NCBI RefSeq assembly: GCF_001308015.1 | Contig: NZ_LGYH01000007.1 | Location: 62,001-126,000 of the forward strand | Reading direction: 5' to 3' | DNA: 64,000 bases | From: Neisseria sp. 83E34 | GTDB lineage: Bacteria > Pseudomonadota > Gammaproteobacteria > Burkholderiales > Neisseriaceae | In this document: positions 1-64,000 of the stretch, piece after piece | Position numbering within the stretch: the stretch's first letter is position 1 | Layout: the number at the start of each line of letters is the position of its first letter | Translations under genes and position numbers: made by a program | The notes under the pieces: model-generated | Told to the model about the DNA's origin: nothing | Seen by the model: the letters and a program-made list of their open reading frames with translations, nothing else | Databases searched by the model: none

Positions 1-3000
1 AGGCATACCGGAATCCTGAAAACCGAAACGACCGTTGTCAACTTTGAGCAAACCGGTCAACGTAACACCCGAGGCATCGTTATATTGCAGCTTGGTATCG
101 CCGCTGACGGTCAACCGACGGTTGGGCTTGTCCAACATATGATAGCGGTCAAACACGGCAACCACGTCAACATCGGGCGCATTATTCGCCGCCAAACTGA
201 TGCTGCCGCTAAGTTTTGCCGAGCCGCCCCGGTGGAAGGTCAGGCTGTCAATCTGCCAGCGCTGGCCCGCCAAGCGTGAACGCAAAGTACCGTTATCCAA
301 AATAATGCCTTGTGCATGATTGCGGTAATACAGATTGTCGCCGTTGAGCGTTCCGTTTAATTGCGGCTGCCCAAGCCTGCCTGAAATCACCGCTTCACCC
401 ACCAGCTTGCCTTTCAAAACCTGCCCCACAGGCATCAAGTGGCGGAATGCCTCCAGATCAGGAGCATTCAGACTGATTTTGCCACTTACAGGTGCCTGTG
501 CAATGGCGTTACCGAAATTTTGGCTGATAACAAGGTTGCCGCCGATTTTGCCGTAGCGGGTAGAGCCTTCGATCGTATTGTCGATACGCCCGTTTTGGAA
601 GCGGGTTTGCAAAGTGAGATTACCCAACCCCAAAGCTTGCTTGCGGTAAGGAATCACCACATCGCCGCTTTGTCTGCGCACATTGATATAGCCGCGCATA
701 TTTTGTGCGTATACCACATCCCAATCGCCGCTCAAAACTAAATCATGCTCAACCGGCGGTGTGTAGAAATTGTGTAGTTGCGATATATGCAGATTGTCTG
801 TGCTGCCTTTGGTTACAATGCCCTGCTTTTTATCCCATACAAAATTCTGCAAGTTCAAACTGCCGCCCATCGCACTCCAACGCGCCGCACCCAAACTGAC
901 ACGTTCGGCGCCGGCTTCCAGCGCCAAGCGGTTTTGCAGTTTCAGATTGAACGCGCCATTGATGTCTAAAGTATCTACATAGCCCTGCCATTGGTTTTTA
1001 CTGTTCAAACCGCCGTTTGCAGACACAAGCAGGCGGTAGGGTTTACCGTCCAGCTTCATGCTGCTGTTGCCGTTGATACTGTGGCTTTTGCCCGTGCCGT
1101 TAACCGTAAGCTGGATATTATCGATGCGCGTCGGTTCGGTTTCGCCCGGGATGATGATTTGCCGGCCGTCTGCCTTGATATTGAACGGGCGGTTTATATC
1201 GGGCGAACCATTCACCTGAAAATCAAGATGGCTGATTTGAACAGCTTTTTGGATACGCAAGTTTTCCGCCCTGCCCGCTACGTTGGCTTCCAGATGCTTC
1301 GGATCGCCGGCAATCGTGCCTTTGGCAATCAAAAGGCCGCTCATACCCAAGCCGAAACGGCTCAGATCAGGCGCATTCACGTCCAGCGTTAATTTATCGC
1401 CCCGCTTGCCGAAGCTGCCGTTAGCAAACAGCCGGTTATTGCCGAGCTGGATATTGGAAGCAATTTTGCTCAGATGGTCTTTATCGTAAACCACATCCGC
1501 TTTGCCGCTGAGGTTTACATCAGACAGGGTGCTTTGGCCGAAATTGAGGTTAGCGGCAATATACTGATCGGCAAGCCTGCCGTTTACTTTGAAACTGCCG
1601 TTTACCCTACCCTCCGGCAAGTCCGCATACATGCGCGCGGGATTGAAGTTTTTACTGTCAAACTCAACCGCAAGGTTTTGTTTGTTAAACAGCTCTAAGG
1701 TACCGTTTCCTTTGATTTCGCCACCGTTTTCGGGTCTGATGGCAATATTCTTCAGGCTAACGCTTCTTTGGCCGCTCCGTGTATCCGACACCAGCATCAC
1801 TTCACCACCGGCTGCTGTTTTGCCAACCGTCAAATCCAGCAAAGCTTGGGGATTGCTGTATGTACCGCGCAATTGGAGCTTGCCGTTTATCGGCTCTGCA
1901 AACTTCTGCTTCACCACATCGGCCAATACCACATCTTGGATGTGGGTATCGAGATTTAGGGTTTGCTTGGCCGTATCGGTGCTGCCGCTTAATGCGATAT
2001 TGCCTTTTTTCAATAAATTCGCATTCGCTTCTTTTAAAAGCAGCATACCGTTTTCATTAATCACAAAATCAGCCAGCAGGGAACGAACCGGAATGCCGCC
2101 TGCATCTGCTTCGGCAGCGGTCAAGTTAGCCAAGTCGATTGAACCTTCCAGCGCAACACCATGCAGCTGTGACGGCACCACGGTGGCATCAAAATCGAAA
2201 TGCGCTTGCGGAGCGGAAGCCAGAAATGCACGCGGGTTGATGTTGTATCCTTTAACCTGCACATGGTCGATAATTTCGTCCAAACCTTTGCCAAACGGGC
2301 TTACGCGTGTATCGACCGTGAGTTTGATGTTGTTGATGCCGTTTGCAGCTTGGTCGGAGGCATTTTCCGTGGCCGCCGTTTTCATGTCGGTTTTCAGTGT
2401 TATGGTTTGCAGGCTGCCACCCAGCTGCACATCGTTGGTAATGGCGATATTTTCAAGCACGCCTTCACTGTGAATTCTGCCGTTCAACGCAAACGGCGAT
2501 GCAGTGGCCATTTTCAGCGTACCGTTTGCATCGCTCCACGGGCTTTGCAGTGAAACCACGTTTAATTGATGCTGCTTGTGGTCATAACCGTAGTTTAAGC
2601 GCACATGTCTGACGATAACGGTTTTGTTTTTACCGGTTGTAATCTGCCCCGTTTCTACACTGTCGATTACCGCTTCAAAAGGCAAGCTGATACTTTCCGG
2701 CATTTTAGCTTCGGTTTTAGGTTTGGGCGGGGTGGGTTTGTCCTGAATATGAATATCACCGGCGGCAATGCGGCGTATATGCAGCTTTTTATTCCGTAAT
2801 TCACCGGGCTGCCAGCTGAATACCAAGCTGGAGATGTCTATATCGGCACCTTCCGTTTCGATGCGCCAACCATCACCGTCAAATCCTTTGAGCAAAGTGC
2901 CGTTCAGGCTTTTGGAGGTAATATTGACGCCGAACCAGGCGGGAATCTTATATAAGCCGAAACGCAGGCCGGATTCGGTGAACACCAGCCACGCGATAAT

Positions 3001-3144
3001 GCCGCCCAGCATCAACACAGCCAGCACGAAAACCAGCAAAATGGCTTTCAACCATTTTTTGCCGCGTTTTTTCGGAGCAGGCTGTTTTCCAGACAGGCCT
3101 TGTTCGGCAACAGTCTGAGCGGGTGCTGTGGTTTCTTGTGTCAT
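1..3144 (-). CDS. tamB: Translocation and assembly module inner membrane protein TamB (partial, C-terminus beyond left edge)
   Basis: The minus-strand frame is open from the ATG at 3144 to the window edge, so about 1048 codons are visible and the C-terminal DUF490 region is cut off. One hydrophobic helix at about residues 33-55 follows a basic stretch (KKRGKK). After it comes a long, repetitive beta-rich region typical of AsmA/TamB bridge proteins, which carry phospholipid or help outer membrane protein assembly across the periplasm. The start shares one base with the tamA stop (TGATG at 3142-3146), which suggests translational coupling. Identification rests on the tamA neighbour, the length and the architecture. 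Other AsmA-like proteins are less likely because of the tamA linkage. Confidence 0.9.
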   Translation of the reverse strand, partial: MTQETTAPAQTVAEQGLSGKQPAPKKRGKKWLKAILLVFVLAVLMLGGIIAWLVFTESGLRFGLYKIPAWFGVNITSKSLNGTLLKGFDGDGWRIETEGADIDISSLVFSWQPGELRNKKLHIRRIAAGDIHIQDKPTPPKPKTEAKMPESISLPFEAVIDSVETGQITTGKNKTVIVRHVRLNYGYDHKQHQLNVVSLQSPWSDANGTLKMATASPFALNGRIHSEGVLENIAITNDVQLGGSLQTITLKTDMKTAATENASDQAANGINNIKLTVDTRVSPFGKGLDEIIDHVQVKGYNINPRAFLASAPQAHFDFDATVVPSQLHGVALEGSIDLANLTAAEADAGGIPVRSLLADFVINENGMLLLKEANANLLKKGNIALSGSTDTAKQTLNLDTHIQDVVLADVVKQKFAEPINGKLQLRGTYSNPQALLDLTVGKTAAGGEVMLVSDTRSGQRSVSLKNIAIRPENGGEIKGNGTLELFNKQNLAVEFDSKNFNPARMYADLPEGRVNGSFKVNGRLADQYIAANLNFGQSTLSDVNLSGKADVVYDKDHLSKIASNIQLGNNRLFANGSFGKRGDKLTLDVNAPDLSRFGLGMSGLLIAKGTIAGDPKHLEANVAGRAENLRIQKAVQISHLDFQVNGSPDINRPFNIKADGRQIIIPGETEPTRIDNIQLTVNGTGKSHSINGNSSMKLDGKPYRLLVSANGGLNSKNQWQGYVDTLDINGAFNLKLQNRLALEAGAERVSLGAARWSAMGGSLNLQNFVWDKKQGIVTKGSTDNLHISQLHNFYTPPVEHDLVLSGDWDVVYAQNMRGYINVRRQSGDVVIPYRKQALGLGNLTLQTRFQNGRIDNTIEGSTRYGKIGGNLVISQNFGNAIAQAPVSGKISLNAPDLEAFRHLMPVGQVLKGKLVGEAVISGRLGQPQLNGTLNGDNLYYRNHAQGIILDNGTLRSRLAGQRWQIDSLTFHRGGSAKLSGSISLAANNAPDVDVVAVFDRYHMLDKPNRRLTVSGDTKLQYNDASGVTLTGLLKVDNGRFGFQDSGMP

Positions 3145-4979
3145 CAGAAACGGGTTCCTAAGCTGATGTGCCAGCGGATTTTTTTATCCTGATGGCCATA
3201 GGCGATGTCGAATGAAAAAGGAGCAACGGGGCTGAACCAGCGCACGCCCAAGCCGGTGCCGTGTTTCAGATTCATGGATTTGAAGTTATGGGCAACATCA
3301 CCCATATCATGGAACACGGCAGCTGCAAAATCTTTACCTATCGGATATTGGTACTCCAGACTGGCTACTGCCAAAGCACGCTCCGGCAGCACGGAATTGT
3401 TGGGGCCTTCCAGACCTATACTGTCAAGCTCGTAGCCTCGTACCGAACCGGCTCCACCGGTACGGAACTGCAAAGAGGACGGCACTTCCTCATCGTCTCT
3501 GGCATACACATAACCGAGCTGGCCGCGCGCGATGAAGGTGCCGTATTTTTTCTCTTCCGGCGTGAAGTAATAGCCTGCCGAGGCAGTAACACGCTGCACG
3601 GAAGTAGAAGACAAAAGTTTACCCACTGAAGTGCCGATCTTGCCGTCGAGATAATAACCGTTGGCCGGACGCAGCAGGGTTTCGATGTTCTGGCGCCGCC
3701 AAGAAGCAGTCAGCATAGTGGCGGCGCTACGGCCTAAATCATAATTGGTGCCTGGCACCCTGCGGTTTTCATTAATATGTTCGACGCCGAGGCGGGATTC
3801 AATGCCGTTACGGTCACGCACATACCATACGCCGGTAGTCAGTGCTTTTTTCTCCAGATTTTGTGTGGTCGAACGGTTATAGGAAAGGTTGGACGTCCAA
3901 TATTTGCCGTTGCTCTTACGCGGTTGGCTGATACCCACGGCCACCGTGGTTTCGTATTTATCATAATCAAACACGGCGGAGCCGACATAGCCGCGGTTCA
4001 ACAGGTTGTAATGGTCGTAACCCATGCGGATGCCCGGCCCGTATTCGGAATCGTAACGTAAACCCATTTCAAATTTCTGGCGCTTCATTTCGTTTACGTT
4101 TACCTTCACCGGAACGCGGTCGCCCTGCATATTATTGAAATCAGGATAAACCGATGCGCCGGAATAATGGCTGTCTTGCTCAAGTGCCTGCTGATAATCC
4201 AACAGTTTATCAAGGTCATAAGGATTGCCGGGGTTGAACTGCGCCAAACCGCGCGCCACGCTTTCCGGATAACGCTCCACGCCTGTGATGTCGATTTCAC
4301 CGAAATAAATCGGCTGTTTGCTGTCTACTTCGATACTCAAATCGGCTTTATTGGTATTGGGGTTAATTAAAGCCTCTGTTTTAGACAGCTGCGCCATCGG
4401 GTATTTTTTACGCACTACGGCGGAAAGCACGGAATTTTTACTGCTGCTCCAGCCGGGTTGTTCAAAAGGTGCGCCCACGGGCAAGGCCCAATCTGCCAGC
4501 GCTCTTTTGTAATACACACCCAATTCGCTATCGGACACTATCTGGCCGGACAATGCCACATTTACATTGTCGATTTTGGTGCGCGGGCCGGTTTTCACGT
4601 CTACGCGGTAACCTTCTCCCTGCGGAACCACATTTACCACACCATTGAAATAGCCTTTGGTTTTCAACATGGTCTGAACATCATTGGGTGCATCTTCCGC
4701 CAGAAACCCCACTTGCTCTTTATCCAGATTTTCTTGCTGCTGCTCGGTAATCAGCGGCAGGTGCTCCTGCAGCATTTCTTTAACTTCTTCATCATCGGAG
4801 CTGATTTGAACAGGGTATTTCGGTTCCAGTTTCCGCCCTTCGGTATCTTCAGGCTCATAGTGGCTGGCCACGGGCACGGCAACGTAATCTTCGGCTTTGG
4901 GCTCAAAGACGGGCTCTGCAAACGCTTGGCGGCAAGCGAGTGTGAGAATGGTAAGGGTGAGGGCGGTATGCGGTTTCAT
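3144..4979 (-). CDS. tamA: Outer membrane assembly factor TamA (Omp85 family)
   Basis: This 611-residue protein starts at the ATG at 4979, which gives a clean signal peptide of about 21 residues ending in QAFA. A TTG nine codons upstream is possible but would bury the signal. POTRA-like domains occupy about residues 85-270. The C-terminal half is a 16-strand Omp85 barrel with the GSVRGY motif and a terminal phenylalanine (SLGTRF). TamA sits in the outer membrane and works with TamB in inserting a subset of outer membrane proteins. It is upstream of tamB with a one-base overlap, so the pair is an operon. BamA is excluded by the smaller number of POTRA domains and the tamB partner. Confidence 0.93.
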   Translation of the reverse strand: MKPHTALTLTILTLACRQAFAEPVFEPKAEDYVAVPVASHYEPEDTEGRKLEPKYPVQISSDDEEVKEMLQEHLPLITEQQQENLDKEQVGFLAEDAPNDVQTMLKTKGYFNGVVNVVPQGEGYRVDVKTGPRTKIDNVNVALSGQIVSDSELGVYYKRALADWALPVGAPFEQPGWSSSKNSVLSAVVRKKYPMAQLSKTEALINPNTNKADLSIEVDSKQPIYFGEIDITGVERYPESVARGLAQFNPGNPYDLDKLLDYQQALEQDSHYSGASVYPDFNNMQGDRVPVKVNVNEMKRQKFEMGLRYDSEYGPGIRMGYDHYNLLNRGYVGSAVFDYDKYETTVAVGISQPRKSNGKYWTSNLSYNRSTTQNLEKKALTTGVWYVRDRNGIESRLGVEHINENRRVPGTNYDLGRSAATMLTASWRRQNIETLLRPANGYYLDGKIGTSVGKLLSSTSVQRVTASAGYYFTPEEKKYGTFIARGQLGYVYARDDEEVPSSLQFRTGGAGSVRGYELDSIGLEGPNNSVLPERALAVASLEYQYPIGKDFAAAVFHDMGDVAHNFKSMNLKHGTGLGVRWFSPVAPFSFDIAYGHQDKKIRWHISLGTRF

Positions 4980-5069
4980 GAGTCTCTGATGCGTGTTGAG
5001 CGGCAAACACCGGTTTATGTCTTTAGGATGCGGGAAATTTTAGCATTGTTTTCAAGGCTTGTAATGCAT

Positions 5070-5111
5070 ATGCCTGTCTGAAAAAGAACCCCGGCGCTTT
5101 CAGACAGGCAT
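5070..5111. repeat. Inverted pair of DNA uptake sequences
   Basis: TGCCTGTCTGAA and its complement face each other with a short loop, upstream of tamA. It is the second of two tandem DUS hairpins in this gap. It may back up the terminator at 5156-5185. Confidence 0.85.
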
Positions 5112-5155
5112 ATGTTTCATACAAATTGTTTTTGGAGAATATTGACAGGAAAATC

Positions 5156-5185
5156 ATGCCTGCCTGAATTTTTTCAGACAGGCAT
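5156..5185 (-). terminator. DUS-hairpin terminator of the DUF302 lipoprotein gene
   Basis: The inverted repeat has a TGCCTGCCTGAA arm (one base off the main dialect) and a perfect opposite arm. It lies 16 bases past the stop codon at 5201. Confidence 0.7.
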
Positions 5186-5200
5186 TGCTGCTTGACCCGA

Positions 5201-5695
5201 TTATTCCGTTACCGTTTTGGCAATCAGTTTTTCGGCGTTAGCAAGAGTGTTTTCAACATCTTGGTAATGGATTTTACTGCCCTCGATTAAAGCCCGGGTG
5301 TCGTTATAGACCACTTTTACCGCGCCGTCCGTTTCGGTAACCAACACGCGCAACGGCAATTGCAATGCAAACTCAGGATCTTTTACCATAAGGGGCGTGC
5401 CGGCTTTCGGTGTACCGAACACAATTACTTTTGCCGGCTGCATCTGCAGGCCGTTTTGTTGCGCTGCCGCTTGATGATCAATAACGGTAAAAATCTTCAT
5501 TCCTTTAGATTTTATAGCCTGTTCGAGGCGGTTTACCGTTTCGTCAAAGCTGTATTTGCTGACCAGCGTGTGTGTGGTATTCATTGCTTGTTTGTGCTCG
5601 CTGTGATGTGCAGGATGTTGGGCTTTCGGCGAGAGTGTACAGGCGGACAGTGCGGCGGCTGCCGCCAGCAGGAAAATCGGTTTCATCAATTTCAT
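5201..5695 (-). CDS. DUF302-domain lipoprotein
   Basis: This 164-residue protein has a lipoprotein signal with lipobox LSAC at Cys19, then a His-rich spacer and a DUF302-type domain at about residues 40-160 (start YSFDETVNRLEQAIKSKG, later PLRVLVTE and VVYND). DUF302 proteins are small alpha/beta proteins of unknown biochemical role. The lipobox places it on a membrane facing the periplasm. It lies 50 bases downstream of the rhodanese gene on the same strand, so the two may share a transcript. A DUS hairpin follows the stop. Family assignment is from sequence pattern only. Confidence 0.8.
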   Translation of the reverse strand: MKLMKPIFLLAAAAALSACTLSPKAQHPAHHSEHKQAMNTTHTLVSKYSFDETVNRLEQAIKSKGMKIFTVIDHQAAAQQNGLQMQPAKVIVFGTPKAGTPLMVKDPEFALQLPLRVLVTETDGAVKVVYNDTRALIEGSKIHYQDVENTLANAEKLIAKTVTE

Positions 5696-5745
5696 CTTTG
5701 GTTCCTCTTGGTTAAATTAAAAGCAAACCCTCAAGGGCGTTACGA

Positions 5746-6111
5746 TTAGCGGATACCTTGCCGACGCAAATCCTGATAACCGCCGTGATTGGTTATGTCG
5801 GTATAACCGAGCTCTTCTAATTGCTTTATGGCAATTCCAACGCGGCGGCCGCTGCGGCAATAAAGGTGGAGGGGCGCGTGTTTGTCGGGGCTGACGCTGT
5901 GAATCCGCTCGGTGATTTGGTCAACAGGGATATTGAGTGCGCCTTCTATATTGCCTGTTTTGAACTCTTTCGGCGTACGCACATCAATCCAGATGCCTTT
6001 TGCTTTGGCCGCCTGCCCGACCGGCACAACAGACGCTTGCGGCGTTTTGGCATGATTGCCGGCAGAAACCAGCAGGGCCGAAGCAGTTAAGATAACCCGT
6101 AGCAGCTTCAA
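5746..6111 (-). CDS. Periplasmic rhodanese-like protein (PspE type)
   Basis: This is a single-domain rhodanese of 121 residues with an N-terminal signal peptide of about 21 residues. The active-site loop CRSGRR has its nucleophilic Cys at position 85. The DVRTPKEF and GALNIPVDQI motifs are typical of the fold. Enzymes of this kind transfer sulfane sulfur from thiosulfate to thiol acceptors. Export to the periplasm and small size resemble PspE/GlpE-like proteins. The gene is 5-prime to the DUF302 lipoprotein gene, and the two may form an operon. The physiological substrate cannot be read from sequence. Confidence 0.85.
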   Translation of the reverse strand: MKLLRVILTASALLVSAGNHAKTPQASVVPVGQAAKAKGIWIDVRTPKEFKTGNIEGALNIPVDQITERIHSVSPDKHAPLHLYCRSGRRVGIAIKQLEELGYTDITNHGGYQDLRRQGIR

Positions 6112-6195
6112 CGCTTGATCCTTAATGTATGTTTGAATATTTCAATAGTAAAACCAAAACGTTGGAAAATCAAAATGTGTTTGCGCTAAAACAGC

Positions 6196-6227
6196 CATGC
6201 CTGTCTGAAAAGTTTCAGACAGGCATG
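6196..6227. repeat. DUS inverted pair between divergent genes
   Basis: A perfect pair lies between the rhodanese start (6111, minus) and the sstT start (6316, plus). No gene ends here, so it does not act as a terminator for a neighbour. Confidence 0.85.
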
Positions 6228-6315
6228 GGCATCGGGCATTTACTTTACGGATAATTATGTTTTATTTACAATGGCAACTTAATCTTTACATTCGTTATAA
6301 TTATGAGGAGCGGTT

Positions 6316-7563
6316 ATGGCTACCGGAAATCCTGTCATTGATGCTGTAAACCGCGTCAGCCTGGTTCAGCAGATTATCATCGGTTTGTTATTCGGCGTGG
6401 CTTTAGGCTATCTGGCCAACCCGGATGTCGGCATACTTCCTGTATCTGCAGTGCCTTTGCTGTCGCTTTTGGGCAGTATGTTTGTCGGTGCGCTCAAAGC
6501 AGTTGCACCGATTCTGGTGTTTGTGTTGGTAACTTCCGCCATTGCCAGCCACCAGAGAGGCCGCGAAGCACATATTAAACCGATTCTCCTGCTTTACATT
6601 ATCGGCACCTTCAGCGCCGCGGCAATAGCAGTGGCCGCCAGTTTTTTGTTTCCGAGCGAAATCGCATTGGTGCAGCACGAAGTATCGAACACCCCACCTG
6701 CCGGTATCGGCGAGGTACTCAAAACCCTGCTGATGAATCTGGTGGCCAATCCGATTAATGCGATTGCCAATGCCAATTATGTAGGTATTCTGATGTGGGC
6801 ATTGCTGCTGGGATTTGCCCTGCGTCACGCAGTTGACAGCACGCGCCTGATGATTGCCGATCTGGCTGCTGCCGTAGCCAAAATCGTAGGTTGGATTATC
6901 CGCTTCGCACCCTTGGGCATTTTCGGCCTGGTTGCCGAAATGGTTGCCACTTCCGGCATCTCCGGCTTACTCAGCTATTTCAAAGTGTTGGCTGTATTGG
7001 TGCTGTGTATGGTGTTTATCGCATTGGTGGTCAACCCGATTATCGTATGGTGGAAAATCCGTAAGAATCCCTATCCGCTGGTGTTTACCTGCCTGCGTGA
7101 AAGCGGCATTACCGCGTTCTTCACACGCTCTTCCGCTGCCAATATTCCGGTTAACATGGCTTTGTGCAAAAAATTGAATCTGCACGAAGACACTTATTCT
7201 GTGTCTATTCCCTTGGGCGCCACCATCAACATGGCTGGCGCAGCGATTACGATTACGGTGCTCTCGCTGGCTGCGGCATACACCGAAGGCGTTCAGGTCG
7301 ACTTTATGACCGCCCTCTTGTTAAGCCTGGTTGCCACCATCAGTGCGTGCGGCGCTTCCGGTGTGGCAGGGGGCTCTCTGCTTCTGATTCCACTGGCATG
7401 CAACCTATTAGGTATTTCCAACGATGTCGCGATGCAGGTTGTAGGCGTAGGCTTTGCTATCGGCGTGGTACAGGATTCTTGCGAAACCGCATTGAATTCT
7501 TCTACCGACGTGCTCTTCACTGCCGCCGCCGACATGGGCCGCCAGCGCACCGGCCATCTCTGA
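6316..7563 (+). CDS. sstT: Serine/threonine:Na+ symporter SstT
   Basis: This 415-residue inner membrane protein belongs to the dicarboxylate/amino acid:cation symporter (DAACS) family. It begins with the region typical of SstT ([15 protein letters not shown]). It has the two hairpin-loop signatures of the family, the serine-rich [12 protein letters not shown] and the [13 protein letters not shown] motif, then [11 protein letters not shown]. It imports serine and threonine with sodium. The length equals that of known SstT proteins. The ATG follows a GAGGAG ribosome binding site. It is a single gene ended by a DUS hairpin. Confidence 0.95.
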
Positions 7564-7630
7564 TAGAGATTTGAAGATTCAGTTTCATAGTTATATGGCA
7601 AAATCAAGCTAAAATCCGAACTAGTCTGCA

Positions 7631-7667
7631 CAAATGCCTGTCTGAATAAGTTTCAGACAGGCATTTG
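7631..7667 (+). terminator. DUS-hairpin terminator of sstT
   Basis: An inverted DUS pair extended by CAAA/TTTG, 68 bases past the sstT stop. Confidence 0.7.
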
Positions 7668-7865
7668 TAATTTTTACAAATCAAACACTTAAATTCAACA
7701 CTATAATTTTATGGCTGAGAAACTTAATAACCATACAATATTACCCAGCCTGATTTACCACACCAACCACACTGCTTCCAGCCTCCTGATTTTTCATAAT
7801 AATTAGACTCCACCATCACAAACCAGCTCCCAACCATTGCCTGAATCTCTATTTTTTGCCATTTC

Positions 7866-7914
7866 TTGACCGACATCAATACAGAAAATGGTATTTTGTT
7901 ACAAATAATTGTAA
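7866..7914 (+). promoter_or_regulatory. Candidate promoter and operator of ldh
   Basis: TTGACC (7866-7871) and TGGTAT (7889-7894) are spaced by 17 bases and fit a sigma-70 promoter. Just downstream is an inverted repeat TTACAA-ATAA-TTGTAA (7899-7914) that could be a repressor site. The ldh start is at 7962 with AAGGAG before it. The rest of 7668-7865 is AT-rich and holds nothing else I can identify. Confidence 0.45.
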
Positions 7915-7961
7915 TATAGTTTCATCAAATTCTTTATTACGTTTATTTAAGGAGCAGCAAA

Positions 7962-8918
7962 ATGATTCGGAAAACAGGCAGCAAAGTTGTGATTATCGGC
8001 ACGGGTGCCGTGGGCATCAGCTATGCCTTTGCCATGCTTAATCAAGGCAATTGTGATGAGCTTGTGCTGATCGACTTAAACGAAAAACGTGCACATGCGG
8101 AAGTGCGCGATTTACGCCACGGCGTACTGTATGCGCCCACACCGATGAAAGTAACACAAGGCACGTATGCCGATTGTGCAGATGCGGATATTGTGTGCAT
8201 CTGTGCCGGCGTGCCTCAACGCCCGGGCGAAACCCGTTTGGATTTGATTGATAACAACCTGAAAGTATTCCACAGCATCGTGGGTGAAGTGATGAATGTC
8301 GGTTTCGACGGCATTTTCTTGGTAGCCACCAACCCGGTAGACGTACTCTCGTATGCCACTTGGAAATTCTCCGGCCTGCCCAAAGAACGCGTGATTGGTT
8401 CGGGCACCATTTTGGATACCGCCCGCTTGTGCAACTGCTTGGGCAAAGCTTTCGGTGTGGCGCCCATCAGCGTGGATGCCCACATGATTGGCGAGCACGG
8501 CGACAGCGTGATTGCTGCCTGGAGCACCGCCAATATTGCCGGGATGTCACTGCAAGAAGCATTGAAAAAACAGCCCGACGGAGAGGCTCGTATGGCAAAA
8601 ATCCATGCCGACGTACGTGATGCGGCTTATTCCATCATCGAAGGCAAAGGCGCCACTTACTACGGCATTGCGATGGGTTTGGCCCGTATTACCAAAGCGA
8701 TTCTGCACAATCAAAATGTGGTGCTAACCATTTCCGCCCTACTGGAAGGCGAATACGGCGAACATGGTGTTTATATCGGTGTGCCTGCTGTTATCAACAG
8801 CCAAGGTATTGTCCGCGTGATTGAAAAACCGCTCGATGAAACAGAAGCAGTTCAATTTACAAAATCCGCCAATATTCTGCGTGATTATCAGCAAAAAGTC
8901 GGTGAGTATTTGAAGTAA
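7962..8918 (+). CDS. ldh: NAD-dependent L-lactate dehydrogenase
   Basis: This 318-residue protein has the NAD-binding GTGAVG loop at residues 13-18. The substrate loop is PQRPGETR, with Gln86 rather than the Arg of malate dehydrogenase and the mobile Arg92. Arg155 lies in LDTAR and the catalytic His179 in GEHGDS. These residues mark a classical fermentative L-lactate dehydrogenase (pyruvate + NADH to L-lactate), not the flavin-linked LldD or Dld types. The start is preceded by AAGGAGCAGC. The lactate permease gene lctP follows on the same strand 162 bases on, which points to lactate import or export and redox balance. Confidence 0.93.
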
Positions 8919-9080
8919 TCAAACCGTTGTAAGCTGTGAAATCAAACCCATACAAGGCGGCCGTACTGCAAAACAATATTTGCATAAAAATCGCGCCGCC
9001 TGACATATAAGGCTTCCCGGTAGTTTAGCCGTCGTATTTTGCATGGCTCGTTTCGCTTCATTTAATTAAGGAAGATAAAC

Positions 9081-10667
9081 ATGTTTTCCCCCACATTCGA
9101 CCCCCTAGGCAACATCTGGCTTTCCGCCGCTGTTGCTTCCGCTCCTATCATCCTTTTCCTGCTCAGCCTGACCGTGTTGAAAATGAAAGGTATCCATGCC
9201 GCCCTGCTTACGCTGGTGGTTACTTTGGTTCTTTCGTTTTTTCCGTTCGCCCTGCCTGCCGATGTTGCGCTGGCCTCGGTCGTACAAGGGATTGTGCAAG
9301 GGATGTGGCCTATCGGCTATATCATCATCATGGCGGTTTGGCTCTATAAACTCACGGTAGCCTCAGGTAAATTTGAAGTCATCAAAGGCAGCTTGGCCAT
9401 GATTTCGCCCGACCAGCGTATCCAGCTTCTGCTGATTGCTTTCTGCTTCGGCGCGTTTCTCGAAGGCGCAGCAGGTTTCGGCGTGCCTATTGCCATTTGC
9501 GGCGTGATGCTGGCAGCATTGGGCTTTAATCCTTTACAAGCGGCAATGCTGTGCTTGATTGCCAACGCAGCTTCCGGCGCGTTCGGAGCCATCGGTATTC
9601 CGGTTGCCATTATCGACACTTTCCATTTGGAAGGCGTAACCGCGATGGATGTTTCCAAGGCCACCAATACCACGCTGCCTTTTATCGCGGCAAGCGTGCC
9701 GTTTTTGTTGGTATGGATTATCGACGGCTTCAAAGGCATTAAGGAAACGCTGCCTGCACTGCTGGTCACTTCCGGTGTGTTTACTTCATGCCAGATGGCT
9801 GTAACGTATTTTGTCGGCCCCGAATTGGCCGATATCCTGCCGCCTTTGTTGTCTTTAATCGCATTGGCCGCACTGTCAACCAAATGGCAACCGAAAAACA
9901 TCTTCCGCATCTCACCGGAAGACGAAGAAGAAACCGCCCGCCATTCGTTTAGCGCCATCATTTCGGCTTGGTCGCCGTTTTATATCCTCAGTGCATTCGT
10001 GATCGTGTGGAGCATGCCGTTTTTCAAAGCCTTGTTCAAAGCCGATGCACCTCTGGCTTTTACCAACCTGAATTGGACACTGGCTGCCGCCGGTGATCAA
10101 AAAATCACGGTCGGCTTAGGTTTGATCAACTCAACCGGCACCGCAATTTTACTGGCCGTGCTTGCCACTATTCTGGTTTCCGGCAAATCGCTGGGCGTGG
10201 CGCGCGCAGTAAGCGACCTGAAGAAAACCTGCAAGGAATTATGGCTTTCCATCGCCACCATCTGCTTCATTCTTGCCATTGCCAAGCTCACTACCTACAC
10301 CGGCATGACTAAAGCATTGGCAGAAGCCGTTGCCGTAACCGGCGGCGTATTCCCGCTGCTCTCGCCCGTGTTAGGTTGGATCGGCGTATTTATGACCGGA
10401 TCAGTTGTCAACAACAACACCTTGTTCGCACCGGTGCAATCCATTGTTGCGCAACACTTAAGCATCGATCCCGCCCTGCTGGTGCAAGCCAATACCGCAG
10501 GCGGTACGATGGCGAAGCTGGTATCACCACAATCCATTGCCATCGCCACGGCTGCCGTGGGGAAAGCGGGTCAAGAATCCGCTCTGCTGAAAATGACCTT
10601 AAAATACAGTATCGGGCTATTGGTATTCGTGTGTATCTGGACATTCGTTTTGGCTTCTTTACTCTAA
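9081..10667 (+). CDS. lctP: L-lactate permease
   Basis: This 528-residue, many-helix membrane protein belongs to the LctP/LldP family. Diagnostic stretches include FGAFLEGAAGFGVPIAICG, the proline/glycine-rich ASGAFGAIGIPVAI and, near the end, NNNTLFAPVQ and AKLVSPQSIAIA. It moves lactate with protons. The ATG has a good AAGGAAG site. The gene follows ldh in the same direction, probably cotranscribed or coregulated, and ends at a DUS hairpin. In other Neisseria lctP supports growth on host lactate. That it has the same role here is inferred. Confidence 0.95.
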   Translation: MFSPTFDPLGNIWLSAAVASAPIILFLLSLTVLKMKGIHAALLTLVVTLVLSFFPFALPADVALASVVQGIVQGMWPIGYIIIMAVWLYKLTVASGKFEVIKGSLAMISPDQRIQLLLIAFCFGAFLEGAAGFGVPIAICGVMLAALGFNPLQAAMLCLIANAASGAFGAIGIPVAIIDTFHLEGVTAMDVSKATNTTLPFIAASVPFLLVWIIDGFKGIKETLPALLVTSGVFTSCQMAVTYFVGPELADILPPLLSLIALAALSTKWQPKNIFRISPEDEEETARHSFSAIISAWSPFYILSAFVIVWSMPFFKALFKADAPLAFTNLNWTLAAAGDQKITVGLGLINSTGTAILLAVLATILVSGKSLGVARAVSDLKKTCKELWLSIATICFILAIAKLTTYTGMTKALAEAVAVTGGVFPLLSPVLGWIGVFMTGSVVNNNTLFAPVQSIVAQHLSIDPALLVQANTAGGTMAKLVSPQSIAIATAAVGKAGQESALLKMTLKYSIGLLVFVCIWTFVLASLL

Positions 10668-10680
10668 GCCATAATAAAAA

Positions 10681-10713
10681 CAATGCCTGTCTGAAAAATT
10701 CAGACAGGCATTG
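10681..10713 (+). terminator. DUS-hairpin terminator of lctP
   Basis: A perfect inverted DUS pair with a short loop, 13 bases past the stop. Confidence 0.75.
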
Positions 10714-10840
10714 TTCTTAATTCAAGAAACAAATATAACCAATCAAATTACATCAACACAAAAGTGCAAACCGCATAAACCTGTTTATTTTTTTAAGCTT
10801 TCCGGTTATAGATAAAACCCAAATTTACACAGGATTTCGC

Positions 10841-10846
10841 TATAAT
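10841..10846 (+). promoter_or_regulatory. Candidate -10 element TATAAT
   Basis: A consensus TATAAT lies 36 bases before the ATG at 10883. No convincing -35 hexamer is seen at the usual spacing. Confidence 0.4.
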
Positions 10847-10882
10847 CCCCGAAAATTTAACCCTGATAAACCACACAATCTA

Positions 10883-11581
10883 ATGAAAAAAATCCTTTTT
10901 CTTTCCACCGGCCTGTTGGGCCTGCTGTTGAGCCAGCAAACTCTGGCGCGAACCAACTACATCTGCCAGCTAAACGGTAAAGCCGTCTACACCACACAAA
11001 GAATCAACAACACCTGCCAAGTATCAGAAATGAACGGCATCTCCGAAGAAACCGTATCGGTAGAGCGCACCTCCACCCCCAGCATGGCAGAAATCATGGG
11101 CAAAACCCCTGCCACCATTGCATTGAATACCCAAGTAGAACTTTACGGCGAGCCCTCTTTCAATTTCGCCAACATCAGCGAAACCGACAAAATCGCCCAA
11201 ATCTGGGAAAAAGAACAATTCGGTTCTTACGACGACATCAAAATCATGCCGCGAGCCGACATTGAAAAACCGGCCGACATGAACGTAAAAATCCGCAACC
11301 AACCAATCGATAAAAGCAAAACCCCTGCTTCGCGCTCCGTGCAAGCCAATACCCGTATGCCGGCAAACTACAAACCCCTTCCGCCGCCCAAACCCAAGCT
11401 GACCCGCAAGCAGATTCTCCAACGCGAAATTGCCAGCGAGCAGGCCGCACTCATCAGAGCACAAGCCCAACTCGAACGCGCGCGCAAGTCCGGTGGCGAC
11501 ACTTCCGGATTGGAGCAAACGGTTCGCGACCGCCAAGCCAACGTGCGTGCCATTCAAAATGAATTGAAGCGCCAAAGATAA
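10883..11581 (+). CDS. Exported coiled-coil protein of unknown function (possible DUF4124 N-terminus)
   Basis: This 232-residue protein has a signal peptide of about 22 residues ending in TLA. A short cysteine-containing segment (YICQLNGKAVYTT, then CQVSE) resembles DUF4124-type exported proteins. A proline-rich linker (PLPPPKPKLT) at about 165-175 leads to a charged coiled coil at about 178-232 rich in Arg, Gln and Ala. I do not recognise a specific function. The coiled coil may mediate oligomerisation or contact with the cell wall. It stands alone between lctP and a TM2-protein gene on the other strand. Confidence 0.75.
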   Translation: MKKILFLSTGLLGLLLSQQTLARTNYICQLNGKAVYTTQRINNTCQVSEMNGISEETVSVERTSTPSMAEIMGKTPATIALNTQVELYGEPSFNFANISETDKIAQIWEKEQFGSYDDIKIMPRADIEKPADMNVKIRNQPIDKSKTPASRSVQANTRMPANYKPLPPPKPKLTRKQILQREIASEQAALIRAQAQLERARKSGGDTSGLEQTVRDRQANVRAIQNELKRQR

Positions 11582-11600
11582 GGCTGCTCTTCCCATAGCA

Positions 11601-11634
11601 AATGCCTGTCTGAAACTTTTTTCAGACAGGCATT
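11601..11634 (+). terminator. DUS-hairpin terminator of the coiled-coil protein gene
   Basis: A perfect inverted DUS pair, 20 bases after the stop. Confidence 0.7.
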
Positions 11635-11644
11635 GTTTATCAGT

Positions 11645-11704
11645 ATAGTGAGTCAACTTCAAATAATGATTTAAGCGTTCGATTTTTTTAAGTTGATTCA
11701 CTAT
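11645..11704. repeat. 60-bp miniature inverted-repeat element
   Basis: Terminal inverted repeats ATAGTGAGTCAACTT and AAGTTGATTCACTAT bound a core with AATGATTTAAGC and GATTTTTTTAA. The same core occurs at 13128-13177. It has no coding capacity. Confidence 0.75.
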
Positions 11705-11723
11705 CAACCGTATCCAATCAGAT

Positions 11724-11960
11724 TCAAACCACAATTGCTCCGAAAGAATCCGTCGGCTTAAACGCAGCCAGAATACCTTCGATGATGCCGATAACAGTGG
11801 GAATAAACGTCCAGCTCAACAAAAAATAAAGTATGCCCATCCACACACGGCCGGCGCAGAACTTATGCACGCCGAACGTGCCGAACAAAAGCGCCATTGC
11901 CACATACAGGGCTTTATTGCAAGTGTGGGGATAAGTTGCGGCGTAAGAAACCGTTTGCAT
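11724..11960 (-). CDS. TM2-domain membrane protein
   Basis: This 78-residue protein consists almost wholly of a TM2 domain. It has two hydrophobic helices around the signature GTFGVHKFCAGRVWMG, followed by a short turn and a second helix (FIPTVIGIIEGI). TM2 proteins are small inner membrane proteins of unknown function. The start at 11960 has AAAAGGAAAT upstream. It is a single gene on the minus strand, convergent with the coiled-coil protein gene, and the 60-bp repeat element lies just past its stop. Confidence 0.85.
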   Translation of the reverse strand: MQTVSYAATYPHTCNKALYVAMALLFGTFGVHKFCAGRVWMGILYFLLSWTFIPTVIGIIEGILAAFKPTDSFGAIVV

Positions 11961-12117
11961 GGTTGGATTTCCTTTTCAAATACATTCATAAAGGGCTATA
12001 ACCGAAAAACTTAATCATTAGTCAAGCATAGGCTATGATGGCCCGTCCGGCTTCCAATATTCCGTCTATCTCGCAGATTTAAAGAGTTTTTTCAGTAAAG
12101 AAAAGCAAATACAGCAA

Positions 12118-12183
12118 AATGCCTGTCTGAAAACAAGCAACTCAATTTTCCATGAGGCCTGAAGCTGTTTTCAGACAGGCATT
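12118..12183 (-). terminator. DUS-hairpin terminator of the 5-formyl-THF cyclo-ligase gene
   Basis: The two DUS arms are separated by about 40 bases and lie just past the stop at 12195. Confidence 0.6.
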
Positions 12184-12194
12184 CTGAAGTCTTT

Positions 12195-12764
12195 TTAAAA
12201 CCAAACAATACCGTTTTCAGACACAAAGCCGTCCAAGCGCATATCATGTACTTCACACGGCAATGTCTGCACCATTTGGCAAGCAAAGCCCGCACCGATT
12301 TTCAGAGGCTTGCCAAAACGCGCGCGCGCCAGCGAAGCATCATAAAACCCGCCGCCCTGCCCCAAACGGTAGCCTTGCTCATCCACGCCCACCAACGGCA
12401 GCAACATAATATCCATCCGTTCGGCGCGCACTTTTCTGCCTGAAAACTGGGGAATATCCAAACGGCCTTTGCGGTTGCGTTCGGGCGCCAATCCGACATG
12501 GTAAGGAGTAAACCAAAGCCGCAGGCTACGTTTTTCAATATAAGGCAAATAAACCCGCACACCTCGCTTGAACGCACTGCGGATTAGTTCATCCAACACC
12601 AGCTCGCTGCCCACCGGCCAATACGCCGCCATTTTTTTACCGCGTTTGAGCAGCTTTTTCATATTCCGATTGGCGGCGAGCGTGGCGCGGCGGCGTTCGC
12701 GGTCGGAAAGGCTTTTGCGTGCCCGCCGCAGCCGGCGGCGGATTTCATGTTTGCTATGCAGCAT
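12195..12764 (-). CDS. 5-formyltetrahydrofolate cyclo-ligase
   Basis: This 189-residue protein is the usual length for the family (YgfA/MTHFS). It shows the basic N-terminus RRRLRRARKSLS, MAAYWPVGSEL, the phosphate/ATP loop region GYRLGQGGGFYD and a C-terminal stretch LPCEVHDMRLDGFVSE. The enzyme uses ATP to convert 5-formyl-THF to 5,10-methenyl-THF in the cytoplasm. In many bacteria this gene lies beside the 6S RNA gene. I looked upstream at 12765-13257 but could not support a 6S RNA; that gap holds the structured repeat described separately. Confidence 0.93.
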   Translation of the reverse strand: MLHSKHEIRRRLRRARKSLSDRERRRATLAANRNMKKLLKRGKKMAAYWPVGSELVLDELIRSAFKRGVRVYLPYIEKRSLRLWFTPYHVGLAPERNRKGRLDIPQFSGRKVRAERMDIMLLPLVGVDEQGYRLGQGGGFYDASLARARFGKPLKIGAGFACQMVQTLPCEVHDMRLDGFVSENGIVWF

Positions 12765-12797
12765 GATGGTTTCCTGATATTACCCGGTTTGGTGTTT

Positions 12798-12831
12798 ATG
12801 CCTGTCTGAAAAAATATTTTCAGACAGGCAT
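12798..12831. repeat. DUS inverted pair upstream of the cyclo-ligase gene
   Basis: A perfect pair on the 5-prime side of the gene that starts at 12764. No gene ends directly here. Confidence 0.85.
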
Positions 12832-12843
12832 TTCTTTATTATT

Positions 12844-12860
12844 TATAGCAAATAAACTTA
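12844..12860. repeat. Solitary Correia-type terminal repeat
   Basis: TATAGCAAATAAACTTA is identical to the left end of the elements at 54212 and 59791. No matching right end follows within 160 bases, so it is a remnant or the edge of the composite block ending at 13177. Confidence 0.6.
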
Positions 12861-12924
12861 AAATTTGGTATGACGATGCGCGCCTTGAATTTCTGTCTTC
12901 CCGTTACTTAAGATTGCGCTTCAT

Positions 12925-13086
12925 GGCCGCGCGGCCACTTACTTTCTTTGCTTCGCCAAAGAAAGTAAGCAAAGAAAGGCGACCGCGGTTGCCGGTTTGC
13001 TACGCAAACTGCCCTCACTGCGCAGGCTTTTCGGGGCGGCCGCTAGTCGCTACGCTCCGGGAGCGACCTTATTCCCCCGAAAAGCC
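12925..13086. repeat. GC-rich multi-hairpin intergenic element
   Basis: This block holds a series of inverted repeats: the self-complementary 12-mer GGCCGCGCGGCC (12925-12936); a perfect 13-bp stem CTTACTTTCTTTG/CAAAGAAAGTAAG with a 6-base loop (12938-12969); GTTTGC-TAC-GCAAAC (12995-13009); and a 12-bp stem GGCTTTTCGGGG/CCCCGAAAAGCC (13025-13036 with 13075-13086) enclosing GTCGCT/AGCGAC (13046-13051, 13062-13067). It is GC-rich in an AT-rich gap. I recall similar blocks scattered through Proteobacteria, often miscalled as short hypothetical proteins. The 74-codon ORF through it is probably not a gene. Confidence 0.7.
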
Positions 13087-13127
13087 CGCTCCGTTCGGCG
13101 GCGCCAGCGGACAGGCAGTAATAGCCA

Positions 13128-13177
13128 AGATTTGTTAATGATTTAAGCAATTGATTTTTTTAAATCAATTAACTATA
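13128..13177. repeat. Second copy of the short miniature element
   Basis: It shares AATGATTTAAGC and GATTTTTTTAA with 11645-11704 and ends in AATTAACTATA. The left terminal repeat is degraded. Confidence 0.6.
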
Positions 13178-13185
13178 CTGATAAA

Positions 13186-13221
13186 CAATGCCTGTCTGAA
13201 AAGGCTTTCAGACAGGCATTG
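13186..13221 (-). terminator. DUS-hairpin terminator of pgk
   Basis: A perfect inverted DUS pair extended by CAA/TTG, 37 bases past the pgk stop. Confidence 0.7.
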
Positions 13222-13257
13222 TATATGTTGTTCCCGCCAAGCGGAAAACCGTTTGAT

Positions 13258-14436
13258 TTAGCCTGCAAATTTTTCCAGCGCGGCTACGGCGGGCAATTCT
13301 TTGCCTTCCAAAAACTCAAGGAACGCGCCGCCGCCAGTGGAAATGTAGCTGATTTGGTCGGTGATGCCGAATTTGGCAATGGCCGCCAGAGTGTCGCCGC
13401 CGCCGGCAATCGAGAAAGCCGGGCTTTCGGCAATGGCTTTGGCCAACACTTCGGTGCCGCCTGCAAACTGGTCGAACTCAAACACGCCGACCGGGCCGTT
13501 CCACACCACGGTGCCGGCTTTTTTCAGCAAATCGGCCAATTGCCCGGCTGATTTCGGGCCGATGTCGAGAATCATCTCGTCGGCTGCCACTTCATCGATT
13601 GATTTCACGGTCGCTTCGGCATTTTCGGCAAATTCTTTGGCCACCACCACATCAACCGGCAGCGGCACGGCGCCGCCTTTGGCCGACATTTTTTCCATGA
13701 TTTTTTTCGCTTCGTCCACCAAGTCGGCTTCCGCCAGCGACTTGCCGATGGGCTTGCCTTGCGCCAGCAAGAAAGTGTTGGCAATACCGCCGCCCACAAT
13801 CAATTGATCCACTTTATCAGCCAGGCTTTCCAAAATGGTCAGCTTGGTGGACACTTTGCTGCCTGCCACAATGGCTACCATCGGGCGGGCGGGTTCTTTA
13901 AGGGCTTTACCCAAAGCGTCCAATTCTTCGGCCATCAAAATACCGGCACAGGAAAGCGGCGCGGCGGTGGCAACGGCTTCGGTGGAAGCTTGCGCACGGT
14001 GTGCGGTGCCGAATGCGTCGTTCACAAACACGTCGCACAATGAAGCATAGGCTTTACCGAGCTCGGCGGCATTTTTCTTCTCGCCTTTGTTGATGCGCAC
14101 GTTTTGCAGCATGGCCACTTCGCCGGCAGCCAAATTGGGTTTGTTTTCCTGCCAATCGTTCAACACTTTCACTTCTTTGCCCAACAGGCTGCCCAAATGC
14201 GCTGCAACGGGTGCAACATCGTCTTCGGGGTTGAATTCGCCTTCTGTCGGGCGGCCGAGATGCGACATCACAATTACGGCAGCACCGTTGTCTAACGCGT
14301 ATTTGATGGATGCCAGCGATGCGCGGATGCGGGTATCGTCGCTGATTTTGCCGTCTTTAAACGGCACGTTCATATCGGCGCGGATCAATACGGTTTTGCC
14401 TTGTACGTTTTGTTCGGTGAGTTTTAGAAATGCCAT
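13258..14436 (-). CDS. pgk: Phosphoglycerate kinase
   Basis: This 392-residue protein is the normal length. The N-terminal substrate site includes [11 protein letters not shown] and [11 protein letters not shown], and the hinge contains [14 protein letters not shown]. The C-terminal nucleotide domain has [17 protein letters not shown] and a glycine-rich [14 protein letters not shown]. The enzyme transfers phosphate from 1,3-bisphosphoglycerate to ADP in glycolysis, or the reverse in gluconeogenesis. It is monocistronic here, with a DUS hairpin after the stop and hemL upstream on the same strand. Confidence 0.97.
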
Positions 14437-14546
14437 ATTTTGATTCCTTAGTAGTCGGATTGGATTTATTAATGTGTTATGTGATTATGCTTGATTGGGC
14501 CCGGCCGGGTAAAGGCGGCTCGGCTGGGCGGTAGCGGAAAAAACTT

Positions 14547-14612
14547 GAATGCCTGTCTGAAACACGTTTCGGCTTTTCAGAAAGCCGCGTTACCCGCTTT
14601 CAGACAGGCATT
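14547..14612 (-). terminator. DUS-hairpin terminator of hemL
   Basis: DUS arms lie about 40 bases apart with a second small GC-rich stem (TTTCGGCTTTTC / GAAAGCCG) inside, just past the hemL stop. Confidence 0.6.
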
Positions 14613-14618
14613 CACCGC

Positions 14619-15902
14619 TTAAACCGACATGGCGGCAAACACTTTTCGGGCGGCGTTCACAGTTTCTTCAATCAATTCAGGCGTGTGCGCGGCAGACATA
14701 AAACAGGCTTCGTAAGCCGACGGGCCGAATGCCACGCCCTCTTCCAGCATACCGTGGAAAAAGCGTTTGAAATTATCGATATTTGAGGCCGTCATATCGG
14801 CGTAGGTTTCGGGCTTTTTCCCGGCGAAATACAGGCCGAACATGCCGCCCACCGAATCGGCGGTAAACACCGTGCCCGCCTCGCAAGCAGCTTCTGCAAG
14901 GCCGCTCACCAGCTGTTTGGTACGCTCGGTAAGGTTTTCATAAAAACCGGGGCGCTGAATAATCTCCAGCGTTTTCAAACCGGCCGCCACGGCAACGGGG
15001 TTGCCCGATAAAGTGCCCGCCTGATACACGCCGCCTAGAGGCGAAATGCAGGCCATGATTTCTTTTTTGCCGCCAAACGCCGCCAGCGGCATACCGCCGC
15101 CGATAACCTTGCCCATGGTGGTTAAATCGGGCGTGATGCCGTGCAGCGATTGCGCGCCGCCCAAAGCCACGCGGAAACCGGTCATCACTTCATCGTAAAT
15201 CAGCACGCTGCCGTTTTCTTCGGTAATCCGGCGCAGGGTTTGCACGAATTCGCTGTTCGGTTTCACTAAATTCATATTGCCTGCAATCGGCTCGATAATC
15301 ACACAGGCGATTTCGTGGCCGAACCCGGCAAACGCTTCTTTCAACGCTTCGGTATCGTTGTAAGGCAATACCACGGTATGCTTGGTGAAATCGGCAGGCA
15401 CGCCGGCGGAGCTGGGGTTGCCGAACGTGAGCAGGCCCGAGCCGGCTTTGACCAAAAGGCTGTCTGAATGGCCGTGGTAGCAGCCTTCGAATTTCACGAT
15501 TTTATCGCGGCCGGTATAGCCGCGCGCCAGGCGGATGGCGCTCATGGTGGCTTCCGTGCCCGAGCTCACCAAGCGCAGCTGCTCCACGCTCGGCAGGATT
15601 TTGGCGATTTCTTCTGCAATCACGATTTCCGCTTCGGTGGGCGCGCCGAACGACAAACCGTCTAAAGCCGCTTCGCGCACAGCCTCGAGCACTTCGGGAT
15701 GCGCGTGCCCCACAATCGCCGGCCCCCATGAGCCGACATAATCGATATATTGCTTGCCGGCCGCGTCCCACACAAACGCACCCTGCGCTTTTTTAATAAA
15801 ACGCGGCACGCCGCCGACGCTGCCGAATGCGCGCACAGGCGAGTTCACGCCGCCGGGAATGATGGCTTTGGCGCGGTTGAAAAGCTCTTCGTTGCGGTTC
15901 AT
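14619..15902 (-). CDS. hemL: Glutamate-1-semialdehyde 2,1-aminomutase
   Basis: This 427-residue protein starts at 15902 ([18 protein letters not shown]). Longer in-frame starts upstream give residues unlike the family. The PLP-dependent class III aminotransferase motifs are present: [36 protein letters not shown] and the PLP-lysine motif [12 protein letters not shown]. It makes 5-aminolevulinate for haem synthesis by the C5 pathway, which Neisseria use. A single DUS lies upstream at 15934-15945 and a DUS hairpin follows. Confidence 0.96.
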
Positions 15903-16051
15903 AGGTTTATCCTTACCATAATCAAAACAAGTTTTCAGACAGGCATTGTCTGTTTGAAATGCAAAACAGAAAATTGGGATTTTAACAGATTCAATCCGCC
16001 CCCGCGCAGTACAAAAACGGCATTTTCTCGGGCTCTCACAATTGTATCCGT

Positions 16052-16057
16052 TATAAT
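16052..16057 (+). promoter_or_regulatory. Candidate -10 element TATAAT of azlCD
   Basis: A consensus TATAAT lies 38 bases before the ATG at 16095. It overlaps an earlier in-frame ATG (16056), which argues against that codon being the start. Confidence 0.4.
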
Positions 16058-16094
16058 GGCGCATTTTCTTCAAATTGCCCCTCGAAAGCTTCCT

Positions 16095-16808
16095 ATGGTT
16101 CCGCCCCAACCTTCCCCAAAATCCGAATTTATGCGCGGCGTGAAAGAAGTAACACCGGTATTGATCGGTATGCTGCCGTTTGCCCTGATATTAGGCGTGC
16201 AGGGCGCGAAAAAAGGGATGAGCGTTTTGGAAATGCCTTTGATGACCGGGCTGAACTTTGCCGGCGGTTCGGAATTTGCCGCTGTCGGGTTGTGGGGAGA
16301 CCCGCTGCCGGTGCTGCTGATTATCGGCGTTACCTTTATGATCAATACGCGCCATATTTTGATGGGGGCGGCTCTGGCGCCTTATCTACGCCATCTGCCG
16401 ATGAAAAGAGCCTTACCCGCTCTGTTTTTTATGACCGATGAAAGCTGGGCGCTGGGTATGGCCGATGCTTTGAAACGCAAGTCGCAAGGGCTGCCTGCGT
16501 TCAGCCTGCCTTATTACATGGGCACGGCACTGACTTTGTATGTGATGTGGGTATTGTTCACCGCATTGGGCACAGCCGTCGGCCCGCAATTCGGCAACGT
16601 GGAAGCCTGGGGCTTCGGCATGGCATTTCCGGCGGTGTTTCTGGTGTTGCTGCGCGGTATGTGGAAAGGCTTTAAAGCCGCCCTGCCCTGGCTCGTGAGC
16701 CTGATTGCGGCGGCTGCGGTTTATCTCATGGTTGACGGTGCGTGGTATGTGCCCGCCGGTGCGCTCGCCGGATTGGCTACAGCTTATCTGACTGGGGAAG
16801 ACGCATGA
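16095..16808 (+). CDS. azlC: AzlC family branched-chain amino acid export subunit
   Basis: This 237-residue inner membrane protein has the AzlC signatures [40 protein letters not shown] and [19 protein letters not shown]. It is the large subunit of a two-component exporter of branched-chain amino acids such as leucine and azaleucine. Its stop overlaps the start of the small subunit (ATGA at 16805-16808), which indicates coupled translation. The start at 16095 was chosen because a TATAAT lies over the upstream in-frame ATG. The exact substrate cannot be read from sequence. Confidence 0.88.
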
Positions 16809-17104
16809 TCAGCTGGGCTTCTTTCCTAACGATTTTGGGTATGCTGGCCGCCACTTATTCCACCCGCCTAATCGGCTTTTTCGCCCTACGCAACCGCACA
16901 CTCAGCAAACGTGCCGCAAGAGTAATGGAAGCGGCGCCCGGCTGCGTACTGATTGCCGTGATTGCGCCGCATTTTGTATCCGACAAACCGCACAAGTTGA
17001 TTGCTCTGGCAATCACGCTGCTTGCCGCAAGCAAGCTTTCCATGTTGCCGACCGTATTGATTGCCGTGGCTTCGACAGGCATTTTGGGTTATGTGATAGG
17101 ATAA
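16805..17104 (+). CDS. azlD: AzlD family branched-chain amino acid export subunit
   Basis: This 99-residue, three- or four-helix membrane protein starts at the ATG that overlaps the azlC stop by four bases. Typical AzlD features are ATYSTRLIGFF near the N-terminus and a hydrophobic tail (LIAVASTGILGYVIG). It pairs with AzlC. The upstream extension of this frame (from 16742) lies inside azlC and was rejected. Transcription ends at the convergent DUS hairpin shared with lysS. Confidence 0.88.
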   Translation: MISWASFLTILGMLAATYSTRLIGFFALRNRTLSKRAARVMEAAPGCVLIAVIAPHFVSDKPHKLIALAITLLAASKLSMLPTVLIAVASTGILGYVIG

Positions 17105-17106
17105 AG

Positions 17107-17141
17107 AATGCCTGTCTGAAAAAGCTTTTCAGACAGGCATT
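17107..17141. terminator. Bidirectional DUS-hairpin terminator between azlD and lysS
   Basis: A perfect DUS pair lies between two convergent genes, 3 bases after the azlD stop and 14 bases before the lysS stop. Confidence 0.75.
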
Positions 17142-17154
17142 TGGCTACCTTGAT

Positions 17155-18669
17155 TTATTCAGGGCGCATTTGCGGGAACAGAATCACATCACGGATAGAC
17201 AGCGCATCGGTAAGCAGCATCACCAAGCGATCCAGGCCGATACCGCTGCCGCCGGTGGGGGGCAGACCGTATTCCATGGCGCGGATGTAGTCGGCATCGT
17301 AGTGCATGGCTTCGTCGTCGCCGGCATCTTTTTGTGCCACTTGCGCTTTAAAGCGGGCGGCTTGGTCTTCGGGGTCATTCAGCTCCGAATAGCCGTTGGC
17401 CAACTCGCGGCCGACGATAAACAGCTCAAAACGGTCGGTCAGGCCGGGTTTGGTGTCGGATGCGCGTGCCAGCGGCGACACTTCCACAGGATAGTCGATG
17501 ATAAACGTCGGGTTCCACAGTTTGCTTTCCGCACAGCCTTCAAACAAGGCCAGTTGCAGGCTGCCGATGCCGGGCGACGGCGGAATTTTTTCGCCGTGTT
17601 TCACGATTTCTTTTTTCAGCCACTCGGCATCGTTCAACTGCTCGTCGGTATATTGCGGGTTGTATTTTTTGATGGCTTCGAGAATAGTCAAACGCTCGAA
17701 CGGGCTTTCCAAATCCACTTCTTTGCCGTTGTAGCTCACTTTGGCGGTGCCGCACACTTCTTTGGCGGCATGGCGGATCACGCCTTCGGTCATTTCCATC
17801 ATGCGCTCGTAAGTGCAGAACGCTTCGTAGAATTCCATCATGGTAAATTCGGGGTTGTGGCGGGTGCTCATGCCTTCGTTGCGGAAACTGCGGTTGATTT
17901 CAAACACGCGTTCTAGGCCGCCCACAACCAAGCGTTTCAGATAAAGCTCGGGGGCGATGCGCAGGTAAAGCGGCATATCGAGCGCGTTGTGGTGGGTAAC
18001 GAAGGGCTTGGCCGTGGCACCGCCGGGAATCGGGTGCATCATCGGGGTTTCCACTTCGAGATAACGCTCGTTGACCATATAATTGCGCACGGCTTGGATG
18101 ATTTTGCTGCGTTTGATGAAGGTGTCGCGCGAATCTTGGTTGGTAATCAGGTCGGCGTAACGCTGGCGGTATTTCTGCTCTTGGTCGGTCAAGCCTTTGT
18201 GCTTGTCGGGCAGCGGGCGCAGCGATTTGGTAAGCAGATGCAGCTTGGATGCGCGCACGGTCAGCTCGCCGTGGTTGGTTTTGAACAGCGTGCCTTCCAC
18301 GCCGATGATGTCGCCCAAATCCCAATGTTTGAAGGCGTTGTGCACGTCTTCGCCCACGCCTTGGTTGTTCACATACACTTGAATCTGGCCGCTCACGTCT
18401 TGGATGGTGGCGAAGCTGGCTTTGCCCATGGCACGTTGCAGCATCATGCGGCCGGCCACTTTGACGGGGATTTCCTGCGGATCAAGCTCGGCTTTTTCCA
18501 GCGAACCGTATTGCGCCTGCAAATCGCCGGCAAAAGCATCGCGCTTGTATTGGTTGGGGAAGGCAATGCCGTGTTTGCGGATTTCGTTTAATTTTTCGCG
18601 GCGCAGGGCGATGATTTGGTTTTCGTCTAATTGGGGTTCTTCGGTTTGGGGATTGTGTGGTTGACTCAT
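17155..18669 (-). CDS. lysS: Lysyl-tRNA synthetase, class II
   Basis: This 504-residue protein has an N-terminal OB-fold anticodon-binding domain at about residues 60-170. The class II catalytic core carries motif 2 ([22 protein letters not shown]) and motif 3 ([14 protein letters not shown]). It charges tRNA-Lys with lysine in the cytoplasm. The length is standard. It is convergent with azlCD and shares their terminator hairpin. The start at 18669 is followed by a Gln/Pro/Glu-rich leader usual for neisserial LysS. Confidence 0.97.
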
Positions 18670-18773
18670 TCTGCTTTTCCGAAAATTCAGGCAGTTACAT
18701 ACCGCCTGTTAATAAAATCAAACCGTGTATTTTACGCCGGTTCGGTGCGTTTTAAAAGCATATAGGCAGCATA

Positions 18774-18805
18774 AATGCCTGCCTGAACATGTTCAGACAG
18801 GCATT
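18774..18805 (-). terminator. DUS-hairpin terminator of the TlpA-like gene
   Basis: An inverted pair with one variant arm (TGCCTGCCTGAA), past the stop at 18846. Confidence 0.65.
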
Positions 18806-18845
18806 CTTAAAATATGGTTGTGATTTTTTAGGCCGAATCTTCTAA

Positions 18846-19325
18846 TCAACCCAGCTTGCACTGTGCCCGCACAGCCTTTACCGCCGCATCCAGTTTAGCC
18901 GCATTCACTTCCCCGGCAATGTCTTGGCGCTTATCGCATTTATCGGCATAGACCACGGTATAAGGCACCCCGCCGAATTGATTGCCGAGTGTTTTCATAA
19001 ACGCGCGGCTGTCGTTGCCGGAATAATGCCATATCGGATAAGCCACCGGCGTTTTCTGCAAAAATTGGCCGATGCTTTCGCGCTTGTCAATTGCCACACC
19101 AACCAGCGACACTTTTTTCTTATCCTGTTTTTGATACCATGCCGACATGGCCGGCATTTCTTTACGACAGGGTGCACACCATGTCGCCCAGATATTGACC
19201 ACTTTAACCTGCCCCGGCAAAGCCTGGAAATTTTGCGGCTTGCTGCTTTTCCAGTCTTGCAGATCGGCAGCCGATACCTGCGCGGCGCACACGGCGGCCA
19301 ACAGCATCATTAATTTTTTCATCAT
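18846..19325 (-). CDS. Periplasmic TlpA/ResA-like thioredoxin-fold protein
   Basis: This 159-residue protein has a signal peptide of about 19 residues (ending VSA) and a thioredoxin fold with the redox motif WCAPC (Cys50, Cys53) in VVNIWATWCAPCRKEMP. The later cis-Pro segment is GGVPYTVVY. Two extra cysteines lie near the C-terminus (KCDK and QCKLG). Such proteins reduce disulfides in periplasmic partners, often during cytochrome c maturation or oxidative stress. No partner is adjacent. The second Met at residue 2 is an equally possible start. Confidence 0.85.
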   Translation of the reverse strand: MMKKLMMLLAAVCAAQVSAADLQDWKSSKPQNFQALPGQVKVVNIWATWCAPCRKEMPAMSAWYQKQDKKKVSLVGVAIDKRESIGQFLQKTPVAYPIWHYSGNDSRAFMKTLGNQFGGVPYTVVYADKCDKRQDIAGEVNAAKLDAAVKAVRAQCKLG

Positions 19326-19465
19326 ATATCCTTGTTAAACTGAATCCTGTTTATCAAGCGGGAGATTGCACGCGACAAAACATTAACGCTGGCATACAAT
19401 AACGCAACCTGTAATGCCTGTCTGAAAACAGCTTGATTCTTGAAAAACAACTTTACCAAAAAACT

Positions 19466-19822
19466 ATGGCAAACATCATTCTTTACCACAATCCCCGCTG
19501 CTCCAAATCGCGCGACGCACTCGCCCTTTTGGAAAGCCGCAACATTCAGGCCGAGGTTATCCGCTATTTGGACACGCCGCCCGACTTTGCCACTCTGAAG
19601 ACCGTCTTCCAAAAGCTCGGGCTGGATTCTCCTCGCGGTATGATGCGCGTGAAAGACGAATTGTACAAAACCCTCGGGCTGGATAAAGCCGAACTCAGCA
19701 ACGAGCAGCTTTTGCAAGCCATCGCCGAGCATCCTGCCCTGTTGGAGCGCCCGATTGCCGTTGTCGGCAACCGCGCTGCCATCGTCCGCCCATTAAATAA
19801 TATCGAAGCGATTTTACCCTAA
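19466..19822 (+). CDS. ArsC family arsenate reductase-like protein (glutaredoxin type)
   Basis: This 118-residue protein starts at the ATG at 19466. The catalytic loop NPRCSKSRDAL carries Cys12. The middle has LGLDSPRGMMR and the C-terminal half has LLQAIAEHPALLERPIAV with the conserved arginine in RPI. These match the ArsC family, in which arsenate is reduced with glutaredoxin and glutathione. No arsenite exporter or ArsR gene is adjacent, so arsenic detoxification is not supported by context. A YffB/Spx-like role is an alternative. A single DUS lies upstream at 19415-19426. Confidence 0.85.
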   Translation: MANIILYHNPRCSKSRDALALLESRNIQAEVIRYLDTPPDFATLKTVFQKLGLDSPRGMMRVKDELYKTLGLDKAELSNEQLLQAIAEHPALLERPIAVVGNRAAIVRPLNNIEAILP

Positions 19823-19831
19823 AAAATCTGC

Positions 19832-20479
19832 ATGAACGCATTCAAAACCGGCAAAAGCCTGCTGCGCTATTTTTTCGTCGGCATATTCGCCAGCCTGATG
19901 CTGCCCATATTGCTGATGCTTTATTGCGCTTTTGATGTTTACCAAACAGGCAATGCCAAGCCCCAAACGATATACGCCGATGCCGCCGTGGTGCTCGGCG
20001 CCGCCGCCTGGGGCAAAAATCCTTCCCCCGTATTTCGCGAACGCATCAATCATGCCATCACGCTTTACCAGAGCCGGCGGGTAGAAAAGCTGATTTTCAC
20101 CGGCGGTTCGCCGAAAGAAGGCTACATGACGGAAGCGGAAGTCGGCAGGCGGTATGCCTTGAAGCAAGGCGTGCCGAAAAAAGATATTTTGTTTGAAAAC
20201 ACTTCGCGCGATACATTTCAAAACCTGCAAAACATCCGCAAGCTCTTGCGCGACAACGATATCGACACCGTTATTCTCGTGAGCGACCCCTACCATCTGG
20301 CGCGCGCCCGCACAATGGCTCATGATTTGGGCATCAATGCCGCCACCTCCGCCACTCCGACCAGCCGCTTCACAGACAGCGAAAAGCGCCGCCGGTTTCT
20401 AATGCAGGAAACTTATGCGCTGTTTAATTACCGCTGGAACCATTGGAGCACGCGTGTTTTGAGCGCCCTGCATTTATAG
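19832..20479 (+). CDS. DUF218 / YdcF-like membrane-anchored protein
   Basis: This 215-residue protein has one N-terminal membrane helix (about residues 13-33) and a DUF218 domain: ADAAVVLGAAAWG, ERINHAITLY, FTGG, ENTSRDTFQNLQNIRKLL and VILVSDPYHLARA. It resembles SanA/YdcF proteins, which are linked to envelope barrier function in enterobacteria; the biochemical role is not settled. It starts 9 bases after the ArsC-like stop, so the two genes are probably one transcript. It ends at a convergent DUS hairpin. Confidence 0.83.
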   Translation: MNAFKTGKSLLRYFFVGIFASLMLPILLMLYCAFDVYQTGNAKPQTIYADAAVVLGAAAWGKNPSPVFRERINHAITLYQSRRVEKLIFTGGSPKEGYMTEAEVGRRYALKQGVPKKDILFENTSRDTFQNLQNIRKLLRDNDIDTVILVSDPYHLARARTMAHDLGINAATSATPTSRFTDSEKRRRFLMQETYALFNYRWNHWSTRVLSALHL

Positions 20480-20506
20480 CTATAAACAAACATACCTTAA
20501 TAACAA

Positions 20507-20544
20507 CCATGCCTGTCTGAAAATGTGTTTTCAGACAGGCATGG
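20507..20544. terminator. Bidirectional DUS-hairpin terminator
   Basis: A perfect DUS pair extended by CCA/TGG lies between the convergent DUF218 gene and the 97-residue protein gene. Confidence 0.75.
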
Positions 20545-20557
20545 TTTATTGAGCCGT

Positions 20558-20851
20558 TTAACGTTTTTTCTTATTGGTATTTTTACTGCCTTTGGGCTTT
20601 TTTTCTGCCGCAGCCAAACGCTGCGCCACAAATTCAACCATCAAACCTTTCTTTTCCCAGAAAAAAGTTTCCATTTTCGACAGCGAATAAATTTTGCGCA
20701 CCATGGCCGGCAAACCGGCATGAATAATGGCTGCCACTTCCTTATTGGTTTCCTCGGCATCCATCGCCTGTTGCAGGTCGATGCCTTTACCGTCAAGATA
20801 TTCTTGCAGCGATTTTTTCACACCGCCGTGGATTTCAAATTGTCCGATCAT
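20558..20851 (-). CDS. Small conserved-looking protein of unknown function
   Basis: This 97-residue cytoplasmic protein has no signal or membrane segment. It is alpha-helical by composition, with a strongly basic lysine-rich tail (KKPKGSKNTNKKKR) that could bind nucleic acid. I do not recognise a family. Codon use matches its neighbours. The start at 20851 has an AAGGAAAAC ribosome binding site, and the gene is bounded by a convergent terminator, which supports it as real. hemJ is divergent from it. Confidence 0.7.
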   Translation of the reverse strand: MIGQFEIHGGVKKSLQEYLDGKGIDLQQAMDAEETNKEVAAIIHAGLPAMVRKIYSLSKMETFFWEKKGLMVEFVAQRLAAAEKKPKGSKNTNKKKR

Positions 20852-20943
20852 TTCGTTTTCCTTCGTTTAGCGTAATCAATAATGCGGAGGGCATTCTAAC
20901 AAACTTAACCGGCCGCCGTGGTGCTTACAACAAACTTTAACGA

Positions 20944-20976
20944 TATAATGTTGTTTTCTTCCAATGCCTGTCTGAA
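20944..20976 (+). promoter_or_regulatory. Candidate -10 element and DUS in the hemJ leader
   Basis: TATAAT (20944-20949) is followed by a DUS at 20965-20976. The DUS ends one base before the hemJ ATG, so it occupies the place of the ribosome binding site. Confidence 0.45.
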
Positions 20977-20977
20977 A

Positions 20978-21397
20978 ATGTATCTCTGGTTCAAATTCAT
21001 CCATATCTTCTTCATTATTTCCTGGTTTGCCGGGCTGTTTTACCTCCCCCGCATTTATGTGAATCTGGCAATGGCGGCGCCGGAAAGTAACGAATATGGC
21101 CGGCTGATGGTCATGGCAGAAAAACTGTTTAAGTTCATGACACCCTTGGGCATAGGCGCCTTGCTTAGCGGCATCATTTTGCCTTTTACCGTTCATTGGT
21201 GGGGCAACGGCTGGGTACATGCGAAAACATCCGTCGGGCTTCTGCTGGCTGTGTACCATGTTTACTGCTGGGTGCTTTTGCGCGCCTTCCGCACCAAAGA
21301 AAACCGCCACAGTCATAAATGGTATCGCTTTTTCAATGAAATTCCCGTGATATTAATGATTGTCGCGCTTTATTTAGTGGTGTTCAAGCCTTTCTAA
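20978..21397 (+). CDS. hemJ: Protoporphyrinogen IX oxidase HemJ (UPF0093)
   Basis: This 139-residue protein has four membrane helices. It begins MYLWFKFIHIFFIISWFAGL, with the conserved histidine and the FYLPRIYVNLA segment of HemJ, then WVHAKTSVGLLLAVYH. HemJ is a haem-containing inner membrane oxidase that makes protoporphyrin IX. The start at 20978 was preferred over in-frame ATGs upstream. Those would translate the DUS (as SNACLK) and would lie over or just after a TATAAT. The CYTH gene follows 24 bases later, probably in the same transcript. Confidence 0.88.
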   Translation: MYLWFKFIHIFFIISWFAGLFYLPRIYVNLAMAAPESNEYGRLMVMAEKLFKFMTPLGIGALLSGIILPFTVHWWGNGWVHAKTSVGLLLAVYHVYCWVLLRAFRTKENRHSHKWYRFFNEIPVILMIVALYLVVFKPF

Positions 21398-21421
21398 CTG
21401 CCGATCCAAACAAGGAAAAAC

Positions 21422-21889
21422 ATGAATAATATCGAAACAGAGCGCCGCTTTTTGATTAAAAACGACCATTGGAAAGCCTCGGCCTCCGAACCGAAACTGA
21501 TGAGCCAAGGCTATTTAAGCGTTGAAAAAGAACGCACAATCCGCGTGCGCATTATCGGAAATCAAGCATGGCTAACGCTGAAAGGTTATATTTCCGACGT
21601 TACCCGCAGCGAATTTGAATATGAAATTCCACTGGCCGACGCCCAAACGATGATGGATACAATGTGCCCCTTCAAACTGGAAAAATGCCGCCACGAAGTA
21701 GTATATGAAGGGTTTACTTTTGAGATAGACGAATATTTCGGAGAAAATGCCCCGCTGATTGTGGCCGAATTGGAGCTGCCTTCGGAAGAAACCCCTTTTC
21801 CCAAACCCGATTGGCTCGGTGAAGAAATCACATCTGACGGAAAATACACAAACGCTTATCTGAGCAAACATCCTTATTCGGAATGGTGA
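21422..21889 (+). CDS. CYTH-domain (triphosphate tunnel) metalloenzyme
   Basis: This 155-residue protein starts with the CYTH signature ETERRFL (residues 5-11). It has the alternating charged strands of a tunnel fold: IRVRI, WLTLKGY, SEFEYEIPL, FEIDEYFG and IVAELELPSE. Single-domain bacterial members act on inorganic triphosphate or, in some lineages, make cAMP; the tripolyphosphatase role is the likeliest by size. The start follows AAGGAAAAAC. It lies close behind hemJ in the same direction. Confidence 0.85.
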   Translation: MNNIETERRFLIKNDHWKASASEPKLMSQGYLSVEKERTIRVRIIGNQAWLTLKGYISDVTRSEFEYEIPLADAQTMMDTMCPFKLEKCRHEVVYEGFTFEIDEYFGENAPLIVAELELPSEETPFPKPDWLGEEITSDGKYTNAYLSKHPYSEW

Positions 21890-21910
21890 ATCGACTTAAG
21901 AAAAAACACA

Positions 21911-21954
21911 CGTCATACTCGGACTTAACCCGAGTATGACAACATTGTTACTAT
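21911..21954. repeat. Palindromic repeat, short form
   Basis: GTCATACTCGG and CCGAGTATGAC face each other, followed by TGTTACTATA. It is a reduced copy of the element at 30670-30808. The remaining bases to 22060 hold nothing I can identify. Confidence 0.65.
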
Positions 21955-22060
21955 AAAACCAAGAGAATCCCTCACAAACAACTGGCCAATTGGTTCACAA
22001 ATCTATTAAGAATATAAAACAGGTTGCACCCTATTTCCATTAAGCCTGCAAGCCCGGTTT

Positions 22061-22954
22061 TCAGACAGGCATCCCAACTTTCCCACTCAAAAAATCAATA
22101 AAACTTCTCACCTTAGCACTTAAAAACGTGCGGTCAACATAAGCGGCGTAGAGTTTCGAGGTAACGAAACGGTATTGCGGCAGCAGCCGCACGACTTTGC
22201 CGGTGGTCAAGTCTTCATCCACACACCATTCGGGCTGGAAACCGATGCCGCAACCCGCCCTAATCAGACTGCCGACCATGAGTGTGCTGTCGCTGTGTAT
22301 GGTGGCATTTAATTCGAGCAGGCTGCGTTCGCCGCTGGGTTTATGTTGGATTTCGATGCGGCTCATATCGGTGTAGGAAGGCAAAACAGCGGTGTGTTGC
22401 GCTGCTTCTTCGGGAGTTTGCGGGACACCGTTGCGCCGCAGGTAATCCGACGAGGCAAGCAGAAGAAATTCAATATCGGCCAAGGGCTTGACAATCAGCG
22501 AGGGGTGGGGGGCTCTGGAAACGCGCAAGGCAAGGTCGAAGCCTTCGGCAATCAGGTCGGTGCGGCGGTTGGTGAGCACCAAATCAAGCGATACTTCGGG
22601 ATAAAGCTGTTTGTATTCACTGATCCAGCGGCTGATGCGCGGGTTGGCAAACCATTGCGGCATGGTAATGCGCAGAATGCCTTGCGGCTTTTCGGTAACG
22701 CCGGCGGCTTTTTGGGCGGCGGTTTCGAGGGTTTCGAGGGCGTGGCAGCATTGACGGTAGTATGCTTCGCCTGTTTCGGTAAGGTGCAGGTTGCGGCTGT
22801 TGCGGTGCAGAAGTTTGGCCTGAAGGGTGTTTTCCAAGTGGCTCACATGCTTACTGGCCATGGCGTTGGAAATGCCGAGATGTTCGGCGGCGCGGGTAAA
22901 ACTGCCTTTTTCAACCACTTGGCGGAAAACTTTCAGACTGAACAGGGTATCCAT
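22061..22954 (-). CDS. LysR-type transcriptional regulator
   Basis: This 297-residue protein has an N-terminal winged helix-turn-helix (about residues 1-60; FTRAAEHLGISNAMASKHVSHLE) and a LysR substrate-binding domain from about 90. It is divergent from the DoxX-nitroreductase-dioxygenase genes, with 101 bases between starts, the usual layout for a LysR regulator and its target. The last codons and the stop (ATG CCT GTC TGA) are a DUS at 22060-22071, so the uptake sequence sets the C-terminus. The inducer is unknown. Closely related regulators control quinone or aromatic stress genes. Confidence 0.92.
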   Translation of the reverse strand: MDTLFSLKVFRQVVEKGSFTRAAEHLGISNAMASKHVSHLENTLQAKLLHRNSRNLHLTETGEAYYRQCCHALETLETAAQKAAGVTEKPQGILRITMPQWFANPRISRWISEYKQLYPEVSLDLVLTNRRTDLIAEGFDLALRVSRAPHPSLIVKPLADIEFLLLASSDYLRRNGVPQTPEEAAQHTAVLPSYTDMSRIEIQHKPSGERSLLELNATIHSDSTLMVGSLIRAGCGIGFQPEWCVDEDLTTGKVVRLLPQYRFVTSKLYAAYVDRTFLSAKVRSFIDFLSGKVGMPV

Positions 22955-23055
22955 GATTTCTTGATAGGAAACGGTTATTCAATAAAACAAGTATATATCT
23001 ACCAATAAGAAACTTCTATACTGCACACTGTTAATCAATAACCCGAGTAATTAAA

Positions 23056-23466
23056 ATGACCGCTTCACACAACAACTTTGCCCGTTTCCAACCCATTTTA
23101 CTGTCGGTGCTGCGCATCACTTCGGCCTATATGTTCATGCTGCACGGCACGGCGAAACTGTTTGCGCTGCCGCATATCGAGCGTTTTGACGGCTTGCAGT
23201 TGATGTCGGTATTAGGCTTGGCCGGCGTGCTTGAAGTGTTCGGCGGCGCGTTGCTGCTGCTGGGTTTGTTTACCCGCCCTGTGGCGTTTGTGTTATCCGG
23301 CATGATGGCGGTGGCTTATTTTATGTTCCACGCTGCCAAAACACCTTTATTCCCGCTGATGAACAATGGCGAAGCGGCGGCGCTGTTCTGCTTTATTTTC
23401 CTGTATCTCTCAGTGGCCGGCGGCGGTGCTTGGGCGCTGGATAATCAATTGAACAAGAAGGCATAA
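23056..23466 (+). CDS. DoxX family membrane protein
   Basis: This 136-residue protein has four membrane helices and DoxX features: RITSAYMFMLHGTAKLF, a GLAGVLEVFGGALLLLGLFTR-like segment, and MAVAYFMFHA. DoxX proteins are often cotranscribed with oxidoreductases that handle thiols, quinones or aromatics. It is the first gene opposite the LysR regulator and lies 57 bases before the nitroreductase. A single DUS at 23467-23478 directly follows the stop codon. Confidence 0.88.
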   Translation: MTASHNNFARFQPILLSVLRITSAYMFMLHGTAKLFALPHIERFDGLQLMSVLGLAGVLEVFGGALLLLGLFTRPVAFVLSGMMAVAYFMFHAAKTPLFPLMNNGEAAALFCFIFLYLSVAGGGAWALDNQLNKKA

Positions 23467-23523
23467 TGCCTGTCTGAACCCTCAGGCCTCCCGATATTTA
23501 TTTCCCTGTCAAAGGAAAACATC

Positions 23524-24129
23524 ATGACTTACCAAACAATCCAAAAAGCCGCGGCAACCCGCCGTTCTGTTTATGCCTTAAACAAAAACCTGCCCTTGCC
23601 TGCTACCGAGGTGATGGACATCATCCAACACGCCGTGCTGCACACGCCTTCTGCCTTCAACTCGCAATCTACCCGCGTGGTGGTGCTGTTCGGTGCGGAT
23701 CACGAAAAACTGTGGCAGCTTACCGAAGAAACTTTGCGCGCCATCGTGCCCGCCGAAAAATTCGAACCGACCAAGCAAAAGCTGGATGGTTTTAAAGCCG
23801 CAGCCGGTTCGGTGCTGTTTTTCGAAGACCAAAACGTAGTAAAAGGCTTGCAGGAACGCTTCCCCGGCTATGCCGACAATTTCCCCGTTTGGTCGGAGCA
23901 CACCGACGCCATGCACCAATATGCCGTGTGGACCACGCTGGCCGCAGCCGGTATCGGCGCCAACCTGCAACACTATAACCCGCTGATTGACCACGCCGTT
24001 GCCCGAGAATGGTCGATTCCCGCCAGCTGGACATTGCGCGCGCAAATGGTGTTCGGCGGCATTGAAACGCCCGCCGGTGAAAAAACGTTTGAACCGCTGG
24101 AAGGCCGTCTGAAAGTATTCGGCCTGTAA
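23524..24129 (+). CDS. Nitroreductase family FMN oxidoreductase (Frm2/HBN1-like)
   Basis: This 201-residue protein has the nitroreductase start (AAATRRSVYALNKNLPLP), HTPSAFNSQSTRVVVL and AAAGIGANLQHYNPL. The sequence type is closest to the small nitroreductases related to yeast Frm2. It probably reduces quinones or nitro compounds with NAD(P)H and bound FMN. The start follows AAAGGAAAACATC. Near the 3-prime end, at 24102-24113, is an AGGCCGTCTGAA uptake sequence of a different neisserial dialect, encoding part of EGRLKVF. Confidence 0.88.
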   Translation: MTYQTIQKAAATRRSVYALNKNLPLPATEVMDIIQHAVLHTPSAFNSQSTRVVVLFGADHEKLWQLTEETLRAIVPAEKFEPTKQKLDGFKAAAGSVLFFEDQNVVKGLQERFPGYADNFPVWSEHTDAMHQYAVWTTLAAAGIGANLQHYNPLIDHAVAREWSIPASWTLRAQMVFGGIETPAGEKTFEPLEGRLKVFGL

Positions 24130-24143
24130 GCTGTTTGATTGAT

Positions 24144-24213
24144 TATGCCTGTCTGAAAGCGAACGGCGTGAAGTTCTGAAAAACCTGAACCCGATCCGTT
24201 TCAGACAGGCATA
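24144..24213 (+). terminator. DUS hairpin between nitroreductase and dioxygenase genes
   Basis: The arms are about 45 bases apart. It would terminate, or partly attenuate, transcription before the next gene. Confidence 0.55.
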
Positions 24214-24265
24214 GTTATTGCAAAATAAACTGAAAACTGCTTCCAAACATTTTTCAGACCGCCTT

Positions 24266-25051
24266 ATGAACAAAACACCCGCCCTATTTCTCGGCCACGG
24301 CAGCCCGATGAATACCATCGAAGCCGATAACCCGTTTAACCGGGGCTTCCGGCAAGCAGCTGAGAAGTTTCCCAAGCCCCGTGCCATATTGATGATTTCC
24401 GCCCATTGGTACAGCGACGCCCTGCAAGTTTCCGGCAGCAATTCCCCGGGCATGATATATGATTTTTACGGTTTTCCCGAAGCCCTGAGCCAAGTGAAAT
24501 ACCCTGCCCCCGGCAGCCCCGAACTGGCCGCAGAAGTGCAGCGTTTGCTTGTGCCCGAGCCGGTATCCGCAGATAACGAGCGCGGATTCGACCACGGCAC
24601 TTGGAGCGTACTCAAGCATCTTTACCCCGATGCCGATATTCCCGTGGTGCAACTGAGCCTTCATCGGCACCGACCCGCCGAATGGCATTTCGCGTTGGCA
24701 CAAAAGCTCAAGCCCTTGCGCGAACAAGGCGTGTTGGTTGTAGGCAGCGGCAATATCGTCCACAACCTGCGCACCATCAGCTTTGCACATATAAACCAGC
24801 CGGGTGCGGCTTACGAATGGGCGGAAACTTTCCGCCGCGACATCAACCAAGCCATTTTGCATCACGACACCGAAACCCTGATCCACTACCCGCGCTTGGG
24901 CGAAGCGGCCGCATTATCCGTGCCCACGCCCGAACATTATCTGCCGCTGCTCTACATCACAGCGCTGCGGGGTGAAGATGACGAAGTACAGTTATTCAAC
25001 GACGAAATCGTCGGCGGCTCGCTGAGCATGACTTCGGTGTTGATTCAATAA
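24266..25051 (+). CDS. DODA-type extradiol ring-cleavage dioxygenase (YgiD family)
   Basis: This 261-residue protein starts MNKTPALFLGHGSPMN, with the metal-binding His in GHGSP. It also has SAHWYS, the second histidine region FDHGTWSVLKHLYPDADIPVVQLSLH in part, and GSGNIVHNLR. The family cleaves catechols such as DOPA using non-haem iron or zinc. It lies downstream of a DoxX gene and a nitroreductase opposite a LysR regulator, which fits handling of catechols or quinones. The start at 24266 matches the family; an upstream in-frame start would add a tail rich in Lys and Phe. Confidence 0.9.
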   Translation: MNKTPALFLGHGSPMNTIEADNPFNRGFRQAAEKFPKPRAILMISAHWYSDALQVSGSNSPGMIYDFYGFPEALSQVKYPAPGSPELAAEVQRLLVPEPVSADNERGFDHGTWSVLKHLYPDADIPVVQLSLHRHRPAEWHFALAQKLKPLREQGVLVVGSGNIVHNLRTISFAHINQPGAAYEWAETFRRDINQAILHHDTETLIHYPRLGEAAALSVPTPEHYLPLLYITALRGEDDEVQLFNDEIVGGSLSMTSVLIQ

Positions 25052-25088
25052 ACGGTTTTAGTTGATTATTTTAATCAAAGATTTATAT

Positions 25089-25122
25089 TTTCAGACAGCC
25101 TAAGCCTTTTAGGCCGTCTGAA
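25089..25122 (+). terminator. AG-type DUS hairpin after the dioxygenase gene
   Basis: AGGCTGTCTGAA-type and AGGCCGTCTGAA arms (the latter at 25111-25122) face each other with one mismatch. This is a different uptake dialect from the rest of the window. Confidence 0.65.
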
Positions 25123-25143
25123 AAAACCGCAGGAGGCCGCGTT

Positions 25144-25488
25144 GTGAATATCCCCGATATTATCCGTTTCGCCGATTATCTGGTCGAACGCCCCGCCGAA
25201 TCCGTCCGCACGGTTTTGCATGAAGGGCGGCAAATGAATATGGTTTTGTGGCAGATTCCTCCGGGCAGCAAGCTGCCCGCCCACCGCCATCCGCAAGGGG
25301 AGGACATTTGGGTGGTTTTGCAGGGGCATGCCGAATTGCTGGATGATGCAAACAGCCGCCGGACAATCGGCGCAGGCGAAAGCATTGTGATTGACTCGGG
25401 CTTGATACACGGTGTGCAAAATACGGGCACTCAAGATTGCGTGCTGGTTTCCGTGGTTTATGCGGGTGCGGGATTCGAAGCGGTTTAA
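25144..25488 (+). CDS. Small cupin-domain protein
   Basis: This is a 114-residue single-domain cupin. Motif 1 is PAHRHPQGEDIWVVLQG, with two His and a Glu for metal, and motif 2 is in DSGLIHGVQN. The start is GTG at 25144 with AGGAGG nearby (25131-25136). It could be a metal-dependent dioxygenase or isomerase, or a binding protein. Its place at the end of the LysR-divergent cluster suggests a link with aromatic or quinone metabolism. The DUS just upstream is of the AG dialect, so this gene may have come with DNA from another Neisseria. Confidence 0.82.
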   Translation: MNIPDIIRFADYLVERPAESVRTVLHEGRQMNMVLWQIPPGSKLPAHRHPQGEDIWVVLQGHAELLDDANSRRTIGAGESIVIDSGLIHGVQNTGTQDCVLVSVVYAGAGFEAV

Positions 25489-25492
25489 ACAA

Positions 25493-25523
25493 ATGCCTGT
25501 CTGAAAAACTTTCAGACAGGCAT
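25493..25523. terminator. Bidirectional DUS-hairpin terminator between cupin and Slam genes
   Basis: A perfect pair between convergent genes, 5 bases past the cupin stop. Confidence 0.75.
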
Positions 25524-25551
25524 GTTTATTAACTATGGCTTAATCGGTGCT

Positions 25552-26967
25552 TTAAAACATTTTCACCAATGATAATCCGACTTCATTTTGCCGGTATCGA
25601 TACATCCATTTGATGTTGCTGTTTACCCGACGGTGTTTGAATGTAAAAGTCGGTTTCATGCCGGCAATGCTCCAGCGGTCGGCGCCTACGTTTAAGATGT
25701 AGATTTGTTCGTTATCGCGGCGGCGTTTTTCAAATATGCCGTCTTCACTTTTGTAGGAACGGTGCTGAAAAATTGCATGGGCGGAAGCGTCAAAGCCATT
25801 GGCAAACTGCTTGGCAGCACCCACGCGCAAAGCCGGCTGACGGTAGTCGCCCTGGCCGTCTTCGGTTTTGCGCTGTTGCCAGTCCAGGCCGCCGAAGAGT
25901 GCCCAGTCTTCACGCGGGCTGTAGGATAAGGTGTTGTACACAGCCAGCAACGTGCCATCGTTATGCGTATCTTCTTCGTTGAAATACTTGAGCTTTTTCC
26001 ACTCGGTTTCAGTGTTCCACGACCAATTGCCTTTGTTTTCGTTCCATTCGGCACGCGCACCGTAAGCGCGGTGTGAGGCATGGCTGCCTTCGGCGCTCCA
26101 TTCCCACAAAGGCGATAAGGTGAATGAGCGGCGGGCATTGGTAAACTGGTAACCGGCGCTGAGATTGAGCGTGTGTTCGTTATGCTCTTGATGATTGCGG
26201 TAAACTCGGCCGAAAGCCAACGCACGCGCAGCGATGCCGTGATGGCCCTGCACTTGCCAATGTTTGGTCGCAGCGGCTTCGTATTTGATACCTAAAGCGC
26301 TTTCCGGCTCCGGTGAACGCCAATAGTTGCCGATGCATTCTCCTTCAAATTCTTCCTCGCAATAAAAACCGCCCGCTCCTTCGTTGACATTGCTGTTCCA
26401 CACGCCGCCCACATTTAATGAACCTTGCCAGCTTTGGCGCTTGTCTATGGCTGTCTGAAAAGACTGTATGTTGCTTAAAACAGGTTCGGGCAACGGCTCT
26501 CGCGCAGCTTTGGCAAATTCGGCTTCGGCTTCGCGGTTTAGGTGGTCGTCAAATAATAAGCGCGCCAAATCGAGGCGTCCGCGGGTGAAGTCGGGTTGGC
26601 GTTGCAGCAGGGTTTCGTATTTTTGCCGCGCTGCTTTCATATTGCCGTCGGCTTTGCTGATTGCGGCATCGGCAAACAGGGCTATGTCTTCATCATGATC
26701 CGGCTCTTGCCGGTATTGCACCAATAAGCGGCGCGCTGTCGGCCAGTCGCTGTTGTTGACCGCGAGAAACAGGGCTTCACCTGTATCTTGTTGGGTTGCT
26801 TGCCCAGGGGTTTCGATGCCTGTCTGAAAAGCGTTGTCGTCTACGTTTTTTTTCTCCTGCACTTGCACCGCCTGCCGGGTATTCTGCCAAAGACGCTGCG
26901 CCGTATCGTCTGCCGCAAAAGCAGGCAGGGAAACAGCCAGCCAAAGATACATGGTTTTTTTTAACAT
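25552..26967 (-). CDS. Surface lipoprotein assembly modifier (Slam) outer membrane translocon
   Basis: This 471-residue protein has a signal peptide of about 18 residues (ending AFA), an N-terminal helical TPR-like domain at about 55-175 (LARLLFDDHLNREAEAEFAKA), and a C-terminal DUF560 beta-barrel at about 185-471 with many aromatic alternating strands and a final Phe. Slam proteins move specific lipoproteins or soluble proteins across the outer membrane of Neisseria, Moraxella and Acinetobacter. Directly upstream on the same strand is a protein with a TbpB-like C-terminal barrel motif, the expected cargo. A DUS is translated in frame as FQTGI near residue 49. Confidence 0.9.
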   Translation of the reverse strand: MLKKTMYLWLAVSLPAFAADDTAQRLWQNTRQAVQVQEKKNVDDNAFQTGIETPGQATQQDTGEALFLAVNNSDWPTARRLLVQYRQEPDHDEDIALFADAAISKADGNMKAARQKYETLLQRQPDFTRGRLDLARLLFDDHLNREAEAEFAKAAREPLPEPVLSNIQSFQTAIDKRQSWQGSLNVGGVWNSNVNEGAGGFYCEEEFEGECIGNYWRSPEPESALGIKYEAAATKHWQVQGHHGIAARALAFGRVYRNHQEHNEHTLNLSAGYQFTNARRSFTLSPLWEWSAEGSHASHRAYGARAEWNENKGNWSWNTETEWKKLKYFNEEDTHNDGTLLAVYNTLSYSPREDWALFGGLDWQQRKTEDGQGDYRQPALRVGAAKQFANGFDASAHAIFQHRSYKSEDGIFEKRRRDNEQIYILNVGADRWSIAGMKPTFTFKHRRVNSNIKWMYRYRQNEVGLSLVKMF

Positions 26968-27084
26968 ATATGCCTGTCTGAAAAGTTTGGGGGTTGGTTT
27001 TTCAGTGATTCAACTACTAAAGGCCCACTTTATTAAGCAGGCCTTCTATATGGATTAATCTTTATAGATTAAAGTTCCGTGATA

Positions 27085-27813
27085 TTATTTTTTGGTGCCG
27101 CCGAAAGCTGTATCCAAGTTGCGGTTGGTTTTGAACTTGGTTACACCGGCCAGGCTGGATGCACCTTTGCCGAAGAAGTGGCCTTCGGTTTTACCGTAGT
27201 GGCCGTTGGCAACTGCATGGCCTTTGAATGAGGCTTTATGCGGGTTGATGCGAGAATGGATATCCATTTTCACATTTGAGTTCTTCATAGAACCGGCCAA
27301 GGTGCGTTTGCCGAAATCTGCATGCAGCTGACCGTGCAACTGGTTGTTACCGTTGTAGTTGTTGATGCCTTTCACGTTGTAAGTGGCTGTACCAGACATC
27401 GGCATATCGGTAGCACGTTTGTCGCCGGAGTAGAAAACGCCGCGGTTTTTGCCTTTCACATATTCGTTACCGTTCCACTCGCCATAGTAAACTTCAGAAC
27501 CGCCGCTTTTAATGGTGTTGAAAGCGAACTTACCCATGTAGTTACCATGTTTTTGGTTGTGCGCATGAATGGTTTTCACACCGTTTTTGTCGGCACCGGC
27601 ATGGTAGTGGTTCAAATATTTGTAGTGAACATGCGATTTTTTGGCTACTTTTTTCAGCAATTTTTCGCCCACTTCTTCAGAGGCCGGTTTGCCCCATTTT
27701 ACTTTCTTAGCCGGCACCCAGCCTGCATCTTGATAGTAATAATCGGAACCGGCATAAGCGCCTGAACACAGCAAAGCAGCCATCAAAGTCAGCGCGGTTT
27801 TTTTGATATTCAT
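27085..27813 (-). CDS. Candidate Slam-dependent secreted protein with TbpB-like C-terminal barrel
   Basis: This 242-residue protein starts at 27813 behind a strong AAGGAG site. The signal peptide ends AYA before GSD. A Cys lies in it (LLC) but without a good lipobox, so the product is probably soluble rather than a lipoprotein. The mature N-terminal half is rich in His, Lys and Tyr (HVHYKYLNHYHAG; TIHAHNQKHGNY). The C-terminal end (EGHFFGKGASSLAGVTKF, then DTAFGG) matches the eight-strand barrel ending of TbpB, HpuA and hemophilin-type cargo. It is followed by Slam 117 bases on. A haem-binding role is possible from the histidines but not shown. Confidence 0.8.
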   Translation of the reverse strand: MNIKKTALTLMAALLCSGAYAGSDYYYQDAGWVPAKKVKWGKPASEEVGEKLLKKVAKKSHVHYKYLNHYHAGADKNGVKTIHAHNQKHGNYMGKFAFNTIKSGGSEVYYGEWNGNEYVKGKNRGVFYSGDKRATDMPMSGTATYNVKGINNYNGNNQLHGQLHADFGKRTLAGSMKNSNVKMDIHSRINPHKASFKGHAVANGHYGKTEGHFFGKGASSLAGVTKFKTNRNLDTAFGGTKK

Positions 27814-28265
27814 AACGAACTCCTTAACGTAATGGACATTAGCAAGCCGCTTGCCACAGCTTTGAATAATCATCGCTGCATACGAAAAGCCCGCATTGCC
27901 CGTTGGGGGGATAATTTATAAGCTTTTTTAATTTCTATGGGCTCATTCTAAGCAAGTAAAGTTATGACAGAATTAGCGGATATTTAAATTGGATAAACTT
28001 GTGTATGATTATGTATAAAGCACACAGGCTTTGTGTTAAGCCCCATAAGATACTTGCTTGATTTTTTTTAAAATAAACTGAAACAACAAACAGTTAATTT
28101 AAACATTAAGCAACAAAAAGCATTAATCTGCTATATTCGGTTTGCTAATTAAAAACATGGCGCACAAAATGCCCTTACCTTACCGCACAAGCGCCAACTT
28201 GCTGTTGAAAATAACAGATACGGCTTTTAAAGTAACACCGAAAATGGCCGACAACATAAACCAAA
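27814..28265. other. AT-rich non-coding region
   Basis: No supported gene lies in this gap between the divergent Slam-cargo gene and the S-formylglutathione hydrolase gene. It presumably holds the promoters of both. I could not identify a clear Fur or other operator by eye. Confidence 0.5.
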
Positions 28266-28295
28266 ATGCCTGTCTGAAAACTTTCAGACAGGCAT
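28266..28295. repeat. DUS inverted pair upstream of fghA
   Basis: A perfect pair 40 bases before the next start codon. It is not at a gene end. Confidence 0.85.
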
Positions 28296-28334
28296 CTTCC
28301 ACTTAATATAGATAATATAGATAAAGTACAAACA

Positions 28335-29177
28335 ATGAGCGATTTAACCCTGATTTCCCGCAATAAAATGTTCAACGGCCATCACGAGCGTTACCGCCAT
28401 TTTTCCAAGAGCACGCAATGTGGGATGACTTTCGCCATCTATCTGCCCCCGCAGGCGCTGCAAGGTTATCGGGTGCCGGTTTTATATTGGCTCTCAGGCC
28501 TGACTTGCACGGATGAAAATTTTGCCACCAAAGCCGGTACGCAGCGTTTTGCGGCGCAATGGGGCATCGCGCTGGTGATACCGGACACGTCGCCGCGCGG
28601 CATTCAGGCGGCCGATGATGAAAGCGATGACTTAGGGCAAGGCGCCGGTTTTTATGTTAATGCCACCGAAGCACCGTGGGCGGCACATTACCGAATGTAT
28701 GACTATGTGGTGCACGAGCTGCCTGCGCTGGTTGAAGCCAACTTCCCGGTAACCGACCAACGCAGCATCTTCGGCCACAGCATGGGCGGGCACGGCGCTT
28801 TGCAGATTGCTTTGAAAAACCCGGGGCGTTATGCCGCCGTGTCTGCTTTCGCGCCGATTGTAAACCCGAGTGAAACGCCTTTGGGCCAAAAAGCATTTGC
28901 GGCTTATCTGGGCGACAACCCGGCGGCATGGGCGCAATACGACAGCACGGAATTGGTTAAGCATGCCGAAAAGAAACTGCCGATTCTGATTGACCAGGGC
29001 GATGCCGACGATTTCTACCCCGAAGAGCTGCAACCGGAAAAATTCGTGGCCGCCGCGCGCAATCAGGGCTTTAATGTTCAACTTAATATGCGCAAAGGCT
29101 ATGACCACAGCTATTTCTTTATCGCCAGCTTTATCGATGTGCATATTGAATTTCATGCCGATGCTTTGGGCTTGTAA
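28335..29177 (+). CDS. fghA: S-formylglutathione hydrolase
   Basis: This 280-residue protein is the normal length. It is an esterase D-type alpha/beta hydrolase with YWLSGLTCTDENF (oxyanion region), the nucleophile Ser149 in FGHSMGGHG, Asp in DQGDADDFYP and His in GYDHSYFFI. It hydrolyses S-formylglutathione to formate and glutathione in formaldehyde detoxification. The usual partner, glutathione-dependent formaldehyde dehydrogenase (adhC), is not in this window. Confidence 0.95.
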   Translation: MSDLTLISRNKMFNGHHERYRHFSKSTQCGMTFAIYLPPQALQGYRVPVLYWLSGLTCTDENFATKAGTQRFAAQWGIALVIPDTSPRGIQAADDESDDLGQGAGFYVNATEAPWAAHYRMYDYVVHELPALVEANFPVTDQRSIFGHSMGGHGALQIALKNPGRYAAVSAFAPIVNPSETPLGQKAFAAYLGDNPAAWAQYDSTELVKHAEKKLPILIDQGDADDFYPEELQPEKFVAAARNQGFNVQLNMRKGYDHSYFFIASFIDVHIEFHADALGL

Positions 29178-29196
29178 CATTAGCCGGAAAACATAG

Positions 29197-29241
29197 GCCT
29201 GTCTGAAAACTCACGGGATTACCGCAGCCTTTCAGACAGGC
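29197..29241. terminator. Bidirectional DUS-hairpin terminator
   Basis: Arms GCCTGTCTGAAA and TTTCAGACAGGC lie between convergent fghA and the DUF488 gene. One arm starts GG rather than TG. Confidence 0.65.
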
Positions 29242-29248
29242 ATGGTTG

Positions 29249-29632
29249 TCAAACTGAATTATCCGCTTCAATAAAAGGTTCGCCCAAATAATGCAGCAAC
29301 ACAGCCACGTGCGATTGCTTAGGCGACTTCACCGCAGTAAGCAGCCGCACTTCGGCATATTGCTCTGCCAGGCGGCGCAATTCCGATAAGGCCTGCTGCG
29401 CCGCAGGTTCTTGCAACTCGGCCAGATAACGGACGCTAAATTCACCGTATCGCGCTTGCGGCGCCTCGTGATACCAACGGCGTAGAGCCGACGATGGCGT
29501 TAGATCGTTCAGCCGGATAACATGCCGCATGTTTTCTTTGGCAATCCCGCGCGGATACAGGCGGTCAACCCATACGGCACAAGCCCGCTCAGGCAGCGTA
29601 TGAAACGCATAAATACGTTGCACGGTAAACAT
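29249..29632 (-). CDS. DUF488 family protein (YeaO-like)
   Basis: This 127-residue protein has typical DUF488 features: ACAVWVDRLYPRGI, a WYHEAPQARYGEFSVRYLAEL stretch in part, and LRRLAEQYAEVRLLTAVKSP. The function of the family is unknown. It is a single cytoplasmic gene on the minus strand, divergent from the LOG-family gene and convergent with fghA. Confidence 0.85.
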   Translation of the reverse strand: MFTVQRIYAFHTLPERACAVWVDRLYPRGIAKENMRHVIRLNDLTPSSALRRWYHEAPQARYGEFSVRYLAELQEPAAQQALSELRRLAEQYAEVRLLTAVKSPKQSHVAVLLHYLGEPFIEADNSV

Positions 29633-29750
29633 ATTGCAAACCTTTCATTCAATATCTGCGTAATATAGTCAATGCGGGGCGCGCGGTATGAAAATTTAGA
29701 TTTCATGGCTATAATAGCCCAAAATTCAAAACATTATCCAAGCACCCATC

Positions 29751-30485
29751 ATGAGCCTGAATCACAAACTGCCCGTACCCTCACTACCCGAAGAAATCCG
29801 TTCCGACATCCGCGCACGCGAGTCTTACCACTTGCTCAAAATCATGTCGGAATTTGTAGAAGCGGGTGAAGAGCTGCGTGCCATCCAGCCGGCAGTGAGC
29901 ATCTACGGCAGCGCACGCACACCTGCCGACCACCCCGATTACCTGTTCACCGAACGGCTCGCCCGCAAACTTTCCGATGCCGGCTTTTCCGTGATTTCAG
30001 GCGGCGGCCCCGGCATTATGGAAGCCGCCAACAAAGGCGCATTTGCAGGCAAAAGCCCGGCTGTCGGCCTCAACATCACGCTGCCGCACGAGCAGGCGGC
30101 CAACCCCTACCAAGACCTTTCGGTCACTTTCCAGCATTTCTTCCCGCGCAAAGTGATGTTTGTCAAACACGCCGTAGCCTATGTAACCATGCCTGGCGGC
30201 TTCGGCACGCTGGACGAACTGTTTGAAAGCCTCACGCTCGTGCAAACCGGCAAAACGCCCACCCGCCCGATTATCCTCGTAGGCGAAACTTTTTGGCGCG
30301 GCCTGATTGACTGGGTTAAAGAGCAGCTGCTCGCCAAAGGCATGATCAACCCCGAAGATATGGATTTAATCCGGCTATTGGACGATGAAGACGAAATCGT
30401 CGCCTATATTTTCGAGCACTACGAACGCACGCAAAACGGCTTTTGCAACATCTCAATCCAAAACACTTGGGAGCTGGGTTTGTAG
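29751..30485 (+). CDS. LOG family protein (TIGR00730-type Rossmann fold)
   Basis: This 244-residue protein has an N-terminal extension (about 45 residues) followed by a lysine-decarboxylase-like Rossmann fold: IYGSARTP, VISGGGPGIMEAANKGA and the signature PGGFGTLDELFE. Members release nucleobases from nucleoside monophosphates; some make cytokinins in plants and microbes. In bacteria of this group the true role is probably nucleotide clean-up. It ends at a DUS hairpin. Confidence 0.9.
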   Translation: MSLNHKLPVPSLPEEIRSDIRARESYHLLKIMSEFVEAGEELRAIQPAVSIYGSARTPADHPDYLFTERLARKLSDAGFSVISGGGPGIMEAANKGAFAGKSPAVGLNITLPHEQAANPYQDLSVTFQHFFPRKVMFVKHAVAYVTMPGGFGTLDELFESLTLVQTGKTPTRPIILVGETFWRGLIDWVKEQLLAKGMINPEDMDLIRLLDDEDEIVAYIFEHYERTQNGFCNISIQNTWELGL

Positions 30486-30532
30486 GCAATAAATAGGTTG
30501 CTGAAGATTGTGAGTATGGCGGAAATAATAGG

Positions 30533-30571
30533 AATGCCTGTCTGAACACAGTAGTTGTTCAGACAGGCATT
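30533..30571 (+). terminator. DUS-hairpin terminator of the LOG-family gene
   Basis: A perfect inverted DUS pair with a 13-base loop region, about 48 bases past the stop. Confidence 0.7.
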
Positions 30572-30616
30572 GCATTAGAAAACCGACATATACCCAAGCA
30601 AATAAAAATCGGTATA

Positions 30617-30662
30617 TATAGCAGACAAACTTATTTTTGATACAAGGCAGCAAGCCGCAAAC
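30617..30662. repeat. Left half of a Correia-like element
   Basis: TATAGCAGACAAAC followed by TTATTTTTGATAC and GGCAGCAAGCCGCA matches the left part of the elements at 54212 and 59791. It is cut short by the next repeat. Confidence 0.65.
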
Positions 30663-30669
30663 TTGGCGG

Positions 30670-30808
30670 TATGGTGAATCAACTAAAAAATAGTACACTC
30701 GTCATACTCGGGCTTGACCCGAGTATCTTGAGTTTCAATAACTTTAGGAGATACTCGGGTCAAGCCCGAGTATGACGGAATCGTTATTATATAAGTGGAT
30801 TAACTATA
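30670..30808. repeat. Palindromic miniature element with long inverted core
   Basis: Ends TATGGTGAATCAACT and AGTGGATTAACTATA enclose two 27-base arms (30701-30727 and 30750-30776) that are perfect inverted copies of each other. Each arm is itself near-palindromic around ACTCGGGCTTGACCCGAGT. It has no coding capacity. Confidence 0.8.
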
Positions 30809-30828
30809 ACAAAGCGGCTGAAAAAACA

Positions 30829-30874
30829 AAATGCCTGTCTGAAAACTCATATTGCTCATTTTCAGACAGGCATT
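30829..30874 (-). terminator. DUS-hairpin terminator of thiC
   Basis: A perfect inverted DUS pair, 17 bases past the thiC stop. Confidence 0.7.
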
Positions 30875-30890
30875 TGCTTATTCATGTTGC

Positions 30891-32955
<2,065 letters not shown>

Positions 32956-32981
32956 TAAGGCCGATTAAAACATAAAGCACG

Positions 32982-33041
32982 GATGCTTGCAAATGCCTGT
33001 CTGAAAAATAAGTCTTTTTCAGACAGGCATTTGCAAGCATC
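32982..33041 (-). terminator. Extended DUS-hairpin terminator of thiM
   Basis: A 26-base perfect stem (32982-33007 with 33016-33041). The DUS pair is lengthened by GATGCTTGCAA/TTGCAAGCATC, with an 8-base loop. It is the longest stem of this type in the window. Confidence 0.75.
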
Positions 33042-33075
33042 ATAATAGTTCAACCGCTTACAGTGTCCGCTTACC

Positions 33076-33182
33076 GTCATACTCGGGCTTGACCCGGGTA
33101 TCTTCATGTTCGGCAATACTGCGGGATGCTCGGGTTATCCCTGAGCATAACAGGTTACGGTTATAAAAGCTGATTCACGATA
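33076..33182. repeat. Degraded palindromic miniature element
   Basis: GTCATACTCGGGCTTGACCC starts a degraded copy of the core at 30701-30776. The right end GCTGATTCACGATA runs over the thiM stop codon (33175-33177). Confidence 0.6.
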
Positions 33183-33975
33183 AAGCTTCCAGCAGGCAGC
33201 CTTGCCGGATAGCCGGTTCGGGCAAGGTATATAAAGCATCTAACAATTCGGCTTGCAAACTGCCCGGGCCGCGTGCGGTTGCGGCAACGGTTTGACCGCA
33301 CAGTCCGTAATACGCGAGCGCGGCGGCCGCTGTAGCAGGCAAGTTTTCGGAATAGGTGGCAGCAAAAGCAGCCACAACGGATGAAGATGTGCAGCCTGTG
33401 CCCACCAGTGCCGCCATCATCGGGTGGCCGTTGCGGCAGGCGTAGGTTTCGGTGCCGTTGGTGATGTAATCGGTGGCGCCGGTCATGGCGATGGTGCAGC
33501 AATAGCGTTCGGCGGCCTGACGGGCAAGTTCCAGCGCCTGCTTGGGCGCGCTGCCCGCATCAATGCCTTTGCTTTGGTGCGCCACGCCGATAAGCTCGGC
33601 AATTTCTCCGGCATTGGCGCGAATGATGCTTACCGGATATTGCGCCAGCAGCGATAGCGCGGTTTCTCGGCGAAACGCCGTCGCCCCCACGCCTACGGGG
33701 TCGAACACCACCGGAATGCCTTTGTCTGCCGCCGCTTGCATGGAAAGCTGCATGGCGGCGATGGTATGCCGGTTGAGCGTGCCGAGGTTAACAACCAGCG
33801 CATCGGCAAGGCCGGTCATTTCTGCGGCCTCTTCAACCGCGTCGGCCATAATCGGCGACGCTCCGACTGCGCTCAAAGCATTGGCCTGAAAAGGCGCAGC
33901 GACATAGTTGGTAATGTTGTGAACCAAAGGGTTGCGGCGGCGCACGGCGGCAACCATATCGGCAACGGAAATCAT
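33175..33975 (-). CDS. thiM: Hydroxyethylthiazole kinase
   Basis: This 266-residue protein of the ribokinase-like ThiM family begins with VRRRNPLVHNITNYVAAPFQANALSAVGASPIM in part. It has the metal/phosphate site VVFDPVGVGA, ANAGEI and the glycine motif LVGTGCTSSSVVAAF, with the catalytic Cys of that loop. It phosphorylates the thiazole moiety for thiamine salvage. No riboswitch is visible before its start at 33975. The last codons overlap a repeat end. Confidence 0.95.
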   Translation of the reverse strand: MISVADMVAAVRRRNPLVHNITNYVAAPFQANALSAVGASPIMADAVEEAAEMTGLADALVVNLGTLNRHTIAAMQLSMQAAADKGIPVVFDPVGVGATAFRRETALSLLAQYPVSIIRANAGEIAELIGVAHQSKGIDAGSAPKQALELARQAAERYCCTIAMTGATDYITNGTETYACRNGHPMMAALVGTGCTSSSVVAAFAATYSENLPATAAAALAYYGLCGQTVAATARGPGSLQAELLDALYTLPEPAIRQGCLLEALS

Positions 33976-34047
33976 GATTATACGGCTCCTAAGCAGCGGT
34001 TTAATTTCAAACGATTAAAACATAAAGGCAAAAAGCTTGTAAAACAC

Positions 34048-34080
34048 AATGCCTGTCTGAACAACATTTCAGACAGGCAT
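34048..34080. repeat. DUS inverted pair between divergent thiM and a small gene
   Basis: A perfect pair lying between two divergent starts, so it is not a gene-end terminator. Confidence 0.85.
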
Positions 34081-34143
34081 ACGATAGTCAATACACATAA
34101 AATGCTGTATGGTATTCATTCCACAACCAAGAGGAGCTTTACC

Positions 34144-34407
34144 ATGAGCCTGTTTAAAAAAGACGATGTGGATCTGAGCAAAATCAAACCACAACCCTAT
34201 GAAAGCTTTGAAGAAGCCGAGCGCCGGCGCGAAGAAGAAGCCACCGAGGTGCACGAGCCATTAACCGAGCGGCAGAAAGAAATCGTACGCGAACAAAGCG
34301 GCATCAACCCGATTACCCAAACCGTGAGCGATGCGATGAAAGAAGTAAACGACGTTCCCGAAATCGACCGCAAATTCGAAGGCTTTATAGAAGAAGACAA
34401 AAAATAA
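34144..34407 (+). CDS. Small acidic protein of unknown function
   Basis: This 87-residue protein is very rich in Glu, Asp, Lys and Arg (EEAERRREEEATEVHEPLTERQKEIVREQ) and has no signal or membrane segment. It is likely helical or partly disordered. The start at 34144 has AGAGGAGC upstream, and a DUS hairpin follows the stop, which supports a real gene. I do not recognise the family. It is flanked by thiM and a PepSY protein, which gives no functional clue. Confidence 0.72.
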   Translation: MSLFKKDDVDLSKIKPQPYESFEEAERRREEEATEVHEPLTERQKEIVREQSGINPITQTVSDAMKEVNDVPEIDRKFEGFIEEDKK

Positions 34408-34422
34408 AGCACTGCTATCGAA

Positions 34423-34457
34423 ATGCCTGTCTGAAAACATATCTTTCAGACAGGCAT
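34423..34457 (+). terminator. DUS-hairpin terminator of the small acidic protein gene
   Basis: A perfect inverted DUS pair, 15 bases past the stop. Confidence 0.7.
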
Positions 34458-34461
34458 CCGC

Positions 34462-34552
34462 TATAGTGCATCAACTGAAAAACAGTACGCTCGTCATACC
34501 CGGGTCAAGCCCGAGCATGACGGCGCTGTGACTATGTAAGTGGTTTAACTAT
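34462..34552. repeat. 91-bp palindromic miniature element
   Basis: Ends TATAGTGCATCAACT and AAGTGGTTTAACTAT enclose a single GTCATACCCGGGTCAAGCCC-type arm. It is a shorter relative of 30670-30808. Confidence 0.7.
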
Positions 34553-34644
34553 CATACATTACAAAAAATTAACATTCCCCCTAATTTCCCACTAAATATC
34601 AGCCTGCAATATAACGGCATGAAAAACGTGAAAGGAATAAATCA

Positions 34645-35172
34645 ATGTTTAACACAACAAAAAAACTGATTGTTGCCACCGCCCTGATTCTCGCAACCGC
34701 TTCCACCGGCGCCATCGCCGCCGACGCATATGTTTCCCCCAAGCATGCCGCCTTGGCACAAAGCAAAACTTCCACCGTTCAAGCCATTGATATCGCATCT
34801 AAAAAAGTGAAAGGTTATGCTGAAGAAGTGAATTTCGAACACAAAAGCATCAGCAACTATTACGAAGTCGACATCATTGCCAACGGCCAAAAACACGAAA
34901 TCAAAATAGATGCAACCAGCGGCAACATTCTGGCAGAAAAAGTAAACCCCTATTACAACCAACCCGCCGCACAACCTGCCGTTTCCCTCAAACAAGCCGT
35001 TACAGCAGCATTGGCTAAAACCGGCGGTCACGCCAAAGAAGCCGACCTGAAACACAGAGCCGGCGAAGTGTTTTACAAAGTGGAAACCGTAAACAACGGC
35101 CAAAAACAATATGTGAAAGTTAACGCAAAAACCGGCGCAGTAGAAGCCGTGCAGCCGCACGACCATTTTTAA
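34645..35172 (+). CDS. Periplasmic tandem PepSY-domain protein
   Basis: This 175-residue protein has a signal peptide of about 25 residues (ending AIA before AD). Two PepSY units follow, at about 40-100 (ending KHEIKIDATSGNILAEK) and 108-170 (ending KQYVKVNAKTGAVEAV). PepSY domains are often inhibitory or binding modules. A small exported tandem PepSY protein could bind metal or regulate a protease, but no partner is adjacent. The start follows AAAGGAATAAATC. A classical U-tract terminator follows. Confidence 0.85.
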   Translation: MFNTTKKLIVATALILATASTGAIAADAYVSPKHAALAQSKTSTVQAIDIASKKVKGYAEEVNFEHKSISNYYEVDIIANGQKHEIKIDATSGNILAEKVNPYYNQPAAQPAVSLKQAVTAALAKTGGHAKEADLKHRAGEVFYKVETVNNGQKQYVKVNAKTGAVEAVQPHDHF

Positions 35173-35189
35173 TTGCTACTGTGTTGCCA

Positions 35190-35219
35190 AACCGCCTGAT
35201 TGAATTCAGGCGGTTTTTT
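35190..35219 (+). terminator. Rho-independent terminator of the PepSY gene
   Basis: AACCGCCTGA and TTCAGGCGGTT form a GC-rich stem followed by TTTTTT. It is one of the few terminators here not built from DUS. Confidence 0.85.
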
Positions 35220-35234
35220 GTTATGGGGAAAAGG

Positions 35235-35296
35235 AATGCCTGTCTGAAAGTTTGAGCTTCGCAGAAACTCGCGCAGCTTGTTTTCAGACAGGCATT
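35235..35296. repeat. DUS inverted pair with wide loop
   Basis: Perfect DUS arms are separated by about 38 bases that contain a further small stem (GAGCTTCGC / GCGCAGCTTG). Confidence 0.8.
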
Positions 35297-35445
35297 TTTA
35301 AAATGTTTTGATTGGGACAAGTAATTCTCTTTGCATAAATTAATTTATTTTAAACAAAATAATCAAGGTTGTTGAAACTTTTGAATATTTGAAATTAGAT
35401 TAGCAAGATGTTATTTTTGATTTGTTTAATCTTTTCATACAGTTA

Positions 35446-36018
35446 ATGACAAATAGAATTATGGTAAACAAAATATTTACCTGTTTGAATAACTCTACCC
35501 GATTTCATAACATAAAGAAATTAGCTTTATTTTGGGTATTTTTTTCAATCTTATTAAATTTATTTTGTATATATTTTATCGGATATAAGTCGATCTATGG
35601 CATATATGATCGTGAAGAAATATATATAAATAATGTTTCTATCAGTATTTTGGGCAGGCCATATGATAAATCCTTATTAATTAGTGATACAGTAAATGAA
35701 TACAAGGCTAGTTGTCTTGGGGTGGTTAATTCTATTTGTGATAGTTATTTCAATAAATCTATATCAGTAAATAAGTTAAAATTTATTAGAATGGTTGGAA
35801 ATTCTGGTTTTATTTCATATATAGAATTCATTAATCCTAAAAACAACAATAAAGTAATAATTAACAATAAAAACAATGAAAAGGAATTAGAATTTCAGTA
35901 TAAGAAACAACAGAGAATTATTTTTTATATTGTGATTTTCTCAAATTTTTTAGCAATTTTTTTATATTTCTATGGGGTTTTAATATATACAAATCACGTA
36001 AATTATCAAAAAAAATAA
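35446..36018 (+). CDS. AT-rich hypothetical membrane protein
   Basis: This protein of about 190 residues has two predicted membrane helices, at about 29-50 (LFWVFFSILLNLFCIYFIG) and near the C-terminus (IIFYIVIFSNFLAIFLYFYG). A polar domain lies between them, rich in Asn, Ile, Lys and Ser. The start is uncertain: ATG at 35446 or 35461, or TTG at 35422, none with a clear ribosome binding site. The gene and its flanks are far richer in A and T than the neighbours and lack DUS, which suggests acquisition from outside the genus. I recognise no family. Confidence 0.55.
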   Translation: MTNRIMVNKIFTCLNNSTRFHNIKKLALFWVFFSILLNLFCIYFIGYKSIYGIYDREEIYINNVSISILGRPYDKSLLISDTVNEYKASCLGVVNSICDSYFNKSISVNKLKFIRMVGNSGFISYIEFINPKNNNKVIINNKNNEKELEFQYKKQQRIIFYIVIFSNFLAIFLYFYGVLIYTNHVNYQKK

Positions 36019-36074
36019 TATCAAGTAGTTAAAAAAATAGCAGCAAATGTAAGAATCTATGCGCAATTTAAAAA

Positions 36075-36120
36075 GGGGCTGAAGCAGATTAATGTGATAA
36101 CTAATCTGCTTCGGCTCCTT
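36075..36120 (+). terminator. Inverted repeat, possible terminator or transposon-end scar
   Basis: GGGGCTGAAGCAGATTA and TAATCTGCTTCGGCTCC face each other over a 10-base loop and are followed by a T-rich run. The left arm recurs at 38961-38978. Confidence 0.6.
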
Positions 36121-36225
36121 AATTTTTCATACAAATTTCATACAAGGAAGACAATGCCTTGTTGACTCAAGTAAATGATTGATTGAATAATGGAAAAAAC
36201 CAACCAATTGCAGGAGGAAAGTTAA

Positions 36226-36645
36226 ATGAACTACGCAGGTTTTTGGATTCGTACGGCTGCAGGGATTATTGATACCATCATTTTAATGATCGTGATTCTA
36301 CCGTTGATGTATCTGATTTATGGTGACGCTTATTTTGTCATGAGCGAAGAAATACGGTATTCGTTTGGTTTTTGGGATACCTTCCTAAATTACATTTTTC
36401 CCGCCATCTTTACTCTGTTTTTCTGGAACAAGTTTGCCGCCACGCCCGGAAAAATGTTGTTGGCTTTGAAGGTAGTGGATGCGGAAACGGGCAAGGATAT
36501 TGATTTACGCCAATCCATTATCCGCTACGTAGGCTATTTTATCGCCATTTTGCCTTTGTTCTTAGGTCTGATCTGGATAGCTTTTGATAAACGCAAGCAA
36601 GGTTGGCATGACAAAATAGCGGGAACGGTAGTGGTAAGGAAATAG
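36226..36645 (+). CDS. RDD family membrane protein
   Basis: This 139-residue protein has the RDD signature: AGFWIRTAAGIIDTIIL (Arg, Asp and Asp of the name), a TPGKMLLALKVVDAETGKDI loop in part and YVGYFIAILPLFLGLIWIAFDKRKQGWHDKIAGT. It has three membrane helices. The function of RDD proteins is mostly unknown; some have been linked to ion exchange. The start follows AGGAGGAAAG. It ends at a DUS hairpin and stands alone. Confidence 0.9.
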   Translation: MNYAGFWIRTAAGIIDTIILMIVILPLMYLIYGDAYFVMSEEIRYSFGFWDTFLNYIFPAIFTLFFWNKFAATPGKMLLALKVVDAETGKDIDLRQSIIRYVGYFIAILPLFLGLIWIAFDKRKQGWHDKIAGTVVVRK

Positions 36646-36659
36646 TTTATGTCGAAATA

Positions 36660-36694
36660 AAATGCCTGTCTGAAAAATTTTCAGACAGGCATTT
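36660..36694 (+). terminator. DUS-hairpin terminator of the RDD gene
   Basis: A perfect inverted pair extended by AAA/TTT, 15 bases past the stop. Confidence 0.75.
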
Positions 36695-36850
36695 TTATTG
36701 ATCGTATATTCTGCAGTTTATCTCCATGCAACTTAAATAATAAACGCTTTTAAGACTATCTGAAACCTTAGCTATATCCACTCTACCCGCCGGTGCCGCC
36801 AAAAGAAGTGAGATTTTCGGGAGACAAGGCCGATCTTAGAGCATTCGGAA

Positions 36851-36907
36851 GATACTCGGTTCAAGCCAGAATATGGCGAGCTACTATTTTTAAGTTGATT
36901 CACGATA
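36851..36907. repeat. Right half of a degraded palindromic miniature element
   Basis: GATACTCGGTTCAAGCC and then AAGTTGATTCACGATA match the right part of the 30670 element. The rest of 36695-36924 holds nothing else I can identify. Confidence 0.55.
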
Positions 36908-36924
36908 GATGCAGACACTCCTCC

Positions 36925-38811
36925 TTACTTCGCATCCTTAAACCCACGCTTCAAATGCACCATCAGCAAAGCAACGGCTGCGGGGGTTACGCCGGAAATG
37001 CGCGAGGCTTGGCCTACTGTTTCGGGGCGGTTGAGGTTGAGTTTCTGCTGCACTTCCGCCGACAAGCCTTTAACTTTGCTGTAATCGATTTCAGACGGCA
37101 GTTTCAGGGTTTCGATATCGCGGCGGCCTTCGATTTCTTCGTTTTGGCGGTCGATATAGCCCTGATATTTCACTTGGATTTCTACCTGTTCGATCACGTT
37201 TTCAGACAGGCATTGTTCGGGCTGCGCGCCTTCCAACGTCATCAGTGAGGCGTAGTCGATATTGGGGCGGCGCAAGAGGTCGTGCAGGCTGGCTTCGCGG
37301 GAGAGCTTTTGGCCGAACACGCGCTCTTGCTCGCTCACCGGCAGTTTGGCTGGGGTGTACCATGTGCTGCGCAGGCGTTGGATTTCGCGCTCGATTTGCT
37401 CGCGTTTCCGGTCGAACTGTTGCCATTGCTGCTCGGTAACGAGGCCGATTTTGTAGCCGGCTTCGGTAAGGCGCATGTCGGCGTTGTCTTCCCTGAGTTG
37501 CAGGCGGTATTCGGCGCGGCTGGTGAACATGCGGTAAGGCTCGTTCACGCCTTTGGTGATTAAATCGTCCACCAACACGCCGAGGTAGGCTTGTTCGCGG
37601 CGCAGGGTAAGCGGCTCTTGTTCGCGGATGTATTGTACGGCGTTCGCGCCTGCCAGCAAGCCTTGTGCGGCGGCTTCTTCATAGCCGGTGGTGCCGTTGA
37701 TTTGTCCGGCAAAAAACAGGCCGTTGATGGTTTTGGTTTCAAGGCTGGCTTTGAGGTTGCGCGGGTCGAAATAGTCGTATTCGATGGCGTAGCCGGGGCG
37801 CAGTATGTGGGCGTTTTCCAAGCCTTTCATGGAGCGCACGAGGGCAAGCTGGATGTCGAACGGCAGGCTGGTGGAGATGCCGTTCGGGTAGTATTCGTTG
37901 GTGGTCAAGCCTTCCGGTTCTAGGAAAATCTGATGGCTGTCTTTGTCGGCGAAGCGGTTGATTTTGTCTTCAATCGAGGGGCAGTAGCGCGGGCCGACGC
38001 CTTCGATTTTGCCGGTAAACATGGGGCTGCGGTCGAAGCCGGAGCGGATGATATCATGGGTTTGCTGGTTGGTGTGGGTAATCCAGCAGGATACTTGGCG
38101 CGGGTGCAATTCGGCGCTGCCGCGCACGGAAAACACGGGAACGGGCGTGTCGCCGGGCTGCTCGGTAAGTTGTGAGAAATCAATAGTGCGCCCGTCAATG
38201 CGAGGCGGGGTGCCGGTTTTGAGGCGCGACACGGGTAATGCTAATTCTTTCAGACGGCCTGACAAGCCTTGCGCGGCCGGGTCGCCTGCGCGCCCGCCGG
38301 CATAGTTTTCCAAGCCGATATGGATTTTACCGGCGAGGAATGTGCCTGCGGTGAGCACCACGGAGCGCGCTTTGAATTCGACGCCCATGGCGGTAGCGAC
38401 GCCGGAAACGTGGTCGCCTTCTACGGTGATGTCTTCCACCGCCTGCTGGAAAATCTCGAGATTAGGCTGATTTTCCAGCATCTCGCGGATGGCGGCTTTG
38501 TAAAGAATGCGGTCGGCTTGGGCGCGGGTGGCGCGAACGGCCGGGCCTTTGCTGGCGTTCAGACGGCGGAACTGAATGCCCGACATATCGGTAGCCAGCG
38601 CCATGGCGCCGCCGAGTGCATCCACTTCGCGCACGAGATGGCCTTTGCCGATGCCGCCGATGGAAGGGTTGCACGACATTTGGCCGAGGGTTTCGATATT
38701 GTGCGACAACAATAAAGTTTGCGCGCCCATGCGCGCGGCGGCAAGGGCGGCTTCGGTGCCGGCGTGCCCGCCGCCGACTACGATGACATCATAGGTTTTG
38801 GGGTAAATCAT
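36925..38811 (-). CDS. mnmG: tRNA uridine-5-carboxymethylaminomethyl modification enzyme MnmG (GidA)
   Basis: This 628-residue protein starts at 38811 ([22 protein letters not shown]), the family's usual N-terminus; an ORF extension upstream is not family-like. The FAD-binding [38 protein letters not shown] in part and the [11 protein letters not shown]-type motif are clear. With MnmE (encoded at 59.9 kb) it modifies the wobble uridine of several tRNAs. Two uptake sequences are translated in frame, one main-dialect (CLSEN, about 37200) and one AG-dialect (38249-38260). Confidence 0.96.
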
Positions 38812-38856
38812 GGTATTGAATGCAATAGGAAAAATAGCGTGATTGTACGCGCTTTT

Positions 38857-38896
38857 GAGGCTGTCTGAAACTGGTTTGATGGTTTCAGACAGCCTC
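38857..38896. repeat. AG-type DUS-like inverted pair upstream of mnmG
   Basis: GAGGCTGTCTGAAAC and GTTTCAGACAGCCTC form a perfect stem. The sequence is AGGCTGTCTGAA, not the main TGCCTGTCTGAA. Confidence 0.75.
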
Positions 38897-38960
38897 GTTG
38901 TGTATGCTCTGTCTGATAGGTTTGGCGACTTCCCCACAGGTTAAAGGGGTTAAATTTAAT

Positions 38961-38978
38961 GGGGCTGAAGTAGATTAG
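38961..38978. repeat. Solitary copy of the GGGGCTGAAG repeat
   Basis: GGGGCTGAAGTAGATTAG differs by one or two bases from the left arm at 36075. It resembles a transposon end, but no transposase is nearby. Confidence 0.45.
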
Positions 38979-39088
38979 CCTTCAACATATTAAATGAAAA
39001 TTTTTGAAAACCAGCCGGGCAAATGCGGAACATTTCATTTGCCCGGTTGTATAACAGATCAAATATCAAATGTTATTTTGGAGCTTAT

Positions 39089-39298
39089 ATGAATACAAAA
39101 GAAAGCATACTCAAACCCGGCGAGCAAATAATGTTTGCGATTGTATTGATGGTGTTGTTTCTTATGTTTTATTTTGCATCGGGATACAGCTTCTTAAACT
39201 CAGTGCTGCTTAGCGCAGGCTTCACGCTGATAATTCTTACAGTCAGGGTAACTATGCTTAAGTTAGCTAAGAAAATGCATAATAAAAAAGAAGAATAA
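39089..39298 (+). CDS. Small two-helix membrane protein of unknown function
   Basis: This 69-residue protein starts at 39089 with TTTTGGAGC before it. Two hydrophobic helices lie at about 14-31 (IMFAIVLMVLFLMFYFAS) and 35-54, followed by a basic tail (KLAKKMHNKKEE) that should lie in the cytoplasm. I do not recognise the family. It lies between divergent mnmG and purD. The good ribosome binding site and clean membrane pattern support it as a gene, but it is short. Confidence 0.65.
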   Translation: MNTKESILKPGEQIMFAIVLMVLFLMFYFASGYSFLNSVLLSAGFTLIILTVRVTMLKLAKKMHNKKEE

Positions 39299-39321
39299 AA
39301 TGCTTTCGGCAGCGGCGGGCT

Positions 39322-39364
39322 TTCAGACAGGCATATCGTGAAATCCGCTATAATGCCTGTCTGA
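39322..39364 (+). promoter_or_regulatory. Outward-facing DUS pair overlapping the purD -10 element
   Basis: DUS copies at 39322-39333 and 39353-39364 point away from each other. TATAAT (39349-39354) runs straight into the second copy and is a likely -10 for purD at 39389. Confidence 0.5.
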
Positions 39365-39388
39365 AACCTTACCGCACAAAGGAAAACT

Positions 39389-40660
39389 ATGAAACTTCTC
39401 GTTATCGGCAGCGGCGGGCGCGAACACGCTTTAGCTTGGAAGCTGGCGCAATCGCCCAAAGTGGAAACCGTTTTTGTCGCCCCGGGCAACGCGGGCACGG
39501 CGCAAGAGCCTAAATTGCAGAATCTCGATAAAACTGCGCATCAAGATTTAATCGCGTTTTGCCAAGCCGAACATATCGCCTTTACCGTGGTCGGCCCCGA
39601 AGCGCCGCTGGCCGCCGGCATTGTAGACGACTTCCGCGCCGCCGGCCTGCCCGTGTTCGGCCCCACCCGCGCTGCCGCGCAGCTGGAAAGCTCGAAAGAC
39701 TTTGCCAAAGCGTTTATGAAAAAACACGGCATCCCCACCGCGCAATACCAAACCTTCGAACAAGCCGAGCAGGCACATGAGTATGTGAACCAAAAAGGCG
39801 CGCCGATTGTGATTAAAGCCGACGGCCTGGCCGCAGGCAAAGGCGTGATTGTGGCGATGACTTTGGACGAAGCGCATGCCGCCATCGACGATATGCTGCT
39901 CGGCAACAAAATGGGCAACGCCGGCGCGCGCGTGGTGATTGAGGATTTCCTGCAGGGCGAAGAAGCCAGCTTTATTGTGATGGTTGACGGCGAGCATGTG
40001 TTGCCGATGGCCACCAGCCAAGACCACAAACGCCTGTTAAACAACGATCAAGGCCCCAACACCGGCGGCATGGGCGCATACAGCCCCGCGCCTGTGGTAA
40101 CTGATGCCGTGCATGCGCGCGTGATGAACGAAATCATCCTGCCCACCGTGCGTGGCATGAAGGCCGACGGCAACGAATTTACCGGCTTCCTCTATGCCGG
40201 CCTGATGATAGACGAAAGCGGCGCGCCTTATACCATCGAGTTCAATTGCCGCTTCGGCGACCCCGAAACCCAACCGATTATGAGCCGCCTCAACAGCGAT
40301 TTTGCCGATTTAATCCAAGCCGCACTCGAGCGCAAACTGAATAGCGTTGAAGCGGAATGGAGCCCGCAAACCGCAGTGGGTGTGGTGCTGGCGGCGCAAA
40401 ATTACCCCGAAAGCCCGAAAAAAGGCGACGCCATTTCCGGCTTGGACGCAGCCAACAGCGTCGGCAAAGTGTTCCATGCAGGCACAATCAAAGGCAGCAG
40501 CGGTGAAACCCTTACCAACGGCGGCCGTGTACTCTGCGTGGTAGGCTTGGGCAACGGCGTGGCCGAAGCCAAAGCCAAAGCTTATCAGGCGCTCGGGCAT
40601 ATCTCGTTTGACGGCATGCAGTTCCGCACGGATATTGCAGATAAAGCCATCGGGCGCTGA
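39389..40660 (+). CDS. purD: Phosphoribosylamine-glycine ligase
   Basis: This 423-residue protein is the normal length. The N-terminal MKLLVIGSGGREHALAWKL, the ATP-grasp region (VIKADGLAAGKGVIVA, MVDGEHVLPMATSQDHKRL), GPNTGGMGAYSPAP and EFNCRFGDPETQ are all diagnostic. It catalyses the second step of purine synthesis, joining glycine to phosphoribosylamine with ATP. The start follows AAAGGAAAACT. A likely -10 overlaps an uptake sequence upstream. The gene is monocistronic and convergent with the flavoprotein gene. Confidence 0.97.
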   Translation: MKLLVIGSGGREHALAWKLAQSPKVETVFVAPGNAGTAQEPKLQNLDKTAHQDLIAFCQAEHIAFTVVGPEAPLAAGIVDDFRAAGLPVFGPTRAAAQLESSKDFAKAFMKKHGIPTAQYQTFEQAEQAHEYVNQKGAPIVIKADGLAAGKGVIVAMTLDEAHAAIDDMLLGNKMGNAGARVVIEDFLQGEEASFIVMVDGEHVLPMATSQDHKRLLNNDQGPNTGGMGAYSPAPVVTDAVHARVMNEIILPTVRGMKADGNEFTGFLYAGLMIDESGAPYTIEFNCRFGDPETQPIMSRLNSDFADLIQAALERKLNSVEAEWSPQTAVGVVLAAQNYPESPKKGDAISGLDAANSVGKVFHAGTIKGSSGETLTNGGRVLCVVGLGNGVAEAKAKAYQALGHISFDGMQFRTDIADKAIGR

Positions 40661-40667
40661 TGGTTTG

Positions 40668-40798
40668 TATCACAAATAAACTTAAAAAATAGTACGGCCG
40701 GCATGCTCGGGCTTGACCCGAATATCTTAAGTTCCAGAAATTTTAGGAGATGCTCTGGTCAAGCCCGAGCATGACAAAAAATAAGGTTATTTGCTACA
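40668..40798. repeat. Chimeric miniature element (Correia-like ends, palindromic core)
   Basis: The ends (CACAAATAAACTTA and TTATTTGCTACA) are of the TATAGCAAATAAAC type. The inside carries the GCTCGGGCTTGACCCGA / GGTCAAGCCCGAGCATGAC arms of the other family. Confidence 0.7.
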
Positions 40799-40806
40799 AC
40801 ACAACA

Positions 40807-40840
40807 AAATGCCTGTCTGAAAATATTCAGACAGGCATTT
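40807..40840. terminator. Bidirectional DUS-hairpin terminator between purD and the flavoprotein gene
   Basis: A perfect inverted pair with a 4-base loop and T-run on one side. Confidence 0.7.
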
Positions 40841-40915
40841 TTATTATTGTAAACGCTTACTGTTATGATCAGGCTTTTGTTGTAGGCCGGGATACCTGTA
40901 TCCGACTATTTATAC

Positions 40916-42193
40916 TCATTCCGCACAAATCGCTTCCGCCGCACACACTGCCGACGACCATGCCCACTGAAAATTATAGCCGCCGAGCCAGCCGGTAATG
41001 TCCATTACTTCGCCGATAAAATATAAGCCGGGTTGCAGCTTGCTTTGCATGGTTTTGGCATCGATTTCTTTTACATTCACACCGCCACGGGTCACTTCGG
41101 CTTTTTTGTGGCCGTCGCTGCCGCTGGGCAGCAATGTCCAGTTATTCAAGCTGTGTCCGAGCCTCTGTAAAACTGCGTTGGGTATGTCGGCCCATTTCTG
41201 CGCGGCATAAGGTGCGAATGCTTCTTGCGCCAGCCAGAAATCCAACAGCCTGTCGGGCAAATCGGGGCAAAGTTGTTTGAGTGCGGTGTTAAGCTGGATC
41301 TTACGGCCGGTTTTGCCCTCGCATAAAGTTTGCGCCAGATCGGTGTGCGGGCACAAGTCGATGCGCAGGGTTTGGCCGGGCTGCCAGTAGCTGGAGATCT
41401 GCAAAATGGCCGGGCCGCTTAAGCCTTTGTGGCGGAACAGTAAATCTTCATCGAAAACGGTTACGCGTTTCCCCTCGCCGGTGCTGATGCACACGGGCAA
41501 GGCGATGCCGGAAAGCGTATGGTAGCCGTGTTGCTCCCAATGTTCGAAACGCAAAGGCACCAAAGCGGCTTCGGGCGGTACGATGCTGTGGCCGAACTGT
41601 TTGGCGAGCTCATAACCAAACGGCGTGGCCCCGATAGCAGGCGCGGCCAAACCGCCTGTGGCAATCACAAGATCGGCACAATGAAACACGCCGCTGCTGC
41701 TGCGTATCTCAAACCTGGCGATGCCTGTCTGAAAAACATGTACGGAATCAACACGGCAGCCGGTGTACCACTGAACCTGCCCTTTTCCACATTCGCTTTT
41801 CAGCATGGAGATAATCTCAACAGCGCTGCTGTTGCAAAACATCTGCCCCTTATGTTTTTCGTGATACGCAATACCGTGCCGCTCGACCAGATTAATAAAA
41901 TCCCGACTGGTATAACGCGACAATGCATGGCGTACAAAGCGCGGTTGCTGTGATACAAAATAAGACGACCCGTCGCCGCCATCGAGGTTGCGGTTGGTAA
42001 AATTGCAGCGTCCTCCGCCGGAAATGCGGATTTTTTCTCCGATTTTTACTGCGTGGTCCAATAAAGCCACGCTTTTACCGTGCTGCCCGATGCGGACAGC
42101 ACACATCATACCGGCAGCTCCTGCGCCGATAATCAGTGTATCGAAATAAAACGGGGAGGCTGCATTGGCAGCTATCTGCGGTGTTGAAGGCAT
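40916..42193 (-). CDS. HI0933/YhiN family NAD(P)/FAD-dependent oxidoreductase
   Basis: This 425-residue protein starts with a short leader and a dinucleotide-binding motif, LIIGAGAAGMMCAVRIGQHG. The family landmarks are GEKIRISGGGRCNFTNRN, VIATGGLAAPAIGATPFGYELAKQFGHSI, DLLFRHKGLSGPAILQIS, EVTRGGVNVKEID and the C-terminal FIGEVMDITGWLGGYNFQWAWSSA, each seen here in part. The substrate is unknown. A DUS is translated in frame as FQTGI near residue 155. Confidence 0.92.
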   Translation of the reverse strand: MPSTPQIAANAASPFYFDTLIIGAGAAGMMCAVRIGQHGKSVALLDHAVKIGEKIRISGGGRCNFTNRNLDGGDGSSYFVSQQPRFVRHALSRYTSRDFINLVERHGIAYHEKHKGQMFCNSSAVEIISMLKSECGKGQVQWYTGCRVDSVHVFQTGIARFEIRSSSGVFHCADLVIATGGLAAPAIGATPFGYELAKQFGHSIVPPEAALVPLRFEHWEQHGYHTLSGIALPVCISTGEGKRVTVFDEDLLFRHKGLSGPAILQISSYWQPGQTLRIDLCPHTDLAQTLCEGKTGRKIQLNTALKQLCPDLPDRLLDFWLAQEAFAPYAAQKWADIPNAVLQRLGHSLNNWTLLPSGSDGHKKAEVTRGGVNVKEIDAKTMQSKLQPGLYFIGEVMDITGWLGGYNFQWAWSSAVCAAEAICAE

Positions 42194-42251
42194 AATGGAT
42201 GATTCTGATTAAATTCAATGTGTGTGGATTATATAGTCAATCAAATTAAGA

Positions 42252-42293
42252 ATGCCTGTCTGAAAACTTTGAAAAACGTTTTCAGACAGGCAT
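42252..42293 (-). terminator. DUS-hairpin terminator of the beta-helix/RTX gene
   Basis: A perfect inverted pair with ATGCCTGTCTGAAAAC arms, about 85 bases past the stop. Confidence 0.6.
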
Positions 42294-42377
42294 CGCCATT
42301 AAACCAACCGATAAGCCGAATCATTAAATCAAGTTTGGCATGATAAAACCATTCGGTTTACCGGCTGTTGCGCGGTA

Positions 42378-45300
42378 TTAATAAATGGTGAAATTAGAAG
42401 CGTTTAATTCGTAATTCACACCATCCAGCTCGGCAAACTGCACCGCGCTGAAATATTTACCGGAACCATCTGCATCATAAAACAGCTTATTGCCGTTTTG
42501 AATCACGCGTGTTTCTGCGGTTACGGCATTTGCTTGGGCAAACCAATCGCCCTCCAGTGCACCGAACACCAGCGTGCTCAAGCCGAGCTTATCACTGCCG
42601 GAAGTGAAGTCGGTAATTCTGTCTACCTCACCGTTTAACTGGGCACTAAACAGGAAAGTGTCATCACCGCCGCCGCCTGTTAGAATGTCTCTGCCCTCGC
42701 CGCCGATCAATGTGTCATTACCCAAGCCGCCATCGAGCTTATTATCCCCTACGTTGCCTTTGATAATGTTGTCCAGATCATTGCCCGTACCGTTAATAGA
42801 CTTGATATTGAGCAATACCAGATTTTCTACGTTATCGGGCAATTTGTAATCGACTGTGCTGTACACCGTGTCTTTTCCGCCGTTGGCAGATTCTTTAATG
42901 GTATCTTTGACGTTGTCGATAAAATAGGTGTTATCGGCTGCAGAACCTACATAGCTCTGCACCGTGCCTTTCATATCGCCGTTGCTCTTATTCACAAATC
43001 CGTTGATATCGGCGCCATTCGTGTGGGTTTCAACAAATTGATGGAAGCCGCCGCCCATAACATGATTGCCGGTAAACTTCAAATCGTTTATATCGCCCAC
43101 CAAATGCTCATTGCCATACAAACCTTTCGAGCTTTCCGCACCCATAAATAATACGGAAACCCGCTTGTTGGTTGCAGTGCTCGCTATAATGTTGTCCGTT
43201 ACGCGCACATCGTTCAAATCACCGGTACCACCGTTGTAATTGGTGTAATGGCTCTTCTTGGTCACAATATCGTAAAGTGTCAACGGGCGCGGCATATACG
43301 CACCAATTACGTTTTTAGAGGAATTGCTGTCCCAGATCGACTCAACACCTACCACCTTACGGTTAACGTTGCCGTTCAGGGTATTGTGGCTGAACACAGT
43401 GCCGTTAGAATCCGTGCCGGTATAAAGCATCCAGCCGGTACCGAATTTGCTAGTGATATTCACTTCATTATGGGTGAATTTGTTGTTTTGGCTGCCTTGA
43501 TATGCCTGTAACAAACCCTGTCCGCTCGCTTTGGAGCTGGAAACAATGTTTTTGCTGACGGTGTTGTCGTTCGACATGTAAGCAATATGTACAGCAGAAG
43601 ATTTGCCTTCAGTCAGGTAGTTATTGATCACCTTGTTGTTATCGCTTCGGTTTTGCATAGAAATATTACGCATATTCTCGCTGATAACATTGTTGCTGAT
43701 GGTACTGTTGGTCACACCCGAGAAGGAAATACCATAATAGCCGCCGGTAATTTTATTGCCGGTAATCAGAGCATCGGTAATCTGATACTTATTGTCGGCA
43801 ACTTTCTTATCACCGCGGTATTCATGCCATTTGGTCAAACTGCCCGAATACAGGCTGGATTCAGACTGATTATAAAGAACAATGGCATAATTGGAATTTG
43901 CATCACTTTGTACACCTTCTTTCAAAACAATATTATTGTTTTTGATGGTCAGATCATCAATGTTGCCATCTTGTGTTACAAAGCTGATGGCTCTGTTTTT
44001 CACATTAACAAAATTATTGTTTTCAATGGTAACGCCGCTACTGTTGATGCCGGCAATCCCGCGCACGCCTTCCAGATTCTGTAAATCAAAAGTGAATCCT
44101 TCGATTTCCACATCTTTCACGTTTTTCGCAAGCGTGATACCGCTCTTGAAACCGCTGGTAATTCCCTTATAAACCAAAGTGGAATTATTGCCGCTTACAT
44201 AGTCGGTGCCCGCTAAAACAACGGCGCCTTTTCCGCTCAGAACGAAAGTGCCGTTAGAAGGCATCTCCACGCCCAAGCCTTTTTTAGCAGCTACATTAAT
44301 CGCTGATTGCAAAGCCGAAGTAATATCACCGCCGCCATTGTGAAATGCCGCCACTGATACACTGTCTTTAAACGTAGCACCCCATGTACCGGAGCCCCAT
44401 TTGGTCGTATAGTCTCCGCCTGTGTCTTTGGTAAACAAAGTATGGTGGCTGCCGTCGCTGATCACAATATGTTTCAAACCGCTGTTGCCTGCGGCAGCTT
44501 TTGCTGCTTCCGCCGCATTTTTCACAACAGTATATGAAGCGCCTGATGGTACATTGCTGCTTACGAATGCACTCGTGGTTACTGTTTTTGGGCCAGTAGT
44601 AGTCAAATCGATCTCCTGTTTTTTGGGTATTCCAGCAAGAGTATTTGAGTTTCCTTCATTCTGTGTGTTGGCAGGGCTGCCGGTCAGGCCCTCCGCCTCC
44701 GACGCAGCAATTGCTACACTGCCGTTGATGGAAGGTTCTGCAACAACCTTCTCGTTGTTTTGAAGCGTACTGTGTATTACTTCATCAGAAGTTTCCTCAA
44801 CCACTTCGGTTTTTCCGCTAGGTTGGGCTACTTCTTCAGTAATACTGGGCTTGCTGCTTGAATCTGTTTCCGATTTCCATTCAACAGAATCAGGCGCATC
44901 CTTTTCATTGTTATTAGGTTGAACCGTTTCTTGCGGTTGTTCTTCAGCAAGCGCCGGCTCGGCAGCCGGCTGCTCTGCGTTACCTTGCGGATGAGCCGGT
45001 TCTTCCGGCGCATTTGCTTGCATGGTTTTCTCTGCAATTGCAGCTTCTTGCTTGCTTTCCTCCACGCCTGGCGGATTAATTGCTTCATCAGCCGGACGAT
45101 TTTCAGGAACCTCTGTATCTGCTTGAGGTTGGGCAGCAATATTTTCAGACAGGGTTGCTGCCGGTCTGTCAGGTATAACTGCGGCAGCTCTGTGCTTCCT
45201 GCCATCTGCTGCATCCGTATTTTTATCGTCCGAACCGGAGCCTCCGGCAGAAGCAAGGCCTGCAATCAAGCCCCCGCCCAAGCCCAAACCGGCCAGCCAC

Positions 45301-45611
45301 GGATAAGGCGAAAAACCGGCAGCTTCTGCCGTCTGTATTTCAGTTGCCTCTATCTGCGCCTCTTGCGGCAAGTCAATCACGGCTGCATTCAGCTCATTAG
45401 CCGCATACTCGTTGCCCGATAATGTCGTACCGTCAAACTTCGTAGCCGGCATGGCTTCAATTGCTTCCGGCCCCTCTTGCGGCAGACTTAATGCCAGATC
45501 AGGCTCGAAAGCAGTAAAAAATGGAATGTCTTCATCAGTTGTAATGTGATTTTGGCTTAATTCAAAAGCCTTTATATTGGTCTTATTCATGGTTGTCGAT
45601 TCTGATTTCAT
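42378..45611 (-). CDS. Large secreted parallel beta-helix protein with C-terminal RTX repeats
   Basis: This 1077-residue protein (or 1070 from the ATG at 45590) has no classical signal peptide. A Gly/Ala-rich hydrophobic stretch ([21 protein letters not shown]) lies at about 103-123. A Pro/Glu/Gln-rich linker spans about 130-335. A right-handed beta-helix of the pectate-lyase/epimerase type spans about 400-900, with a [19 protein letters not shown] start and repeated IxxNxI turns such as [11 protein letters not shown] and [14 protein letters not shown] nonapeptides ([20 protein letters not shown]) lie at about 963-983, followed by a tail ending FTIY. RTX repeats point to type I secretion and calcium-dependent folding outside the cell. 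The helix may bind or modify polysaccharide. No type I exporter is in the window. It is unlike typical Neisseria FrpC proteins. Confidence 0.82.
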
Positions 45612-46062
45612 AATCTACAAAGCTCCCAAATAGTACAACACTTCCGTTATTATTTCACCACAAAACTAAAGATAATCGGCTCAAAAACTCGACAATCGGT
45701 TTATGTGTTGTTTTTTATGACTTGTTATTTACTTTTTATTCAAATTGCATTATTTTGATTGATTAAATTTTGCACTCGTCTATTGAGGGGATACGCGTCA
45801 AAAGGTTCAAAAAATATTGCGTCCGTAATATAAACACATAACGAACAATGACGAGTACATAACCAAATAAACGGTATGAATTATAAATAAGTAAACAACT
45901 ATAGGGTTTATATATTATGAAATAATCAACTAACTTACAGACACTTTTGATAATTAATCATATGCAATAATACAATGAAATTACTTTAATGTCATACATT
46001 ATTTTCTACAATCACCGTATAATTTCACTATACTCCCCTGATATTTCTCTGTTTTTAAACAA
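45612..46062. other. Long AT-rich leader region
   Basis: About 450 bases separate the RTX gene start from the DUS hairpin after dnaE. I see no ORF, repeat or clear hairpin. The length and base composition would suit a complex promoter for the RTX gene. Confidence 0.5.
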
Positions 46063-46109
46063 AATGCCTGTCTGAAAAGCAAGAAATTAAAGCTTTTCAG
46101 ACAGGCATT
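46063..46109 (-). terminator. DUS-hairpin terminator of dnaE
   Basis: DUS arms extended by AAGC/GCTT, 28 bases past the dnaE stop. Confidence 0.7.
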
Positions 46110-46137
46110 GTTTTCTCTGCCAAGTTTATACAGACTG

Positions 46138-49100
46138 CTACCAACCCACCGTCAAATGATATTCGCCTAAAATATCGGTAAGCCGGTCAAACAATTCAGC
46201 CTTCGGGGCAACATGCCATTGCCTTCCGACATTCAGTTCGCCTCGCGCACCGTCGTTACGGAAGAATATGCGCACCGGCACGGTTGGTATGTGTGTATCG
46301 GCAGCCCGGTAAGATTGCAAAACCGCTATCGTCGCTTCTATATCATGTTGAGGATTAAAACGCAGGGTCAGATTGCGGGCAAACCGTTCGCGTGCCTGCT
46401 GCAATGTCATCACACTATTGGCAATGATACGCAAACCACCCTCGCCGCCATAATCGTCGCGGCTGACTTTGCACTCCATAATCAACACCCGGTCGGGTTT
46501 CAATTCGGCCGAACCTTGCTCCAAAGCCTGCCCCGTTACCATCACTTCCACCCTTCCGGAAGGATCTTCCAGCGTTACAAACACCAGCCGCCCGCGCTTG
46601 CCCATCATGGAGCGCACAACCGTGGCAAACCCCGCTACCCGCACGCTTTCTTGCGGTTTAAGCTTATTCAGTTTAACCGGCGCAAACTGGCGCACCTCTC
46701 CGGCAAACGGCCCGAAAGGATGGCCGGAAAGGTAAAAACCGACTACTTGTTTTTCTTCCGCCAGCTTTTGCGCTTCTCCCCAGGCGGGAACATGCACCAA
46801 CTGCACGGCTTCAATCGCATCTTCCACGAAGTCGAACAGCCCGCCCTGATTGGCGTTGGCGGCCTTTTGTTCGGCGTTGCTGATGGCTAAGTCGATATTG
46901 GCGATCAGCATGGCGCGGTTGGGGTTGAGGTGGTCGAACGCGCCGGCGCGTATCAGCGATTCCACCGTGCGTTTGTTGAGGTGGGCTTTGTCGACGCGTT
47001 CGCAGAAATCGAGCAGGTCTTTGAATTTGCCGCTCTCTTTGCGGGCCTGCATGATGGCTTCGACCGCGCCTTCGCCCACGCCTTTGACTGCGCCGAGGGC
47101 GTAGCGGATTTGTTTTTGGCTGTTCGGCGTGAACAGGTAATCCGATTCGTTGATGTCGGGCGGCAGAAATTCGATGCCGTTGGCGCGCGCGTCGTCGTAG
47201 AAATGTTTGAGCTGGTCGGTGTTGTCCAACTCGCTCGACATAGTGGCGGCCATAAATTCGGCGGGATAATGGGCTTTCAGCCATGCGGTTTGGTAGGAAA
47301 TCAGCGCGTAGGCGGCGGCGTGCGATTTGTTGAAGCCGTAGCCGGCGAATTTCTCCATGTAGTCGAAAATTTCGTCGGCTTTTTTGCGGGAAATGTTTTT
47401 CTCTTCCGCGCCTTTGGCGAAGATTTCGCGGTGCTTCACCATTTCTTCGGGTTTTTTCTTACCCATGGCGCGGCGCAATAAATCCGCGCCGCCGAGCGAA
47501 TAGCCGCCGATAACCTGCGCCGCCTGCATCACTTGCTCTTGGTAAACCATGATGCCGTAAGTCGGCTCCAGCACCGGCTCCAGCAGCGAGTGGATATATT
47601 CAAACTCTTTCCCTTTCATGCGGGCGACGAAATCGGGAATGTTGTCCATCGGGCCGGGGCGGTAGAGCGATACGAAAGCGATCAACTCTTCAAACTTGGT
47701 GGTGTGCGCCGTTTTCAGCATTTTTTTCATGCCGGTCGATTCAAACTGGAATACGGCGGTGGTGTTGGCATCGCGGAAAATTTTATAGGCGGCTTGGTCG
47801 TCGAGCGGAATGGTGTTGACGTCGATTTCTTCGCCGACGATGTTTTTAATGTTTTCCTGCGCCATTTCGATAATGGTGAGGTTGCGCAGGCCCAAGAAGT
47901 CGAATTTCACCAAGCCCACGTCTTCCACGTCGCCTTTGTCATACATCGACACGGGCGAAGCGGATTCGTCGGCCTGGTACACGGGGCTGAAGTCGGAAAT
48001 TTTGCCCGGAGCAATCAATACGCCGCCCGCGTGCATGCCGAGGCCGCGCGTGAGGTCTTCCAGCTTTTTCGCCAGCACCATCAAATCTTCCGCGCCTTCG
48101 CTTTCAATCAGCTCTTTGATTTCCGGTTCCATTTCCATGGCTTTATCCAAGCTCACGGGGCGGTTGGCTTCGAGCGGAATCAGTTTCGACAAACGGTCGC
48201 ACAGGCCGAACGGCAGCTCCAGCACGCGGCCTACGTCGCGGATTACGGCTTTCGACGACATGGTGCCGAAGGTAACAATCTGGCTCACGGCATCGGCGCC
48301 GTATTTTTCGCGCACATATTCAATCACGCGGCCGCGGTTGCTTTGGCAGAAGTCGATATCGAAGTCGGGCATGGAAACGCGCTCGGGGTTTAAGAACCGC
48401 TCGAACAGCAGCGCGTATTTCAGCGGGTCGAGGTCGGTGATTTTCAGCGCGTAGGCTACCAACGAGCCTGCGCCCGAACCGCGCCCCGGCCCCACCGGGC
48501 AGCCGTTGTTTTTCGCCCAGTTGATGAAGTCTTGTACGATGAGGAAGTAGCCCGGAAAGCCCATCTGGATGATGATGCCCAATTCAAAATCCAAGCGCGC
48601 CTGATACTCGGGCATTTTTTCGGCGCGTTCCGCTTCGTCGGGGTAAAGCTGCACCATGCGCTCTTGCAGGCCTTCGTTGGAAAGCTGGGTCAGATAGTCG
48701 TCGAGCGACATGCCGTCGGGCGTGGGGAACAGCGGCAGGAAGTTTTTGCCCAGCGTGAGGGTGAGGTTGCAGCGTTTGGCGATTTCCACCGTGTTTTGCA
48801 ACGCTTCGGGCACGTCGGCGAAACGCTCCGCCATCTGCTCCGGCGAAGCGAAATACTGGCTCGGCGTGAATTCGTGCGGACGTTTTTTGTCGGCCAGCAC
48901 CCAGCCGCCGGCGATGCACACCCGCGCTTCGTGGGCGCTGAAGTCTTCTTGGTTGAGAAACTGGGTCGGATGGGTGGCGGCTACGGGCAAATCCAATTCC
49001 GCGGCGATTTCCAAGCTGCCGGAAACCGATGTTTCCCATTGCGGGCGTTCGGGCAGGCGTTGCAGTTCAAGGTAAAAAGCATTGGGAAACCACGCCGCGT

Positions 49101-49578
49101 ATTTTTGCGCGGCCGCTTTGGCCGCATCGGTGTGGCCGTTGATCAGGTTGACGCCCACTTCGCCGTAATGCGCGCCTGATAAGCAGATAAGGCCGCTGTT
49201 GTCGCCTTCGGCAAGCCACGCCTGCCGCAGTTCGGCATGATCGACGTTGCGGTCTTTGCCCACATAGGCGGCGGTAAGCAGCTCGCTCAGGCGCAGGTAG
49301 CCGCTGTTGTTTTTTACAATCAGCATGGCGCGGAACGGTTTGTCGGGCGCGGCGGGGTTTTCGATCCACACGTCCGCTGCCGCCACCGGTTTGATGCCCG
49401 CGCCGCGGCAGGCTTTGTAGAATTTCACCAAGCCGAACATGTTCATCAGGTCGCTCACGCCTAATGCAGGCAGGCCGTCTGAAACGGCTTTTTTTACGGC
49501 ATCTTTGATGCGCACCGTGCCATCGGTAATCGAAAATTCGGTGTGCAGGCGCAGGGGGATGTAGATGGGGTCGGTCAT
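46138..49578 (-). CDS. dnaE: DNA polymerase III alpha subunit
   Basis: This 1146-residue protein starts at 49578 (MTDPIYIPLRLHTEFSITDG). The N-terminal PHP domain (LHTEFS) leads to the polymerase core with catalytic aspartates in SMPDFDIDFCQSNR and the finger segment GRGSGAGSLVAYAL. A helix-hairpin-helix region and an OB fold (VRVAGFATVVRSMMG) close the protein. It is the replicative polymerase. An AG-dialect uptake sequence at 49472-49483 is translated as part of VSDGLPALG near residue 36. Confidence 0.97.
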   Translation of the reverse strand: MTDPIYIPLRLHTEFSITDGTVRIKDAVKKAVSDGLPALGVSDLMNMFGLVKFYKACRGAGIKPVAAADVWIENPAAPDKPFRAMLIVKNNSGYLRLSELLTAAYVGKDRNVDHAELRQAWLAEGDNSGLICLSGAHYGEVGVNLINGHTDAAKAAAQKYAAWFPNAFYLELQRLPERPQWETSVSGSLEIAAELDLPVAATHPTQFLNQEDFSAHEARVCIAGGWVLADKKRPHEFTPSQYFASPEQMAERFADVPEALQNTVEIAKRCNLTLTLGKNFLPLFPTPDGMSLDDYLTQLSNEGLQERMVQLYPDEAERAEKMPEYQARLDFELGIIIQMGFPGYFLIVQDFINWAKNNGCPVGPGRGSGAGSLVAYALKITDLDPLKYALLFERFLNPERVSMPDFDIDFCQSNRGRVIEYVREKYGADAVSQIVTFGTMSSKAVIRDVGRVLELPFGLCDRLSKLIPLEANRPVSLDKAMEMEPEIKELIESEGAEDLMVLAKKLEDLTRGLGMHAGGVLIAPGKISDFSPVYQADESASPVSMYDKGDVEDVGLVKFDFLGLRNLTIIEMAQENIKNIVGEEIDVNTIPLDDQAAYKIFRDANTTAVFQFESTGMKKMLKTAHTTKFEELIAFVSLYRPGPMDNIPDFVARMKGKEFEYIHSLLEPVLEPTYGIMVYQEQVMQAAQVIGGYSLGGADLLRRAMGKKKPEEMVKHREIFAKGAEEKNISRKKADEIFDYMEKFAGYGFNKSHAAAYALISYQTAWLKAHYPAEFMAATMSSELDNTDQLKHFYDDARANGIEFLPPDINESDYLFTPNSQKQIRYALGAVKGVGEGAVEAIMQARKESGKFKDLLDFCERVDKAHLNKRTVESLIRAGAFDHLNPNRAMLIANIDLAISNAEQKAANANQGGLFDFVEDAIEAVQLVHVPAWGEAQKLAEEKQVVGFYLSGHPFGPFAGEVRQFAPVKLNKLKPQESVRVAGFATVVRSMMGKRGRLVFVTLEDPSGRVEVMVTGQALEQGSAELKPDRVLIMECKVSRDDYGGEGGLRIIANSVMTLQQARERFARNLTLRFNPQHDIEATIAVLQSYRAADTHIPTVPVRIFFRNDGARGELNVGRQWHVAPKAELFDRLTDILGEYHLTVGW

Positions 49579-49632
49579 GGCGGGAAGGTGATGGGAAACG
49601 TAAAAGGATATTATAACAGGGTTGAAATACAG

Positions 49633-49692
49633 CAATGCCTTTCTGAAAAATCAGATACAGCCATTATCTCCGGCGACTTTTTCAGACAGGCA
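49633..49692. repeat. Degraded DUS inverted pair upstream of dnaE
   Basis: One arm is TGCCTTTCTGAA (one change) and the other is perfect, with about 35 bases between them. Confidence 0.6.
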
Positions 49693-49817
49693 TCCGGATA
49701 TATTGAACAAAGCATCATTGTGCTTGTTTTAAAAGATTAAATAAAAACATTCGTGTAAAATATGCCTGTCTGAAAAGCAGCATGAAGCTGCAAGTCTATT
49801 TTTTTAAAGAAAACATC

Positions 49818-50052
49818 ATGCAAGCAACCGTCTATCTGGAAAACGACGAATACATTCCTTTTATGTGACTTACTGAAACTCGCCGGATTGGTAGAAAGCG
49901 GGGGTCAGGCCAAAGCCTTGATTGCTGCCGGCGAAGTATTGCGCAACGGTGCGGTAGAAACGCGCAAAACCGCCAAAATCCGCGGCGGGGAAACCATTGA
50001 ATTCAACGGCTGCACTTTGGAGATTTGCGATGGATACGACTCTGAAGCCTGA
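49818..50052 (+). pseudogene. S4-domain RNA-binding protein gene, interrupted by a +1 frameshift
   Basis: The ATG at 49818 opens MQATVYLENDEYIPF and stops at TGA 49866-49868. Shifting frame at the TTTT run (49859-49862) restores a continuous reading, from 49861 to the stop at 50050: LCDLLKLAGLVESGGQAKAL, then IAAGEVLRNGAVETRKTAKI. This is a single S4 domain of the YbcJ/RlbA type, which binds RNA. One extra T explains the break. It may be a real mutation, a slippage site in a T tract, or a base-calling error. A lone DUS lies upstream (49763-49774). The 3-prime end overlaps the next gene by 23 bases. Confidence 0.8.
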
Positions 50053-50245
50053 GCATGAATGCCTGTCTGAACCCTTGCTTCCGGAGCCGGTAAAGCCTGA
50101 AGCGTGGGAATGCTGCGGCAGCGAATGCGGCGAAGCCTGCATCCAAACGATTTATTACAACGAAAAAGCCGCTTACGATGCACAACAGCAGCGCCTGAAA
50201 GCAGCCCGCGCCGCGCAACAATCCGATGAAAAACCGCATGATTGA
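50030..50245 (+). CDS. Oxidoreductase-like domain protein (PF09791-type)
   Basis: This 71-residue protein starts at 50030, inside the end of the S4 gene. The core PEPVKPEAWECCGSECGEAC with nearby IYYNEKAAYDAQ matches the cysteine-rich N-terminal oxidoreductase-like motif (CCGSxCxxC type), which may bind metal or iron-sulfur. A DUS is translated in frame (ECLSEPLL). It overlaps the PHP gene start by 20 bases, so the S4, cysteine and PHP genes are one tightly packed operon. Confidence 0.8.
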   Translation: MDTTLKPEHECLSEPLLPEPVKPEAWECCGSECGEACIQTIYYNEKAAYDAQQQRLKAARAAQQSDEKPHD

Positions 50246-51071
50246 TCTGCACTGCCACTCCACCGTGTCCGACGGCGCATTAAGTCCTGCCGAAGTGGTT
50301 CGGCTGGCCGCACAAAACGGCTGCACCATGCTCTCACTCACCGACCACGACCATACGGGCGGCTTAGCCGAAGCGCGTGCGGAAGCTGAAAAGCTCGGCA
50401 TCCGCTTCATCAACGGCGTAGAAATTTCCGTAACCTGGCGCGGCCGTACCGTGCACATTGTGGGCTTGGATTTCGACGAACACGACACAGCCCTGCAAAC
50501 CCTGCTTGCCCGAGTGCGGCAAGGCAGATTAGAAAGACTGGCAGCCATCGCCGGCAAGCTGGCGAAAAAAGGCATAAGCGGCGTATACGAAGGCGCACTT
50601 GCCTTGGCCGCCAACCCTGAAATGGTTTCACGCACGCATCTGGCAGAATTTTTAATCAGCCAAGGCCATGTCAGAAACAAACAGCAGGCATTTACCAAAT
50701 ATCTGGGTGAAGGCAAGCCCGCTTCGGTTAAACACGAATGGGCAAGCTTGGAAGAAAGCGTTGCCGCCATACTCGGCGCCGGCGGCCTGGCCGTGATTGC
50801 CCATCCCATGCGCTACGGTTTTTCCGCCTCTGCCAAGCGCAATCTGTTTGAAGCATTCAAAACGCTGGGCGGACACGCCATCGAGATACACAGCGGCAGC
50901 TGCGATAAAAACGACCGCTTAAATTACGCCCTGCTCGCCCAGCGTTACGGCTTATTATCCAGCGTCGGCAGCGACTTCCACCGCCTCGGCGATTTCAGCG
51001 GCGGCATTCTAGGCACCTGCCCCGAATTGCCTGACATCTGCCAACCGGTTTGGGCGCATTTCAAAATATAG
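50226..51071 (+). CDS. PHP-domain phosphoesterase (TrpH / RNase AM type)
   Basis: This 281-residue protein begins MIDLHCHSTVSDGALSP, carrying the first metal ligands. SLTDHDHTGG follows, then NGVEISVTWRGRTVHIVG, VIAHPMRYG and SDFHRLGDFSGG. Enzymes of this type remove phosphate from 3-prime,5-prime-nucleoside bisphosphates and degrade short RNA 5-prime to 3-prime. The start may be 50226 or the ATG at 50238. It overlaps the preceding gene. In enterobacteria this gene is next to yciO; here yciO is 3.4 kb away beyond two inserted genes. Confidence 0.9.
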   Translation: MKNRMIDLHCHSTVSDGALSPAEVVRLAAQNGCTMLSLTDHDHTGGLAEARAEAEKLGIRFINGVEISVTWRGRTVHIVGLDFDEHDTALQTLLARVRQGRLERLAAIAGKLAKKGISGVYEGALALAANPEMVSRTHLAEFLISQGHVRNKQQAFTKYLGEGKPASVKHEWASLEESVAAILGAGGLAVIAHPMRYGFSASAKRNLFEAFKTLGGHAIEIHSGSCDKNDRLNYALLAQRYGLLSSVGSDFHRLGDFSGGILGTCPELPDICQPVWAHFKI

Positions 51072-51082
51072 CCGCCAATAAA

Positions 51083-51126
51083 AAATGCCTGCCTGAAAAA
51101 TCTTACACACTTTTCAGACAGGCATT
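51083..51126. terminator. Bidirectional DUS-hairpin terminator
   Basis: TGCCTGCCTGAA (variant) and perfect arms lie between the convergent PHP and Wzy-like genes. Confidence 0.7.
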
Positions 51127-51139
51127 TACTTTATTAATG

Positions 51140-52336
51140 TTACAACCTGAACCGGTCTTTTTTAATCAACAGAATACACGCCAGCGCCATTTGAATCCAA
51201 GTTGAAATCAAAGTCATATATTGGTCTTGCAGAATCTGAGTAAGCAAAGGGTACACCGATATGGCATAAACAATCACAAAGAAATCATTCTTGCGCTTTG
51301 CTGATTTATACATGATCCAATGCACCGGCAGGAAAATAAGCGGAATGAAAAAGCCGAACACGCCGAAATCCCTGAAATAAACCTCATAAACCGTGTAAAG
51401 GTTGGTCGGAATGGGCGTAAACTGATAGCCTTTCACAATCGGGGCGGGCGGGTCTGTAAGGCCTTGAGAGGAAAGTAGGCTGAGCACAAAACGCAAAGAA
51501 TAGTCGCCGTAGTGCATGGTGGACAGCTTATCAAACAACATCGACAAAGCCACAAAAGGCGCCACCAAATAGCTTTGCATACTGTCGACAAACCCGGCTA
51601 CGTTTTCTCCGAATGAAGCGTTTACCGACGTGCCTTTCGACGTTAACCAGGCGATTAAAAAGAATACGCTTATCAGCAAAGCACCCAATAGAGCCATGGT
51701 TTTCGTCTTGATTTTCCCACTCACCGCCAACGGAACGACAATCAGGATAAAAATCAGCAGGAAAAAGGTTCTGCCTGTCGCAAGAAACGCATAACACAAG
51801 CCGGAAAGTACCGTCAGCAGCGCGCTGAACTTGCTTATCTGCTTTTTGGAAGCGAAATACACCGCAATGGCTGAAGCAACAAACGACAGCGGCGTAAAGT
51901 AGCGCAAAAAGCCCACGCTGGCGCCTTCCATATTAAAAGCATAACGCAAGCGCGTGTAGCCGATACTGGTAAAGATATTGCCGCCGGCAAGGTCCGTAGC
52001 CCTCTGATAAATCAGCGGAAGACCTATCAGCAAGATAAGCTGCACGATAAAAAACACCGGCTTATTCACTTTATACACAGGTAATAGCGCTGCATTCGGC
52101 GAATAAACCGGAGGGCGCGCGAACAACATAAGAAATAGCGCGCCAAGCTGAACGCATATCTGAATCAAGAGATATTCGGAAGAAACCAGATAATAAATAT
52201 CCTGAAAGAAACTATATGCGATAAAAATCGCCGACCACAAGCCGAAAAAGAGTGTGAATGGATTAAACGCACCGAGTTTCCGATATTTAGACATCAGAAA
52301 GCCGGTAAGCGAGACCAGTATAAGTAAAGTGAGCAT
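51140..52336 (-). CDS. O-antigen/oligosaccharide repeat-unit polymerase-like membrane protein (Wzy type)
   Basis: This 398-residue inner membrane protein has about ten hydrophobic segments and a large loop near residues 230-300. The pattern (a long N-terminal helix run, IYQRATDLAGGNIFTSIGYTRL, FVDSMQSYLVAPFVALSM, VYEVYFRDFGVFGFFIPL) suits the Wzy-like oligosaccharide repeat unit polymerases, which diverge strongly in sequence. It could polymerise capsule or other surface glycan units. It is a single gene between trpH and a patatin lipoprotein, upstream of an acyltransferase and 9 kb from capsule export genes. Confidence 0.72.
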   Translation of the reverse strand: MLTLLILVSLTGFLMSKYRKLGAFNPFTLFFGLWSAIFIAYSFFQDIYYLVSSEYLLIQICVQLGALFLMLFARPPVYSPNAALLPVYKVNKPVFFIVQLILLIGLPLIYQRATDLAGGNIFTSIGYTRLRYAFNMEGASVGFLRYFTPLSFVASAIAVYFASKKQISKFSALLTVLSGLCYAFLATGRTFFLLIFILIVVPLAVSGKIKTKTMALLGALLISVFFLIAWLTSKGTSVNASFGENVAGFVDSMQSYLVAPFVALSMLFDKLSTMHYGDYSLRFVLSLLSSQGLTDPPAPIVKGYQFTPIPTNLYTVYEVYFRDFGVFGFFIPLIFLPVHWIMYKSAKRKNDFFVIVYAISVYPLLTQILQDQYMTLISTWIQMALACILLIKKDRFRL

Positions 52337-52712
52337 ATTGTTTTTATTGATTATTTTAAATGATTAAAGAATTCCCTAATATAAATGCATTTATGATGCG
52401 CTTTACAATTGCTTGACTATCTGCAAGTTAACTAAATTTTATCAAAACATTTTCACCCTGTTTCCTATCAAAAACAATCGGTCTTATATTGATATATCTG
52501 GGAAATTTATGCTTTAGGAATTCAAATACAGCCCAATGACTTATCTATTCAATTTACATTTAACACACCATTAATGTGGCAATAGGGATAACATCTTTGC
52601 AAAGTTTAAAATTCTCAGAATGCCTGTCTGAAAATACCGGATGCCGGGCTGCCGCTCAAATATTTTTTGATTTACAATGATTCCATGATTATCCGACATA
52701 TTTTTGCACACC
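52337..52712. other. AT-rich divergent intergenic region
   Basis: This gap lies between the Wzy-like gene start and the patatin gene start. It holds one lone DUS at 52620-52631. No other structure is evident. It presumably contains two divergent promoters. Confidence 0.5.
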
Positions 52713-54176
52713 ATGCGAAAGAAACTGATTAAACGATTCATCAAATACCTTGCACCGCTTACCGCCACCTCTTTTTTGTCTGCCTGTACACTGGTGCAAT
52801 ACCAACCTTTAGCCGGCATCAACAAAATCGACACTAGCAAGGGCTACCGTTTGGAAAAAAACTGGGAGGCACGCAATAACGACAACATCTATATGATTAT
52901 GGTGTTTTCGGGCGGCGGCACACGGGCGGCGGCTTTGGGCTATGGTGTTTTAGAAGAATTGGGCAAACAGAAAGTCTGGTTTGAAGGCAAAGAGCTCACA
53001 TTACTTGAAAGCGTAGATTTAGTATACGGGGTATCCGGCGGTTCCGTGCTGGCCGCTTATTTTTCCTTGCACGGCAAAGACGTGATTCCGACATTTGAAC
53101 GCCGCTTCCTTAAGCAGAATTTTCAAAGACAAGTTACCAAGCAGGCTTTTTCCTTTGCCAACCTGCCCCGCCTGACTTCTCCGGAATATGGCCGCGGCGA
53201 CTTGTTGCAAGAGCAGTTTGAAAACACCCTGTTCCGCAACACCACGTTCGGCGACTTGGAAAAACGCCGCAAAGGCCCGTTTGCGGTGATTTCCGCAACC
53301 GATATGTCAACCGGCCAGCGTTTCGATTTTACTCAGGAATATTTCGATTCCATGTGTTTGAACCTTTCTGAGTTACGCATTGCGCGTGCCGTGGCCGCGT
53401 CCAGCTCGGTGCCCTTGGTATTCGCGCCGGTAACCCTCAACAACAACGGCGGCAACTGCGGCTACACACTGCCAAAGCCTTTGCAACAAGCGCTGGAAAG
53501 TGCCGATAAAGATTCGCTACAAACCCAAAACAGAAAAGAAATCAGCAACGTTTTCGAACGCTACAACGACAGCAATGCCCGGCCCTACATCCATTTAATC
53601 GATGGCGGCCTAACCGACAATCTCGGCCTGCGAGGGCTGCTGGATATTGCCGAAGCCTATTCTGACAAAAGCCTGTACCAACGGGTTATCGAAGAAAAAG
53701 GCGCGAGAAAAGTCATCCTCATCAATGTCAACGCGCAAAACCAAATCGCAACCCAAATAGACCAAAGCCCGGCTATTCCCGGCGTATCCGACGTGTTGAA
53801 TGCCATCATCAACATTCCCATCGACCAATATTCGCAAGAATCGCTGCGTCGGGTGCGCGCGTTTACCGACCAATGGAATGCTACCGCACGCGACGACGAA
53901 AGCGGCCGGCACAAAGGCATGTATTTTATCAGCCTCAACCTCCGCGATCTGCCGGAATCCGAGCTGCGCAACAGTGTGTTAAATATTCCAACCAGCTTTT
54001 ACCTGCCGCGCGACGACATCAACAAACTCAAACATGCCGCGCGTGAGCTGCTGGCAGCGTCGCCCGAATACATCCGCCTGCTTGAAGACTTATCGGCCAG
54101 CCCGCACCAGCAATCGCAAATTTGGTTTGCCGACGATCCGGAAGAAGGCGGCGAAACCGACCGCCCCGCCAAATAA
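52713..54176 (+). CDS. Patatin-like phospholipase lipoprotein
   Basis: This 487-residue protein starts at the ATG at 52713; a TTG three codons earlier is less likely. The lipobox LSAC has its Cys at position 25. The patatin domain shows the oxyanion loop VFSGGGTRAAALG, the nucleophile Ser108 in GVSGGS and the Asp of the dyad in DGGLTDNLGL. The length and the C-terminal extension fit membrane-anchored bacterial patatins that hydrolyse phospholipids. It probably sits on the periplasmic face of a membrane. It is a single gene followed by a long Correia-type element. Confidence 0.9.
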   Translation: MRKKLIKRFIKYLAPLTATSFLSACTLVQYQPLAGINKIDTSKGYRLEKNWEARNNDNIYMIMVFSGGGTRAAALGYGVLEELGKQKVWFEGKELTLLESVDLVYGVSGGSVLAAYFSLHGKDVIPTFERRFLKQNFQRQVTKQAFSFANLPRLTSPEYGRGDLLQEQFENTLFRNTTFGDLEKRRKGPFAVISATDMSTGQRFDFTQEYFDSMCLNLSELRIARAVAASSSVPLVFAPVTLNNNGGNCGYTLPKPLQQALESADKDSLQTQNRKEISNVFERYNDSNARPYIHLIDGGLTDNLGLRGLLDIAEAYSDKSLYQRVIEEKGARKVILINVNAQNQIATQIDQSPAIPGVSDVLNAIINIPIDQYSQESLRRVRAFTDQWNATARDDESGRHKGMYFISLNLRDLPESELRNSVLNIPTSFYLPRDDINKLKHAARELLAASPEYIRLLEDLSASPHQQSQIWFADDPEEGGETDRPAK

Positions 54177-54211
54177 AGATAACAGCTTATAAAAAACGGG
54201 CAGCGCCTTGA

Positions 54212-54368
54212 TATAGCAAATAAACTTATTTTTGATACGAGGCAGCAAGCTACAGATAGTGCAAGTAGTACATGGCTGATTTTGTTGCTGCTTCGGCGGC
54301 TTACAAAATCCCTATCTTTGAGCTAAGGCGCAGCAACGCCGTAGCAAAAGTTAAGTTTATTTGTTATA
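54212..54368. repeat. Correia-like element, long form (157 bp)
   Basis: Terminal inverted repeats are TATAGCAAATAAACTTA and TAAGTTTATTTGTTATA. Inside are parts also found in neisserial Correia elements, such as GCAACGCCGTA near one end and, on the minus strand, CTTAGCTCAAAGA, which begins the extra 50-base block of the long form. That block holds a hairpin (GATTTTGT/ACAAAATC). The size equals the long Correia class. Confidence 0.82.
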
Positions 54369-54435
54369 GGATGCAGACTCTATTAACCATGCCTGTCTGA
54401 AAACACAAACGTAAAACCAACAAGGAATACACACC

Positions 54436-55056
54436 ATGGCACAATTTTTCGCCATCCATCCCGACAACCCGCAAGAACGCTTGATCAAACAAGCGGCGGA
54501 AATTATCAACAAAGGCGGCATCGTGGTTTACCCCACCGATTCCTGTTACGCACTCGGCTGCCACTTAGGCGACAAAGAAGCAATGGAGCGCATCCTACGC
54601 ATCCGCCAAATCGACCAGAAACACCATCTTACCTTAATGTGTTGTGACTTAAGCGAGCTGGGCACCTACGCCAAAGTGGACAACAGCCAGTTCCGCCAGC
54701 TGAAAGCCGCCACCCCCGGCAGCTACACTTTCATCCTGCAAGCCACCAAAGAAGTGCCCAACCGCACTTTGCACCCCAAACGCAAAACCATAGGCCTGCG
54801 CGTACCCGACAACAAAATCGCACTGGCCTTGCTACAAGAGCTGGGCGAACCGCTGCTCAGCTGCACCCTGATGCTGCCGGAAGACGACGAACCGCTTACC
54901 GACCCCTATGAAATCCGCGACCGCTTGGAGCATTCGGTTGATTTGGTAATTGACGGCGGCTGGTGCGGCACCGAACCGACCACTGTGGTTGACATGACCG
55001 ACGGCGTAGAGCTGATTCGCGAAGGCAAAGGCGACAAATCATTGTTTGGCTTCTAA
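54436..55056 (+). CDS. yciO: YciO family (Sua5/YrdC-like) protein
   Basis: This 206-residue protein starts at 54436 after AAGGAATACACACC. The YrdC-type double-stranded RNA-binding fold is seen in GGIVVYPTDSCYALGC, RIRQIDQKHHLTLMC, ATPGSYTFILQATKEVPNR, KTIGLRVPDN and TTVVDMTDG. It is the YciO branch, related to threonylcarbamoyl-adenylate synthase (TsaC) but with uncertain activity. A lone DUS lies upstream at 54390-54401. A convergent DUS hairpin follows. Confidence 0.9.
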   Translation: MAQFFAIHPDNPQERLIKQAAEIINKGGIVVYPTDSCYALGCHLGDKEAMERILRIRQIDQKHHLTLMCCDLSELGTYAKVDNSQFRQLKAATPGSYTFILQATKEVPNRTLHPKRKTIGLRVPDNKIALALLQELGEPLLSCTLMLPEDDEPLTDPYEIRDRLEHSVDLVIDGGWCGTEPTTVVDMTDGVELIREGKGDKSLFGF

Positions 55057-55077
55057 ACATCAAATTGCCGACATAAA

Positions 55078-55113
55078 GAATGCCTGTCTGAAAACTTTTT
55101 TCAGACAGGCATT
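55078..55113. terminator. Bidirectional DUS-hairpin terminator
   Basis: A perfect inverted pair extended by GAA/TTC, between convergent yciO and the acyltransferase gene. Confidence 0.75.
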
Positions 55114-55129
55114 CTTCACAACACACTCT

Positions 55130-56992
55130 TTATTTACCCGGATTATCCTCCAGCAGCGGCGTCAATTTTTCAGCGAGATATACCGCACCGGATTCCGTCA
55201 AATGGCCGCCATCTTGCGAAATCAGGCTGCCGTCACCGGTAAACATCGGGCAGGTGCCGAAATCTTTGCCGCAATAGAGTGATAATAGGCTGCGGAAGTT
55301 TTTAGCAGGCACGCTTTCCTGCATTTTTTGCTCCACATCCACGGCATCCCTAGCCGCAGGCTCAGTGTAAGACAAACGCTTATCCGCAGGGATTTTCATC
55401 GCCACAATCGGAGAAGACTTACCAAAATCTTTAATCCCAAACACCTTAACCGGCTTCTGAAAATCTTTTTCCATCTGTTCGACACTCGGGCGGATATGGG
55501 GCACAACCCAAGCCTGCCATTTACCGACCAGCCAAATTTCATCAGCCTCCTGCATACGCTGCTTCACTTTATCCGATTCAAACCAGCCGATAGAATCGCA
55601 GCGCATACGGCGGGCGGGCGGAATATTGGCATCTTTATCAAACGGCACATAAATATTGCCACATTCAGAGTTAATCTGTTTGGTAGAGAAACTGAAGCGT
55701 TTGTCATTGCCGGATTCATACACCAAGTTCATAAAGTCTTTGGCAAAACTGTCGCCCACCAAGAAAACCTTACGTTTACCACTAGCCTCAAACTCAACCA
55801 GCTCAGCGGCATCAAAACGCTCCGAATTATATTCGCTCGCCCCGGTAACGCTGGTCAGAATCTTTTGATCGGCTTCGTTATAGCGGTTTACAAAGCCTTT
55901 GTTCAACACGATAATGCCGCCGGCCACAACAAAGAAAACGGAGGTAATCAGCGCAAAAGAGAAAACGGTTTTTCTCGTCATCAACTGTTTATTACGGAAA
56001 GGTGTTTCCACCCATTTATAGCTGATTGCCGATAAAATCACCACCGGAATTATGCTTGCATAAAGCCAACCGTGCCCCAATTGCATATAGCTGATGTAGG
56101 CAAAAATCGGTTGGTGCCATAAATAAAGCGAATAACTGGTCAAGCCGAGAAAAACAAACACTTTATTCGCAAGGAATTTGTGAACCAAGTTATTCTGCTG
56201 AGGCGAGATGAGCACCAAAAACGTACCGATAACGGGAATGGTGGCCGCAATGCCCGGAAACAAAGTTTTATCGTCGAAAGCAAAAATGGAATAACACATC
56301 AGCGCCAAGCCGATCAATGATGCCACCGTTCCGTTGAACGGATATTTTTCTATTATCCGGTTGCGGATCAGCAAAGCCGCCATGCCGCCAAACAGCATTT
56401 CCCACGCGCGGGTAAACGGCAGGAAGAATCCGGTTTCAAAATGCAGGCGGGTTACATAATAAGAAGCAACAAGCGAAAGAATCAAGCCTGCCATCAGAAT
56501 AGCGGCCAGATATTTTCTAAACCATTTGAAAACAGCGATAACAAATATCGGATAAAACAGATAAAATTGTTCCTCAACCGCCAGGCTCCAAGTGTGAATC
56601 AGCGGCTTGAGCTCAGCCGCCGCACCAAAATAGCCGCGTTCGCTCCAGAATAATACGTTTGAAAGAAAAATCGGAATCGCAATCAGGCTGTTACCAAAGC
56701 TGATTAAATCGGAAGGCTGAAGCAGCAGATACGCCGGAACAATAGAACACAGCATAATCAGCGACAAAGCAGGTACAATCCGGCGCGCCCTGCGCTCATA
56801 AAAAGTGATGAAGCTGAATTTTTTCTGCTCAACCTCATCAAAAATAATGGTAGAAATCAAATAACCGCTGATCACAAAGAAAATATCGACACCGACATAT
56901 CCGCCCGATAAAAAGGGCAAACCTGCATGAAACATGATAACCGATACAACGGCAATCGCTCTTAAACCATCAATCTCTGATCGGTATTTCAT
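55130..56992 (-). CDS. Acyltransferase-3 / SGNH two-domain O-acetyltransferase
   Basis: This 620-residue protein begins YRSEIDGLRAIAVVSVIMFH, the acyltransferase-3 signature, with VGVDIFFVISGYLIS next. About ten membrane helices run to residue 370. The C-terminal SGNH domain has the nucleophile in FLVGDSFAKD and a closing DGGHLTESGA with Asp and His. Such proteins pass acetyl groups to surface or periplasmic sugars (OafA, PglI and OatA types). The nearby Wzy-like and capsule export genes suggest a glycan target, but the substrate is not shown by sequence. Confidence 0.9.
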   Translation of the reverse strand: MKYRSEIDGLRAIAVVSVIMFHAGLPFLSGGYVGVDIFFVISGYLISTIIFDEVEQKKFSFITFYERRARRIVPALSLIMLCSIVPAYLLLQPSDLISFGNSLIAIPIFLSNVLFWSERGYFGAAAELKPLIHTWSLAVEEQFYLFYPIFVIAVFKWFRKYLAAILMAGLILSLVASYYVTRLHFETGFFLPFTRAWEMLFGGMAALLIRNRIIEKYPFNGTVASLIGLALMCYSIFAFDDKTLFPGIAATIPVIGTFLVLISPQQNNLVHKFLANKVFVFLGLTSYSLYLWHQPIFAYISYMQLGHGWLYASIIPVVILSAISYKWVETPFRNKQLMTRKTVFSFALITSVFFVVAGGIIVLNKGFVNRYNEADQKILTSVTGASEYNSERFDAAELVEFEASGKRKVFLVGDSFAKDFMNLVYESGNDKRFSFSTKQINSECGNIYVPFDKDANIPPARRMRCDSIGWFESDKVKQRMQEADEIWLVGKWQAWVVPHIRPSVEQMEKDFQKPVKVFGIKDFGKSSPIVAMKIPADKRLSYTEPAARDAVDVEQKMQESVPAKNFRSLLSLYCGKDFGTCPMFTGDGSLISQDGGHLTESGAVYLAEKLTPLLEDNPGK

Positions 56993-57151
56993 AAAACCTC
57001 TGATTTTCGTGTATAAATTAAATTATTTTCATCTCAACACCCCTTAATTCGAAAACACAATTAAAATATTTTATTTTTTAAACTAAAGCCGCTGCGGAAG
57101 CCCTATTTTCAGCCGACACACCCTTCAACTTTACAAACCTAAAGGAAAATA

Positions 57152-57799
57152 ATGTTTCAAGAGTTCAACCTGGCCAATTTTTTATTGGCTGTATTACCCG
57201 TTTTGCTGGCGATTACCGTGCACGAAGCCGCACACGGCTACGCCGCCCGTTATTGGGGCGACAACACAGCTGAAAAATTAGGTCGGCTCACCTTAAACCC
57301 CTTAGCCCATATCGATTTAATCGGAACAGTAATAGTTCCTCTGTTTATGTTTTTATTTACACCCTTCCTGTTTGGTTGGGCCAAGCCCGTGCCGATTATT
57401 CCCCGCCATTTTAGGAATATGCGTATGGGTCTTTTTAGCGTAGCGTTTGCCGGTCCTTTATCCAACTTGGTTATGGCTTTCTGCTGGGGCGCGGTTATGG
57501 CGCTGACGCCGTTTGCGCCGATGGATTTCCAAAGACCTATGGCCGGTATGGCAAATTACGGTATCAGCATTAATGCTATTTTGTTTGTGTTGAACATGTT
57601 GCCGCTCCTGCCTTTGGATGGCGGTCGCGTGGTCGACAGCCTCCTTCCGCCGCGCGCTTCCATGCAGTTTCGAAAACTTGAGCCTTACGGCATGTGGATT
57701 CTGATATTTTTATTGGCAACCGGCTTGCTGGGCACAATTCTGATGCCGTTTACCGGCTTTATTATTCATTCCGTACTCAACGTGTTCGGCATACATTGA
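57152..57799 (+). CDS. Site-2 protease family (M50) membrane metalloprotease
   Basis: This 215-residue protein has the zinc motif HEAAH in AITVHEAAHGYAARYWGD and the third ligand in PLLPLDGGRVV. The helix pattern is that of small M50B rhomboid-like site-2 proteases. It lacks the PDZ domain of RseP, so it is not the sigma-E protease. Its substrate is unknown. The start follows AAAGGAAAATA. It is a single gene ended by a DUS hairpin. Confidence 0.92.
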   Translation: MFQEFNLANFLLAVLPVLLAITVHEAAHGYAARYWGDNTAEKLGRLTLNPLAHIDLIGTVIVPLFMFLFTPFLFGWAKPVPIIPRHFRNMRMGLFSVAFAGPLSNLVMAFCWGAVMALTPFAPMDFQRPMAGMANYGISINAILFVLNMLPLLPLDGGRVVDSLLPPRASMQFRKLEPYGMWILIFLLATGLLGTILMPFTGFIIHSVLNVFGIH

Positions 57800-57820
57800 T
57801 TCATCAATCAACATCGACAC

Positions 57821-57856
57821 AAAATGCCTGTCTGAAAAATTTCAGACAGGCATTTT
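57821..57856 (+). terminator. DUS-hairpin terminator of the M50 protease gene
   Basis: A perfect inverted pair extended by AAA/TTT and followed by TTTTT, 22 bases past the stop. Confidence 0.8.
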
Positions 57857-57985
57857 TTGCTGTTTACGCAAACAGCATAATGAAATATTATTTAAACACA
57901 TATTAGCCTTATAAATACAATAATTTATTTAAATTATTGTAAAAATAATTATTCCTAAAGTAACAGTAAAAGAAAGGATTGAATG

Positions 57986-59713
57986 ATGAGTGAGCATCAA
58001 TGGATCAGCATCAACGGCGCCGAAAGCCGTAACCCTGAAAACAATTATTTCAAAACCGATAAGCAGTTATTGGAAATTAACGGCCAAATTGCCCCCGATT
58101 CCAAAGATGTCAAAATTACGGCCTATTATTCCGTAACCAAAGCCAACAATGAAGTGGTTGAAGAAAGCTATTCTTTGCCCCTTAGAAATTCAGACATTAA
58201 AGAAGACGGCTCATTTTCAGCCTCTATTCAAGCATTCGGCGCCAACAATGGTGAAATCCGAGTACAACTGGATGCCACCGATTCATCAGGCAACATCATT
58301 ATCACTAAAATGTCAGGCCAGATTAACAGCAACAATCAATCTTTAGAAATTTTATCCGACGGGGAAGCGATGCAGCCGAATGACAAAGGCGTTTGGCACT
58401 CTTATTCGAAAGATATCGAAATTCGAGGCAAAGTGGAGCCGGGCAGCAGCGCAGCCTATTTAAAAATCGACTATAAGGAACGGATTCCCTTGCGAGACCT
58501 GATTGATGAAAACGGCAATTTCACCTACAAATTAGACGGCATCAAAGCCGGAAACCACTCCGTTTGGCTGGAATCTATGGATGCAGACCAAAATACTGCC
58601 ACCACGATTTACGATTTCAGCGTTGGCCGCCGACCGGGTGGGGTGATATTGATTGACGAAGATGAAAATGTTTGGACGGCCAAAGGCAAAGAAATTTCCG
58701 GTAAACTGTTTCAAGAAATGTTTCACGAATCATTCGACCAACCGCCCTACCTCAACTCGGTCAGAATCAACGATCAACACGTTCCCTTAGACAGAGCCCA
58801 TGAAATCGAAGGCGTCGGCACCCTTACCATCAACACCAACGGCAGCTATACTTTCGTACCTCAAGAAGGCTTTACCGGCTTAGTGCCTGATATTGTTTAT
58901 AACTCAACCAACAAAATCCGCGCCCACTCCCCGCTGGCCTCCGGCCCCGATTTCGACAGATCGATCTTATCCATCCGCGTGAACGACACCGAAGACAACC
59001 CTTACGCCTACCAACTGAAAGCCGGCGACAACAGCCGCGGCGAAAGCGCAGATTTACACGGCAATATGGGTAAAGACGTGTTAATCGGCGACAATCAAAA
59101 TTCAGCTGAAATCGAGATAAATGACGAGAAAATTATCTACACGGTCCAAGCTACCGACGATAATTTGTCAGGTAACAACGGCAACGATATTCTGTTTGGC
59201 GACAACATCAGCACCGACGGATTAGGATTTAAAGCAGAAGACGGCGGAAACGCGTTCCAAGCTTTAAAATCCTATGTCGGAAAAGAATTGGGCAGCAGCA
59301 GCGACGGCGCAGTCCGCTACTTCATCGAAGAAAACTGGGAGAAGCTCATTGACAGCAGCAACAACGGCGGCAATGATTTTCTGCGCGGCGAAGCCGGCAA
59401 CGACATCCTGATCGGCGGCGCAGGCGACGACAAGCTTCACGGTGGACAAGGCAAAGACAGCTATGTGTTCGTAACCAACAGCGACAGCGGCCAAGACACC
59501 ATCATCAACTTCAATTTCGAGCAAGACAAACTCGTGTTCACCGAATTGCTGGATCCGGAAAAACATGCACTCAACTGGGATCAATACAACCAGATACTGC
59601 ACTTTACCGGCACACAAGACGGCTACACCTATCACAACTCCATCAAATTCGAAGGCATCAAATCCGATATTGAATTAGACGATATTTTGAAAGTTCAAGA
59701 AGTATTAGGTTAA
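57986..59713 (+). CDS. Secreted RTX-type protein with Ig/cadherin-like N-terminal repeats
   Basis: This 575-residue protein starts at the second ATG of ATGATG (57983 gives 576) after AAAGGATTGA. It has no signal peptide. Two to three beta-sandwich units with alternating strands lie at about 25-220. A DUF-like segment with TLTINTNGSYTFVPQEGFTG, as in Bap and T1SS adhesins, is at about 275-300. RTX nonapeptides occur at about 390-410 and 465-490 (GNDILIGGAGDDKLHGGQGKD), then a short C-terminal signal ending KVQEVLG. It should leave the cell by type I secretion and fold with calcium. It is possibly an adhesin; no exporter is nearby. Confidence 0.85.
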   Translation: MSEHQWISINGAESRNPENNYFKTDKQLLEINGQIAPDSKDVKITAYYSVTKANNEVVEESYSLPLRNSDIKEDGSFSASIQAFGANNGEIRVQLDATDSSGNIIITKMSGQINSNNQSLEILSDGEAMQPNDKGVWHSYSKDIEIRGKVEPGSSAAYLKIDYKERIPLRDLIDENGNFTYKLDGIKAGNHSVWLESMDADQNTATTIYDFSVGRRPGGVILIDEDENVWTAKGKEISGKLFQEMFHESFDQPPYLNSVRINDQHVPLDRAHEIEGVGTLTINTNGSYTFVPQEGFTGLVPDIVYNSTNKIRAHSPLASGPDFDRSILSIRVNDTEDNPYAYQLKAGDNSRGESADLHGNMGKDVLIGDNQNSAEIEINDEKIIYTVQATDDNLSGNNGNDILFGDNISTDGLGFKAEDGGNAFQALKSYVGKELGSSSDGAVRYFIEENWEKLIDSSNNGGNDFLRGEAGNDILIGGAGDDKLHGGQGKDSYVFVTNSDSGQDTIINFNFEQDKLVFTELLDPEKHALNWDQYNQILHFTGTQDGYTYHNSIKFEGIKSDIELDDILKVQEVLG

Positions 59714-59723
59714 CCAAAACAGC

Positions 59724-59759
59724 CAGCCGGAACCACCCATTAAGGTTCCGGCTGTTTTT
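59724..59759 (+). terminator. Rho-independent terminator of the second RTX gene
   Basis: CAGCCGGAACC and GGTTCCGGCTG form an 11-bp stem (59724-59734, 59744-59754) followed by TTTTT. A lone DUS half (59765-59776) comes next. Confidence 0.88.
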
Positions 59760-59790
59760 GTATTTTCAGACAGGCATCCGCCCTACTTGC

Positions 59791-59897
59791 TATAGCAAAT
59801 AAACTTATTTTTGATACTAGGCAACAAGCCGCAGACAGTACAAATAGTACGACAAGGTGCAGCAACGCCGTAGCAAAAGTTAAGTTTATTTGCTATA
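59791..59897. repeat. Correia-like element, short form (107 bp)
   Basis: Terminal inverted repeats are TATAGCAAATAAACTTA and TAAGTTTATTTGCTATA. The interior contains GCCGCAGACAGTACAAATAG and GCAACGCCGTA, as in neisserial Correia elements. The size equals the short Correia class. Its right end reaches to 38 bases before the mnmE start. Confidence 0.85.
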
Positions 59898-59901
59898 TAA
59901 T
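59896..59901 (+). promoter_or_regulatory. Candidate mnmE -10 element formed at the Correia-like end
   Basis: The last bases of the element (TA) join flanking TAAT to give TATAAT, 34 bases before the mnmE ATG. No clear -35 hexamer is seen 16-18 bases upstream. Confidence 0.35.
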
Positions 59902-59934
59902 CCGGCTAACCGTTCATACAAAATACATCACCAT

Positions 59935-61308
59935 ATGACTGCCCCAACCTCCAATCCAACCATAGCAGCCATCGCCACCGCTCCCGGCCGCGGCGGCATC
60001 GGCGTGATTCGTATTTCAGGAAAAGACCTGCTGCCCTTTGCACAATCTGTCAGCGGCGGCAAAACGCCCAAACCGCGCACAACCCTGTATACCGACTTTT
60101 TAGATGCCGACGGCCAAGTTATCGATAACGGCCTGCTGCTTTACTTTGCTGCGCCTGCGAGCTTTACCGGCGAAGACGTTATCGAACTGCAAGGCCACGG
60201 CGGGCCGGTTGTGATGCAGATGTTGCTTGCCCGCTGCCTGGCACTAGGCGCCCAACTGGCCGAACCCGGCGAATTTACCAAACGCGCCTTTCTCAATAAC
60301 AAACTCGATCTGGCACAAGCCGAAAGCGTGGCCGACTTAATCGACGCATCCAGCCAATCCGCCGCCCGCATGGCCGTGCGTTCGCTCAAAGGCGCCTTTT
60401 CCCGCCACATCCATGATTTGGTTGAAGATTTGATTACACTGCGGATGCTGGTGGAAGCCACGCTCGATTTTCCCGAAGAAGACATCGACTTTCTCGAAGC
60501 AGCCGACGCCAAAGGCCGGCTGCACGCCTTGCAGAAACAATTACAAACCGTGCTCGCCAGCGCCCAACAAGGTGCGATTTTGCGCGAAGGTATGAACGTG
60601 GTTTTAGTGGGCGCACCCAATGTCGGCAAATCCAGCCTGCTCAACGCCCTTGCCGGAGATGACATTGCCATTGTCACAGACATCGCCGGCACCACACGCG
60701 ATACCGTTCGGGAGCAAATCACCCTGGACGGCGTGCCCGTACATATTATTGACACTGCCGGCCTGCGTGACACCGACGACATCGTCGAGCAAATCGGCAT
60801 AGAGCGCAGCCAAAAAGCCGTACAGGAAGCCGATGTCGCCCTGATCCTGATTGATCCGCGCGAAGGCATCAACGCCAAAACCAAGGCAATTTTAGAAAGC
60901 CTGCCTGAAAACCTGAAAAAAATCGAAATCCACAATAAAACCGACCTTACCGGAGATTCAGTAGGTGTATTTTCAGAAAGGCATTCGGCTTTAAGCGGCG
61001 CCGACACCTTAATCAAGCTTTCAGCCAAAACCGGCGAAGGCCTAGAGTTGCTCAAACAAGCCCTGTTGGAAGAAATCGGCTGGCAAGGTGAGAGCGAAAG
61101 CCTGTTTCTTGCCCGCAGCCGCCACATCAACGCACTGCACACTGCCGAAGCTGAATTGGAAAATGCAGCCCTTTGCGGCAACCACCAAATAGAGCTGTTT
61201 GCCGAACACCTGCGGCTTGCCCAAGTGGCATGCAGCGAAATTACCGGCGAATTTACCGCCGACGATTTACTGGGCGTGATTTTCTCAAGATTCTGTATTG
61301 GAAAATAA
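59935..61308 (+). CDS. mnmE: tRNA modification GTPase MnmE (TrmE)
   Basis: This 457-residue protein starts at 59935 (MTAPTSNPTIAAIATAPGRGGIGVIRISG in part). The N-terminal folate-binding domain is followed by a G domain with GAPNVGKSSLLNAL (G1), DIAGTTRD (G2), DTAGL (G3) and NKTDL (G4). The C-terminal catalytic motif is FCIGK. With MnmG it forms the cmnm5U wobble modification on tRNA. A shorter neighbour, a small lipoprotein gene, follows 34 bases later. A degenerate DUS pair is translated inside the gene near 60900-60990. Confidence 0.97.
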   Translation: MTAPTSNPTIAAIATAPGRGGIGVIRISGKDLLPFAQSVSGGKTPKPRTTLYTDFLDADGQVIDNGLLLYFAAPASFTGEDVIELQGHGGPVVMQMLLARCLALGAQLAEPGEFTKRAFLNNKLDLAQAESVADLIDASSQSAARMAVRSLKGAFSRHIHDLVEDLITLRMLVEATLDFPEEDIDFLEAADAKGRLHALQKQLQTVLASAQQGAILREGMNVVLVGAPNVGKSSLLNALAGDDIAIVTDIAGTTRDTVREQITLDGVPVHIIDTAGLRDTDDIVEQIGIERSQKAVQEADVALILIDPREGINAKTKAILESLPENLKKIEIHNKTDLTGDSVGVFSERHSALSGADTLIKLSAKTGEGLELLKQALLEEIGWQGESESLFLARSRHINALHTAEAELENAALCGNHQIELFAEHLRLAQVACSEITGEFTADDLLGVIFSRFCIGK

Positions 61309-61342
61309 TGCCTGCTTATTTGTCATAATGAAAGGAGATTCA

Positions 61343-61474
61343 ATGAAAACCATCAGCTTGGCCCTCATCACCGGCCTCCTGCTCGCCGCCTGTACCCAAA
61401 CCGGGAATTCCGGCAATACCCAAGCTTACGGCGAAATTAAAACGGGGGTAGAGGCCTCACACACCAGCCACTAA
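61343..61474 (+). CDS. 43-residue lipoprotein
   Basis: This short ORF has a strong AAAGGAGATT ribosome binding site and encodes a lipoprotein signal (MKTISLALITGLLLAAC), with the lipobox Cys at position 17. The mature part is 27 residues and ends SHTSH. Entericidin-like and other tiny lipoproteins have this layout. I do not recognise a specific family. It lies 34 bases after mnmE on the same strand, may be cotranscribed, and ends before a convergent DUS hairpin. Confidence 0.78.
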   Translation: MKTISLALITGLLLAACTQTGNSGNTQAYGEIKTGVEASHTSH

Positions 61475-61513
61475 AGCTGCATTTATATATAGCAAATAAA
61501 CATACCATTCAAA

Positions 61514-61546
61514 AATGCCTGTCTGAAACTTTTTCAGACAGGCATT
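61514..61546. terminator. Bidirectional DUS-hairpin terminator
   Basis: A perfect inverted pair between the small lipoprotein gene and the convergent ctrD. A solitary TATAGCAAATAAAC repeat end lies just before it, at about 61486. Confidence 0.7.
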
Positions 61547-61562
61547 GTTTGTCGGCCCCCAA

Positions 61563-62213
61563 TTACAAATTCGCATTGTAATATTCATAAGCTTTATCCA
61601 TATTTTCAAACTGATACAAATGCCCCGCTTCCAACACCATAGCATTGTCACAATACTGTTTCATTGCACTGTGGCTATGGGAAACCAAGATAATCGAGCG
61701 GTCTTTACGCCTTTCAAACAGCTCGTATTTACACTTGGCCGAAAAACGCGAATCACCCACAGCAATAACTTCATCAATCAAATAGCAGTCAAACTCAACT
61801 GCCAGCGACAAAGCAAACGCCAGCCGTGCTTTCATGCCTGAAGAATAACGCTTTACCGGTTCATATAAATACTGCCCCAATTCAGAGAACTCTTCAGTAA
61901 AGCGCTGCACGTAATCAATGTCTACATCATAAATACGGCAGATAAAACGCAAATTATCCATGCCCGTAAGGCTGCCTTGAAACGCACCGCTAAACGCCAA
62001 AGGCCAAGAAATGCTCATAGTTCGCTTGATTTCTCCCGAAGTAGGCGGTTCCACTCCGCTGATCAAACGGATTAAAGTTGACTTACCTGCACCATTTCGG
62101 CCAAGAATGCCGATTTTTTCGCCTTTCTCAAGCTGGAAGTTAATATCGTGCAACACCGTGCGCCAGCCACTACGCGTGCGATAACGCTTCGATACATGTT
62201 CAACCGAAATCAT
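61563..62213 (-). CDS. ctrD: Capsule polysaccharide export ATP-binding protein (CtrD/KpsT type)
   Basis: This 216-residue ABC ATPase has Walker [13 protein letters not shown], signature [15 protein letters not shown] and Walker [13 protein letters not shown]. The sequence type ([13 protein letters not shown] start, short length) is that of group 2 capsule exporters rather than O-antigen Wzt, which is longer. It powers export of capsular polysaccharide across the inner membrane. Its start overlaps the ctrC stop by four bases. It is the last gene of the operon, ended by a DUS hairpin. Confidence 0.92.
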
Positions 62214-63007
62214 TGCGGTTCCACGCCTTTACTGAAATTATTCACCATCGCCAGACCAAGCAGCAACAACACCAGATTGCAAATCAGCATAAACCAGATA
62301 TTCTCGTAAGTTACGATAGAATCACCGAAATACCCATGACGAAACATCTCCGTACCGTGCACCATAGGAATCATCAAAGCATATTCCTGCACTTGGTGAG
62401 GCAGCGTGTAAACAAAGAAAAAAGCACCTGATAAAGGTAACATGATAAAGCTGAACGTACCCCATAATTTTCCAAATGCCTCAAAATTAAAAGCAATCGA
62501 GCAAATTACCAAACCTAAACCAACTGCAAAAAACGCCATCATCAACCAAGCTGCCAGCATATAAAACACATCTGCCGGCGGGTCTACCCAGCCTATTGCC
62601 ACAAGCGCAGCAACGATTACAACTTGGGCAATTGTCGCCCCTGCGATCTCCAACAACATGCGGGCAAAGATTGTATCCAATACCCGCACATTCCGGTGAT
62701 ACAGCAAACTGGCATTGGCTGAAATAGCTCCGATTGCCCGGTTCGATACATTACGCCACATCATAGCCATTGGATAACCTGTCAACACAAAGGCCACAAT
62801 ATTTAATGTTGAATATTTATCCGCGCGCATAAACTGCCACATCGACACAATCAACACGGTTAAAAGCAAAGGTTCTACAAACAGCCATAAAAAACCGATA
62901 TTGTTGCGTCCATAACGAGTAATGATTTCGCGCATCAGAAGCGCGCCGATAACCCGCTTCTGGATTAACAGCGACTCCCAAAACGAAGTTTTATGCAATT
63001 CTTTCAT
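62210..63007 (-). CDS. ctrC: Capsule polysaccharide export inner membrane permease (CtrC/KpsM type)
   Basis: This 265-residue protein has six membrane helices of the ABC-2 permease family. Landmarks are [24 protein letters not shown] in part, [38 protein letters not shown] and the C-terminal FRHGYFGDS. It pairs with CtrD. It overlaps ctrB by one base (63007) and ctrD by four, so the three genes are translated from one message. Together with CtrA, expected beyond the right edge, it would export capsule. Confidence 0.92.
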
Positions 63008-64000
63008 CAGTTTTTATGCTCGCGCACGCTGGCTATCAACAAGCTCAAAATCCCATACATCATCAAACCGATGATAAAAGTGGCAACAATATTATAAAAA
63101 CGGTGAGGTTTGGTCGCCAAATCCGGCTCACTCGGCTGTGACACCACTTCCAAATAAAGCTGCTGGCGGTTTGCTTCTGCTTTAGCGCTTTCCAAAGAGG
63201 TTATAGCAGCAGCTAATTGTTTGGTTGCCAAATCATTTTCCAGAAACAAACGCTGATACTCTTCAGCCTGACCGGTTAGCGATTTCGACCCACCGCCGGA
63301 AATCATTTTCGTTTGCTGGGCAATTTCTTTCCGCAAACTTTGCTCACGCGCTTTGAGACCTTGCAGCTGCGGGTTATCCGGCGTAATTGCCTTCACTTGA
63401 TCCAATTGGGTTTGAATCACAATCAACTCGTCTTGCAGTTTGGAAACCAAACCCATCTGCACTTCTGATTGAGCTTTTAAATCGAAAACTTTATTGTTGG
63501 TGCGGTAGTTGGTCATATTAGCCGCGGTTTCCTTTACCCGCTGCTCCGCTACTTTTACCGCATCTTCAGCATAACGAATGGTATCCTGTCTCGCCCGCTC
63601 ATTAAGCTTGTTAATCAAATGCTCACCCTGCTTTAACAAAGCTGCATTGATTTGTTTGGATTCTTTCGCATCAAATGATGTAACCTCCAGCAAAGAAATA
63701 CCGGACACCGCATCAAAATTAATCTGAATTTTATTTTTGTAGTATTGATAAAAAGCCTCGTTCGACCCAAACAAGCCAAAGGTATTGAAACGGCTGAATA
63801 TATCGCCTTTATCCTCATAAAAAGTCCGAACCGGCAAAGCTTTACCCAACTCAGCCAGCGCCGTACGCGAATACATATAATCACGCACCGTATAAGTATC
63901 ATCTTGGGCACGGGAAAAGCCCACATTTTGCAACAGCGCTCCCAAGCCACTAAAAGAACTTTGACTTTTTGAAGAACGCACTACAAAAGTAGATTCCGAA
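63007..64000 (-). CDS. ctrB: Capsule polysaccharide export inner membrane protein (CtrB/KpsE type), partial
   Basis: About 331 codons of this gene are visible. The frame stays open to the right edge (residues SESTFVVRSSKS just inside it), so an internal GTG at 63981 is not the start and the N-terminus is missing. The visible part has the polysaccharide co-polymerase pattern: a periplasmic domain with a long coiled coil (about 130-280 of the fragment, rich in Gln, Lys, Glu) and a C-terminal membrane helix near IVATFIIGLMMYGILSLLIA. It links the inner membrane exporter to the outer membrane channel CtrA. Confidence 0.92.
   Translation of the reverse strand, partial: SESTFVVRSSKSQSSFSGLGALLQNVGFSRAQDDTYTVRDYMYSRTALAELGKALPVRTFYEDKGDIFSRFNTFGLFGSNEAFYQYYKNKIQINFDAVSGISLLEVTSFDAKESKQINAALLKQGEHLINKLNERARQDTIRYAEDAVKVAEQRVKETAANMTNYRTNNKVFDLKAQSEVQMGLVSKLQDELIVIQTQLDQVKAITPDNPQLQGLKAREQSLRKEIAQQTKMISGGGSKSLTGQAEEYQRLFLENDLATKQLAAAITSLESAKAEANRQQLYLEVVSQPSEPDLATKPHRFYNIVATFIIGLMMYGILSLLIASVREHKN

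What the first reader, a model, noticed from the sequence alone, without database searches (positions are those of the whole stretch)
25552..27813. Slam translocon beside a candidate soluble, histidine-rich cargo
The cargo candidate ends with the EGHFFGKGA...DTAFGG pattern of Slam substrates but has a signal peptidase I-type signal and no proper lipobox. It resembles secreted hemophilin-like proteins more than surface lipoproteins. The mature N-terminal half has many His, Tyr and Lys. No TonB receptor is adjacent. It may be a new Slam cargo with an unknown ligand.
Basis: partly seen in the sequence, partly recalled or inferred. Interest (0 to 1): 0.7.

Follow-up and report, generated by a model that had tools for sequence, protein, structure and literature searches.

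The report
Rewired secreted relative of heme carriers
A Neisseria-type bacterium carries a gene pair for an outer-membrane export channel and the secreted protein it most likely exports; the protein has the shape of known heme-scavenging proteins but its branch of the family lacks their usual heme-gripping residues, partner receptor and iron switch, and appears to be controlled by a stress-sensing system instead.

The parts
27085..27813 (-). Cargo gene, 242 aa, soluble hemophilin-like Slam/T11SS cargo
27751..27813 (-). Signal peptide, residues 1-21, signal peptidase I type (AYA|G)
   Evidence: read from sequence; alignments of the 12 relatives
27547..27633 (-). His-rich stretch of the handle (residues 61-89); lineage-specific, not conserved
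27454..27654 (-). HphA_N (handle) match, residues 54-120
   Evidence: 31.1 bits, cut-off 22
27091..27411 (-). HphA_C / TbpB_B_D eight-strand barrel, residues 135-241
25552..26967 (-). Slam (T11SS outer-membrane translocon), 471 aa, TPR plus SlipAM barrel
27945..27976 (-). Conserved promoter element CTAAT-N6-ATAAC ... TAGAAT: 5-6-5 direct repeat plus -10-like box; 131 nt between it and the cargo ATG; the only match (up to 2 mismatches) in the 64-kb window to a pattern made from this and the related sites
26971..26982 (+). 12-mer TGCCTGTCTGAA (wadsworthii-type DNA uptake sequence; name recalled) between cargo and Slam
   Evidence: 76 copies in the window

Best explanation
A two-gene secretion unit. 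The cargo is made with a Sec/SPI signal, crosses the inner membrane, and is passed over the outer membrane by the adjacent Slam, which recognises its C-terminal barrel, so it is released as a soluble, strongly basic (pI about 9.9) protein. Its relatives in the same genus are receptor-linked and mostly Fur-type hemophilins, but its clade does not keep the axial heme histidines, the linked HphR-type receptor or the Fur box, and has a promoter of the type that precedes the genome's own PmrA/QseB/BqsR-like two-component operon and PepSY-protein genes. Most likely it is made under envelope or cation stress (candidate signals: metal cations, cationic peptides, pH or CO2) and acts outside the cell by binding and holding a ligand (a metal, a porphyrin or a polyanion) rather than feeding a dedicated receptor. 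Shown by sequence: family, fold model, pairing with Slam, missing His columns, missing HphR-type receptor and Fur-like box, shared promoter. Inferred: secretion by this Slam, binding of that response regulator, extracellular sequestration or defence.
For: Family and fold. Clade: 12 of 46 genus genomes; one branch, 100/99, on barrel columns. Its Slams group with those of two receptor-linked loci (L047, L051) at 99/100. HphR-type receptor beside the cargo in 9 of 9 sister loci and 0 of 12 clade loci, and in 51 of 58 named loci; no match better than E 2e-12 in 3 of the 12 genomes, own included. Axial columns: His in 0 of 12 at both. Fur-like box (14 or more of 19, shuffle fraction up to 0.04) upstream of cargo or receptor in 6 of 9 sister loci, 0 of 12 here. 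Promoter in 12 of 12. Exact pattern in 46 genomes: 17 sites, reversed-pattern control 0; the 7 sites not at this cargo are independent of how the pattern was made: 5 carbonic anhydrase, 1 PepSY-RR-HK operon, 1 isochorismatase. Up to 2 mismatches in 12 genomes: 55 sites, control 18; of 46 non-cargo sites I examined 30, not chosen at random: 17 PepSY, 3 PAP2, 3 carbonic anhydrase, 1 DUF533, 1 ferric-reductase-like, 1 isochorismatase, 4 unassigned. A response-regulator gene follows 0.6-1.4 kb downstream of a site on the same strand in 6 of the 12 genomes; best NCBIfam hits PmrA and QseB, below their cut-offs. BqsR's box is TTAAG-N6-TTAAG (PMC4682146, passages), the same 5-6-5 layout.
Against: HphA_N passes its cut-off over residues 54-120, so some heme binding cannot be excluded; H89 of this one protein falls opposite a His of the Vibrio hemophilin in a pairwise alignment. 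Lack of both His columns is not confined to receptor-less cargo: two receptor-linked ones (L102, L112) lack both, and 4 of 9 sister cargos have no His exactly at the second column (three have one within three columns, one has none). Two of 12 clade loci have another TonB receptor nearby: in G049 a hemoglobin-type one, 1.5 kb past Slam on the other strand; in G030 a siderophore-type one 313 bases past Slam on the same strand. Three of nine sister loci show no clear Fur-like box, and this genome's own heme-receptor promoter, meant as a positive control, scored only 14 of 19 at shuffle fraction 0.06. Basic pI is shared by several sister cargos. Regulator binding rests on sequence alone; 16 of 46 non-cargo sites were not examined. 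The Slam tree does not itself show one clade (p-AU 0.22). Mature residues 1-23 are modelled with very low confidence.
Confidence: 0.47

Rival explanations
1. It is still a working hemophore. Heme is held by other residues (Tyr, or the local His cluster) and handed to an unlinked receptor such as the HmbR-like one beside heme oxygenase in this genome.
For: Hemophilin fold; HphA_N match; 777-aa TonB-dependent hemoglobin-type receptor (TIGR01786 over cut-off) next to heme oxygenase at G000:C37; a hemoglobin-type receptor 1.5 kb from the clade pair in G049; receptor-linked cargos L102 and L112 also lack both His columns; a conserved handle Tyr, Y64.
Against: No invariant handle His and no His at either axial column in 12 of 12; no Fur-like box better than shuffles in 12 of 12; stress-type promoter in 12 of 12.
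Confidence: 0.28
2. It is a metal-binding Slam cargo: the His/Lys/Tyr-rich handle holds Zn, Cu, Ni, Co or Fe, for uptake or detoxification, like the non-heme cargo CrpC of Xenorhabdus (called 'cobalt receptor protein' in PMC12282271).
For: HxH pairs in the window protein; CrpC is a precedent, and the Xenorhabdus side group, which I take to be CrpC-like, also lacks both axial His columns (11 of 11 rows, two of them truncated); regulator type close to metal-responsive ones.
Against: His count falls to 1 in two clade members and no His is invariant; no metal transporter was recognised beside the pair across the clade. That the Xenorhabdus group is CrpC was not tested.
Confidence: 0.15
3. It is a host- or surface-binding protein (adhesion, complement or host-protein binding, as for fHbp or HpuA) that only shares the Slam-cargo scaffold.
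Confidence: 0.1

Closest known systems
Hemophilins HphA (Acinetobacter), Hpl (Haemophilus haemolyticus), HrpC (Xenorhabdus)
   Different: HphA H43 and H106 (PMC8560813, passages) not kept, no HphR-type receptor beside it, no Fur-like box, different promoter in 12 of 12
TbpBBDsol cargo of T11SS subcluster 1B (PMC8406197) and 'haemophilin-like 1' soluble cargo (PMC12282271)
   Same: Soluble, single barrel, paired with a DUF560 protein
   Different: Described there by structure and co-occurrence with TonB, receptors and heme oxygenase; a branch without HphR and under a two-component-type promoter is not mentioned in the passages I saw
CrpC of Xenorhabdus cabanillasii (cargo named 'cobalt receptor protein')
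   Same: Slam cargo with a non-heme name; the Xenorhabdus side group here, which I take to be CrpC-like, also lacks both axial His columns
   Different: The side group is a separate clade with another handle sequence, in another genus
BqsRS of Pseudomonas and DbfQRS of Vibrio (PepSY plus two-component modules)
   Same: 5-6-5 direct-repeat operator; PepSY genes next to the two-component genes or under the same promoter element
   Different: No Slam cargo appears in the passages I saw; the Neisseria half-site reads CTAAY, not TTAAG

Membership tests
Slam / T11SS outer-membrane protein | TPR_Slam domain plus SlipAM (DUF560) barrel | tested here: met
   72.8 and 175 bits, both over cut-off
T11SS soluble cargo (TbpBBDsol) | SPI signal without lipobox, one C-terminal TbpB-type barrel, adjacent Slam | tested here: met
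   (signal read by eye, no predictor run)
T11SS soluble cargo (TbpBBDsol) | Secretion depends on the cognate Slam | not testable with these tools
   needs co-expression and fractionation
Hemophilin (heme hemophore) | HphA_C barrel | tested here: met
Hemophilin (heme hemophore) | HphA_N handle | tested here: met
   31.1 bits over cut-off 22, but only residues 54-120; mature residues before that are not matched
Hemophilin (heme hemophore) | Axial heme histidines (HphA H43 and H106; Hpl uses one) | tested here: not met
   0 of 12 at both columns; sister rows His in 6 of 9 and other-genus rows in 9 of 11 at the first, 5 of 9 and 9 of 11 at the second column. Placement of H89 in this one protein is ambiguous
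Hemophilin (heme hemophore) | Linked HphR-type TonB-dependent receptor | tested here: not met
   two of the 12 clade loci have a different TonB receptor nearby
Hemophilin (heme hemophore) | Heme binding | not testable with these tools
   needs purified protein
Fur regulon | Fur box upstream (19-bp consensus recalled) | tested here: not met
   best 11-13 of 19 in the 12 loci, shuffle fractions 0.06-0.955; for this cargo 11 of 19
PmrA/QseB/BqsR-type regulon | Direct-repeat operator shared with the two-component operon itself | tested here: met
   this genome's two-component operon site has one mismatch to the pattern
PmrA/QseB/BqsR-type regulon | Regulator binds and activates | not testable with these tools
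   needs gel shift or reporter

The most novel reading that the evidence does not exclude
A T11SS/Slam cargo has been taken out of nutrient uptake altogether: a former hemophilin is now the secreted arm of a PepSY/two-component cation-stress regulon, released to neutralise a toxic ligand (metal, free porphyrin, polyanion or peptide) around the cell, with no return path into it.
Probability: 0.33. Interest if true: 0.75.

Novelty: new variant of a known kind. Interest (0 to 1): 0.55.

Why it matters
Well-studied Slam cargos capture nutrients or host proteins, and hemophilins are treated as heme uptake parts that work with a receptor. A monophyletic branch, present in 12 of the 46 genus genomes searched, without the usual heme ligands, HphR-type receptor and iron switch, and under a stress-type promoter, would show that Slam secretion serves other ends, and it gives a direct test of how cargo handles change function. 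It also offers a concrete operator sequence and gene set for a Neisseria two-component system on which the listings of my literature searches showed nothing on point.

Tried and rejected
Lipoprotein cargo: rejected, no lipobox, and 9 of 12 clade members have no Cys in the signal. His-rich metal site as family function: weakened, His count 1-7 and none invariant. Fur control: best 11-13 of 19, shuffle fractions 0.06-0.955 in the 12 loci (upstream starts of L037, L038 and L044 were set up to 3 nt off in that script). Orphan Slam: the genome's second Slam (G000:C36) has no HphA_C or TbpB_B_D cargo other than this one in the genome. Literature on a Neisseria PmrA/BasR/QseB or PepSY two-component system: the listings showed nothing on point; one passage of PMC9280163 mentions a gonococcal PepSY-domain protein. 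A 2024 paper on the spread of Slam-dependent hemophilins and one on hemophilin homologues are recalled only; the listings (15 of 138 shown) did not show them. PMC4358008 (BqsRS and cationic stress) is not held; I saw only its title, in a reference list.

Full report
What is there. The minus strand carries a cargo gene (27813-27085) followed after 117 bases by a Slam gene (26967-25552). The Slam has both defining domains. The cargo passes the cut-offs for HphA_C, HphA_N, TbpB_B_D and NCBIfam slam_lipo; its nearest solved relatives are hemophilins (8gm3, E 3.1e-31). The genome (2.42 Mb, 40 contigs) has two Slams but only this one cargo by HphA_C and TbpB_B_D. The window holds 76 copies of TGCCTGTCTGAA, which I recall as the uptake sequence of Neisseria wadsworthii; no call names the organism.

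The clade. Of 46 genus genomes, own included, 12 hold a cargo 58% or more identical over nearly the whole length. All 12 are cargo-then-Slam pairs. Flanking genes are shared by some of them (window with L035; L037 with L038; L039, L040, L041 and L042 in part; L043 with parts of two sets) but no flanking gene cluster other than cargo and Slam is common to all. Three match named contigs by length: Neisseria sp. MVDL19-042950, Neisseria sp. HMSC077D05 and N. sicca. A tree of the barrel alone puts the 12 on one branch, 100/99. Their Slams group with the Slams of two receptor-linked loci of the same genus at 99/100; one clade of the 12 Slams is not rejected (p-AU 0.22) but not shown.

Receptor. A large HphR-type TonB receptor (930-1140 aa) lies beside the cargo in 9 of 9 sister loci and 0 of 12 clade loci. 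Among 58 named loci examined, 51 have one; the seven without are three of this clade, L087, L088, L097 and L093 (L056, L087 and L093 are cut short). In 3 of the 12 genomes (G000, G049, G053) no match to HphR is better than E 2e-12. Other receptors: a scan for the TonB barrel finds none within 38 kb of the pair, or none on the same contig, in 10 of 12 (one contig is 5.4 kb). In the other two there is one: in G049 a 707-aa hemoglobin-type receptor (TIGR01786 over cut-off) 1.5 kb past Slam on the opposite strand with a gene between, and in G030 a 723-aa siderophore-type receptor (TIGR01783 over cut-off) 313 bases past Slam on the same strand. Neither resembles HphR beyond short weak stretches, and they differ from each other, so I read them as chance neighbours, but the first fits the hemophore rival.

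Heme ligands. HphA binds heme by H43 and H106 (PMC8560813, passages). Those columns hold His in 0 of 12 clade rows; in 9 sister rows 6 and 5; in 11 other-genus rows 9 and 9. Of the four sister rows without His exactly at the second column, three have one within three columns. Two receptor-linked rows (L102, L112) lack both, so absence alone does not prove loss of uptake. No handle His is invariant in the clade.

Iron switch. The best match to a recalled Fur consensus within 330 bp is 11-13 of 19 in all 12, shuffle fractions 0.06-0.955; 6 of 9 sister loci have 14 or more with fraction up to 0.04 before cargo or receptor, uncorrected for 18 tests; this genome's heme-receptor promoter scored 14 at 0.06. 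A gonococcal relative of HrpC is reported iron-repressed (PMC8406197, passages).

What the clade has instead. All 12 carry CTAATT-YT-N3-M-TAA-N11-TANAAT 97-140 bases before the start codon: two pentamers six bases apart and a -10-like box. It is the only match in the window, mean 0.03 in shuffles (the pattern was made from these sites). The exact, slightly stricter pattern has 17 sites in 46 genomes and none when read backwards. Ten are this cargo, by construction. The other seven are independent: carbonic anhydrase in five genomes (three tested with Pfam; two read as near copies; 83 to about 460 bases away), a PepSY-RR-HK operon, an isochorismatase-domain gene. At up to two mismatches 12 genomes give 55 sites, control 18, so part of these are chance. 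I examined 30 of the 46 non-cargo sites, chosen by what the tool returned and by recurrence, not at random: 17 PepSY, 3 PAP2, 3 carbonic anhydrase, 1 DUF533, 1 ferric-reductase-like, 1 isochorismatase, 4 unassigned. Five PepSY proteins, two PAP2, DUF533 and the ferric-reductase-like one were tested with Pfam, the other PepSY by BLAST to four of those and the third PAP2 by BLAST. In this genome all six sites were examined: cargo; the PAP2-DUF533-RR-META-HK operon; PepSY; PepSY_2; one 280 bases before a 614-aa ORF; one with no clear gene; the control gives two. A response-regulator gene 70-100% identical to this genome's follows 0.6-1.4 kb downstream of a site in six of the twelve genomes. Its best NCBIfam hits are PmrA (207 bits, cut-off 330) and QseB (198, cut-off 345); the kinase's is QseC (197, cut-off 475): same kind, not the same proteins. 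Pseudomonas BqsR, Fe(II)-responsive, binds TTAAG-N6-TTAAG (PMC4682146, passages); PepSY proteins near two-component genes are a widespread module (PMC12714742, passages).

Interpretation. The simplest account is that a receptor-linked, Fur-controlled hemophilin was copied within the genus, lost its HphR partner, heme histidines and iron switch, and came under a PepSY-associated PmrA/QseB-type system while keeping its Slam and barrel. Its product should be secreted under envelope or cation stress and act outside. The ligand is open: heme by other residues, metals, or polyanions. My confidence by step: family and fold 0.97, Slam pairing 0.9, two-component control 0.75, no dedicated receptor uptake 0.55, extracellular stress role 0.4.

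Naming. The axial-histidine and HphR-linkage features were tested and not met, so I file it as a soluble T11SS/Slam cargo of the HphA-fold superfamily, not as a hemophilin.

Noticed in passing
G000:C36:158448-159203 (L002:1498-2775): Second, distant Slam (425 aa) with no cargo recognised by HphA_C or TbpB_B_D; perhaps an orphan translocon.
   Followed up: partly
L160:4446-7528 (G000:C37): Heme oxygenase next to a 777-aa hemoglobin-type TonB receptor, a possible unlinked heme route.
   Followed up: partly
L159:2283-6128 (G000:C37): PAP2-DUF533-response regulator-META-kinase run, PmrA/QseB-like, preceded by the same promoter element (one mismatch).
   Followed up: yes
L125, L128, L133, L134, L135: Beta-carbonic anhydrase preceded by the same promoter element in five genomes.
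   Followed up: partly
L074:2288-4665, L091:1052-4440, L097:5692-7956 and similar: Xenorhabdus side group of cargo-Slam pairs without either axial His column; single or doubled cargo genes.
   Followed up: partly
L044:8414-10585 (G030) and L036:9415-11538 (G049): Siderophore-type and hemoglobin-type TonB receptors near two clade pairs; the two are unlike each other and unlike HphR.
   Followed up: yes
G048:C1:1653305-1655962: HphR-type receptor present in pieces with several in-frame stops: apparently decaying.
   Followed up: no
L054:5735-7558 (G033): Hemophilin locus with a short cargo ORF and a Slam split over two ORFs; looks decayed.
   Followed up: no
L036:2542-7936 and L053:1193-6664: A clade pair in one genome sits near the same three genes as a receptor-linked cargo in another, suggesting exchange at one site.
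   Followed up: no
window, whole: 76 copies of TGCCTGTCTGAA and 4 of AGGCCGTCTGAA in 64 kb.
   Followed up: no
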